Source: Lentibacter sp. XHP0401
GTDB taxonomy: Bacteria; Pseudomonadota; Alphaproteobacteria; Rhodobacterales; Rhodobacteraceae
NCBI RefSeq assembly: GCF_025751535.1
Contig: NZ_JAOWLC010000018.1
Span: forward strand, 1-35,670
Length of the DNA: 35,670 nucleotides
Direction: 5' to 3'
The notes under the pieces were generated by a model. The model searched no databases. It was not told where the DNA came from and saw nothing but the letters and a program-made list of their open reading frames with translations. Of this stretch, positions 1 to 35,670 are shown piece by piece. A program made the translations under genes and the position numbers. Position 1 is the first letter of the stretch. Each line of letters opens with the position of its first letter.

Positions 1-114
1 GTGGGCGGGGGTGCCACCCCGGCCGTGACGCTCAAGTATCGGGGGGCGGGGCGGGGGGTCAAGGTGCTGCAGCGCGGGGTTGCGTTTTTTCGCTGTGCTA
101 TATGCCGACCGAAG

Positions 115-170
115 CGGGGGGACCAGTCCCCCCGTGCCCCCCTTGGGATATTTGGAGCAATAAGAAAGAA
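115..170 (+). repeat. Intergenic hairpin repeat, copy 1
   Basis: A perfect 9-bp stem, CGGGGGGAC (115-123) pairing with GTCCCCCCG (126-134), is followed by a C-rich run, then GGGATATTTG (145-154) and CAATAAGAAAGA (158-169). The same order of parts occurs at 24937-24987 and, more diverged, at 6053-6119. It lies just 3' of the sbtB stop, probably at a convergent junction with a plus-strand gene left of the window. Bases 1-114 are very G-rich and I cannot assign a gene there. It could act as a transcription terminator for that left gene; this is inference. Confidence 0.65.
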
Positions 171-204
171 GGGGCGGCGGCGATTCCTGGCGCCGTGACG
201 GGGC

Positions 205-516
205 TTAGAACCTTTCGGCGCGCAGGACTTCACAATCGGTGATATTGACCACGCCGATGTGTTTTTCAACGACTTTGAAGGCGGCGGTCAGCAGCGTATC
301 GAGCCGCTCTTCGCGCACGATGCAGATGACTTGCACCATGCCTTCGGCGCGACTGACCTGGCCCGAGCGCGTCCATTCGCCCGAGCGGCCGGAGCCGCCG
401 TAGACCGGCAGGATGGTGTAGCCGTGCACACCTGCGCCTGTGAGCGCGGCGGTCAGGCGGGTTTGCATGATTTTCTCGATGGTGATTTCGACGCGTTTGG
501 CTTTGTGGGTTTGCAT
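205..516 (-). CDS. PII-like signalling protein, SbtB type
   Basis: This 103-aa protein of the PII (GlnB-like) fold is the likely regulatory partner of the bicarbonate transporter encoded 3 nt upstream. The start KRVEITIEKI and the segment RLTAALTGAGVHGYTILPV match the first beta-alpha-beta unit of PII-like proteins. A short T-loop follows (around GGSGRSGEW, residues 40-48), and VVEKHIGVVNITDCEV is the second repeat. The T-loop lacks the tyrosine used for uridylylation in GlnB. The protein ends at ...DCEVLRAERF, so the C-terminal Cys-containing R-loop of cyanobacterial SbtB is absent. In cyanobacteria SbtB binds SbtA in response to adenine nucleotides including cAMP; the same role here is inferred from gene pairing. 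A generic PII-like protein of unknown ligand is the alternative. Confidence 0.85.
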   Translation of the reverse strand: MQTHKAKRVEITIEKIMQTRLTAALTGAGVHGYTILPVYGGSGRSGEWTRSGQVSRAEGMVQVICIVREERLDTLLTAAFKVVEKHIGVVNITDCEVLRAERF

Positions 517-519
517 GGC

Positions 520-1494
520 TCAGACTCCGAAGACAAAGCTGGCGACCGCGAGGTAAAGCGGGATGCCAAGCACGAGATTGAACGGGAAGGTCACGCCGAG
601 AGAGAGCGTGAGATAGATGCTCGGGTTGGCCTCGGGCAGGGCCACGCGCATGGCAGCGGGCACGGCGATATAGCTGGCGGAGGCCGAGAGCGTCATCATG
701 AGGACTGTGCCGCCGAGGCTGAGGCCGAGCAGGAGCGCGGCCAACAGGCCGAGGGCCGCTCCGATGGGTGGCATGACAATGCCGAAGGCGATGCTGCCCC
801 AGCCGAGCAGCTTGCCGCCTTTGGCGAGGCCACGGCCTGCGACGAGGCCCATATCGAGTAAGAACAGGCAGAGCACGCCTTTGAAGGGGGCGACGACGAA
901 GCTGCTGATTTCGGCGAGGCCGTCCTCGCCTGTGATCATGCCGATAAAGAACGCGCCGACCAGCAGGACGATGGAACCGTTGAGCATGATTTCGCGCCAG
1001 AGGCCTGCGTCCATACGGCCTGTCCCGCCACGCGAGATGAGCCAGAGCGCGGAGAGGATGGCGGGGGCTTCCATGGCGGCAGCAACGGCGACCATATAGC
1101 CTTCGGCCGCAATTCCGCTGCTTTCGAGCACCGAGGTGGCGGCGACAAATGTAACGATCGAGATCGAGCCGTAGTGGCCGGCCACGGCGGCGGCGTTGAG
1201 CCTGTCAAGCCCCGACATGGCGCGCAGGAGTATGAAGGCCAGGAGCGGCAGGAGGGCCGAGAGGATGACACCTGCGACGAGACTGAGGCCAAGGGTGAGA
1301 TCAACCCCGTGCGCTGCGACGCTGACTCCGCCTTTGAAGCCGATGGCGAAGAGAAGGTAGATCGAGAGCGCCTTGGCGGCGGCCTCGGGGACCGAAAGAT
1401 CGGATTTGGCGAGCGAAGCGGCAAGGCCAAGGGCAAAGCAGAGAACGATGGGAGAGAGCAGGTTGTCAGCTGCCAGTGCCAGAATCTCTGCCAT
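520..1494 (-). CDS. sbtA: SbtA-type sodium-dependent bicarbonate transporter
   Basis: A 324-aa inner-membrane protein with about ten hydrophobic segments, recognisable as the SbtA (DUF897) family of Na+/bicarbonate symporters. The family hallmark GHYGSISIVTF is visible around residues 106-116 and the paired half-repeat follows. A hydrophilic linker (around SRGGTGRMD, residues 154-162) separates the two five-helix halves. It is somewhat shorter than cyanobacterial SbtA, mainly in this linker. The carbonic anhydrase lies upstream on the same strand and the PII-like gene begins 3 nt downstream, so a carbonic anhydrase-transporter-regulator operon is likely. The substrate is inferred from the family; some proteobacterial members are shown to accumulate dissolved inorganic carbon, but none of this is tested for this protein. 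Confidence 0.88.
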   Translation of the reverse strand: MAEILALAADNLLSPIVLCFALGLAASLAKSDLSVPEAAAKALSIYLLFAIGFKGGVSVAAHGVDLTLGLSLVAGVILSALLPLLAFILLRAMSGLDRLNAAAVAGHYGSISIVTFVAATSVLESSGIAAEGYMVAVAAAMEAPAILSALWLISRGGTGRMDAGLWREIMLNGSIVLLVGAFFIGMITGEDGLAEISSFVVAPFKGVLCLFLLDMGLVAGRGLAKGGKLLGWGSIAFGIVMPPIGAALGLLAALLLGLSLGGTVLMMTLSASASYIAVPAAMRVALPEANPSIYLTLSLGVTFPFNLVLGIPLYLAVASFVFGV

Positions 1495-1586
1495 GGTGTC
1501 CCTCGTTTCTTTTCACAAATTTGTACCTAAATAGGCGACATTTTCGCTAAGGGAAGTGTTGCTCGCGCTTTTTTACGGGCCAGTGC

Positions 1587-2234
1587 TCAGATTGCGGTGA
1601 AGCTGCCTGTTTCGGGATGATATTGCTCAACAGCGCCATCGGCGATGTCGTGCCAGAGGCCATGGAGCGTAAGCTTGCCGCTTTTGACATCATCGGCGAT
1701 GAAGGGGAATGTCATGAGGTTTGACAGCGAGACGAGCACAGCCTCTTTTTCGAGCGCGTCTGGTTGCTCGGCTTCGGGCAGGCCTTTCACATTCTCGTAG
1801 CCCGGGCGCAGGATATCCATCCAGCGGCCGACGAAGGATGTTTTCTCTTCCAGCTCGGGTGCTTTGCCCGAGCACATGTCAAGACAGCCCTGAACGCCCC
1901 CGCAGTTTGAGTGCCCCAGCACGATGATATGCGCGACTTTGAGCGCACTCACCGCATATTCGACAGCGGCGGATGTGCCGTGTTGTGCACCATCGGGCTT
2001 ATAGGGCGGCACGAGATTTGCGATGTTGCGATGCAGGAAAAACTCACCCTGATCGGCGCCGAAAACCGAGGTGACATGCACACGGCTGTCGCAGCAGGAG
2101 ATAACCATGGCACGCGGGCGCTGGCCTTCATCGGCAAGGCGGCGATACCAGGCTTCGTTTTCAACATAGGTTGTGGCGTGCCAGCCGTGATAGCGCTGCA
2201 CAAGGTATGAGGGCAAGGGTTTGGCGTGTTGCAT
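1587..2234 (-). CDS. Beta-carbonic anhydrase
   Basis: This 215-aa cytoplasmic zinc enzyme interconverts CO2 and bicarbonate. The beta-class signature is complete: SCCDSR gives Cys47, Asp49 and Arg51, and VLGHSNCGG gives the other zinc ligands His108 and Cys111. The length is normal for the class. I start it at the ATG at 2234 (MQHAKPLPSY); the open frame continues upstream to 2690, but that part is a shadow of the divergent Hpt-like gene. It precedes sbtA on the same strand, with a 92-nt gap to the sbtA start. That context suggests bicarbonate supply for carboxylations, since no carbon-fixation genes are visible in the window. Confidence 0.93.
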   Translation of the reverse strand: MQHAKPLPSYLVQRYHGWHATTYVENEAWYRRLADEGQRPRAMVISCCDSRVHVTSVFGADQGEFFLHRNIANLVPPYKPDGAQHGTSAAVEYAVSALKVAHIIVLGHSNCGGVQGCLDMCSGKAPELEEKTSFVGRWMDILRPGYENVKGLPEAEQPDALEKEAVLVSLSNLMTFPFIADDVKSGKLTLHGLWHDIADGAVEQYHPETGSFTAI

Positions 2235-2375
2235 GGTTTGTCCTGTTTGGTTTGAACCTGAATAGGCGGTATTCGCGGATAATTCGAGAGAAAACGCGCT
2301 TGGAGGTAAACCATTTGCGAGGGTTTGCCTGCCATATTGGTCCGTGCCGTGGGGCAAGAACCAAAGGGTGAGACT

Positions 2376-2756
2376 ATGAAACAGATAACGATGCTTGCGA
2401 TGAGCGAGCCTATAGAGCTGAACGCAGAGACGCTTGAGGGGCTGTATGCAGAGCTGGGTGATGCGGCAGCGGAGGATATTATCTGCCGCGCGATGGAAGA
2501 GTTGGCTGTGAAGCTGGCGCAGGTTGACCGGCTGTATCGCAGTCACCAGATTGATATGATGCGCAAAACCGTGCGCTCCATGAGTGCGATTGCGGGGCAG
2601 ATCGGGATGAGCATGTTGGCGCGGGTTGCGGGGGATGTGCTGATATGTGTCGATGCCGGCGACAGCACCGCGCTGGCTGCTGTGGTGCAAAGGCTGATGC
2701 GTGCGGGGGAAAGCTCGCTCACCGAGATATGGCAGGCGCAGGACCTTTCGATCTGA
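2376..2756 (+). CDS. Degenerate histidine-phosphotransfer (Hpt)-like protein
   Basis: A 126-aa soluble, all-helical protein that I cannot name. The stretch MMRKTVRSMSAIAGQIGM (residues 61-78) followed by LARVAGDVL and DAGDSTALAAVVQRL resembles the core of Hpt domains, where a phosphorylated His precedes an S/L-K-G-x-A pattern. At the expected His position there is Arg67, and the usual Lys-Gly is Ser-Ala, so classical phosphotransfer looks lost. The start is the ATG at 2376, preceded by AAAGGGTGAG; an upstream in-frame ATG at 2325 would add 17 unconvincing residues. It is divergent from the carbonic anhydrase gene and 77 nt before the aminopeptidase. The Hpt relation is a pattern judgement, not a search result. 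Confidence 0.7.
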   Translation: MKQITMLAMSEPIELNAETLEGLYAELGDAAAEDIICRAMEELAVKLAQVDRLYRSHQIDMMRKTVRSMSAIAGQIGMSMLARVAGDVLICVDAGDSTALAAVVQRLMRAGESSLTEIWQAQDLSI

Positions 2757-2833
2757 GGGGGAAGTTTAAGGTTCACTCTCGTTTGCAAGTTGCATTAGGC
2801 TGATTTTTGAAACCAGCCAAAGGATGCTACCCC

Positions 2834-4231
2834 GTGGACTTGAAACCTGTGGACTTGAAATTTGCCTCTGTCGATGTTGATGCGACGCCGCTTTATTTGC
2901 TGGAGGCGGACGGGCTTGAAGCCTGGCTTGGGCAGCAGAGCGTGCCTGTCAAAACGTGGGTAAAGGGTGCGGGCTTTGCTGCAAAGCCGGGCGAGGCGCT
3001 GGCTGTGCCCGCGACCGACGGCAGCATGCTTTGTGCGCTGGCGGGCTATGGCGATGTGGCGGCGCGCAAACGCGGGCGGTTTGCCTTGGCGGCGGCGGCG
3101 GCGAGGCTGCCCGAGGGGAACTATAAGCTGGTGAGCACGCTTGAGGGCCCCGAGCTTGAGGCCGAGGCGCTGGGCTGGCTTTTGGGGCAGTATGTGTTTG
3201 ACCGTTATGCCGAGGCGAAAGCCCCGGCGGCGCGGCTTTTAGCGCCTGAAGGTATGAACGCCGCCAAGATCGAGGCGATTGCCAAGGGCGAGGCGCTGAC
3301 GCGCGATCTGATCAACACGCCAGCGAACGATATGGGGCCTGTGGCGCTTGAGGCGGCGGCGAGCGAGTTGGCGCAGGCGCATGGTGCGGAGTTTCATGTC
3401 ATCCGCGGCGAGGCGCTCTTGGATGAGAACTTTCCGCTTATTCACACGGTTGGCCGCGCAAGTGACCAAGCGCCACGGCTGATTGACATGCGCTGGGGCG
3501 CGGCCGGGCCGAAGCTGACACTTGTGGGCAAGGGGGTGTGCTTTGACACAGGCGGGCTCAATCTGAAGCCCGGTGCTTCTATGGCGCTGATGAAGAAGGA
3601 TATGGGTGGCGCTGCGACTGTTCTTGGCCTTGCGCATATGATTATGGCGCTGGAGCTGAAGGTGCAGTTGCGGGTGCTTATCCCTGCGGTGGAAAACGCG
3701 GTGAGCAGTAATGCCTTCAGGCCCGGAGATATCCTGACAAGCCGCAAGGGGCTGACTGTCGAGATTAACAACACCGACGCCGAGGGGCGGCTTGTGCTGG
3801 CCGATGCGCTGGCCTTTGGTGCGGAGGGCACGCCTGATCTGATGATCTCGATGGCGACGCTGACAGGCGCGGCGCGTGTCGCGGTCGGGCCTGACCTTGC
3901 GCCGTATTTCTCTGACGATGAAGGCTTTGTGAGTGCTTTGGAAACTGGCGCGGCAACGGCGCAAGACCCTGTCTGGCGGATGCCGTTCTGGGAGGCTTAC
4001 GAGACAATGATCGAGCCCGGTATTGCCGACCTCGATAACGCGCCGAGCGGGGGCTTTGCAGGGTGTATAACGGCGGCGCTTTTCCTGCGGCGCTTTGCGG
4101 GGGATGTGAATTACGCGCATTTTGATATCTATGGCTGGAACCCTGCGGCCAAGCCCGCGCGGCCCAAGGGGGGCGTCGGGATGGCGGCGCGTGCGCTTCT
4201 TGAAGCCTTGCCAGAGGTATTGGAACTATGA
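2834..4231 (+). CDS. M17 leucyl aminopeptidase family protein
   Basis: A cytoplasmic two-metal aminopeptidase of about 465 aa that removes N-terminal residues from peptides. The family signature NNTDAEGRLVLADAL is present, along with the metal and active-site segments GKGVCFDTGGLNLKP and MKKDMGGAA. The N-terminal domain is shorter and more diverged than in E. coli PepA. I choose the GTG at 2834 because AAAGGA (2819-2824) lies at a good distance. A second GTG at 2849 lies in a near-perfect 15-nt duplication (GTGGACTTGAAA twice), and a TTG at 2807 is also in frame, so the exact start is uncertain. Its stop overlaps the NlpC/P60 start (ATGA), and the pair could act together on cell-wall peptides. 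Confidence 0.9.
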   Translation: MDLKPVDLKFASVDVDATPLYLLEADGLEAWLGQQSVPVKTWVKGAGFAAKPGEALAVPATDGSMLCALAGYGDVAARKRGRFALAAAAARLPEGNYKLVSTLEGPELEAEALGWLLGQYVFDRYAEAKAPAARLLAPEGMNAAKIEAIAKGEALTRDLINTPANDMGPVALEAAASELAQAHGAEFHVIRGEALLDENFPLIHTVGRASDQAPRLIDMRWGAAGPKLTLVGKGVCFDTGGLNLKPGASMALMKKDMGGAATVLGLAHMIMALELKVQLRVLIPAVENAVSSNAFRPGDILTSRKGLTVEINNTDAEGRLVLADALAFGAEGTPDLMISMATLTGAARVAVGPDLAPYFSDDEGFVSALETGAATAQDPVWRMPFWEAYETMIEPGIADLDNAPSGGFAGCITAALFLRRFAGDVNYAHFDIYGWNPAAKPARPKGGVGMAARALLEALPEVLEL

Positions 4232-5061
4232 TGGACCGTCGCACAACACCGAACAACGGGCGCGTGGCTGCCGAGCGCTTGCAGGGGCAAGTCGAGGCCG
4301 AGAAATTTGTCGAGGGAGCGGCGCGTCAGGTGATGGTGCCTGTTGCCGACCTTATGCGCGCGCCGGATGGCAAGCGGGACCGCCAGTTGCTGTCGGGGCA
4401 GGCTGTCCAGGTGTATGAAGAGCTTGATGGCTGGGCCTATGTCGAGAGCGCGCTGGACGGCTATGTCGGATATTTGCCTGCCGGGAGCCTCGGTGCGGTG
4501 AGGGACGCGACCCACCGTGTGAGCGCGCGGGCCACGCATATTTATACGCAGGCCGATATTAAAAGCCCTGATCGGGCGAGCCTGAGCATGGGCTCGACCC
4601 TGCGGGTTTTGCGTGAGCAGGAGGGTTTTGCCAAGATCCCCGAGGGGTTTGTGCCGCTGGTGCATTTGAGCGGGATGGAGCCGGAGACCGACCCTGTGAC
4701 TGTGGCCGAACGGCTCATTGGCACGCCGTATCTTTGGGGCGGGAACTCGGCCTTTGGCATTGATTGCTCGGGTCTTGTGCAGGCGGGTTGCACGGCCTGC
4801 GGGATTGCCTGTGCAGGTGATTCCGACATGCAGGAAGCCCGGCTTGGCGAGGCTTTGGCGGAGGATGCGACGCTTCAGCGCGGAGATTTGCTGTTCTGGA
4901 AAGGGCACGTGGCCTGGGTGTCTGACGAGGCGACCTTGCTTCATGCCAATGCGCATCACATGGCGGTGGCTTACGAACCGATTGAAGCGGCGATTGCGCG
5001 GATTGAGGCGCAGGGCGACGGACCCGTCACCGCGCGCAAGAGACTTAAGGAGCTGTTATGA
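4228..5061 (+). CDS. SH3-domain NlpC/P60 cysteine peptidase
   Basis: A 277-aa protein with an N-terminal bacterial SH3 region (residues about 33-150) and a C-terminal NlpC/P60 peptidase domain. The catalytic residues are visible: Cys180 in FGIDCSGLVQ, His227 in WKGHVAW and a third His239 in LLHANAHH. The architecture resembles YkfC-type gamma-D-glutamyl-L-diamino acid peptidases that trim murein peptides. No signal peptide is seen, which fits intracellular peptide recycling rather than wall remodelling. It overlaps the aminopeptidase upstream and the ureohydrolase downstream by 4 nt each (ATGA), so all three are probably translationally coupled. An ATG at 4231 is an equally possible start. 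Substrate is inferred from the family. Confidence 0.9.
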   Translation: MMDRRTTPNNGRVAAERLQGQVEAEKFVEGAARQVMVPVADLMRAPDGKRDRQLLSGQAVQVYEELDGWAYVESALDGYVGYLPAGSLGAVRDATHRVSARATHIYTQADIKSPDRASLSMGSTLRVLREQEGFAKIPEGFVPLVHLSGMEPETDPVTVAERLIGTPYLWGGNSAFGIDCSGLVQAGCTACGIACAGDSDMQEARLGEALAEDATLQRGDLLFWKGHVAWVSDEATLLHANAHHMAVAYEPIEAAIARIEAQGDGPVTARKRLKELL

Positions 5062-6020
5062 GCGATACGTTTTTCCAACCCGTTTCAGGCATGGACCTGC
5101 CGCGCTTTGCGGGGATTCCGACGTTTATGCGCCTGCCGCATCTGGCGCGGGGAAGCGAGCGCTGGGCTGATGTGGATGTGGGTATCATTGGCGTGCCCTG
5201 GGATAGCGGCACGACCAACCGCCCCGGCCCGAGGCACGGACCGCGACAGTTGCGGGATGCGTCTACGATGATCCGGGCGGAGCATGGCGTGAGCGGGATA
5301 CGCCCGTTTGAGGCGCTGAACTGTGCGGACCTTGGAGATGTGGGGCCGAACCCTGCGGATATTGCCGACAGCATGCAACGGATTACGGCGTTTTATAAAG
5401 AGGTTATCGCTGCCGGGATTGTCCCGTTGACGGCGGGAGGCGATCATTTGTCATCTCTGCCGATCTTGCGGGCGGTGGCCGAAAAAGCACCTGTCGGGAT
5501 GATCCATTTTGACAGCCACACCGACCTGTTTCACTCGTATTTCGACGGCACGATGTATACCCACGGTACGCCGTTTCGCCGCGCTTGCGAAGAGGGATTG
5601 CTTGACCCGAAGCGGGTGATCCAGATTGGCATTCGCGGGACGCAGTATGACAGCGAGGACCGTGATTTTGCGCGAGCCGAGGGCATACGTATCGTTCCGA
5701 TTGAGGAGTTTCATGCCCGCGGGGCGGAAGATGTGATGGTCGAGGCACGCGAGATTGCAGGCAAAGGCGCGACTTATCTGAGCTATGATATCGACTTTGT
5801 CGACCCGACGTTTGCCCCCGGAACAGGCACGCCGGAAGTGGGCGGGCCGAACTCTTATCAGGCGTTGCAGGTGGTGCGGGGGCTGACGGGTGTAAACTTA
5901 GTGGGGGCGGACCTTGTTGAAGTCTCGCCCCCGTTTGATGCCAGTGGCGGCACGGCCTTCCTTGGTGTTTCGATCATGTTCGAAATGCTCTGTCAGATGG
6001 CCGCGTCGCGTGCGTTGTAG
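5058..6020 (+). CDS. Agmatinase/arginase-family ureohydrolase
   Basis: A 320-aa manganese hydrolase that removes urea from a guanidino compound. All metal-ligand motifs are present: GGDH (His130), FDSHTD (Asp152, His154, Asp156) and SYDIDFVDP (Asp244, Asp246). The length and the GTPFRRA segment fit the agmatinase/guanidinobutyrase branch rather than arginase. Which substrate is used (agmatine, 4-guanidinobutyrate, or another guanidine) cannot be decided by eye. It overlaps the NlpC/P60 gene by 4 nt and ends the three-gene run, followed by two strong hairpins. The link to peptide hydrolysis could be nitrogen recovery from arginine-derived compounds, but this is inference. Confidence 0.9.
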   Translation: MSDTFFQPVSGMDLPRFAGIPTFMRLPHLARGSERWADVDVGIIGVPWDSGTTNRPGPRHGPRQLRDASTMIRAEHGVSGIRPFEALNCADLGDVGPNPADIADSMQRITAFYKEVIAAGIVPLTAGGDHLSSLPILRAVAEKAPVGMIHFDSHTDLFHSYFDGTMYTHGTPFRRACEEGLLDPKRVIQIGIRGTQYDSEDRDFARAEGIRIVPIEEFHARGAEDVMVEAREIAGKGATYLSYDIDFVDPTFAPGTGTPEVGGPNSYQALQVVRGLTGVNLVGADLVEVSPPFDASGGTAFLGVSIMFEMLCQMAASRAL

Positions 6021-6024
6021 GCTT

Positions 6025-6119
6025 CGGATTTGGCTTTGCCAAATCCGACCAGTTGAGGGGGACGCCGTCCCCCTCAAACTCCCCCTAACTCCCCCTGAGG
6101 TATTTTTGAACAGAAGAAG
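6025..6119 (+). repeat. Tandem hairpins and intergenic repeat, copy 3
   Basis: Two perfect stems stand side by side after the ureohydrolase stop. The first is CGGATTTGGC/GCCAAATCCG (6025-6034 with 6038-6047). The second is TTGAGGGGGAC/GTCCCCCTCAA (6053-6063 with 6067-6077). Then come two CCCCCT runs, GAGGTATTTTTG (6097-6108) and CAGAAGAAG. The order of modules parallels copies 1 and 2. It sits between convergent genes and probably terminates the plus-strand operon. Confidence 0.65.
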
Positions 6120-6132
6120 TTGACTGAGGTGT

Positions 6133-6166
6133 TTCGGGCTTAAGGGAGGTGTGACGTGAGCCCGAA
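6133..6166 (-). terminator. Possible znuA 3' hairpin
   Basis: The inverted repeat TTCGGGCT (6133-6140) and AGCCCGAA (6159-6166) has an 18-nt loop and begins just past the znuA stop. There is no U-run after it on the minus strand, so intrinsic termination is uncertain. Confidence 0.3.
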
Positions 6167-6171
6167 GCCTG

Positions 6172-7167
6172 TTAGCGCCTGAGGCAGGCTTCGAAGCCTT
6201 CAGCGAGATTGTTCATCAGCGCGTTATAATGGCCTGCGCCGACGGGCAGCTCTGCGCCGAGCGGGTCGATCTCGACTGCGGGAATTTCGAGCGTTTCGGT
6301 GATGAGTTGGATGCTTGCTTCGGGTGTGCTTGGCTCGGTAACGAAGCAGCCCAAATCGGGGGCTTCTGTAAGCAACTCGCGCAAATGTGCAGGGCCCGCA
6401 TCCTGATCATCGGCGTCGGTGACAGCGGCGTGTGACGTGAGGCCGAAGCGGGCTTCAAAATATTGATAGGCATCATGTGCTGTGAGGAATTCACCGCCTT
6501 CAAAGGGCGCAAGGCGCGCGGTTGTTTCGGCGATTTGAGCTTTGATCGCTTCGGCCGCTGCCATTGCGTTGGCGCGGTAGGCCGCGGCATTGTCAGGGTC
6601 AAGTTTGGCGAGTTCTTCGGCGATGAGTGGCAACCAGATAACGGCATTCTCCGGGTCTAGCCAGACATGTGAGTCTTTGCGGATATCTTCGGCGACTTCA
6701 TCTGCGTGATCGTCGTGGGCGTGTTCGTCCTTATGCTCGTCATGATCGTGATCATGCCCTTCCTCGTGCGTTTCTGCCGCTTCATGGGCTTCGTCGCCAT
6801 GGTCATGCCCGTGGTCGTGATTATGCGCGCCACGCTTGTCGAGAAGGGTGATGCCAGCGGCTTGCATAAGGGGAAGGCTGGCCGCATCGGGGGCCATTTC
6901 GCCTTTGGCTTTGTCGAGCCACGGGGACATGAGAGGGCCGACCCAAACCAGGAGATCGGCGTCTTGCAGGCGCTTGGCCTCGGACGGGCGCAGCGCGTGG
7001 CCGTGAGGAGATGTGCCGGGCTTTGTGAGCAGCTCCGGTGTGCCCAGATCGCCCATGACCTGGGCGGTGAGGCTGTGCACAGGCGGGATATCAGTAACGA
7101 TTCTCGGGGATTCGGCGGCGAGAGGTGTTGCGAGCAGGGTGCTGCAAACGGTAAGGTACTTTAACAT
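6172..7167 (-). CDS. znuA: Zinc ABC transporter substrate-binding protein ZnuA
   Basis: A 331-aa periplasmic receptor that delivers Zn(II) to ZnuB/ZnuC. Residues 1-18 form a signal peptide (hydrophobic LTVCSTLLATPLAAES). Metal-ligand candidates are in SPHGHALRPS (around His57), DSHVWLDP (His167) and TAHDAYQYF. A long His/Asp/Glu-rich loop spans residues about 115-154, typical of ZnuA and thought to capture or sense zinc. The gene is divergent from zur-znuCB across a 54-nt gap containing a perfect palindrome, so zinc repression of both directions is likely. The His-rich loop favours zinc over the manganese-binding relatives. Confidence 0.95.
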   Translation of the reverse strand: MLKYLTVCSTLLATPLAAESPRIVTDIPPVHSLTAQVMGDLGTPELLTKPGTSPHGHALRPSEAKRLQDADLLVWVGPLMSPWLDKAKGEMAPDAASLPLMQAAGITLLDKRGAHNHDHGHDHGDEAHEAAETHEEGHDHDHDEHKDEHAHDDHADEVAEDIRKDSHVWLDPENAVIWLPLIAEELAKLDPDNAAAYRANAMAAAEAIKAQIAETTARLAPFEGGEFLTAHDAYQYFEARFGLTSHAAVTDADDQDAGPAHLRELLTEAPDLGCFVTEPSTPEASIQLITETLEIPAVEIDPLGAELPVGAGHYNALMNNLAEGFEACLRR

Positions 7168-7204
7168 GGTGACTCCTGAAAGTGGGTAGACGTGTTGGGT
7201 GATT

Positions 7205-7219
7205 TGTTATAACATAACA
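7205..7219. promoter_or_regulatory. Putative Zur operator
   Basis: The palindrome TGTTAT-AAC-ATAACA is perfect in its 6-bp arms and fits the known alphaproteobacterial Zur box. It lies between divergent znuA and zur and ends 2 nt before the annotated zur ATG at 7222. Binding there would block zur initiation and probably the znuA promoter. Confidence 0.8.
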
Positions 7220-7221
7220 TT

Positions 7222-7731
7222 ATGAGTCAAGGTATGAAACCCGAAAAAACCACCCCCCCGGCTCCGGTCGGATTTGGTGCGCATGATCATGCGCATTGCA
7301 AAACCGAGGCGATGGCAAAGGCGCAGGCCGTGTGTGAAGCGCGCAAGCTCCAGTTTACGCCTGTGCGCAAACGGGTGCTTGAAATATTGCTGGAGAGCCA
7401 TGAGGCGCTTGGGGCTTATGATGTGCTTGCGCGTCTGGCGGCAGAGGGTCTTGGATCAAAGCCGCCTGTGGCCTACCGCGCTTTGGGTTTTCTGGTTGAA
7501 CACGGGTTTGCCCACCGTATCGAGAAGCTGAACGCATTTGTGGCCTGTTCCCATCCGGGGCGTGCGCATGATGCGGCGTTTATGATCTGCCGTGACTGCG
7601 GACTTGTGGCCGAAGCGGAGCCGCAATCGCCTCTGCGCCGAAGTGCCGGAGCGGCGGGATTTCAGATTGAATCGATGGTGATCGAGGCGGAGGGACTTTG
7701 CCCTGCGTGCATTCCCGAGGACAAGGCATGA
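7222..7731 (+). CDS. zur: Zinc uptake regulator Zur (Fur family)
   Basis: A 169-aa zinc-responsive repressor. The winged-helix part is KLQFTPVRKRVLEILLESHEALGAYDVLARL followed by PPVAYRALGFLVEHGFAHRIEKLNAFVAC. Structural zinc cysteines are in CRDCG and CPAC, and HDHAHC lies near the N-terminus, as I recall for Rhodobacteraceae Zur. The annotated ATG (7222) is almost inside the operator and has no Shine-Dalgarno sequence, and the next ATG (7234) has AAGG only 1 nt away. A leaderless mRNA or a start at 7234 are both possible. The stop overlaps znuC (ATGA), so regulator and transporter are co-transcribed. Confidence 0.93.
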   Translation: MSQGMKPEKTTPPAPVGFGAHDHAHCKTEAMAKAQAVCEARKLQFTPVRKRVLEILLESHEALGAYDVLARLAAEGLGSKPPVAYRALGFLVEHGFAHRIEKLNAFVACSHPGRAHDAAFMICRDCGLVAEAEPQSPLRRSAGAAGFQIESMVIEAEGLCPACIPEDKA

Positions 7732-8471
7732 GTCTGATCGAGGCGCGGGGGCTTTCGAAAAGCTTCGGCTCGGAAGTGGTTTTGCATGATGTAAACCTTG
7801 CGATCGAGCGTGGCGAGATTGTTACGATTGTGGGGCCGAACGGTTCTGGAAAATCGACTCTTTTGCGCATGTTTGCAGGGGTATTGAAGCCCAGCAACGG
7901 TGAGTTGAAGCAAGAAGCCGGCCTCAAGATCGGCTATGTGCCGCAGAAGCTTGAGCTTGAGGCGAGCTTGCCGATGACGGTGCGCCGCTTTCTGGATGTG
8001 CCGCGACGGGTGAGTGAGGCTGCTGCAGACCGCGCTTTGGAGCGGGTCGCTATAGCTCCGTTGAAGCAACGCAGCCTTACGGGGCTTTCTGGCGGGCAGA
8101 TGCAGCGGGTTTTGCTGGCGCGGGCGCTGATTGTGGAACCTGATATCTTGATGCTGGACGAGCCGACGCAGGGTTTGGACCAACAGGGGCAAGCCGACTT
8201 TTACCGGCTGATTGAAGAGTTGCGTGCCGAGATCGGCTGCGCTGTTTTGATGGTGAGCCACGAGCTTCATGTGGTGATGAGCGCGTCAGACAGGGTGATT
8301 TGCCTGAACGGGCACATCTGCTGTGAGGGGACCCCCGAGATTGTGCGCAATGCGCCGGAATACCGCCGCCTGTTTGGCACCGGCACGCAGGGCGCGCTGG
8401 CGCTTTACCGCCATGAGCACGACCATGTGCATGACGAAACCTGCGCGCATGAACATGAGGAAAACCACTGA
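7728..8471 (+). CDS. znuC: Zinc ABC transporter ATPase ZnuC
   Basis: A 247-aa ABC ATPase that powers zinc import. Walker A is GPNGSGKST, the signature is LSGGQMQRV, Walker B is ILMLDEPTQGLDQ, and the switch His is in MVSHELH. The start at 7728 is supported by the 4-nt overlap with zur and by the MSLIEARGLSKSFG beginning. The C-terminus carries a His-rich tail (YRHEHDHVHDETCAHEHEENH region, about the last 22 residues), unusual in an ATPase subunit and possibly metal-binding. It is followed by znuB with a TGATG overlap. Confidence 0.95.
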   Translation: MSLIEARGLSKSFGSEVVLHDVNLAIERGEIVTIVGPNGSGKSTLLRMFAGVLKPSNGELKQEAGLKIGYVPQKLELEASLPMTVRRFLDVPRRVSEAAADRALERVAIAPLKQRSLTGLSGGQMQRVLLARALIVEPDILMLDEPTQGLDQQGQADFYRLIEELRAEIGCAVLMVSHELHVVMSASDRVICLNGHICCEGTPEIVRNAPEYRRLFGTGTQGALALYRHEHDHVHDETCAHEHEENH

Positions 8472-9259
8472 TGCTGAATGACTTTCTGATGCGCGCGGGG
8501 CTGGCGGGCCTTGGCGTTTCGCTGGCTGCGGGCGCGCTTGGGCCATTTGTTGTCTGGCGGAGGATGGCCTATTTCGGGGATGCGATGGCGCATGCCGCCA
8601 TTCTGGGTGTGGCGCTGTCGCTGGGCTTTCATATTTCGATCTTTGTCGGCGTTTTGCTGGCGGCGTTGCTTGTTGCCGTGTTGTTTATCGGGCTGACGCG
8701 GCGCAGCCAGAGTGCGGATAGCTCGCTGGGTGTGATTGCACACTCGGCGCTTGCTTTTGGTCTTGTGGCTGTGGCGATGGCGGGGCCGCGTGTGGAGGTG
8801 GAGGCCTATCTGTTCGGCGATGTTCTGACCGTTTCTCGCGCTGATCTGGCGCTGATCTGGGGCGTTGTCGCTGCCGTTGTTCTTTGGCTTATCTGGCGCT
8901 GGCAGGCACTTGTGACATGGGTTTTGAGCCCTGATCTGGCCGAGACCAGCGGATATAACACGAAGCTTGAGGAAATGGGGCTGATCATGGCGCTGGCGCT
9001 GGTTGTGGCTGTCGGAATCAAGGCCGTTGGCGCGCTTTTGATCACGGCGCTTCTGATTATTCCTGCCGCGAGTGCGCGCCCGCATGTGCGCACCCCCGAG
9101 GCCATGATTGCATTGTCGCTTTGCTTTGGCGCGCTGGCGGCTGTGGCCGGGCTGCGCGCAGCACTTTGGCTTGATACGCCTGCGGGGCCAAGCATTGTCT
9201 GCACAGCGGCGATTGCCTTTGCGCTTTCGATGATCGTGGCCAAAGTGCGGGGCCGCTGA
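8471..9259 (+). CDS. znuB: Zinc ABC transporter permease ZnuB
   Basis: A 262-aa polytopic inner-membrane permease of the ABC-3 (ZnuB/MntB) family, with about seven to eight hydrophobic segments. The start MLNDFLMRAGLAGLGVSLAAGALGPFVVWRRMAYFGDAMAHAAILG is characteristic, the YFGD(A/S)xAH motif included. It overlaps znuC upstream and the DUF1045 gene downstream, each by a TGATG junction. Zinc specificity follows from znuA and zur. Confidence 0.95.
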   Translation: MLNDFLMRAGLAGLGVSLAAGALGPFVVWRRMAYFGDAMAHAAILGVALSLGFHISIFVGVLLAALLVAVLFIGLTRRSQSADSSLGVIAHSALAFGLVAVAMAGPRVEVEAYLFGDVLTVSRADLALIWGVVAAVVLWLIWRWQALVTWVLSPDLAETSGYNTKLEEMGLIMALALVVAVGIKAVGALLITALLIIPAASARPHVRTPEAMIALSLCFGALAAVAGLRAALWLDTPAGPSIVCTAAIAFALSMIVAKVRGR

Positions 9260-9879
9260 TGTATAAGCGTTATGCGGTTTATCACTGTCCAGAGGGTGCT
9301 CTTGGGGCGTTTGGCACGGCATGGCTGGGCAACGGGCGCGAGCTTGTGGCGCAGCCTTCGCGCTATGGCTTTCATGCGACATTGAAAGCGCCTTTTGCTC
9401 TGGCCGAGGGGCAGAGCGAGGGCGGTTTGGCGGGGGCAGTGAAGGCGCTTGCCGCGGGGCTTCGGCCTGTTGAAATTGAATTGGAGCTGGCGCGGCTCGG
9501 CAGCTTTTTTGCGCTTGTGCCGAAGGGCGAGACGGCGGCACTGCGTGCGCTTTCCGGCGCCTGTGTGCTTGAGCTTGAAGCCTTCCGCGCACCTATGAGT
9601 GAGGCGGAATACGTGCGCAAGCTGCGGCCTAATATGCCAGAGCGGCAGGTGGAGAACCTGAAACGCTGGGGCTACCCCTATGTGCTCGACGACTTCCGCT
9701 TTCACCTGACGCTGACGGGGCCTGTGGCGAAAGCTGCACGTGAAAGTGCGGAGGCTGAGCTGCGTGCGGTGCTGCCTGATGTGAGCGCGCCGTATGCTGT
9801 GAACACGATTTGCCTCTGTGGCGAGGACGCCGGCGGGCAGTTTCGTGTCATCAAGCGGTTTGCTTTAGGCGGGGCGTAG
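9259..9879 (+). CDS. DUF1045 protein, 2H-phosphoesterase fold
   Basis: A 206-aa soluble protein of the DUF1045 family, often labelled putative phosphonate metabolism protein. Two H-x-T motifs are visible, His39-Ala-Thr41 in GFHATLKAPF and His149-Leu-Thr151 in FHLTLTGP. These are the hallmark of 2H phosphoesterases, which act on cyclic nucleotides or 2'-5' or cyclic phosphodiester bonds. No phosphonate (phn) genes are nearby. Instead it starts on the znuB stop (TGATG), so it is expressed with the zinc operon. The substrate is unknown; a role tied to zinc limitation is speculation. Its 3' end overlaps the convergent BKACE gene by 15 bp. Confidence 0.85.
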   Translation: MYKRYAVYHCPEGALGAFGTAWLGNGRELVAQPSRYGFHATLKAPFALAEGQSEGGLAGAVKALAAGLRPVEIELELARLGSFFALVPKGETAALRALSGACVLELEAFRAPMSEAEYVRKLRPNMPERQVENLKRWGYPYVLDDFRFHLTLTGPVAKAARESAEAELRAVLPDVSAPYAVNTICLCGEDAGGQFRVIKRFALGGA

Positions 9880-10695
9880 CCCGAGGATTTCGCGCGCTTG
9901 GGCCGGAGTTGCCACGGGGCGCTCGTATTTGGCGCAGAGGTCTGCTGCGCGCGCTATCAGCGCGGCGTTTGACGGCGCGAGGGTGTCGCGGTCGAGCCTC
10001 ATGTTGTCTTCCAGCCCTGCGCGGGTGTGGCCGCCTGCAGCTATGGCCCATTCATTAACCACAACCTGATTGGGCCCGATGCCAGCGGCGCACCACTCGG
10101 CCTCTGGCGCGCGGGTTTTCATGATGTGAACGTAAAAATCGAACACTTCGCGGTCTGCTGGCATGGCGTTTTTGACGCCCATAACGAACTGCACATAGAG
10201 CTTACCGAAGAGTGTTCCTTGCTCGTGCATACGGATTGCGCCGAGGATGTGGGAGAGGTCAAACGCCTCCACCTCGGGGGTGATTTCGTATTTGACCATC
10301 TCGGAAGAGAGCCATGCGACAAGGTCGGGGCTGTTTTCATAGACCCGCGTCGGGAAGTTGTTGGACCCGACGGAGAGCGAAGCCATATCGGGGCGTAAGG
10401 ACAGCATCCCGCCGCGCTCCTGGCCTGCGCCGGAGCGGCCGCCTGTCGAGAACTGTATGATCGCCTCGGGGGCGTGCTTTTTGAGCTGGGCTTGCAGCTC
10501 GGCAAATTTCTCGGGGTCGGAGGTGGGTGTTTCATCGGCGTTGCGCACATGAGCGTGGATGATGCTTGCACCTGCTTCGATGGCTGCGAGGGAGCTTTCG
10601 ACCTGCTCTGTGATTGTGGTTGGCACGGCAGGATTGTTCGCTTTGGTGGGAACCGAGCCTGTGATGGCGCAGCAGAGAATGCAGGGTTTGGTCAT
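9865..10695 (-). CDS. Beta-keto acid cleavage enzyme (BKACE, DUF849)
   Basis: A 276-aa TIM-barrel zinc enzyme of the BKACE family (3-keto-5-aminohexanoate cleavage protein). These enzymes react a beta-keto acid with acetyl-CoA to give acetoacetate and a shortened acyl-CoA. Visible family segments are the start KPCILCCAITGS, the zinc-ligand HAHVR near residues 48-52, and GGHTRAGLED near the C-terminus. The start is the ATG at 10695, since the open frame upstream only shadows pcaG. It is 10 nt after pcaG on the same strand, so it is likely the last gene of the pob/pca operon. With 3-oxoadipate as substrate it would yield succinyl-CoA directly; that substrate is inference from context. Confidence 0.88.
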   Translation of the reverse strand: MTKPCILCCAITGSVPTKANNPAVPTTITEQVESSLAAIEAGASIIHAHVRNADETPTSDPEKFAELQAQLKKHAPEAIIQFSTGGRSGAGQERGGMLSLRPDMASLSVGSNNFPTRVYENSPDLVAWLSSEMVKYEITPEVEAFDLSHILGAIRMHEQGTLFGKLYVQFVMGVKNAMPADREVFDFYVHIMKTRAPEAEWCAAGIGPNQVVVNEWAIAAGGHTRAGLEDNMRLDRDTLAPSNAALIARAADLCAKYERPVATPAQAREILGLRPA

Positions 10696-10705
10696 GTGAT
10701 TTGCC

Positions 10706-11308
10706 TTAAATGTCGAAGAATACGGTTTCGTCTTCGCCTTGGAGGCGGATGTCGAAGCGGTAGGTATCGCCTGTGCGCTTGGCCACAAGGGTGGCGCGGC
10801 GGTGCTCCCATTCGATAGAGTTGAGAACGGGATCAGCCGTGTTGTCCTCATCGTCAAAATAGAGCCGCGTATTGAGGCCCACATTGATGCCGCGCGCAAC
10901 GATCCAGAGGTTGATGTGCGGCGCCTGCATCTGGCCGTGGCGACCAAGGGTTGCCCCTGGTTTGACCGTGTCAAAGCCCCACTCGCCTGTCGCGAAATCG
11001 GTGATGACACGGCCCCATCCACTGAAGCCTTCTTCAACGTCGCCCGCGCTTTCGGGGTGGGCGTAGACGCCTGCGGAATTGGCTTGCCATGCTTCAAGCA
11101 GCACGTCTTTCACGGGCGCGCCTGTGCCGTCGATGACCAAGCCTTCGACGCGGATACGCTCGCCTGCCGCATTGGGGCCGGCGATGTCATGGCCGAGCTC
11201 TTCGCGGTAGATATCAAAGCCAGCCGCGCCCGGCGCGAGGCCGATGTGCACGTAAGGGCCAGCTGTTTGGGAGGGGGTTTCTTTGAGGTATTTGGGCGTA
11301 TTGCTCAT
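10706..11308 (-). CDS. pcaG: Protocatechuate 3,4-dioxygenase alpha subunit
   Basis: The 200-aa alpha chain of the intradiol ring-cleavage dioxygenase that opens protocatechuate to 3-carboxy-cis,cis-muconate. The beginning TPSQTAGPYVHIGLAPGAAG, the core LIDGTGAPVKDVLLEAWQANSAGVY and the C-terminal RRATLVAKRTGDTYRFDIRLQGEDETVFFDI are typical. As expected for the alpha chain it lacks the iron-binding Tyr/His set, which the beta subunit supplies. The ATG at 11308 has GGAGG 8 nt upstream and lies 2 nt after the pcaH stop. A TTG at 11314 is a weaker start. Confidence 0.95.
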   Translation of the reverse strand: MSNTPKYLKETPSQTAGPYVHIGLAPGAAGFDIYREELGHDIAGPNAAGERIRVEGLVIDGTGAPVKDVLLEAWQANSAGVYAHPESAGDVEEGFSGWGRVITDFATGEWGFDTVKPGATLGRHGQMQAPHINLWIVARGINVGLNTRLYFDDEDNTADPVLNSIEWEHRRATLVAKRTGDTYRFDIRLQGEDETVFFDI

Positions 11309-11310
11309 AA

Positions 11311-12036
11311 TCAATTCCCCTCCAGCTTGTTTTCAAAGAGTGTCGAGCGCCGCCCGCGCAGGACGATATCAAAGCGATAGGCGATGGTATCAAGCGGGAT
11401 TGTTGCGTTCATGTCGAGCTTGGCGGTGAGCTGGTCTATGGCCGCAGGATCGGGGATTGTTTGCACAATCGGGCAGCGGGCGATGAGCGGGTCGCCTTCA
11501 AAGTAAAGCTGGGTGATGAGGCGTTGAGCAAAGCCCGTGCCGAAAACTGAAAAGTGGACATGTGCGGGGCGCCAATCGTTAATACCGTTGCGCCACGGGT
11601 AGGCGCCGGGCTTGACGGTGCGGAAGTAATAGTAGCCTTCTGCATCGGTCATGGTGCGGCCGCAGCCTCCGAAATTGGGATCAATCGGGGCGAGGTAGGT
11701 ATCTTTTTTGTGTCGGTAGCGTCCGCCGGCGTTTGCCTGCCAGATCTCGACCAGAGTGTTTGGCACTGGGCGGGCGTTTTCATCGAGCACGCGGCCATGG
11801 ATGATGATACGCTCGCCTATGGGGCTTTCGCCTGCTTTGGCGTAATTATTCAAGAGGTCGTTGTCGAGCGGGTCGATATCATTGTGGCCAAAACGCGGGC
11901 CGCTGATCTCGCTTGGAGTGTTCTCAAGCGAGATCAGCGAATAGCGCGGCGAGCGGGCGACAGATGTTTTGTAAGCTGGCGTGAGGGCCGGCGCGTGCCA
12001 GTTGCGATCACGTTGGTAGAACTCGGCTGGTTTCAT
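11311..12036 (-). CDS. pcaH: Protocatechuate 3,4-dioxygenase beta subunit
   Basis: The 241-aa catalytic chain of protocatechuate 3,4-dioxygenase. The four ferric-iron ligands can be read: Tyr107 in GGRYRH, Tyr146 in GAYPW, and His159 and His161 in RPAHVHFS. The N-terminal domain, the DPLDNDLLN segment and the WQANAGGRY motif fit the family, and the length is normal. Its start overlaps the pcaC stop by 4 nt and its stop is 2 nt before pcaG, so all three are translated as a unit. Confidence 0.96.
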
Positions 12037-12413
12037 CTGTCTGCCTCCATTTCGGCATATGTCTCTTTGGCCAGTTTCAGCGCGTGGTTGGCGCGGGGCA
12101 CGCCTGCGTAGAGCGCGACATGCTGGAACACCTCAAGCACATCGGTTTTGCTCGCGCCCGTGCGGGCTGTGGCACGGATGTGCATCGGGATTTCATCAAA
12201 ATTGCCCAAGGCGGCGAGAAGCGCAAGGGTCAGCATGGAGCGCTCGCGCTCGGGGATGCCATCAGAAGCCCAGACATTGCCCCAGGCTGTCTCGGTGATG
12301 AGGGTTTGAAAGGGGGTGTCAAATTCGGTTTTGGCAGCCTCGGCACGGGCGACATGATCTTCGCCGAGGATGCGGCGGCGCACTTGCATGCCTTTGGTGT
12401 AACGGTCGGTCAT
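12033..12413 (-). CDS. pcaC: 4-carboxymuconolactone decarboxylase
   Basis: A 126-aa enzyme of the AhpD-like carboxymuconolactone decarboxylase family. It converts 4-carboxymuconolactone to 3-oxoadipate enol-lactone. Family features are the start [13 protein letters not shown], the [27 protein letters not shown] core and the [19 protein letters not shown] end. It lies between pobA (9 nt upstream) and pcaH (4-nt overlap). The adjacent pathway enzymes PcaB (cycloisomerase) and PcaD (enol-lactone hydrolase) are not in this window and must be encoded elsewhere if the pathway is complete. Confidence 0.95.
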
Positions 12414-12422
12414 TTAAAGCTC

Positions 12423-13592
12423 CTAGTAAGGCAAACCAACGTAATTCTGCGCCATGACGCTTTGCGCCGTTTTATTGCTGCGCAGAAAGTCGATATCGGC
12501 CTTTTGCATTTTGAGATCGAATTCATTCTGAACGGGAAAGCGGTGTAGAAGGTTGGTCATCCACCACGAAAAGCGCTCGGCTTTCCAGACGCGGGCGAGG
12601 GCTTTTTCACTGTAGCTGTCCAGCCCTGCGCTGTTTTTTTCAAGGTAGTGCTGTTTGAAGCCCTGGAAGAGATAGTGAATATCGCTTGCCGCTGTGTTAA
12701 GGCCCTTCGCGCCCGTGGGCGGGACGATATGAGCGGCATCACCGCAGAGGAAGAGGCGGCCCCAGCGCATGGGCTCGGTGACAAAGCTGCGCAACGGGGC
12801 GATGGACTTTTCGATGCTTGGGCCTGTCACGAGCTTTTCAGCGTGATGGGCGGGGATGCGGCGCTTGAGCTCTTGCCAGAAGGCATCATCTGTCCAGTCT
12901 TCGGGGCTGTCAGAGAGGGAACACTGGATATAATAGCGCGAAAGCTTGGCGTTGCGCATGGAGCAGAGGGCGAAGCCGCGCTCGGAGGCGGCGTAGATCA
13001 GTTCGTCGTTGACGGGGGGTGTTTCCGAGAGGATGCCGAGCCAGCCGAAAGGGTAGAGCTTTTCATATTCGCGACGCACAGTGAGGGGGATCGTCTGGCG
13101 CGAGACGCCGTGGAAGCCATCGCAGCCAGCGATGAAGTCACAGTCGATGCGGTGTTCTGCACCGTTGATATCGTAGGTGACATAGGCTTTGTCGGTGTCT
13201 GCGCCGTGGATTTGCACCTGCTCGACATTGAAGACGGTTTGCAGGCCAGCGGCCTCGCGGGCATCGTAAAGATCTCGGGTCACTTCGGTCTGGCCATAGA
13301 CGACAACGGATGTGCCGGTGTGCTCTTTGAAGTTCACCTCGAACTCTTCATCGCCGTAGGAAATGATTGCGCCGTTATGGATGAATCCTTCGGCATCGAG
13401 CCGCTCGGCAACGCCTGCTTCGCGCATGAGGTTGACCATACCGACCTCAAGGATGCCTGCGCGGATGCGACCCAAGACATAATCACGCGTTTTGCGCTCG
13501 AGCACCACAGCGTCGATGCCTTGTGTGTGAAGGAGTTGACCGAGGAGGAGGCCAGAGGGGCCGCCGCCGATGATGACGACTTGGGTACGCAT
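12423..13592 (-). CDS. pobA: 4-hydroxybenzoate 3-monooxygenase
   Basis: A 389-aa FAD- and NADPH-dependent hydroxylase that turns 4-hydroxybenzoate into protocatechuate. The dinucleotide-binding GGGPSG is at residues 9-14, the DG motif reads CDGFHGVSR, and the GD motif reads FLCGDAAHIVPPTGAKGLN. The RIRAGILE segment near residue 44 is typical of PobA. It is the first gene of the pob/pca operon and is divergent from pcaQ, so it provides the substrate for the dioxygenase encoded downstream. Confidence 0.97.
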   Translation of the reverse strand: MRTQVVIIGGGPSGLLLGQLLHTQGIDAVVLERKTRDYVLGRIRAGILEVGMVNLMREAGVAERLDAEGFIHNGAIISYGDEEFEVNFKEHTGTSVVVYGQTEVTRDLYDAREAAGLQTVFNVEQVQIHGADTDKAYVTYDINGAEHRIDCDFIAGCDGFHGVSRQTIPLTVRREYEKLYPFGWLGILSETPPVNDELIYAASERGFALCSMRNAKLSRYYIQCSLSDSPEDWTDDAFWQELKRRIPAHHAEKLVTGPSIEKSIAPLRSFVTEPMRWGRLFLCGDAAHIVPPTGAKGLNTAASDIHYLFQGFKQHYLEKNSAGLDSYSEKALARVWKAERFSWWMTNLLHRFPVQNEFDLKMQKADIDFLRSNKTAQSVMAQNYVGLPY

Positions 13593-13627
13593 GGGGCTTG
13601 CCTTTTGTGGTGTTGAAGGGAGTTTAC

Positions 13628-13643
13628 TGACCTTAATTGTTAT
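13628..13643. promoter_or_regulatory. Possible PcaQ operator
   Basis: In the 96-nt pobA-pcaQ gap the minus strand reads ATAACAATTAAGGTCA. This is close to the ATAACC-N4-GGTTAA site described for rhizobial PcaQ, but one base longer between half-sites. A flanking inverted pair TTAC (13624-13627) and GTAA (13644-13647) frames it. The position, between target operon and regulator, supports the guess. Confidence 0.4.
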
Positions 13644-13688
13644 GTAAAATGAATAAATCAGCCTTATAGTTTCTTAAAAAGGAAAGTT

Positions 13689-14606
13689 ATGGACCGCCGC
13701 ATTAAGCTTCGTCATGTTGAGGCCTTTGTCGAGATTGCCCGCCAGAAGAGCCTTAAGGGCGCGGGCGAGGCGCTTGGGCTGACGCAGCCTGCGATCTCCA
13801 AGATACTGAAGGAGCTGGAGGATATTCTGGGCGCGAGCCTTATGAGTCGCGGGCGCGGCGGTGTGGAGCTGAGCGCGGCGGGCGTTGTTTTTCTTAAGGG
13901 TGCAGAGGCGAGCCTGAGTGCGCTGAGGCAGGGGTTTGACGGGGTCACAAGGCTTCAAAAAGGCGGCGCGGGGGCGCTGAATGTGGGTGCGATGCCGAGC
14001 GTGGCAGCGCGTGTGCTGCCACTGGCGAGCCTGAAGTTTCGCAGCCATGAGCCAGAGACGGTGCTGAAGGTGGAAGACGGGCCGCACGGTTTTTTAATGG
14101 AGCGGCTGCGGACGGGGGCGCTTGATCTGGTTGTCGGGCGGATGGGGCCACCTGCGACCATGGCGGGGACCAGCTTTACGCCGCTTTACAGTGAGCAGGT
14201 GGTTTTTGTTGCGCGCGCAGGACACAACCTCAGCGGGGCAACGCGACTTGAGGCGCTGCGGGACCAGCTTGTGATTTACCCGTCCGAGCGCGCGGCGATC
14301 AGGCCACTGGTGGACCGGCTTTTTATTGCTGAAGGTGTTGGCGAGTTGCCTCACCGGATTGAAAGCGTATCGGGTGATTATGGCCGCGGGCTGACGCGGA
14401 CGAGCGAGGCGGTCTGGATCATTTCCGAAAGTGTTGTGGCGGGCGATATCGAAAGTGGCCTGCTGGAGAAGCTGCCGTTTGATACGGGGATAACAGCGGG
14501 GCCAGTGGGGATTATGACGCGGGCGGAGGAGGATACCTCACCTGCGGTTCAGCTCTTTCGCACGGTTTTGGGCGAGGCGGTGGAGGCGCTGGGGCTGCTG
14601 GTTTGA
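13689..14606 (+). CDS. pcaQ: LysR-family regulator PcaQ
   Basis: A 305-aa LysR-type regulator, most likely the protocatechuate-pathway activator PcaQ. The N-terminal helix-turn-helix is RIKLRHVEAFVEIARQKSLKGAGEALGLTQPAISKILKELE, and the remainder is a periplasmic-binding-like effector domain. The RRIKLRHVEAF beginning is characteristic of PcaQ/GalR-type members. PcaQ proteins respond to beta-carboxy-cis,cis-muconate in rhizobia. It is divergent from pobA-pcaCHG, which fits direct control of that operon. A PobR-like role responding to 4-hydroxybenzoate is the alternative. Confidence 0.88.
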   Translation: MDRRIKLRHVEAFVEIARQKSLKGAGEALGLTQPAISKILKELEDILGASLMSRGRGGVELSAAGVVFLKGAEASLSALRQGFDGVTRLQKGGAGALNVGAMPSVAARVLPLASLKFRSHEPETVLKVEDGPHGFLMERLRTGALDLVVGRMGPPATMAGTSFTPLYSEQVVFVARAGHNLSGATRLEALRDQLVIYPSERAAIRPLVDRLFIAEGVGELPHRIESVSGDYGRGLTRTSEAVWIISESVVAGDIESGLLEKLPFDTGITAGPVGIMTRAEEDTSPAVQLFRTVLGEAVEALGLLV

Positions 14607-14681
14607 GAGCTGTGCTTTACCCTCGCGCGCTGTGAAATGTGATGTTAGCGTTGCGGCGAAGGCAAGGGAGGAACCTGGACC

Positions 14682-15887
14682 ATGGCAAAGACAACATCTG
14701 ACAAAATGCGCGCATGGACCGGGCCGGCTTTGTTTACCTACGGGTTCAGGCCATTTTTCTTGTTTGGTGCGGTTTGGGCCGCTTTGGCCATGATCCTGTG
14801 GATTGCGCAGCTTGCCGACGCATTGGAATTGCCGAGCAGTCTGGACAGCGTCTCATGGCATGCACATGAGTTTTTGTTTGGGTATCTGAGCGCTGTGATT
14901 GCCGGTTTCTTGCTGACCGCTGTGCCGAACTGGACGGGGCGGATGCCTGTTGTCGGCTGGGGGCTGGCTGTTTTGTTTGCGATCTGGCTGGCCGGTCGCG
15001 TGGCGTTGGCGACATCGGCTTGGTGGCCCGGGGGTGTTGCCGAGGGGGTGGATCTTGCTTTTTCCATCGTTTTGGGCGGGGTGATCCTGCGCGAAATTCT
15101 TGCGGGCAAGAACTGGCGTAACCTTGTGGTACTGGTGCTTTTGGCGGTGTTTACGGTTGCCAACCTGACCTTTCATATCGAAGCGGCACAGGGCGCATAC
15201 GCAGCGCAGGGTTATGGGCTTCGCCTTGGCGTGGCTGCGGTTGTATTGATGATTGCGCTGATTGGCGGGCGGATTGTGCCGAGCTTCACGCGCAACTGGC
15301 TTGCCAAACAGCAGGCCGTGCGGCTGCCTGTGCCGCCGATGCAGCAGTTTGACAAAGCCGTGATGGTTGCCACGACGGCGGCGCTTGCGCTGTGGGTTGG
15401 CGTGCCTGCACATCCGCTGACGGGTGTGACACTTGTGCTTGTGGGGGCGCTTCATCTGATACGGTTGATCCGCTGGGAAGGTGCGCAAGCTTTGCGTGAG
15501 CCGCTCCTGTGGGTGCTGCATTTGGGCTATGCTTTTATTCCACTGGGCGCGCTTGTGGAGGGCGTGAGCATTCTGCGGCCAGAGTGGCTGACGGTGACAG
15601 GGGCGCAGCATGTCTGGATGGCTGGAGCCTTTGGTTTGATGACCGTGGCGGTGATGACCCGCGCTACGCTTGGACACACGGGGCAGGACTTGCGGGCGGA
15701 TACCGCTACTTTGGCGATTTATCTGGGCCTCATCGGGGCGGTTGCCCTGCGGGTCGCGGCGGCTGTCTGGCCCGAGGCGGCGAGCCTGCTTTACAATATT
15801 TCGGGGTTGCTTTGGATCGGCGCTTTTGGCGGGTTTGCTTTGATCTATGGCCGCCTGTTGCTACGGCCAAAACCTGCGAAGGCTTAA
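14682..15887 (+). CDS. NnrS family membrane protein
   Basis: A 401-aa polytopic inner-membrane protein with about twelve hydrophobic segments, of the NnrS family. The start TGPALFTYGFRPFFLFGAVWA and the HAHEFLFGYLSAVIAGFLLTAVPNWTG segment are family hallmarks, and GGRIVPSFTRNW is also typical. NnrS was described as a haem- and copper-containing protein, and in some bacteria it protects against nitric-oxide stress. No denitrification gene is in the window, and I see no FNR/NNR box in the 75 nt upstream. It follows pcaQ on the same strand but is probably a separate unit. Confidence 0.9.
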   Translation: MAKTTSDKMRAWTGPALFTYGFRPFFLFGAVWAALAMILWIAQLADALELPSSLDSVSWHAHEFLFGYLSAVIAGFLLTAVPNWTGRMPVVGWGLAVLFAIWLAGRVALATSAWWPGGVAEGVDLAFSIVLGGVILREILAGKNWRNLVVLVLLAVFTVANLTFHIEAAQGAYAAQGYGLRLGVAAVVLMIALIGGRIVPSFTRNWLAKQQAVRLPVPPMQQFDKAVMVATTAALALWVGVPAHPLTGVTLVLVGALHLIRLIRWEGAQALREPLLWVLHLGYAFIPLGALVEGVSILRPEWLTVTGAQHVWMAGAFGLMTVAVMTRATLGHTGQDLRADTATLAIYLGLIGAVALRVAAAVWPEAASLLYNISGLLWIGAFGGFALIYGRLLLRPKPAKA

Positions 15888-15894
15888 AGCAAAA

Positions 15895-15917
15895 CGGCTC
15901 CGCAAGGTGCGGAGCCG
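15895..15917 (-). terminator. leuB intrinsic terminator
   Basis: A perfect 9-bp stem, CGGCTCCGC/GCGGAGCCG with loop AAGGT, is followed on the minus strand by TTTTGCTTT. It lies 22 nt past the leuB stop and just after the convergent nnrS stop. Confidence 0.75.
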
Positions 15918-15938
15918 CTTCTGGTTATCGGGAATGCC

Positions 15939-17045
15939 TTAGAGGCTGGCTGTGAGTGCCGCGACGATGGCATCGCCCATCTCGGAGGTGCTGATTGGTT
16001 TTGCGCCATCTTCGCCGAGCAGATCGGCCGTGCGTGCGCCATCGGCGAGCACTTTCTCAACGGCTTTTTCAAGACGATCGGCCTCTTCGCCCTGATCAAA
16101 GCTGTAGCGCAACGCCATGGCGAAGCTGAGCACACAGGCAATCGGGTTGGCTTTGCCTTGGCCAGCGATATCGGGCGCGGAGCCGTGCACCGGCTCGTAG
16201 AGCGCTTTGGGGCGACCATTGGCCATAGGCGCGCCAAGCGAGGCGGAGGGTAACATGCCGAGCGAACCTGTGAGCATCGCGGCGGCGTCTGAAAGAAGGT
16301 CACCAAAGAGGTTGTCGGTGACGATGACATCAAACTGCTTGGGCCAGCGGCAGAGCTGCATGGCGCCAGCGTCGGCATACATATGCGACAGTTCGACATC
16401 AGCATACTCGGCTTGGTGCACCTCGGTGACAACTTCGCGCCAGAGAATGCCTGATTCCATGACGTTGGCTTTTTCCATCGAGCAAACTTTGTTGCCGCGT
16501 TTGCGGGCAAGCTCGAAGGCCGAGCGGGCGACTCGGGCGATTTCTGACTCGGTGTAGCGCTGGGTGTTGATGCCGATGCGCTCGTTGCCTTCTTTGAAGA
16601 TGCCGCGCGGTTCGCCAAAGTAGATACCTGAGGTGAGTTCGCGCACGATCATGATATCAAGGCCGGCGACCACGTCTTTTTTGAGCGATGAGAAGTCGGC
16701 CAGCGCATCAAAGCACTGCGCGGGGCGCAGGTTTGAGAACAGGTCCATCTCTTTGCGCAGGCGCAGGAGGCCGCGCTCGGGCTTTACGGAAAAGTCGAGC
16801 GCATCATACTTCGGGCCACCGACCGCGCCGAGCAGAACGGCATCAACCTCTTGGGCTTTGGCCATCGTGTCGTCATGCAGCGGTGTGCCGTGTTTGTCGT
16901 AAGCCGAACCGCCGACAAGGTCTTCGCTCACGTCAAAGGCGAGATCGCGATTTTTGCCAAACCAGTCGATGACCTTGCGGACCTCGGCCATAACTTCGGG
17001 GCCGATGCCGTCACCGGGAAGGATAAGAAGCGAAGGGTTGCTCAT
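15939..17045 (-). CDS. leuB: 3-isopropylmalate dehydrogenase
   Basis: A 368-aa NAD-dependent oxidative decarboxylase of the leucine pathway, converting 3-isopropylmalate to 2-oxoisocaproate. Typical segments are [13 protein letters not shown] at the N-terminus, [22 protein letters not shown] with the catalytic Tyr, and [30 protein letters not shown]. It is about 4 kb from leuCD on the same strand, with unrelated genes between, so it has its own promoter and terminator. Confidence 0.97.
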
Positions 17046-17102
17046 GATGTGGTTCCTCGTTTGAATAGCTTGGCTCTGAGCTAGCGGCTGCCGCGGGAAG
17101 GG

Positions 17103-17996
17103 TCAAGAAACATAAGGTGCAAGGCCTGTTTTGAGCGCCTCCCAAACCACGCTGATGCGTGGCACACGGCGCAGCGCCTCGGGCGTTGCGAGCCAGACGG
17201 GCAGTGGCGGAATGGGAAAGTCGGGCAAAATTTCCTCAAGGCCTGAGGCTTGTGCGATTGCGGTTTGGCAAAAGCCGATGCCGCAGCCTTGGCGCACAAG
17301 TTCAAGATAGGTCACCTGATCATCGCATTTGGTGGCGAAGGTAATTTTCTCGGCGGGCAGGCCCAAGGCGCGCATCCCCTGCAGGATCAGCCCGCTTTTG
17401 TCATAGCCGACGATGTCGTGATCGATAAAGTCTTCAATGGAGTGCGGCCGCCCTTTGCGCGCGAGATAACCTGGGGCGGCGTATATCCCGAGATCGAGCG
17501 CGCCGAGCTTTCGGGTGACGATATCCAGCTGGGAGCTTTGAAACATGCGCACGGCGATGTCGGCTTCGCGAAAGAGCAGGTTTTCCTGAACGTCAGAGGG
17601 AATGAGTGTGATGTGGATGGCGGGATGGGTCTCGCGCAGCTTTGCGAGGATGTCGGGCAGAAAAAACTGCGCGACCACATGGCTTGCCGTGAGGCGGACC
17701 GTGCCTTCGGCGCGCGCGCTTGTGCCTGCGGCGGTGAGGGCGATGCTGTTCATGGCCTCGCGCATCCGGCGGGCGGGCACGACCATCTGCCGGCCTGTTG
17801 TGGTGAGCGAGAGACCTCGCGGCTGACGGATGAAAAGCTCGGCTTCAAGCGCGGCTTCGATCTGTTTGATCTGGCGGCCAAGGGTTGGCTGACTCTGGCC
17901 AAGCTTGCGCGCAGCCGCCGAAAGCGAGCCCTCTTCGGCAACAGCGAGAAAGGTCTGAACCAGCGACCAGTTGAGAGAAGCGATGTGATTATCCAT
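17103..17996 (-). CDS. LysR-family transcriptional regulator
   Basis: A 297-aa LysR-type regulator. The helix-turn-helix is SLVQTFLAVAEEGSLSAAARKLGQSQPTLGRQIKQIE, followed by a substrate-binding domain of the GcvA/CrgA-like short type. The ligand is unknown. The start is the ATG at 17996, which sits at the edge of a perfect 14-bp palindrome (17995-18008). It is divergent from an NAD-dependent epimerase gene, the usual arrangement for a LysR regulator and its target, so that gene is the best candidate target. Confidence 0.9.
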   Translation of the reverse strand: MDNHIASLNWSLVQTFLAVAEEGSLSAAARKLGQSQPTLGRQIKQIEAALEAELFIRQPRGLSLTTTGRQMVVPARRMREAMNSIALTAAGTSARAEGTVRLTASHVVAQFFLPDILAKLRETHPAIHITLIPSDVQENLLFREADIAVRMFQSSQLDIVTRKLGALDLGIYAAPGYLARKGRPHSIEDFIDHDIVGYDKSGLILQGMRALGLPAEKITFATKCDDQVTYLELVRQGCGIGFCQTAIAQASGLEEILPDFPIPPLPVWLATPEALRRVPRISVVWEALKTGLAPYVS

Positions 17997-18008
17997 TCAT
18001 ATATGAAT
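17995..18008. promoter_or_regulatory. Palindrome at the LysR gene start
   Basis: ATTCATATATGAAT is a perfect 14-bp palindrome overlapping the first base pairs of the LysR start codon, inside the divergent 93-nt gap. It could be an autoregulatory site. It lacks the T-N11-A form of a classical LysR box, so its role is open. Confidence 0.4.
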
Positions 18009-18089
18009 AGCATATAGGCGAAATATGGCAATTTATAGTCACAAGAGAATGGATCAACTTACCTGTGAGAGATGTCACAGGAGAGAAAC

Positions 18090-18992
18090 ATGACACAGAC
18101 AGCATTGATTTTGGGCGGATCCGGCAAGATCGGCGCGCATGCGAAACGGGCCTTTGAGGCGGCGGGCTGGCGCTGCCGTATGTATGAACGCAAAGCTGGC
18201 AATATGGCCGAGGCGGCGATGGGATGTGATGTGATCGTCAACGGGCTGAACCCGCCAAACTATCACAACTGGGCGGAGCTTATCCCTGCGATCACCGAAG
18301 AGGTGATTGCCGCGGCGAAGGCGAGCGGGGCAACGGTTATTCTCCCCGGAAATGTGTACGTGTTCGGGAATACGGGCGGGACATGGTCGGAAGACACGCC
18401 GCATCGGCCTACGTCACGCAAGGGGGTGATCCGCGCCGAAATGGAAGTGCTCTATGCACAAAGCGGCGTGCAGGTGATCAATCTGCGGGCGGGAAATTTC
18501 ATTGACCCTGACAAGAACGGCGATGTCTTTTCGATGTTGATTGTGCCCAAGCTGGCGAAGGGCAAGGTGGGTGCGATGGGCGATCCGGCAACGCTGCAAG
18601 CCTATGCCTATCTGCCCGATTGGGCGCGCGCGGCAGTGATGTTGGCGGAAAAGCGTGCCGAACTGGGGGGCTATGAAGACATCCCCTTTGCTGGGCACGC
18701 CTTTTCGCTCGATGCGCTTAAGGCAGATATGGAGCAGATAACAGGGCGCGTGCTAAGGTATAGCGCGTTTCCGTGGCGGATGATGCGGCTTGCCGCGCCG
18801 TTTTGGGAGCTTGCACGCGAGCTTGTCGAGATGCGCTATCTTTGGAACACGCCACATGCGCTTTCGGGGCGCAAGCTGAAGGCGCTTCTGCCCGAGTTTG
18901 AAGACACGCCGCTGCGCGATGTTTTACGGCAGTTTGATATCAACCCAGACAAGGCGATGGCGGCTGGCCGCGAGGGCGAGCGCGTGGCCTGA
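18090..18992 (+). CDS. NAD-dependent epimerase/dehydratase family protein
   Basis: A 300-aa extended short-chain dehydrogenase-like protein. The Rossmann glycine motif is LGGSGKIGAHAKRAFE at the N-terminus, and residues around NVYVFGN and RKGVIRAEME hold the usual active-site region, though the canonical YxxxK is not obvious. The ATG at 18090 is preceded by AGGAG (18079-18083), so it is preferred over the in-frame ATG at 18072. It is divergent from the LysR gene. Its last 69 nt overlap the convergent EEP gene. Substrate is unknown. Confidence 0.85.
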   Translation: MTQTALILGGSGKIGAHAKRAFEAAGWRCRMYERKAGNMAEAAMGCDVIVNGLNPPNYHNWAELIPAITEEVIAAAKASGATVILPGNVYVFGNTGGTWSEDTPHRPTSRKGVIRAEMEVLYAQSGVQVINLRAGNFIDPDKNGDVFSMLIVPKLAKGKVGAMGDPATLQAYAYLPDWARAAVMLAEKRAELGGYEDIPFAGHAFSLDALKADMEQITGRVLRYSAFPWRMMRLAAPFWELARELVEMRYLWNTPHALSGRKLKALLPEFEDTPLRDVLRQFDINPDKAMAAGREGERVA

Positions 18993-20039
18993 GGAGGGGG
19001 GCGCAGGCCAGTAGATCCCCGCATTTGTCACGTTGATATCCGCCGAAGGCAGAACGAAATCGACGCGCATGTTGCCGGGGCCGACTGTGTCGTTGGTGGG
19101 TTCGCTCCAGTCGGCCGTATCCAAGGCAGGGTCGCCGAGGTGTGCCGGAGTGGCCTCAAGTGCTGCGCCCTCGCTCTCGGGGCGAGGGTCTTGCAGCTTG
19201 GGGTGAGCGAGCAGGCTTCGCATGACTTCGCGCCACCCTGTGCCATCGGCGGGGTCGAGATTGGCTCCGAAAGCCAGAATGAAGGGACCGGCAGGCGGCG
19301 TGCCGAGACGGCCTTCGATATGGTGCAGCCAGAGGGCGTTTTCGTCGTGGTTGCGCTTGCCGTTGCGGTCCTCCTCGCCGTCAAAGACGGGTGGTGTCGC
19401 CTGGGAAATGAGCAGGGTGAGCGGACCTTTGGGAAGTGTGACGGGCAGGGACCAATGCGCCGTATGCGAGAGGCGTTGTGCCGCGAGGGCGTCTTCAGAC
19501 GGGAAGGGCGCGCCGTCTGCGTGCGTGGGCAAGAGGGCTTCGGGAAAGTCGCGCCACAGGAGGGCAGAGAAGTCTTGCAACCCCGCTTCATCAAATGGCA
19601 AACGAGAGAGTACGGCCAGCCCGCCCTGGCCTGCATAATAACCAAAGCCCTGCGCATCGCGCGGGGTTCCGAGGCGGCCATCGCCGTCCATATCAAGCCC
19701 GGTGGCCCAGCCCGTATTGGGGCGGCGGGCGAAGGCGTATGGGTAAGGCTTGGTTTTGTCTGCGAGCAGGCCAGCGAAGGCTTTGAGCGCCTTCAGCTCT
19801 GCGTCGTAGTCAAAGTCTGCGAGCACGAGGATGTCGGGATTGGCTTTTGCGATCACATCACGGGCGGCGAGAACCTGTGCCTCTTGTTTGCCGATGTCGC
19901 GCAAGAGAAGCCCGGGGCCTTTGCGGCTAAGGCCCGCACTGAAAAAGGCAACGCGCAGCTCTGTTGCCCAGAGCGGCGCGCTATGTGTTGCAAGGAAAAG
20001 GAGCGTAAGAAGCGTTAGGCCGAGGCTGTTTGCATTCCG
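18924..20039 (-). CDS. Secreted endonuclease/exonuclease/phosphatase (EEP) protein, no clear start
   Basis: This open frame encodes a protein of the EEP (DNase I-like) superfamily. It begins with a signal-peptide-like stretch (LGLTLLTLLFLATHSAPLWA) and continues ELRVAFFSAGLSRKGPG, NPDILVLADFDYD, RPNTGW, FGANLDPADG and ends SRHRLVWVDI, where catalytic Asn/Asp/His are expected. There is no ATG, GTG or TTG near the signal peptide. The only in-frame ATG (20147) would give a basic, non-native N-terminus inside the upstream gene. I start the entry at 20039, the first codon after a slippery A AAA AAC in the upstream gene, because this frame is exactly -1 to that gene. The C-terminus overlaps the convergent epimerase gene by 69 nt. 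Target nucleic acid or phosphoester is unknown. Confidence 0.75.
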   Translation of the reverse strand, partial: RNANSLGLTLLTLLFLATHSAPLWATELRVAFFSAGLSRKGPGLLLRDIGKQEAQVLAARDVIAKANPDILVLADFDYDAELKALKAFAGLLADKTKPYPYAFARRPNTGWATGLDMDGDGRLGTPRDAQGFGYYAGQGGLAVLSRLPFDEAGLQDFSALLWRDFPEALLPTHADGAPFPSEDALAAQRLSHTAHWSLPVTLPKGPLTLLISQATPPVFDGEEDRNGKRNHDENALWLHHIEGRLGTPPAGPFILAFGANLDPADGTGWREVMRSLLAHPKLQDPRPESEGAALEATPAHLGDPALDTADWSEPTNDTVGPGNMRVDFVLPSADINVTNAGIYWPAPPSSGHALALAASRHRLVWVDIKLP

Positions 20040-20860
20040 TTTTTTTCCACCTCGGAATAGGCGCGATTGCGCTTTTCCTCGATCAGCTCGGCGATGCGCC
20101 CCATGGCGATGCCGCGCATGATCATGCTGGCAGGAAGGAAGGCCCATGCTGTCATCATCCAGATCAAGGTCTGTGGGCTCTGCATCGAGATCGGGTCAAT
20201 GAAGCTTGATGCGGCTTTCACAATCGCTGGGATCAAGAATGGCAGCAAAATCCCTAACACAATGTTAAGGCCTGCATCTCTTTTGAGGCGGTGGACGACA
20301 TCGCCACCTGCTGTCGGATCAAACAGGGGGAGGTTGATCCAGACGTTGAAGGCGCGATTGCGTGTGGGCCAGCCGAGCAGGCGGACCATTGTCACGAAGA
20401 CAAGCAGGGTGACCAGAGAGATCATGTAAGCAATGCCCGCAGAAATGCGCACGGAGGTGATGAGCTGTTCCGAGGCTTGCTCGGGCATCATCAGCACCAT
20501 GAGGCGGACAGGGGAAAAAGGAAAATCAAGTGCGCCGCCCCAAGCTGTTCCGATTTTGTGCAGCACGCCTGCCATGCCGCCGGACCCTGAGGTGCTGGCC
20601 AGAATGACAGATAGCAGCGTGACCGAAACAAACAGCGCCAGAAAGCGCAGCCGGTTGAACGGCGAGGCATAGCGGAATTCAACGATTGAAGGGTATTGGC
20701 TGTAATATTCGATGAATGTCATCAAAAACGCCAAAAGCGCGACCAGCACGGTGATCTGGCTTGTATCGGCACTGACGTTGGGTAGCAAAAGAGACGGCAT
20801 AAGCACCAGCAAAGCCATCAATACTGCGCGCAAAGCTGCGCCTGTTACACGTGTGAACAC
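20015..20860 (-). CDS. Polytopic membrane protein of unknown function
   Basis: A 281-aa inner-membrane protein with about six hydrophobic segments (residues about 8-30, 38-55, 72-92, 135-160, 195-215 and 230-250). I recognise no family domain; I recall it only as a conserved hypothetical of this group. It starts at a GTG (20860) with GAGAGGA 8 nt upstream. A cytosolic basic tail (EEKRNRAYSEVEKN) ends in GMQTASA and a stop. The codons GAA AAA AAC near the end contain the slippery heptamer A AAA AAC. A -1 slip would continue into the EEP frame, giving a 645-aa fusion. The two genes form a pair downstream of leuD. Confidence 0.75.
   Translation of the reverse strand: MFTRVTGAALRAVLMALLVLMPSLLLPNVSADTSQITVLVALLAFLMTFIEYYSQYPSIVEFRYASPFNRLRFLALFVSVTLLSVILASTSGSGGMAGVLHKIGTAWGGALDFPFSPVRLMVLMMPEQASEQLITSVRISAGIAYMISLVTLLVFVTMVRLLGWPTRNRAFNVWINLPLFDPTAGGDVVHRLKRDAGLNIVLGILLPFLIPAIVKAASSFIDPISMQSPQTLIWMMTAWAFLPASMIMRGIAMGRIAELIEEKRNRAYSEVEKNGMQTASA
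20039..20045 (-). other. Candidate -1 frameshift site (A AAA AAC)
   Basis: Read on the minus strand in the frame of the membrane protein, the codons are GAA AAA AAC, giving the X XXY YYZ heptamer A AAA AAC. The zero-frame stop is 21 nt downstream of it. A GAGGTGG Shine-Dalgarno-like sequence (20053-20047) lies just upstream. I see no strong stem-loop downstream. Confidence 0.5.
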
Positions 20861-21161
20861 TGCCCAATCCTCTCAACTTGGTCGGTCGCGATACGATGCC
20901 GCGTCCTTGTTCCAACTTGAATCCGCTCTTTATGGCGGTATGCCTCAATCTTGCCCAATTTTTGCCTTCTTTCGATTCCCAGCTCAAGTCATGGACTGAT
21001 AAGAGCTTGGAAATGGGGCGTTTTAAGGGAGGAAGTGGTGCGAGATTGCATCATTCACGGTTCACAAATGTGGCGAACGCAAACAGTTTTACTAGATTTG
21101 GTGTGAACTGGCCGGAGAGCCCATAGGGGCAGGTTTGGAAAGTTTTAATCAAAATGTCGGT
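20861..21161. other. Intergenic region without a recognisable gene
   Basis: About 300 nt between the GTG start of the membrane-protein gene and the leuD terminator. It holds no convincing ORF. An inverted pair GTTCACA (21060-21066) and TGTGAAC (21102-21108) is present. The promoter of the minus-strand membrane-protein gene must lie here; TTGGGC near 20950 upstream of CATAAA is a weak candidate on that strand. Confidence 0.4.
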
Positions 21162-21194
21162 GAAGCGGCCATAAGGGTGTCTCATGGCCGCTTC
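21162..21194 (-). terminator. leuD hairpin terminator
   Basis: A perfect 11-bp stem, GAAGCGGCCAT (21162-21172) with ATGGCCGCTTC (21184-21194), has an 11-nt loop and lies 7 nt past the leuD stop. The following minus-strand sequence contains TTTTGATT, only moderately U-rich. Confidence 0.6.
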
Positions 21195-21201
21195 TGATGG
21201 C

Positions 21202-21807
21202 TTAGACCCAAGGGCGCGCTTGCGCGGCCGCGGCCTCGAATGTGTCGATTGCGGCGGCCTTTTCCAGAGTCAGGTCGATATCGTCGAGGCCGTTCATGAG
21301 GCAGTGCTTCTTGAAGGCGTCAACTTCAAACGCAAAGCTCTCGCCATCGGATGTGGTGACTGTCTGGGCTTCAAGATCAATGTCCATGCGCGCATTGGCG
21401 CCTTTTTCGGCGTCTTGCATGAGCACATCAACCGCTTCTTGCGGCAGCACGATAGGAAGGATGCCGTTTTTGAAGCAGTTGTTATAGAAGATGTCGGCGA
21501 AGGAGGTTGAGACAACCGCCTTGATGCCGAAATCGGCCAACGCCCACGGGGCATGCTCGCGCGAGGAACCGCAGCCGAAGTTATCGCCCGCAACAAGAAT
21601 CTGGGCCTCACGGTAAGCGGGCTTGTTGAGCACGAAGTCTTCGATCTCGGTGCCATCGCGATTGTAGCGCATCTCGTCAAAGAGATTTTTGCCGAAGCCT
21701 GTGCGGGCAATCGACTTCAGAAACACCTTGGGGATGATCATATCGGTGTCGATATTCACGAGCGGCATCGGCGCGGCAATGCCTGAGAGTTTTTCGAACT
21801 TTTCCAT
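21202..21807 (-). CDS. leuD: 3-isopropylmalate dehydratase small subunit
   Basis: The 201-aa swivelling subunit of isopropylmalate isomerase, which with LeuC converts 2- to 3-isopropylmalate. Family segments are [18 protein letters not shown], the [17 protein letters not shown] motif and [13 protein letters not shown]. The true start is the ATG at 21807, which overlaps the leuC stop (TAATG); the longer open frame upstream shadows leuC. Length matches LeuD of proteobacteria. Confidence 0.97.
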
Positions 21808-23210
21808 TACATCATCTCCCGAACGTCTGTGAGGTGGCCTGTGATTGCGGCAGCGGCGGCCATGGCGGGCGACACGAGGTGTGTGCGGCCCTTGTAGCCT
21901 TGGCGGCCTTCGAAGTTGCGGTTTGAAGTGGCGGCGCAGCGCTCGCCTTCGGCCAGTTGGTCGGGGTTCATCGCGAGGCACATGGAGCAGCCCGCGAGGC
22001 GCCACTCGAAGCCGGCCTCTTTGAAGATGTCGGCCAGGCCTTCTTCTTCGGCCTGCGCACGGACAAGGCCCGAACCCGGAACGATCATGGCACGCATGCC
22101 GTCTTTGATCTTTTTACCCTTCAAGATTGCAGCCGCGGCGCGCAGATCTTCGATGCGCCCGTTGGTGCAGGAGCCGATGAAAACCGTATCGATCTGAATA
22201 TCGGTGAGCTTTTGGCCCGCTGTGAGGCCCATATACTCAAGTGCGCGTTTGGCGGCGTCGACTTTACCGCCCTTGAAACTGGCGGGGTCAGGCACGACGC
22301 CTGTGATGGGCAGCACGTCTTCGGGCGATGTGCCCCAAGTGACGACCGGCTCGATGTCTTCGGCCTTGAGGGTGACAACCTTGTCAAAGACGGCGTCTTC
22401 GTCTGTGTAGAGGGTCTTCCACCAGTTGAGGGCAGCTTCCCATTGTGCGCCTTTGGGGGCGTGGGGGCGGCCTTTGACATAGGCGTAAGTTGTCTCGTCG
22501 GGCGCAATGAGCCCTGCGCGGGCGCCACCTTCGATGGCCATGTTGCACACGGTCATGCGGCCTTCCATCGAGAGATCGCGGATCGCTTCACCGCAATACT
22601 CGATGACATATCCTGTGCCGCCTGCTGTGCCTGTTTCGCCGATCACGGCCAGTGTAATGTCTTTCGCGGTGACACCTGGCTTCAGCTTGCCGGTGATCTC
22701 GACCTTCATGTTTTTGGATTTGCTCTGGATCAGCGTTTGGGTGGCAAGCACATGCTCGACCTCGGAAGTGCCGATGCCGTGGGCCAGTGCGCCGAAAGCG
22801 CCATGGGTGGCTGTGTGGCTGTCGCCGCAGACAACTGTCATGCCCGGAAGGGTCCAGCCCTGCTCGGGGCCAACAATATGCACGATGCCTTGGCGCACGT
22901 CGGAGACAGGATAGTAATGCACGCCAAAATCCTTGGCGTTCTTGTCCAGAGCTTCAACTTGAATGCGGCTCTCTTCGTTCTCGATCCCTTTGGCGCGGTC
23001 AAGCGTTGTGGGGACATTGTGATCGGGCACAGCGATTGTTTTATCGGGGGCGCGCACGCTGCGGCCCGTCAGGCGCAGGCCTTCAAAAGCCTGTGGTGAT
23101 GTGACCTCGTGAACAAGGTGGCGGTCAATGTAGAGCAGACAGGTGCCATCGTCGGCTTCATGCGCGACATGGGCATCCCAGATTTTATCATAGAGCGTTT
23201 TGGGGGACAT
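21807..23210 (-). CDS. leuC: 3-isopropylmalate dehydratase large subunit
   Basis: The 467-aa aconitase-family subunit that carries a [4Fe-4S] cluster. The three cluster cysteines are in IGSCTNGR (about residue 347) and AGCSMC (about 407 and 410). The start [15 protein letters not shown] at 23210 is preceded by GAGAGGA, while an in-frame extension to 23276 is not convincing. It is coupled to leuD by a TAATG overlap. A short ORF (23267-23353) lies 56 nt upstream and might be a leader. Confidence 0.97.
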
Positions 23211-23266
23211 GGGTCCTCTCCCGTGTTGTGAATTGGGTTGGGCGGTTGTGACGTGAGGGAGCGCGC

Positions 23267-23353
23267 TTAGAGGCACGCTGCGACGAGACGCTCTTCAGAG
23301 AAGAATCGCTCACGCAGGCGCGCGCGGTCGTCGATGTCGAATATCCGTGTCAT
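23267..23353 (-). CDS. Possible 28-aa leader or small protein upstream of leuC
   Basis: An ATG-started 28-codon frame, [18 protein letters not shown] then [10 protein letters not shown], lies between mscS and leuC on the leuC strand. Codon use is similar to its neighbours (mostly G/C at third positions) and it ends 56 nt before leuC. It has few leucines (three) and no Shine-Dalgarno sequence or attenuator hairpin that I can see, so it is not a classical leu leader peptide. It could be a small protein or chance. Confidence 0.3.
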
Positions 23354-23456
23354 GGCTTAGCAGATATAGACTGGAAGCTCGCACTGCAAGAGTTTGCTAG
23401 GCTTGCCCTTGCCCGACGTGCGCAGCCGTGTAACTCTGGAAAGAAAAAGAGCGCCC

Positions 23457-24848
23457 ATGGAAAACGAGACAACGGCAGCAACAAATGCAAACCCAATGGA
23501 GGCCAGCGGGCCAGCGGAGCCTGATGTTGGACAGGTGAGCGAAGTTGTGGTGAGCGAGGCACAGGAGATTGCTCTCTCGCTTGCGGGAAAGGCACAGGTT
23601 TTTCTGGAAGGCCTTATGCGGCCGTGGAATGCTTATCAGATCGGCATTGCTCTTGTGGTGTTTGTTGTGGCGCATTTGCTGGCCAGTTTTTTTGCGCCGC
23701 GCTTTAACAACTGGATGCGCTCGCGGGAGAACTGGCCGAAGTGGCAACTCAGGTTCCTGCTGTTGGTTTACCGCAGGCTCAGGCTGTTTTTCTTTGTTCT
23801 CATGATCTTTCCGCTGGTTTGGGTTATGCGGGAGGTTACATGGCCATCACGCACCTATATACTGGGAATTATCGCCAATCTTGCGCTTGCGTGGATTGTG
23901 ATCACGATCGTTACCCGTCTGATAAACAACGGATTTCTACGCACTCTAGTGCGATATGCGGGCTGGACCTGGGCGACATTGATGGTGCTCGGGATCACCG
24001 AAGAAGCCCGCTCACTTATGGATTCTGTTGCCATTGAACTGGGCAGTTTGCGGCTCTCTCTCTGGACGGTGGCGCAGGCGGTTTTCACCCTTGCTGTATT
24101 GCTGTTTCTTGCGCGGTTTGTCTCGAAATCCATGGCCAGCGGGGTGCGGCGCAACGAGGATATCAGCCCGAGTATGCAGGTGCTGGTCATCAAGTTTGCG
24201 CAGGTCGGGCTTTACGGGTTGGCGCTGTTTGTCGGGCTGCGCGCCACGGGCGTGGACCTGACGGGGCTTGCTGTTCTCTCCGGTGCAATCGGTGTGGGCC
24301 TTGGTTTCGGTTTGCAAAAAGTGGTCTCGAACCTTGTGTCGGGTGTGATCATTCTGCTCGATAAATCAATCAAACCGGGGGATGTGATCAGCCTTGGCGA
24401 GACCTTCGGCTGGATCAACACGCTGGGCGCGCGCTACACCTCGGTTGTGACGCGGGACGGGCGTGAGTATCTGATTCCGAACGAGGATTTGATCACCGGA
24501 CAAGTGGTGAACTGGTCGCATTCGGACGATTTTGTGCGGCTGGATATCTTTTTCGGTACGGCTTATGGCGATGACCCCCACAAGGTGCGCGCGCTGGCTA
24601 TTGAAGCCGCCAAAGGGGTTGAGCGGGTGTTGGTTCACAAGGCGCCAGTTTGCCATATCGTCGGATTTGGCGACAGTTCTGTCGACTATATCCTGCGGTT
24701 CTGGATCAAGGATCCGACGGGCGGGCTGACCAACATTCGCGGTAATGTTTACCTCGCGCTTTGGGACAAGTTTCAGGAAAACGATATCTCGATTCCGTTC
24801 CCGCAGCGGGAAGTGCGGATGTTGGGGGATGCGGCGGAAAAAGGGTAG
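23457..24848 (+). CDS. MscS-family mechanosensitive ion channel
   Basis: A 463-aa inner-membrane channel with a hydrophilic N-terminus (residues about 1-50), four to five transmembrane helices, and the MscS pore and beta domain. The pore helix region and following domain read GAIGVGLGFGLQKVVSNLVSGVIILLDKSIKPGDVISLGETFGW, then GREYLIPNEDLI and NWSHSDDFVRLDIFFGTAYGDD, all characteristic. It should open on hypo-osmotic shock to release solutes. The ATG at 23457 is chosen because the in-frame extension upstream (from 23394) reads as non-native sequence. Convergent with dinB. Confidence 0.93.
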   Translation: MENETTAATNANPMEASGPAEPDVGQVSEVVVSEAQEIALSLAGKAQVFLEGLMRPWNAYQIGIALVVFVVAHLLASFFAPRFNNWMRSRENWPKWQLRFLLLVYRRLRLFFFVLMIFPLVWVMREVTWPSRTYILGIIANLALAWIVITIVTRLINNGFLRTLVRYAGWTWATLMVLGITEEARSLMDSVAIELGSLRLSLWTVAQAVFTLAVLLFLARFVSKSMASGVRRNEDISPSMQVLVIKFAQVGLYGLALFVGLRATGVDLTGLAVLSGAIGVGLGFGLQKVVSNLVSGVIILLDKSIKPGDVISLGETFGWINTLGARYTSVVTRDGREYLIPNEDLITGQVVNWSHSDDFVRLDIFFGTAYGDDPHKVRALAIEAAKGVERVLVHKAPVCHIVGFGDSSVDYILRFWIKDPTGGLTNIRGNVYLALWDKFQENDISIPFPQREVRMLGDAAEKG

Positions 24849-24912
24849 GGCCGTGCGTGTGGCTGGCTGTGCATACACCAGTATGGACAGTGTGCGGACG
24901 CAGGGTTTGCGT

Positions 24913-24987
24913 TTTGGCTGCGCCAAATCGCTCCGGCGGGGGGCCGGCCCCCCGCGCCCCCCGGGATATTTGTGGCAATAAGAAAGA
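24913..24987 (+). repeat. Hairpin module and intergenic repeat, copy 2
   Basis: TTTGGC-TGC-GCCAAA (24913-24927) comes first, then the palindrome CGGGGGGCCGGCCCCCCG (24937-24954), a C-run, GGGATATTTG (24963-24972) and GCAATAAGAAAGA. It matches copy 1 almost word for word and copy 3 in order of modules. It sits in the 172-nt gap between convergent mscS and dinB, which holds no other feature. Confidence 0.7.
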
Positions 24988-25020
24988 GCGGAGCCAGGAA
25001 GGTGAGCGGGGGGAGCGTGC

Positions 25021-26274
25021 CTAGCGTAGGGCGCGGCCTTTGAGGATGGCGTCTTTGCCGAATTTTTCGCGGATTTTGTCGGTGGCGCGTTCGACATCGG
25101 AGCGCTTGGCGGCGCCCTCGTCGAGCAGGTCGTGCGAGCGGTCGGCATCGGAGGCGGGGACGAGGCCCGAGAGGCCTGTGCCGATGAGGCGGTAGGGGCC
25201 TTGATCGCCTGCCTGATCAAAGAGGGCACGGGCGGTGCGATAGATTGTGTCGGCCATTTGGGTGGCATCGTGAAGAGTCTGGCGGCGGGTGAGGCTTTTG
25301 AAGTTTGCGGTTTTGAGCTTGAGCGTGACGGTTTGGCCGGCAAAGCCTTTGGCTTTGGCGCGATCGGAGACTTGCTCGGCCAAGCGCCATAGGTGGCCAT
25401 CGAGGAGGTCTTTGTCGGATGTATCCTCGAAGAAAGTTGTTTCTTTCGAGATCGACTTTACCGGTTCGTGGGCGCTGACGCGGCGGTGGTCTTCTCCGCG
25501 GGCGAGGTGATAGAGGCGTGTTCCCATGGAGCCGAAGCGGGCTGTCAGATCGACCTCGCTCCAGCGCAGAAGATCACTGAAAAGGTGAATGCCTGCTGTG
25601 TCGAGCGCCGCTTGAGAGACCGCGCCGACACCCCAGATGAGGCGGACGGGTTTATCGCGTAGAAAATCGGCTGTCTCCGCCTTGCCGATGATGGAGAATC
25701 CTTTGGGCTTTTCCAGATCGGAGGCGACTTTGGCGAGGAATTTGTTGTGGGACAGGCCGATGGAACCCGAGAGGCCAAGCTCGTTCTTCATCCGTTTGAT
25801 GAGGCGTGCGAGCATGACGGCGGGAGGATGGCCGTGCAGGCGGGCTGTGCCCGTGAGGTCCATGAAGGCTTCATCGAGCGAGAGCGGTTCTATTTCCGGG
25901 GTGAGTTCTTCCATCATGCTGCGGATGGCGCGGGAGGCTTCAACGTAAGCTTCCATTCGGGGCGGCACGACAACGGCTTCGGGGCAAAGTTTGAGCGCCT
26001 GAAACATCGGCATGGCAGAGCGCACACCGCGGATGCGCGCGATGTAACAGGCTGTGGAGACAACCCCGCGGCGGCCACCGCCGATGATGACGGGCTTCGC
26101 TGCAAGCGCGGGATTGTCGCGCTTTTCCACGCTCGCATAGAAGGCATCGCAATCCATATGGGCGATGGCGAGATCGTAAAGCTCGGGGTGGGCCGCAACG
26201 CGGGGGCTGCGGCAGGCGGGGCAGCGTGGGCCCGTTTCAAAGGGGTGTAAGCAATCGCGACAGAGGCTAGGCAT
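25021..26274 (-). CDS. dinB: DNA polymerase IV (Y family)
   Basis: A 417-aa translesion DNA polymerase. The catalytic segments are AHMDCDAFYASVE (Asp41, Asp43) and SLDEAFMDLTG, and the little-finger domain follows. The extension at the N-terminus carries a four-cysteine zinc-ribbon-like motif, Cys5-x2-Cys8 and Cys18-x2-Cys21, absent from E. coli DinB but which I recall in Rhodobacteraceae members. I see no LexA-type GTTC-N7-GTTC box in the 75 nt upstream, so SOS control is not supported here. Confidence 0.94.
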   Translation of the reverse strand: MPSLCRDCLHPFETGPRCPACRSPRVAAHPELYDLAIAHMDCDAFYASVEKRDNPALAAKPVIIGGGRRGVVSTACYIARIRGVRSAMPMFQALKLCPEAVVVPPRMEAYVEASRAIRSMMEELTPEIEPLSLDEAFMDLTGTARLHGHPPAVMLARLIKRMKNELGLSGSIGLSHNKFLAKVASDLEKPKGFSIIGKAETADFLRDKPVRLIWGVGAVSQAALDTAGIHLFSDLLRWSEVDLTARFGSMGTRLYHLARGEDHRRVSAHEPVKSISKETTFFEDTSDKDLLDGHLWRLAEQVSDRAKAKGFAGQTVTLKLKTANFKSLTRRQTLHDATQMADTIYRTARALFDQAGDQGPYRLIGTGLSGLVPASDADRSHDLLDEGAAKRSDVERATDKIREKFGKDAILKGRALR

Positions 26275-26361
26275 GGTTCTTCTTACGCCTGCATTTTATT
26301 CAATTCCACTTGGAAAATGCGCCATCACAGCGCATATCTGAAGTAAGCTTTGGAGAGAGAG

Positions 26362-27255
26362 ATGAGTTTGGAACAGATTTTGACAGAATTGCTGGGCGGT
26401 AACCTCGTTGTCTTACTGATTGCGGCGTTTATTATTATTTCGATTTTTCTCGGTGTGCGGATTGTTCCGCAATCGGAGAAATATGTGGTTGAGCGCTTCG
26501 GGCGGCTCAAATCGGTGCTGGGGCCGGGGATCAACTTTATTGTCCCGTTTATTGATGTGGTGCGCCATAAGGTGAGTATTCTGGAGCGCCAGCTTCCCAC
26601 GGCGTCACAGGATGCGATTACCAAAGACAACGTTTTGGTGCAGGTTGAAACCAGCGTGTTTTACCGCATTCTGGAGCCTGAAAAGACGGTTTATCGCATT
26701 CGCGACGTGGATGCGGCGATTGCGACCACGGTGGCGGGGATTGTGCGCGCCGAGATCGGCAAGATGGAGCTGGATGAGGTGCAGAGCAACCGCTCGAGCC
26801 TGATCGGACAGATACAGACGGCTGTTGAAGATCAGGTTGATAACTGGGGGATTGAGGTGACGCGGGCCGAGATTCTGGATGTGAACCTCGACCAAGCCAC
26901 ACGCGATGCGATGTTGCAGCAGCTTAATGCGGAGCGCGAGCGGCGCGCACAGGTGACACGGGCCGAGGGCGCGAAACGCGCGGTCGAGCTCAACGCGGAT
27001 GCGGAGCTTTATGCGGCGGAGCAGATTGCCAAGGCACGCCGGATCGAGGCCGATGCAGAGGCTTATGCGACAGGTGTTGTGGCTCAGGCGATTGCCGACA
27101 ACGGGCTGGAAGCGGCGCAGTATCAGGTGGCTTTGAAGCAGGTTGATGCCTTGGCCAAGGTTGGAGCAGGCGCTGGCAAGCAAACCATCTTTTTGCCAGC
27201 AGATGCTGTGGATGCGTTCAAGAACGCCTTTGGTATGCTGAAAGGCGGTAAGTGA
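26362..27255 (+). CDS. SPFH/Band 7 membrane protein (QmcA/stomatin-like)
   Basis: A 297-aa membrane-anchored protein with one N-terminal hydrophobic helix (about residues 13-33) and an SPFH domain (EKYVVERFGRLKSVLGPGINFIVPFIDVV onward). Long helical C-terminal heptads rich in Glu/Ala/Arg form a coiled coil (about 180-240). Such proteins form cage-like oligomers and organise membrane proteases. The ATG at 26362 has GGAGAGAGAG upstream and is preferred to a TTG at 26350. The next gene encodes an NfeD-like protein and overlaps by a TGATG, the common SPFH-NfeD pair. Confidence 0.93.
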   Translation: MSLEQILTELLGGNLVVLLIAAFIIISIFLGVRIVPQSEKYVVERFGRLKSVLGPGINFIVPFIDVVRHKVSILERQLPTASQDAITKDNVLVQVETSVFYRILEPEKTVYRIRDVDAAIATTVAGIVRAEIGKMELDEVQSNRSSLIGQIQTAVEDQVDNWGIEVTRAEILDVNLDQATRDAMLQQLNAERERRAQVTRAEGAKRAVELNADAELYAAEQIAKARRIEADAEAYATGVVAQAIADNGLEAAQYQVALKQVDALAKVGAGAGKQTIFLPADAVDAFKNAFGMLKGGK

Positions 27256-27563
27256 TGGAAGTGGTTGCTTCAGACGCACTTTGGACCTTGTGGTGGGTCT
27301 GGCTTGCAGTGGCACTGGGCCTCGGGATTTTAGAGATTCTGGCGCCGGGGTTTATCTTGCTGGGCTTTGCTATCGGCGCGGCTTGTGTTGGCGTGTTGCT
27401 GGCAGTGGGCGGGCCTTTGGGGGCTTATCTCGGCGGTTCGTTTACCATAACGCTGGCGCTGTTTGCGGTATTTTCGCTTGTTGGCTGGTATGGTCTCAGG
27501 CGCACGATGGGCGTGCGCAAGGGGCAGGTGAAGACCTGGGATACTGATATTAACGAAGACTGA
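27255..27563 (+). CDS. NfeD-like membrane protein
   Basis: A 102-aa small inner-membrane protein of the NfeD (short) family. It has two to three hydrophobic segments (WVWLAVALGLGILEILAPGFILLGFAIGAACVGVLL and the ALFAVFSLVGWYGLRR part) and a short polar tail. The characteristic NfeD beta-barrel domain is reduced to almost nothing, as in short paralogues. It starts on the SPFH gene stop (TGATG); a GTG at 27252 would add one residue. It is expected to work with the SPFH partner in membrane quality control. Confidence 0.88.
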   Translation: MEVVASDALWTLWWVWLAVALGLGILEILAPGFILLGFAIGAACVGVLLAVGGPLGAYLGGSFTITLALFAVFSLVGWYGLRRTMGVRKGQVKTWDTDINED

Positions 27564-27595
27564 TGCGATGACCGGTGCGATGACTGGCGCTGCGC

Positions 27596-28303
27596 CTAGC
27601 GCTTTGGCAGTTCGGCCAGAACGGCGCGGGCGGCGGCGGCGGGGTCTTTCGCTTGCCAGACCGGGCGGCCCACGACGATGTGGTCGGCTCCGTCAGTGAT
27701 TGCCTTGGCAGGGGTTGCGACGCGCTTTTGATCGCCCAAGGCGGAACCTGCGGGGCGCACACCGGGGGTGACGATGAGCTTGCCCTCGGAATCAGGCAGA
27801 TCGCGGATGAGCGCGGCTTCTTGAGGGGAAGCGATAACACCATCGGCTCCGGCCTCAAAGGCGCGGCCCGCGCGCTCCAGCACCAGCGCTTGCAGATTGC
27901 CTTCCTTGATGAGCGAGGCGTCAAGATCTTCGCGGTCAAGGGATGTGAGGATCGTGACGGCGAGGATCTTCATATCGGAATTTGCCGCGCCTTCCTTGGC
28001 GGCGCGCACGACATGCGGGTCACCGTGGACTGTGAGGAAATCGAGATCAAACTGCGCGAGGCCACGCACGGCGGCCTCGACAGTTGCGCCGATATCAAAG
28101 AGCTTCATATCAAGAAAAATGCGCTTGCCGTGCTCGTCCTTCAGCTCTTGCGCCAGCGCAAGGCCGCCGCCTGTGAGCATACCGAGGCCAATTTTGTAGA
28201 AATTGACGGCATCGCCGAGTTTGGCGGCGAGCTCCATGCCTGCGATGGCATTGGGGACATCGAGGGCAACAATCAGGCGGTCGTCAGTTACGAGATCGGA
28301 CAT
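27596..28303 (-). CDS. pyrF: Orotidine 5'-phosphate decarboxylase
   Basis: A 235-aa cytoplasmic enzyme for the last step of UMP synthesis. The catalytic D-x-K-x-x-D motif reads FLDMKLFDIG (Asp65, Lys67, Asp70), and VTPGVRPAG and VVGRPVWQA are the phosphate-binding segments. The start MSDLVTDDRLIVALDVPNA at 28303 has AAGGAG upstream. That ribosome-binding sequence lies inside one arm of a 14-bp perfect inverted repeat, so initiation may depend on RNA structure. It is downstream of the small 90-aa gene on the same strand. Confidence 0.96.
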   Translation of the reverse strand: MSDLVTDDRLIVALDVPNAIAGMELAAKLGDAVNFYKIGLGMLTGGGLALAQELKDEHGKRIFLDMKLFDIGATVEAAVRGLAQFDLDFLTVHGDPHVVRAAKEGAANSDMKILAVTILTSLDREDLDASLIKEGNLQALVLERAGRAFEAGADGVIASPQEAALIRDLPDSEGKLIVTPGVRPAGSALGDQKRVATPAKAITDGADHIVVGRPVWQAKDPAAAARAVLAELPKR

Positions 28304-28308
28304 AGGGC

Positions 28309-28383
28309 GGCTCCTTCACAGCGGGTTTGCGCCTTGTTGCGGGGTTTGGGAACCGCGTCAAGGGCGCGTGCTGTGAAGGAGCC
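28309..28383 (-). promoter_or_regulatory. Long hairpin that sequesters the pyrF ribosome-binding site
   Basis: Arms 28383-28370 (GGCTCCTTCACAGC on the minus strand) and 28322-28309 (GCTGTGAAGGAGCC) pair perfectly over 14 bp. Inside, GCGCC-C-TTG (28367-28359) pairs with CAAGGCGC (28336-28329) with one bulged C, and GCGG can pair with CCGC at the tip. The 3' arm contains AAGGAG, the pyrF Shine-Dalgarno sequence, 8 nt before the ATG; the 5' arm is its anti-Shine-Dalgarno. No U-run follows, so it is not an intrinsic terminator. It fills most of the 87-nt gap between the 90-aa gene and pyrF. Confidence 0.75.
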
Positions 28384-28390
28384 TGATGCC

Positions 28391-28663
28391 TCAAGCAGCG
28401 AGCGGGGGGTGCTCAGGGGCCTGAGGGATGGATGTGAGGCGGCGCAACTGCGAGCGCAGACCCGGATTTTTGGAGCGGTGTTTGCGCAGCGCTTTGTCTG
28501 AAATCTGTTTCATCACCAGAGCGTATTCCGCATCAAGCGGGGCAGCGACAAAGCTGGGATAACTGAAGGTGTCTCCTGCATCCTGGATAAAGACAATCGC
28601 TTCATAGCCCGAAAACTCGAGGTTGTAGCGGATGCGTGCAATGCGCGTTTTACCGTAAGACAT
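28391..28663 (-). CDS. Small protein of unknown function (90 aa)
   Basis: A 90-aa soluble protein that I do not recognise. It begins SYGKTRIARIRYNLEFSGY, with EAIVFIQDAGDTFSYPSFV following, then a helix rich in Lys/Arg (ISDKALRKHRSKNPGLRSQLRR). The ATG at 28663 has an exceptionally strong AAGGAGG upstream, which supports it as a real gene; the longer frame to 29119 shadows clpB. It lies upstream of pyrF and divergent from clpB. The basic tail could bind nucleic acid, but this is only a compositional remark. Confidence 0.75.
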   Translation of the reverse strand: MSYGKTRIARIRYNLEFSGYEAIVFIQDAGDTFSYPSFVAAPLDAEYALVMKQISDKALRKHRSKNPGLRSQLRRLTSIPQAPEHPPLAA

Positions 28664-28815
28664 GATCGTCCTCCTTATTAACCGGGCGTTCAGCCCTGAT
28701 CGTAAAACGTGAGATGGGGGGTTTCCGTTCCATAAAAAGAGGGTGTTCACGCAAAGGTGAGTCAAGTTGTAAGCATTTGCGAAATTCCGCCGATGTGCTT
28801 TTTGTAGGGAGAGCT

Positions 28816-28844
28816 CTTGAAGAGGTGGCAGGAACGCCCCATTT
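28816..28844 (+). promoter_or_regulatory. RpoH (sigma-32) promoter of clpB
   Basis: CTTGAA (28816-28821), a 15-nt spacer and CCCCATTT (28837-28844) match the heat-shock consensus CTTGAA...CCCCAT-T almost perfectly. Transcription should start near 28850, giving a leader of about 70 nt before clpB. This also shows that the upstream in-frame TTG at 28817 is not a start. Confidence 0.88.
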
Positions 28845-28921
28845 TTATTCCAAGGTTCCCGACGCGACGTATGCCTCTTTTGGGTGCGCCAGCAGGGAAG
28901 GCTTATAAAAGGAGAAAGACC

Positions 28922-31537
28922 ATGAACATTGAAAAGTTCACGGAGCGTTCGCGCGGGTTTTTGCAGGCTGCGCAGACAATCGCTATGCGGGAAGATCACC
29001 AGAGGGTGATGCCCGAACACCTGCTGAAAGCAATTATGGACGACAGTGAGGGGCTTGCGAGCAACCTCATAACCAAATCGGGTGGCGCGCCTGCCCGCGT
29101 GAAAGACGCCGTGGACCAAGCTGTTGGCAAAATTGCCAAGGTGAGCGGTGACACGGGCCAGCCTTATCTTGATAAATCAATGGCCAAAGTGCTGGGCGAG
29201 GCCGAGAGCCTTGCGCAGAAAGCGGGCGACAGTTTTGTCCCTGTGGAGCGCATTTTGATGGCGCTGGCGATGGTGAAATCGGCGGCGAAAGACGCGATGG
29301 ACGCAGGCGCTGTGAATGCGCAGGCCCTGAACACGGCAATCAACGATATTCGCAAGGGTCGCACGGCAGACAGCGCCAGTGCGGAAGACAGCTACGAGGC
29401 GTTGAGCAAATACTCGACAGACCTGACCGAGCGTGCGCGCCTTGGCAAGATTGACCCGATTATTGGCCGCGACGATGAAATCCGCCGCACTATGCAGGTT
29501 CTGTCTCGCCGCACGAAGAACAACCCTGTTCTGATCGGGGAGCCGGGCGTGGGTAAAACCGCGATTGCCGAGGGGCTTGCCTTGCGCATTGTGAACGGCG
29601 ATGTGCCTGAATCTTTGCGCAACAAGAAGCTTATGTCGCTTGATATGGGCGCTTTGATTGCGGGTGCGAAGTATCGCGGCGAGTTTGAGGAGCGGCTGAA
29701 ATCGGTTCTCAACGAAGTGACGGACGCGGCCGGCGAGATCATCCTGTTTATTGACGAGATGCACACGCTTGTGGGTGCGGGCAAGGGCGATGGCGCGATG
29801 GATGCCGCGAACCTTATCAAGCCTGCCTTGGCACGCGGTGAGTTGCACTGTGTTGGCGCGACAACGCTCGACGAATACCGCAAGCATGTTGAGAAAGACG
29901 CGGCCCTCGCGCGGCGCTTCCAGCCAGTGTTTACCGAAGAACCGACTGTGGAAGACACGATCTCGATCTTGCGGGGTATCAAGGAGAAATACGAGTTGCA
30001 CCATGGTGTGCGGATTTCTGACTCTGCCTTGGTGGCCGCGGCGACACTTTCAAACCGCTATATCACCGACCGTTTTCTGCCGGACAAAGCCATTGACCTT
30101 ATGGACGAGGCGGCGAGCCGTTTGCGTATGGAAGTGGATAGCAAGCCAGAGGAGCTTGATGCGCTGGACCGCCAGATTTTGCAAATGCAGATCGAAGTGG
30201 AAGCCCTGCGCGCTGAAGATGACGAGGCTTCAAAAGACCGTCTGGAGCGGCTTGAGAAAGATCTGAGTAACCTTCAGGAAAAGTCCGACGAGATGACCGC
30301 CAACTGGCAAGCCGCACGCGACAAGCTTGAAGGCGCGCGCGAGCTTAAGGAACAGCTTGACCGCGCACGTGCCGATGGCGAGATTGCGACCCGTGAAGGC
30401 AACCTTGCGCGCGCAGGTGAGATCAGGTTCGGGATTATTCCCGACCTTGAGAAAAAGCTCGCCGCCGCCGAGGCCAGCGAAGGCGATATGACCGTGGAAG
30501 AAGCGGTGCGCCCGGAGCATGTGGCGCAGGTTATCGAGCGTTGGACAGGTATTCCGGCCGGTAAAATGCTGGAAGGTGACCGCGACAAGCTGCTTCGGAT
30601 GGAAGATGGTTTGCACAAGCGGGTGATCGGACAGAACGCGGCTGTGACGGCTGTTGCCAATGCGGTGCGCCGTGCGCGTGCCGGCTTGAACGATGAGGGG
30701 CGGCCACTTGGCAGCTTCCTGTTCCTCGGGCCGACAGGTGTGGGTAAAACCGAGCTGACAAAGGCTGTGGCCGAGTTTCTGTTTGATGACGAGCACGCGA
30801 TGACGCGGGTCGACATGAGTGAATTCATGGAGAAACACGCCGTTAGCCGCCTGATTGGTGCGCCTCCCGGTTATGTCGGCTACGAAGAAGGCGGTGTGCT
30901 GACGGAAGCTGTGCGGCGCAGGCCATATCAGGTGATCCTGTTTGACGAGGTTGAAAAGGCGCATCCCGATGTCTTTAACGTGCTGTTGCAGGTTCTGGAC
31001 GATGGTGTGCTGACCGACGGGCAGGGGCGCCATGTGTCCTTCAAGCAAACGCTGATTGTCCTTACGTCAAACCTCGGGGCGCAAGCTTTGAGCCAGTTGC
31101 CTGACGGGGCCGACGCCGGTGACGCCAAGCGTGATGTGATGGACGCGGTGCGGGCGCACTTCCGCCCCGAGTTCCTCAATCGTCTGGACGAAACGATCAT
31201 CTTTGACCGTCTGGGCCGTGAGGATATGGGCGGGATCGTCGAAATCCAGCTTGGGCTGCTCAAAAAGCGGCTTCTGGCGCGCAAGATCGAGCTTGACCTT
31301 GATGACGGCGCGATGAAGTGGCTTGCGGATGAGGGCTATGACCCTGTGTTTGGCGCACGGCCTCTGAAACGGGTGATCCAGCGCGCCTTGCAAAACCCGC
31401 TCGCGGAAGCACTGCTTGCGGGCGATATCAGGGACGGCGACACAGTGGCCGTGCGCGCGGGGGCTGATGGCCTGATCATCGGTGACCGCGTGGGGGCGAC
31501 CAACCGTGACAAGCCCGACGACGCTGTGGTGCATTAA
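28922..31537 (+). CDS. clpB: ATP-dependent disaggregase ClpB
   Basis: An 871-aa cytoplasmic AAA+ chaperone that threads aggregated proteins with DnaK/DnaJ. The order is N-domain (1-145), first nucleotide-binding domain with [10 protein letters not shown] (about 206), the coiled-coil M-domain (about 400-530, rich in Glu/Leu/Arg heptads), and the second domain with [10 protein letters not shown] (about 603). The [18 protein letters not shown] start at 28922 has AAAAGGAGAAAG upstream. The pore motif [11 protein letters not shown] and Walker B FIDEMHTL are intact. A sigma-32 promoter lies upstream and a strong terminator downstream, so it is a single heat-shock unit. Confidence 0.98.
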
Positions 31538-31558
31538 GCACCTAATACTTAAAGAGGA

Positions 31559-31588
31559 GGGCCGCCCCGATGAGGAGCGGCCCTTTTT
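31559..31588 (+). terminator. clpB intrinsic terminator
   Basis: A 7-bp stem, GGGCCGC (31559-31565) with GCGGCCC (31577-31583), has an 11-nt loop and is followed by TTTTT. It lies 21 nt past the clpB stop. Confidence 0.9.
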
Positions 31589-31615
31589 ATTCGCGACGTC
31601 AAAGAGAGGCGCTGC

Positions 31616-32065
31616 TTATTCCATACCGATCGCGGCACGGGCGATGCTGTCGAGCAGGGCTTCGACTTTTTTCATTTCGCCTTCGGGAAAGCCACGAAAG
31701 CCGATGGTTGTTTCATCGGGCTTATCGGGGGAGACGATGACGAATATGTCATAGGGGCAAAAGATCACATTCATCGGATCTGCTTCCATCACTTCCCGCG
31801 AGAGTTTGGCCGAGCAGAAGCTGTAGATATCGGCCTTTTCGAAAAGGGTCACATCGGAGCCGACATCGGCTTTGGTGCGCTCCAGCATGTCGCCAGTGTG
31901 CGAAACATGGTCGATCACGAGGCCCTCATCAAGGATGGCGTTTTCGAGTCCGAAGACCACGTCGTCAAAACTCTGGTCTGTTGTATAGCTGATATAGCCA
32001 TCGGCGGCGAAGGCCTGTGTTGCCGTGAGGCAGGCGGCGGCGATGATAAGGGGAAGTGTGCGCAT
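31616..32065 (-). CDS. Secreted DUF302 protein
   Basis: A 149-aa periplasmic protein. Residues 1-20 (MRTLPLIIAAACLTATQAFA) are a clean signal peptide. The rest is a DUF302 domain, with YISYTTDQSFDDVVFGLENAILDEGLVIDHVSHTGDMLERT and PYDIFVIVSPDKPDETTIGFRGFPEG typical. The two cysteines (SFCSAKL and IFCPYD) could form a disulfide. Function of the family is not established. It is divergent from the glutamate-synthase-like gene, and an FNR box is centred about 92 bp upstream of its ATG, which fits anaerobic activation. Confidence 0.85.
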   Translation of the reverse strand: MRTLPLIIAAACLTATQAFAADGYISYTTDQSFDDVVFGLENAILDEGLVIDHVSHTGDMLERTKADVGSDVTLFEKADIYSFCSAKLSREVMEADPMNVIFCPYDIFVIVSPDKPDETTIGFRGFPEGEMKKVEALLDSIARAAIGME

Positions 32066-32150
32066 TTCTTTATCCTTTTAAGATGACGGCTTGGGCTGCT
32101 TGCCCTGCGGAGCGATCCGCTTCACTCTAGGGCAGAACGTAAAGGTAGCG

Positions 32151-32164
32151 TTGATATATATCAA
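32151..32164. promoter_or_regulatory. FNR/FnrL-type operator
   Basis: TTGAT-ATAT-ATCAA is a perfect match to the FNR/Anr consensus TTGAT-N4-ATCAA. It lies 12 nt before the glutamate-synthase-like ATG and about 92 nt (centre) upstream of the divergent DUF302 ATG. Near the plus-strand start it would repress; an activating -41.5 position would serve a DUF302 transcript starting about 50 nt before its ATG. Confidence 0.8.
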
Positions 32165-32176
32165 ACAGGGAATGTG

Positions 32177-33676
32177 ATGGAAATTGCGGTTTCGATTTTG
32201 GACGTTCTGGCACTGGCTTTTGTCTGGGTGTTGGGCGCTCTCGCAGCGCTTTTGGTGATACTCTATATTATGGACCGCTCCCAGCGGAGTGATGCGATCC
32301 GGCGCAACTATCCTGTGATCGGGCGGTTCAGGCACATCTTCAGCACGCTGGGCGAGTTCTTCCGCCAGTATTTCTTTGCGATGGATCGCGAGGAGATGCC
32401 GTTTAACCGTGCGCAGCGCGAGTGGGTGGAGAATGCGGCGAGCGGAGAGGGCAACACTGTTGCTTTTGGCTCAACCCGCAACTTGGGGGTTCCCGGAACT
32501 GCGATATTCACCAATGCGCCGTTTCCGCCGCTGGACGACCAGATTGCGAGAAGCGAACCGTTGTTGATCGGGCATCACGCGCGCGTGCCTTATATGGCAC
32601 CTTCTTTCTTTAACATTTCGGGCATGTCTTATGGCGCTTTGTCAAAACCTGCCGTACGTGCGCTGAGCCTTGGGGCGGCCAAGGCCGGTGTCTGGCTGAG
32701 CACGGGCGAGGGCGGTTGCGCGCCGCATCACCTTGAAGGCGGTTGTGATGTGATCATGCAGATCGGCACGGCGAAGTATGGTGTGCGTGATGCCGAGGGC
32801 AAGCTGAGCGACGAGAAACTGCGCGAGCTGGCGGCTCGGCCCGAAATCAGGATGTTCGAGCTTAAACTGGCGCAAGGGGCCAAACCCGGCAAGGGGGGCA
32901 TTTTGCCTGCCGAGAAGGTGAATGCCGAGATTGCCTCCATTCGCGGAATTATCGAGGGGACAGCGAGCATTTCGCCCAACCGCCACATTGAAGCGGGGGA
33001 CTGGGGCGAGTTGCTCGATATGATTGCGCATATCAGGGAGGTGAGCGGCAAGCCTGTGGGGATCAAGACAGTGCTGGGCGCTTCAGAGACTTGGGAACCG
33101 TTCTTCGAGGAGATCGTTAAGCGTGGGCCAGAATCTGCGCCTGACTTTATAACTGTAGACGGCGGCGAGGGCGGCACGGGGGCCGCACCTATGCCGCTGA
33201 TGGACCTCGTGGGGCTTCCAATACGCGAGGCGCTGCCCTTGATGGTGGATTTGCGCGACAAACATGGGCTGCAAGAGCGCATTCGCATGATTGCCTCTGG
33301 CAAGCTCGTGAACCCCTCCGATGTGGCTTGGGCGATATGCGCGGGGGCTGACTTTGTTGTTTCGGCGCGGGGCTTTATGTTTAGCCTTGGCTGCATTCAG
33401 GCGATGAAGTGCAACAAGAACACCTGCCCCACAGGGATTACTACACATGACCCCAAGTTGCAGCGGGGGCTGGTTGTGGAAGAGAAGTTCGAGAAAGTTG
33501 CGCGCTATGCCAAGCAGATTATCAGCGAGGTCGAGACCATCGCGCATTCTGTTGGTGTGACCGAGCCGCGGCTGATGCGGCGGCGGCATGTGCGGCTTGT
33601 GGGCGATGACGGACGCTCGCGCCCTATGAACGAGATTTACCCAACTGTCCTACCGTCTCCCTCAGACAGGACGTGA
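32177..33676 (+). CDS. Membrane-anchored FMN-binding glutamate-synthase-like protein
   Basis: A 499-aa protein of the glutamate synthase alpha/FMN domain family (COG0069-like), without the amidotransferase domain. The N-terminus is one hydrophobic helix (residues about 4-32), unlike cytosolic GltB. The FMN barrel segments are PSFFNISGMSYGALSKPAV, STGEGGCAPHHLEGG, KLAQGAKPGKGG, VDGGEGGTGAAPMPLMD. The [3Fe-4S] cysteines appear as C-x5-C-x4-C in CIQAMKCNKNTCPTG (about 405-417). Such stand-alone domains are found in many bacteria with unknown substrate and electron partner. The ATG at 32177 has AGGG upstream; a GTG at 32174 is possible. Confidence 0.85.
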   Translation: MEIAVSILDVLALAFVWVLGALAALLVILYIMDRSQRSDAIRRNYPVIGRFRHIFSTLGEFFRQYFFAMDREEMPFNRAQREWVENAASGEGNTVAFGSTRNLGVPGTAIFTNAPFPPLDDQIARSEPLLIGHHARVPYMAPSFFNISGMSYGALSKPAVRALSLGAAKAGVWLSTGEGGCAPHHLEGGCDVIMQIGTAKYGVRDAEGKLSDEKLRELAARPEIRMFELKLAQGAKPGKGGILPAEKVNAEIASIRGIIEGTASISPNRHIEAGDWGELLDMIAHIREVSGKPVGIKTVLGASETWEPFFEEIVKRGPESAPDFITVDGGEGGTGAAPMPLMDLVGLPIREALPLMVDLRDKHGLQERIRMIASGKLVNPSDVAWAICAGADFVVSARGFMFSLGCIQAMKCNKNTCPTGITTHDPKLQRGLVVEEKFEKVARYAKQIISEVETIAHSVGVTEPRLMRRRHVRLVGDDGRSRPMNEIYPTVLPSPSDRT

Positions 33677-33728
33677 GAGCAGGAGGGGCGCCTCGCTCTC
33701 CTGTTTCGCGACGTTTGGGCAATACCTT

Positions 33729-33747
33729 AAGTTACAAAAGTTACAAA
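33729..33747 (+). promoter_or_regulatory. Tandem TTACAAA repeats upstream of msrPQ
   Basis: AAGTTACAAA occurs twice with a 9-bp period (33729-33738 and 33738-33747), 87 nt upstream of msrP. Direct repeats at about one helical turn suggest a response-regulator site. TTACAAA also resembles a half-site of the E. coli HprR box (CATTACAAA) that controls msrPQ there. Homology to an HprSR-like system is inference. Confidence 0.4.
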
Positions 33748-33833
33748 AAATGAACGCAGATGTGAGAGGCTGTGGTTTGGAGGTGCCCGCGTAAGGAGCT
33801 ATCTGTTGTCTGATTTTATAGAGGATACAAGAA

Positions 33834-34733
33834 ATGGCATTTCGCTGGAGCAACACCCTGAAAGACAACGACGTGACGGACAGGTCTGTCTTTTTGAACC
33901 GCCGCCAGCTTATGGGCGGTGCGGCGGGGCTTGGCCTTGTCGGGATGGCGGGGGCCGCGAAGGCAGATGAGCTTACGCCCAATGCGCTGGAAGATATCAC
34001 CAACTACTGTAACTACTACGAGTTTGGCACAGGCAAGGAAGACCCTGCGCGCAATGCCCACACGCTCACAACCGAGCCTTGGAGTGTGACGATTGACGGG
34101 ATGGTGGACCGCCCTGCGGCCTATGCCTTTGAAGATATCATGGCGCAGATGAGCATTGAGGAGCGGATTTACCGTTTCCGCTGTGTGGAGGCCTGGAGCA
34201 TGGTTGTGCCCTGGAACGGGTTCGAGCTTGCTGATTTGCTTCAGCTTGCGGGTGTGCAGAGCGGGGCAAAGTATGTGGCCTTTGAAACGGTGCTGCGGCC
34301 CGATGAGATGCCGGGTGTGAAATATCCGGTGCTGGACTGGCCTTATGTGGAGGGGCTGCGCCTTGATGAGGCGATGCATCCACTTACTATAATGGCGACA
34401 GGAATCTATGGTGAAGATATCCCGAACCAGAATGGCGCGCCGCTTCGGCTTGTTGTGCCGTGGAAGTATGGTTTCAAATCTATCAAATCGGTTGTGCGGA
34501 TCACGCTGACAGACAAAGAACCACCCACCAGCTGGAACAAGGCGAACGCGGGTGAATATGGCTTCTATAGTAATGTGAACCCCGAGGTAGACCACCCGCG
34601 CTGGTCACAGGCCACAGAGCGGCAGTTGGGCGGCGGATTGTTTGCCGGCCGAGTGCCGACGCTGATGTTTAACGGCTACGGCGAAGAGGTTGCGAGCCTC
34701 TATGCGGGCATGGACCTTAAAGCGAAGTTTTGA
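33834..34733 (+). CDS. msrP: Periplasmic methionine-sulfoxide reductase, molybdopterin subunit
   Basis: A 299-aa molybdoenzyme of the sulfite-oxidase family that repairs oxidised methionine in envelope proteins. The N-terminus has a Tat signal ([20 protein letters not shown] at residues 23-24) and the molybdenum-ligand cysteine is Cys117 in [16 protein letters not shown]. The [12 protein letters not shown]-like segment ([24 protein letters not shown]) is characteristic of MsrP. Length and architecture are normal for the family. It is followed by msrQ, separated by 8 nt if that gene begins at the GTG at 34742. Confidence 0.96.
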
Positions 34734-34741
34734 GGCCGTTT

Positions 34742-35338
34742 GTGGACCATCTGAACAGGCTTCTGAAACGTGCGCCAGCATGGCCCTTATATATGCTGTG
34801 TGCGGCGCATGTTTTCTGGCTGTTCTATCTGGGCCTTACAGGGGGGCTTGGCGTCGAGCCGATCAAGGCGCTGGAACATGCTTATGGCGAGGCCGGGCTC
34901 AAGCTCTTGGTGGTGACACTGGCTGTCACGCCGCTGCGCCGCTTTTCGGGTGTGAACCTTCTTAAGTTTCGCCGAGCGCTGGGGCTGTGTTCGTTCTTTT
35001 ATATAGCGGGGCATTTGAGTGTCTGGCTGGTGCTGGATGTGCAGCAGGTTGGCCAGATCTGGGCCGACATTGTTAAGCGACCTTATATAACTGTCGGGAT
35101 GGCGGGATTTGCCCTGCTTCTGCCGCTGGCCCTTACTTCAAACAATGCCTCGATTCGCAGAATGGGGGCTGCGAGCTGGCGAAAGCTGCACAAGCTGACC
35201 TATCTGGCGGCGATTCTGGGGGCTGTGCATTATGTGATGCTCGTGAAGGGCTTTCAGATCGAACCGATTGTCTATCTGGCCGTGATTCTGGGGTTGATCG
35301 GCAGCCGATTCATTGAGCGGCAACGCAAGATAGCCTGA
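34742..35338 (+). CDS. msrQ: MsrQ, haem-binding membrane subunit
   Basis: A 198-aa inner-membrane protein with about six transmembrane helices that passes electrons from the quinone pool to MsrP. Family segments are GLGVEPIKALEHAYGEAGLKLLVVTLAVTPLRR, FRRALGLCSFFYIAGHLSVWL with the haem-binding His, and WRKLHKLTYLAAILGAVHYVML with two more His. The GTG at 34742 has TGAGG 6 nt upstream and gives an N-terminus like other MsrQ; a TTG at 34730 overlapping the msrP stop is the alternative. Confidence 0.93.
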   Translation: MDHLNRLLKRAPAWPLYMLCAAHVFWLFYLGLTGGLGVEPIKALEHAYGEAGLKLLVVTLAVTPLRRFSGVNLLKFRRALGLCSFFYIAGHLSVWLVLDVQQVGQIWADIVKRPYITVGMAGFALLLPLALTSNNASIRRMGAASWRKLHKLTYLAAILGAVHYVMLVKGFQIEPIVYLAVILGLIGSRFIERQRKIA

Positions 35339-35624
35339 AAAGCCGAACTGAAGCAGCGGTTTCAGTAAAATTCGGGAGGCGACTCGCATGGCTCTTGGGA
35401 AATGGCAGGCGATTTGGTGTGAATCAGGCAGTGATTCATCCGGGATGGAAGTGAGCCTTGGAGGCGAGCCTGTGGATAAGTCTATATGTGGTGCTGGAAG
35501 GGACGCGGCTGGATAATAAAGTTGCGCATAGGCGGAATTTTGCGAAATAGATGCCAAGCAAAGTGTTGAAAACACTGGAAAAATACGGAATTCTAAAAAA
35601 AAGACAGATTTATGAAAAAAGGGG
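35339..35624. other. Gene-free, increasingly A/T-rich region
   Basis: No convincing gene is seen in these 286 nt. Present are a 7-bp stem TGAATCA/TGATTCA (35420-35426 with 35432-35438), a 6-bp stem AGTGTT/AACACT (35562-35576), and an A/T-rich tract from about 35577 to 35620 with runs of A. The A-tracts directly before a promoter-like sequence resemble UP elements. Confidence 0.4.
35471..35479 (-). promoter_or_regulatory. Single perfect DnaA-box match
   Basis: TGTGGATAA is the complement of TTATCCACA, the consensus DnaA box. Only one is seen, so an origin is not supported; a regulatory or titration site, or chance, are both possible. Confidence 0.3.
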
Positions 35625-35652
35625 TTGCGGGTATTGGCTACTAACCTTAGAA
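35625..35652 (+). promoter_or_regulatory. rRNA-operon-like strong promoter
   Basis: TTGCGG (35625-35630), a 16-nt spacer and TTAGAA (35647-35652) are preceded by A-tracts and followed by a GC-rich discriminator (CCCACTTCACCGG). This layout and the downstream CTTCACCGGCGGCG resemble alphaproteobacterial rrn promoters. No rRNA sequence lies inside the window, so the gene is inferred to be to the right. Confidence 0.4.
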
Positions 35653-35670
35653 CCCACTTCACCGGCGGCG

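What the first reader, a model, noticed from the sequence alone, without database searches (positions are those of the whole stretch)
28304..28390. pyrF leader RNA hairpin with perfect anti-Shine-Dalgarno arm
Seen: a 14-bp perfect inverted repeat whose 3' arm holds the pyrF AAGGAG and whose 5' arm begins 7 nt after the stop of the 90-aa gene, with an inner 8-bp helix (one bulge) and a 4-bp tip. Nearly the whole gap folds into one extended hairpin, and no terminator U-run is present. Inference: pyrF translation is off unless the hairpin is opened, for example by ribosomes finishing the upstream gene, by a ligand, by a protein or by temperature. I do not recall a described pyrF riboswitch of this form in Alphaproteobacteria.
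Basis: partly seen in the sequence, partly recalled or inferred. Interest (0 to 1): 0.7.

Follow-up and report, generated by a model that had tools for sequence, protein, structure and literature searches.

The report
pyrF promoter inside read-through-blocking RNA hairpin
Between a small unnamed gene and the pyrimidine gene pyrF of a Rhodobacteraceae-type bacterium lies a hairpin that can hide the pyrF ribosome site, but the likely pyrF promoter sits inside its loop, so it should silence only messages running in from the upstream gene, an arrangement known from phage T4.

Summary
The hairpin is real: minus strand 28383-28370 pairs perfectly over 14 bp with 28322-28309, which holds the pyrF AAGGAG. 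It is more than chance: of 402 gene starts in an own-genome sample only pyrF has an SD-covering stem of 10 or more Watson-Crick pairs, and the hairpin recurs in 4 of 7 genus genomes. The main reading does not hold. Aligning family pyrF leaders only on TTGAC shows a sigma70-type promoter (17-nt spacer, A at -11 in 35 of 37, no T at -7). In the window it lies BETWEEN the arms (-35 28361-28356, -10 28338-28333, predicted start near 28326). Only RNA entering from the upstream 90-aa gene can fold the hairpin (SD opening cost 13.7-17.3 against 2.1-3.3 kcal/mol). In four species the 3' arm, -35 and -10 are the most conserved parts; four of six 5'-arm changes keep sense-strand G-U pairs; no two-sided compensation. 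Best reading: a read-through insulator that works like phage T4 gene e, perhaps derived from the upstream gene's 3'-end hairpin. No evidence for a riboswitch.

The parts
28391..28663 (-). upstream 90-aa ORF, SD AAGGAGG; no Pfam or NCBIfam match
   Evidence: matches in 34 of 394 family genomes, own included
28370..28383 (-). 5' arm (anti-SD) GGCTCCTTCACAGC, 7 nt after the stop of the 90-aa ORF
   Evidence: 9 of 14 columns invariant in four genomes
28356..28361 (-). -35 element TTGACG of the predicted pyrF promoter, between the arms
   Evidence: family-wide motif; 6 of 6 columns invariant in four genomes
28333..28338 (-). -10 element AACAAG (17-nt spacer, A at -11, no T at -7)
   Evidence: 5 of 6 columns invariant in four genomes; PMC8407463 (abstract and passages)
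28326..28326 (-). predicted transcription start (give or take a few nt), 23-nt 5' UTR
   Evidence: column +35 after TTGAC is A in 62% and G in 24% of 37 loci; not mapped by experiment
28309..28322 (-). 3' arm GCTGTGAAGGAGCC holding the pyrF Shine-Dalgarno AAGGAG
   Evidence: 14 of 14 columns invariant in four genomes
27596..28303 (-). pyrF, orotidine-5'-phosphate decarboxylase

Best explanation
pyrF is transcribed from its own sigma70-type promoter, which lies in the loop between the two hairpin arms. RNA from this promoter carries only the 3' arm, so its Shine-Dalgarno is largely free and it is translated normally. RNA that runs in from the upstream 90-aa gene contains both arms, folds the 14-bp stem and hides the pyrF Shine-Dalgarno. 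The hairpin is thus a read-through insulator that ties pyrF translation to its own promoter. It works like the phage T4 gene e leader, and it may have arisen from a 3'-end hairpin of the 90-aa gene. Shown by computation: the stem, the promoter motif and its place, the predicted difference in SD opening cost, and conservation in four species. Inferred: that this promoter is used, that read-through RNA exists and is poorly translated, and that selection acts for this purpose.
For: Promoter: in 94 dereplicated pyrF upstream regions, TTGAC followed by 19 nt and A, starting at -75..-40, occurs in 35, against a shuffle mean of 0.8 and maximum of 4 in 200 rounds. Aligned only on TTGAC, 35 of 37 have A at +24 and 0 of 37 T at +28, as described for Alphaproteobacteria (PMC8407463, abstract and passages). 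In 4 of 4 hairpin genomes this promoter lies between the arms. SD opening cost is 13.7-17.3 kcal/mol in read-through RNA and 2.1-3.3 in promoter RNA. The outer helix is paired in 98.2% of cells while the inner and tip helices fall to 75.0% and 68.8%. Mean pairwise identity: 3' arm 1.00, -35 1.00, -10 0.92, 5' arm 0.80, other segments 0.48-0.69; the four G-U changes keep pairing only on the sense strand. One site per genome in 4 of 7 genus genomes.
Against: No transcript data: neither the start site nor read-through has been seen. 57 of 94 family loci lack an exact TTGAC in the expected place. Only four genomes have the hairpin; no two-sided compensatory change; the shuffle control does not favour the structure (335 of 500 shuffles at least as paired). 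Two of six 5'-arm changes break pairs, both at helix ends; the chance of 4 or more of 6 being kept is 0.01-0.16 depending on the transition bias assumed. Three of 7 congeners and the other family loci examined lack it, so pyrF does without it elsewhere. A pyrF protein tree does not group the four. The SD is only about half unpaired even in promoter RNA (0.44-0.61).
Confidence: 0.52

Rival explanations
1. The hairpin is mainly the 3' end of the 90-aa mRNA (an RNase barrier or U-less terminator-like stem, as between puf genes), and its overlap with the pyrF SD is a by-product of the compact gap.
For: Five near homologues of the 90-aa gene without this hairpin (G002, G005, G006, Lentibacter, Marimonas) have another hairpin beginning 5-14 nt after the stop; four have no U-run after it, Lentibacter has one. 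The two longest post-stop stems (14 bp) among 399 sample genes are this one and a U-less one between an M20 peptidase and an arginase-family gene.
Against: For G005 and G006 the fold is not far below composition shuffles (z -1.4 and -1.3), and a further homologue, G015 (L127), has no strong stem right after the stop. A 47-nt loop holding a promoter is unusual for a 3'-end stem (recalled). The 3' arm is invariant over all 14 nt in four species, more than AAGGAG alone needs. Post-stop stems of 10 or more WC pairs are not rare: 25 of 399 sample genes.
Confidence: 0.25
2. Translational coupling: in read-through RNA a ribosome ending the 90-aa gene opens the stem, so pyrF is translated from that RNA only when the upstream gene is.
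For: The arm begins 7 nt after the stop; if the stopped ribosome covers 12-15 nt beyond it, the SD opening cost falls to 1.4-6.8 kcal/mol.
Against: If it covers 9 nt the cost stays at 9.6-12.8 kcal/mol; the true reach at a stop is about that (recalled). pyrF has a predicted promoter of its own, so coupling is not needed for expression.
Confidence: 0.11
3. One reading: the hairpin is a switch (ligand, protein or temperature) that controls the main pyrF message.
For: The SD is deeply buried in the full-length leader.
Against: Promoter motif between the arms; inner helices poorly conserved; no Rfam match; the stem is very stable for a thermometer (inference).
Confidence: 0.03
4. DNA-level element: the inverted repeat is a pair of protein sites flanking the promoter.
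For: Arms flank the -35 and -10.
Against: Each arm is not itself a palindrome; four 5'-arm changes break DNA symmetry but keep sense-strand G-U pairs.
Confidence: 0.05
5. Chance complementarity without function.
For: Rare in the family: 1 of 394 genomes with the pattern, the window's own; no two-sided compensation.
Against: Stem of 13-15 WC+GU pairs in four genomes, the three others being 75-84% identical to the window over the matched DNA; 1 of 402 gene starts in the sample has such an SD stem, pyrF itself.
Confidence: 0.04

Closest known systems
Phage T4 gene e (lysozyme) leader; also soc, 49, I-TevI (PMC3014915, passages of section 29 seen)
   Same: Long upstream-initiated RNA forms a helix that hides the SD; promoters just upstream of the ribosome site yield RNA without the 5' strand of the helix.
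   Different: Chromosomal housekeeping gene, sigma70-type promoter without -7T, 14-bp stem directly after another gene's stop; no expression data.
puf operon intercistronic hairpin of Rhodobacter (passages and a reference title seen in PMC6238624; details recalled)
   Same: U-less hairpin between two co-directional genes in the same bacterial family.
   Different: The puf hairpin protects upstream mRNA (recalled); here the 3' arm is the next gene's SD and the loop holds its promoter.
IS10-type fold-back protection of transposase from outside transcripts (recalled; not in the passages of PMC8450116 that I saw)
   Same: Transcripts entering from outside fold over the start site; own-promoter transcripts do not.
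   Different: Mobile element, not a chromosomal biosynthesis gene.
Alphaproteobacterial sigma70 promoters lacking -7T (PMC8407463, abstract and passages)
   Same: TTG in the -35, no T at -7, core-metabolism gene.
   Different: pyrF is not named in the main text of that paper.

Membership tests
T4 gene e-type read-through SD occlusion | helix in the long RNA sequesters the SD | tested here: met
   by prediction: opening cost 13.7-17.3 kcal/mol in 4 of 4 hairpin genomes
T4 gene e-type read-through SD occlusion | promoter between the arms, so short RNA lacks the 5' arm | tested here: met
   by sequence and family-wide motif only, in 4 of 4 hairpin genomes; no mapped 5' ends
T4 gene e-type read-through SD occlusion | long transcripts exist and are poorly translated | not testable with these tools
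   no RNA or protein data
cis-regulatory RNA of a known family | match to a curated covariance model | tested here: not met
   0 Rfam matches at gathering score in the window
structured leader under covariation | two-sided compensatory changes | tested here: not met
   0 of 26 pairs on four sequences
intrinsic terminator | GC stem followed by a U-run | tested here: not met
   no terminator-like site in the gap; the sequence after the arm is GCCCTATG
puf-type intercistronic stabilising hairpin | protects the upstream mRNA from decay | not testable with these tools
   only the position after the stop fits
dispersed repeat (REP-like) | many copies in the genome | tested here: not met
   one full-length match, other matches 35 nt or shorter; one site per hairpin genome

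The most novel reading that the evidence does not exclude
A bacterial counterpart of the eukaryotic long undecoded transcript: when the upstream gene (divergent from clpB) is switched on, transcription runs across and disturbs the pyrF promoter while yielding pyrF RNA that cannot be translated, so turning the upstream gene on turns UMP synthesis down.
Probability: 0.08. Interest if true: 0.75.

Novelty: new variant of a known kind. Interest (0 to 1): 0.38.

Why it matters
If right, it shows that a device known from phage T4, where the promoter is placed inside an SD-hiding hairpin so that only its own transcripts are translated, also serves a housekeeping gene on a bacterial chromosome. It gives a simple sequence signature (anti-SD arm, promoter, SD arm) that can be sought in other genomes. 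It also warns that an SD-hiding leader must be checked for an internal promoter before it is called a riboswitch.

Tried and rejected
Rfam search of the window: nothing at gathering score. Generic promoter scan: 0 hits at 28200-28950; its rule asks for a T at the end of the -10, which this promoter lacks. Repeat-element idea: single copy. Hairpin elsewhere in the family: WC stems of 11 or more near the pyrF start in 2 of 108 loci, WC+GU stems of 13 or more in 4 of 108, these four being the hairpin genomes; pattern in 1 of 394 family genomes, the window's own. Four Litoreibacter loci (L077, L109, L113, L116) have an unrelated 9-10 bp WC stem upstream of the SD. In G002 the hairpin after the 90-aa gene holds AGGAG, but the next gene (phd-like by its look, not searched) seems to start some 70 nt on, so that lead was dropped. 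Tree of 12 pyrF proteins: the four hairpin genomes are not one clade (3 changes; starred branches force 2; 1 of 9 inner branches starred), so one gain with losses, regain or transfer stay open. Paper searches for read-through SD occlusion, a pyrF start site in Rhodobacter, a pyrF leader in Alphaproteobacteria and undecoded isoforms in bacteria listed no paper on such a case by title and abstract start; only open-access PMC papers were searched.

Choices and drops: 118 loci were at hand and pyrF was found in 111. L009, L040 and L041 were left out as duplicates (108 left), and 14 more for 80% or higher identity over the last 60 nt (94 left). The loci are those of the window's family by kinship or named records, most of them titled as Rhodobacteraceae genera, a few only as Alphaproteobacteria. 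Start codons were set by a rule; L012 was first set at a GTG downstream of the likely ATG and put right. The own-genome sample is 20 stretches of 20 kb plus the window, about 12% of the genome. The first gene set was picked by length and probably held false antisense ORFs, and one search did not list the hairpins after the 90-aa ORF and the M20 peptidase; a codon-usage set of 403 genes, looked at in the window and L156, replaced it and gave the same two 14-bp starts. The first alignment (A1) cut off two 3' arms and was replaced by A2.

Full report
Observation. The 87-nt gap between the 90-aa ORF and pyrF, both on the minus strand, folds as described: a perfect 14-bp stem (28309-28322 with 28370-28383), inner 8-bp helix with one bulge and a 4-bp tip, the 3' arm holding AAGGAG, the 5' arm 7 nt after the stop, and no U-run. 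MFE of the minus strand is -50 kcal/mol, z -5.07, 0 of 200 shuffles as low. In a sample of 435,670 nt of the same genome, 402 gene starts (codon-usage gene set, pyrF included) hold two perfect stems of 10 or more WC pairs ending 5-22 nt before the start, both of 14 bp; the other 400 reach at most 9, and of the two only pyrF has it on the SD. A cruder ORF set gave the same two of 436. In 108 family pyrF loci the four longest WC+GU stems (13-15 bp) belong to the four genomes with this hairpin; the other 104 reach at most 11. So it is real and more than chance.

Promoter between the arms. pyrF upstream regions from 108 loci of the family were reduced to 94. TTGAC starts at -75..-40 from the start codon in 37 of 94 (shuffle mean 3.4, maximum 9 in 200 rounds), and TTGAC plus 19 nt plus A in 35 of 94 (mean 0.8, maximum 4). 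When the 37 are aligned on TTGAC alone, position +24 is A in 35 of 37, +27 is A in 62%, +28 is never T, and +35 is A or G in 86%. This is a -35, a 17-nt spacer, a -10 with A at -11 and without T at -7, and a purine start. Myers et al. 2021 (PMC8407463; abstract and passages seen) report that most of the alphaproteobacterial sigma70 promoters they analysed lack the -7T and that essential and core genes are over-represented at such promoters. The other 57 of 94 loci have no exact TTGAC there; allowing TGGAC raises the two-box count to 51 of 94 (shuffle mean 1.4, maximum 6). In the window the promoter is TTGACG 28361-28356 and AACAAG 28338-28333, with a predicted start near 28326, 4 nt before the 3' arm. 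In the three other hairpin genomes it also lies between the arms, with the predicted start 1-4 nt before the 3' arm.

Consequence. RNA from this promoter cannot form the stem. Predicted cost of opening the SD is 2.1-3.3 kcal/mol in promoter RNA and 13.7-17.3 in RNA entering from upstream; mean unpaired probability of the SD is 0.44-0.61 against 0.001 or less. All this is prediction: no start site or transcript has been mapped here.

Evolution. The hairpin is in 4 of 7 genus genomes (G000, G001, G003, G004) and in 1 of 394 genomes drawn across the family, the window's own. In the four, mean pairwise identity by segment is 3' arm 1.00, -35 1.00, -10 0.92, 5' arm 0.80, the rest 0.48-0.69. The outer helix keeps 54 of 55 cells paired, one more cell being a gap, both at helix ends; the inner and tip helices keep 75.0% and 68.8% and are made largely of -35, -10 and spacer letters. 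Of six 5'-arm changes four keep pairing as G-U on the sense strand, where the antisense strand would mismatch, and two break end pairs. There is no two-sided compensatory change, and the shuffle control gives no support, so the covariation evidence is weak. A tree of 12 pyrF proteins does not group the four: one gain with losses, regain or transfer remain open.

Possible origin. Five near homologues of the 90-aa gene without this hairpin carry other hairpins beginning 5-14 nt after the stop: without a U-run in G002, G005, G006 and Marimonas, with one in Lentibacter. Against composition shuffles these are strong in G002 (z -5.9) and Lentibacter (-3.7), fair in Marimonas (-2.6) and weak in G005 (-1.4) and G006 (-1.3); more distant homologues are mixed, and G015 has no strong stem right after the stop. 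In the four compact genomes a 3'-end hairpin and the pyrF ribosome site may have merged. Post-stop stems of 10 or more WC pairs occur in 25 of 399 sample genes, and the two longest (14 bp, both U-less) are this one and one between an M20 peptidase and an arginase-family gene.

Mechanism and rivals. The best reading is a read-through insulator as in phage T4 gene e, where long early RNA hides the ribosome site and late promoters just upstream give RNA without the 5' strand (PMC3014915, passages of section 29). Translational coupling is not excluded: if a ribosome at the stop covers 12-15 nt beyond it the SD cost falls to 1.4-6.8 kcal/mol, but at 9 nt it stays at 9.6-12.8. A pure 3'-end role for the upstream gene is the strongest rival. 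A ligand switch, a thermometer, a DNA operator and chance are unlikely for the reasons in the Rival explanations section.

Setting. The 90-aa ORF has no Pfam or NCBIfam match; 34 of 394 family genomes, own included, have a match at E 0.001 or better, many of them weak. It stands head to head with clpB (NCBIfam TIGR03346), which has a sigma32-like promoter (CTTGAA, 15 nt, CCCCATTT in the window; consensus recalled) found by the same loose pattern in 8 of 9 compared loci. Whether upstream transcription changes on heat shock is unknown; if it does, the insulator would keep pyrF out of that response, and the bold reading (interference plus untranslatable RNA) could be tested.

The gene-start and post-stop controls were redone with a better gene set, clpB was confirmed, and the weak z-scores of G005 and G006 were added.

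Noticed in passing
L156:10864-10919 (G000:C11:230864-230919): A second U-less 14-bp perfect hairpin in the same genome, starting right after the stop of an M20 peptidase gene and ending just before the ribosome site of an arginase-family gene.
   Followed up: partly
L077, L109, L113, L116 (Litoreibacter pyrF leaders): A 9-10 bp WC stem (GCAGCTAGGG/CCCTAGCTGC type) lies over the -10 region and just upstream of the pyrF SD.
   Followed up: no
window 28816-28844: Sigma32-like promoter of clpB (CTTGAA ... CCCCATTT), matched by a loose pattern in 8 of 9 related loci.
   Followed up: partly
window 28711-28722: A CCCCAT-type block upstream of the 90-aa ORF is partly kept in relatives and may be part of its promoter.
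   Followed up: no
window 28391-28663: 90-aa protein without Pfam or NCBIfam match, divergent from clpB here; matches in 34 of 394 family genomes, own included.
   Followed up: partly
window 11901-11939 and 6024-6077: Other perfect inverted repeats of 15 bp, and of 11 bp (two close together).
   Followed up: no
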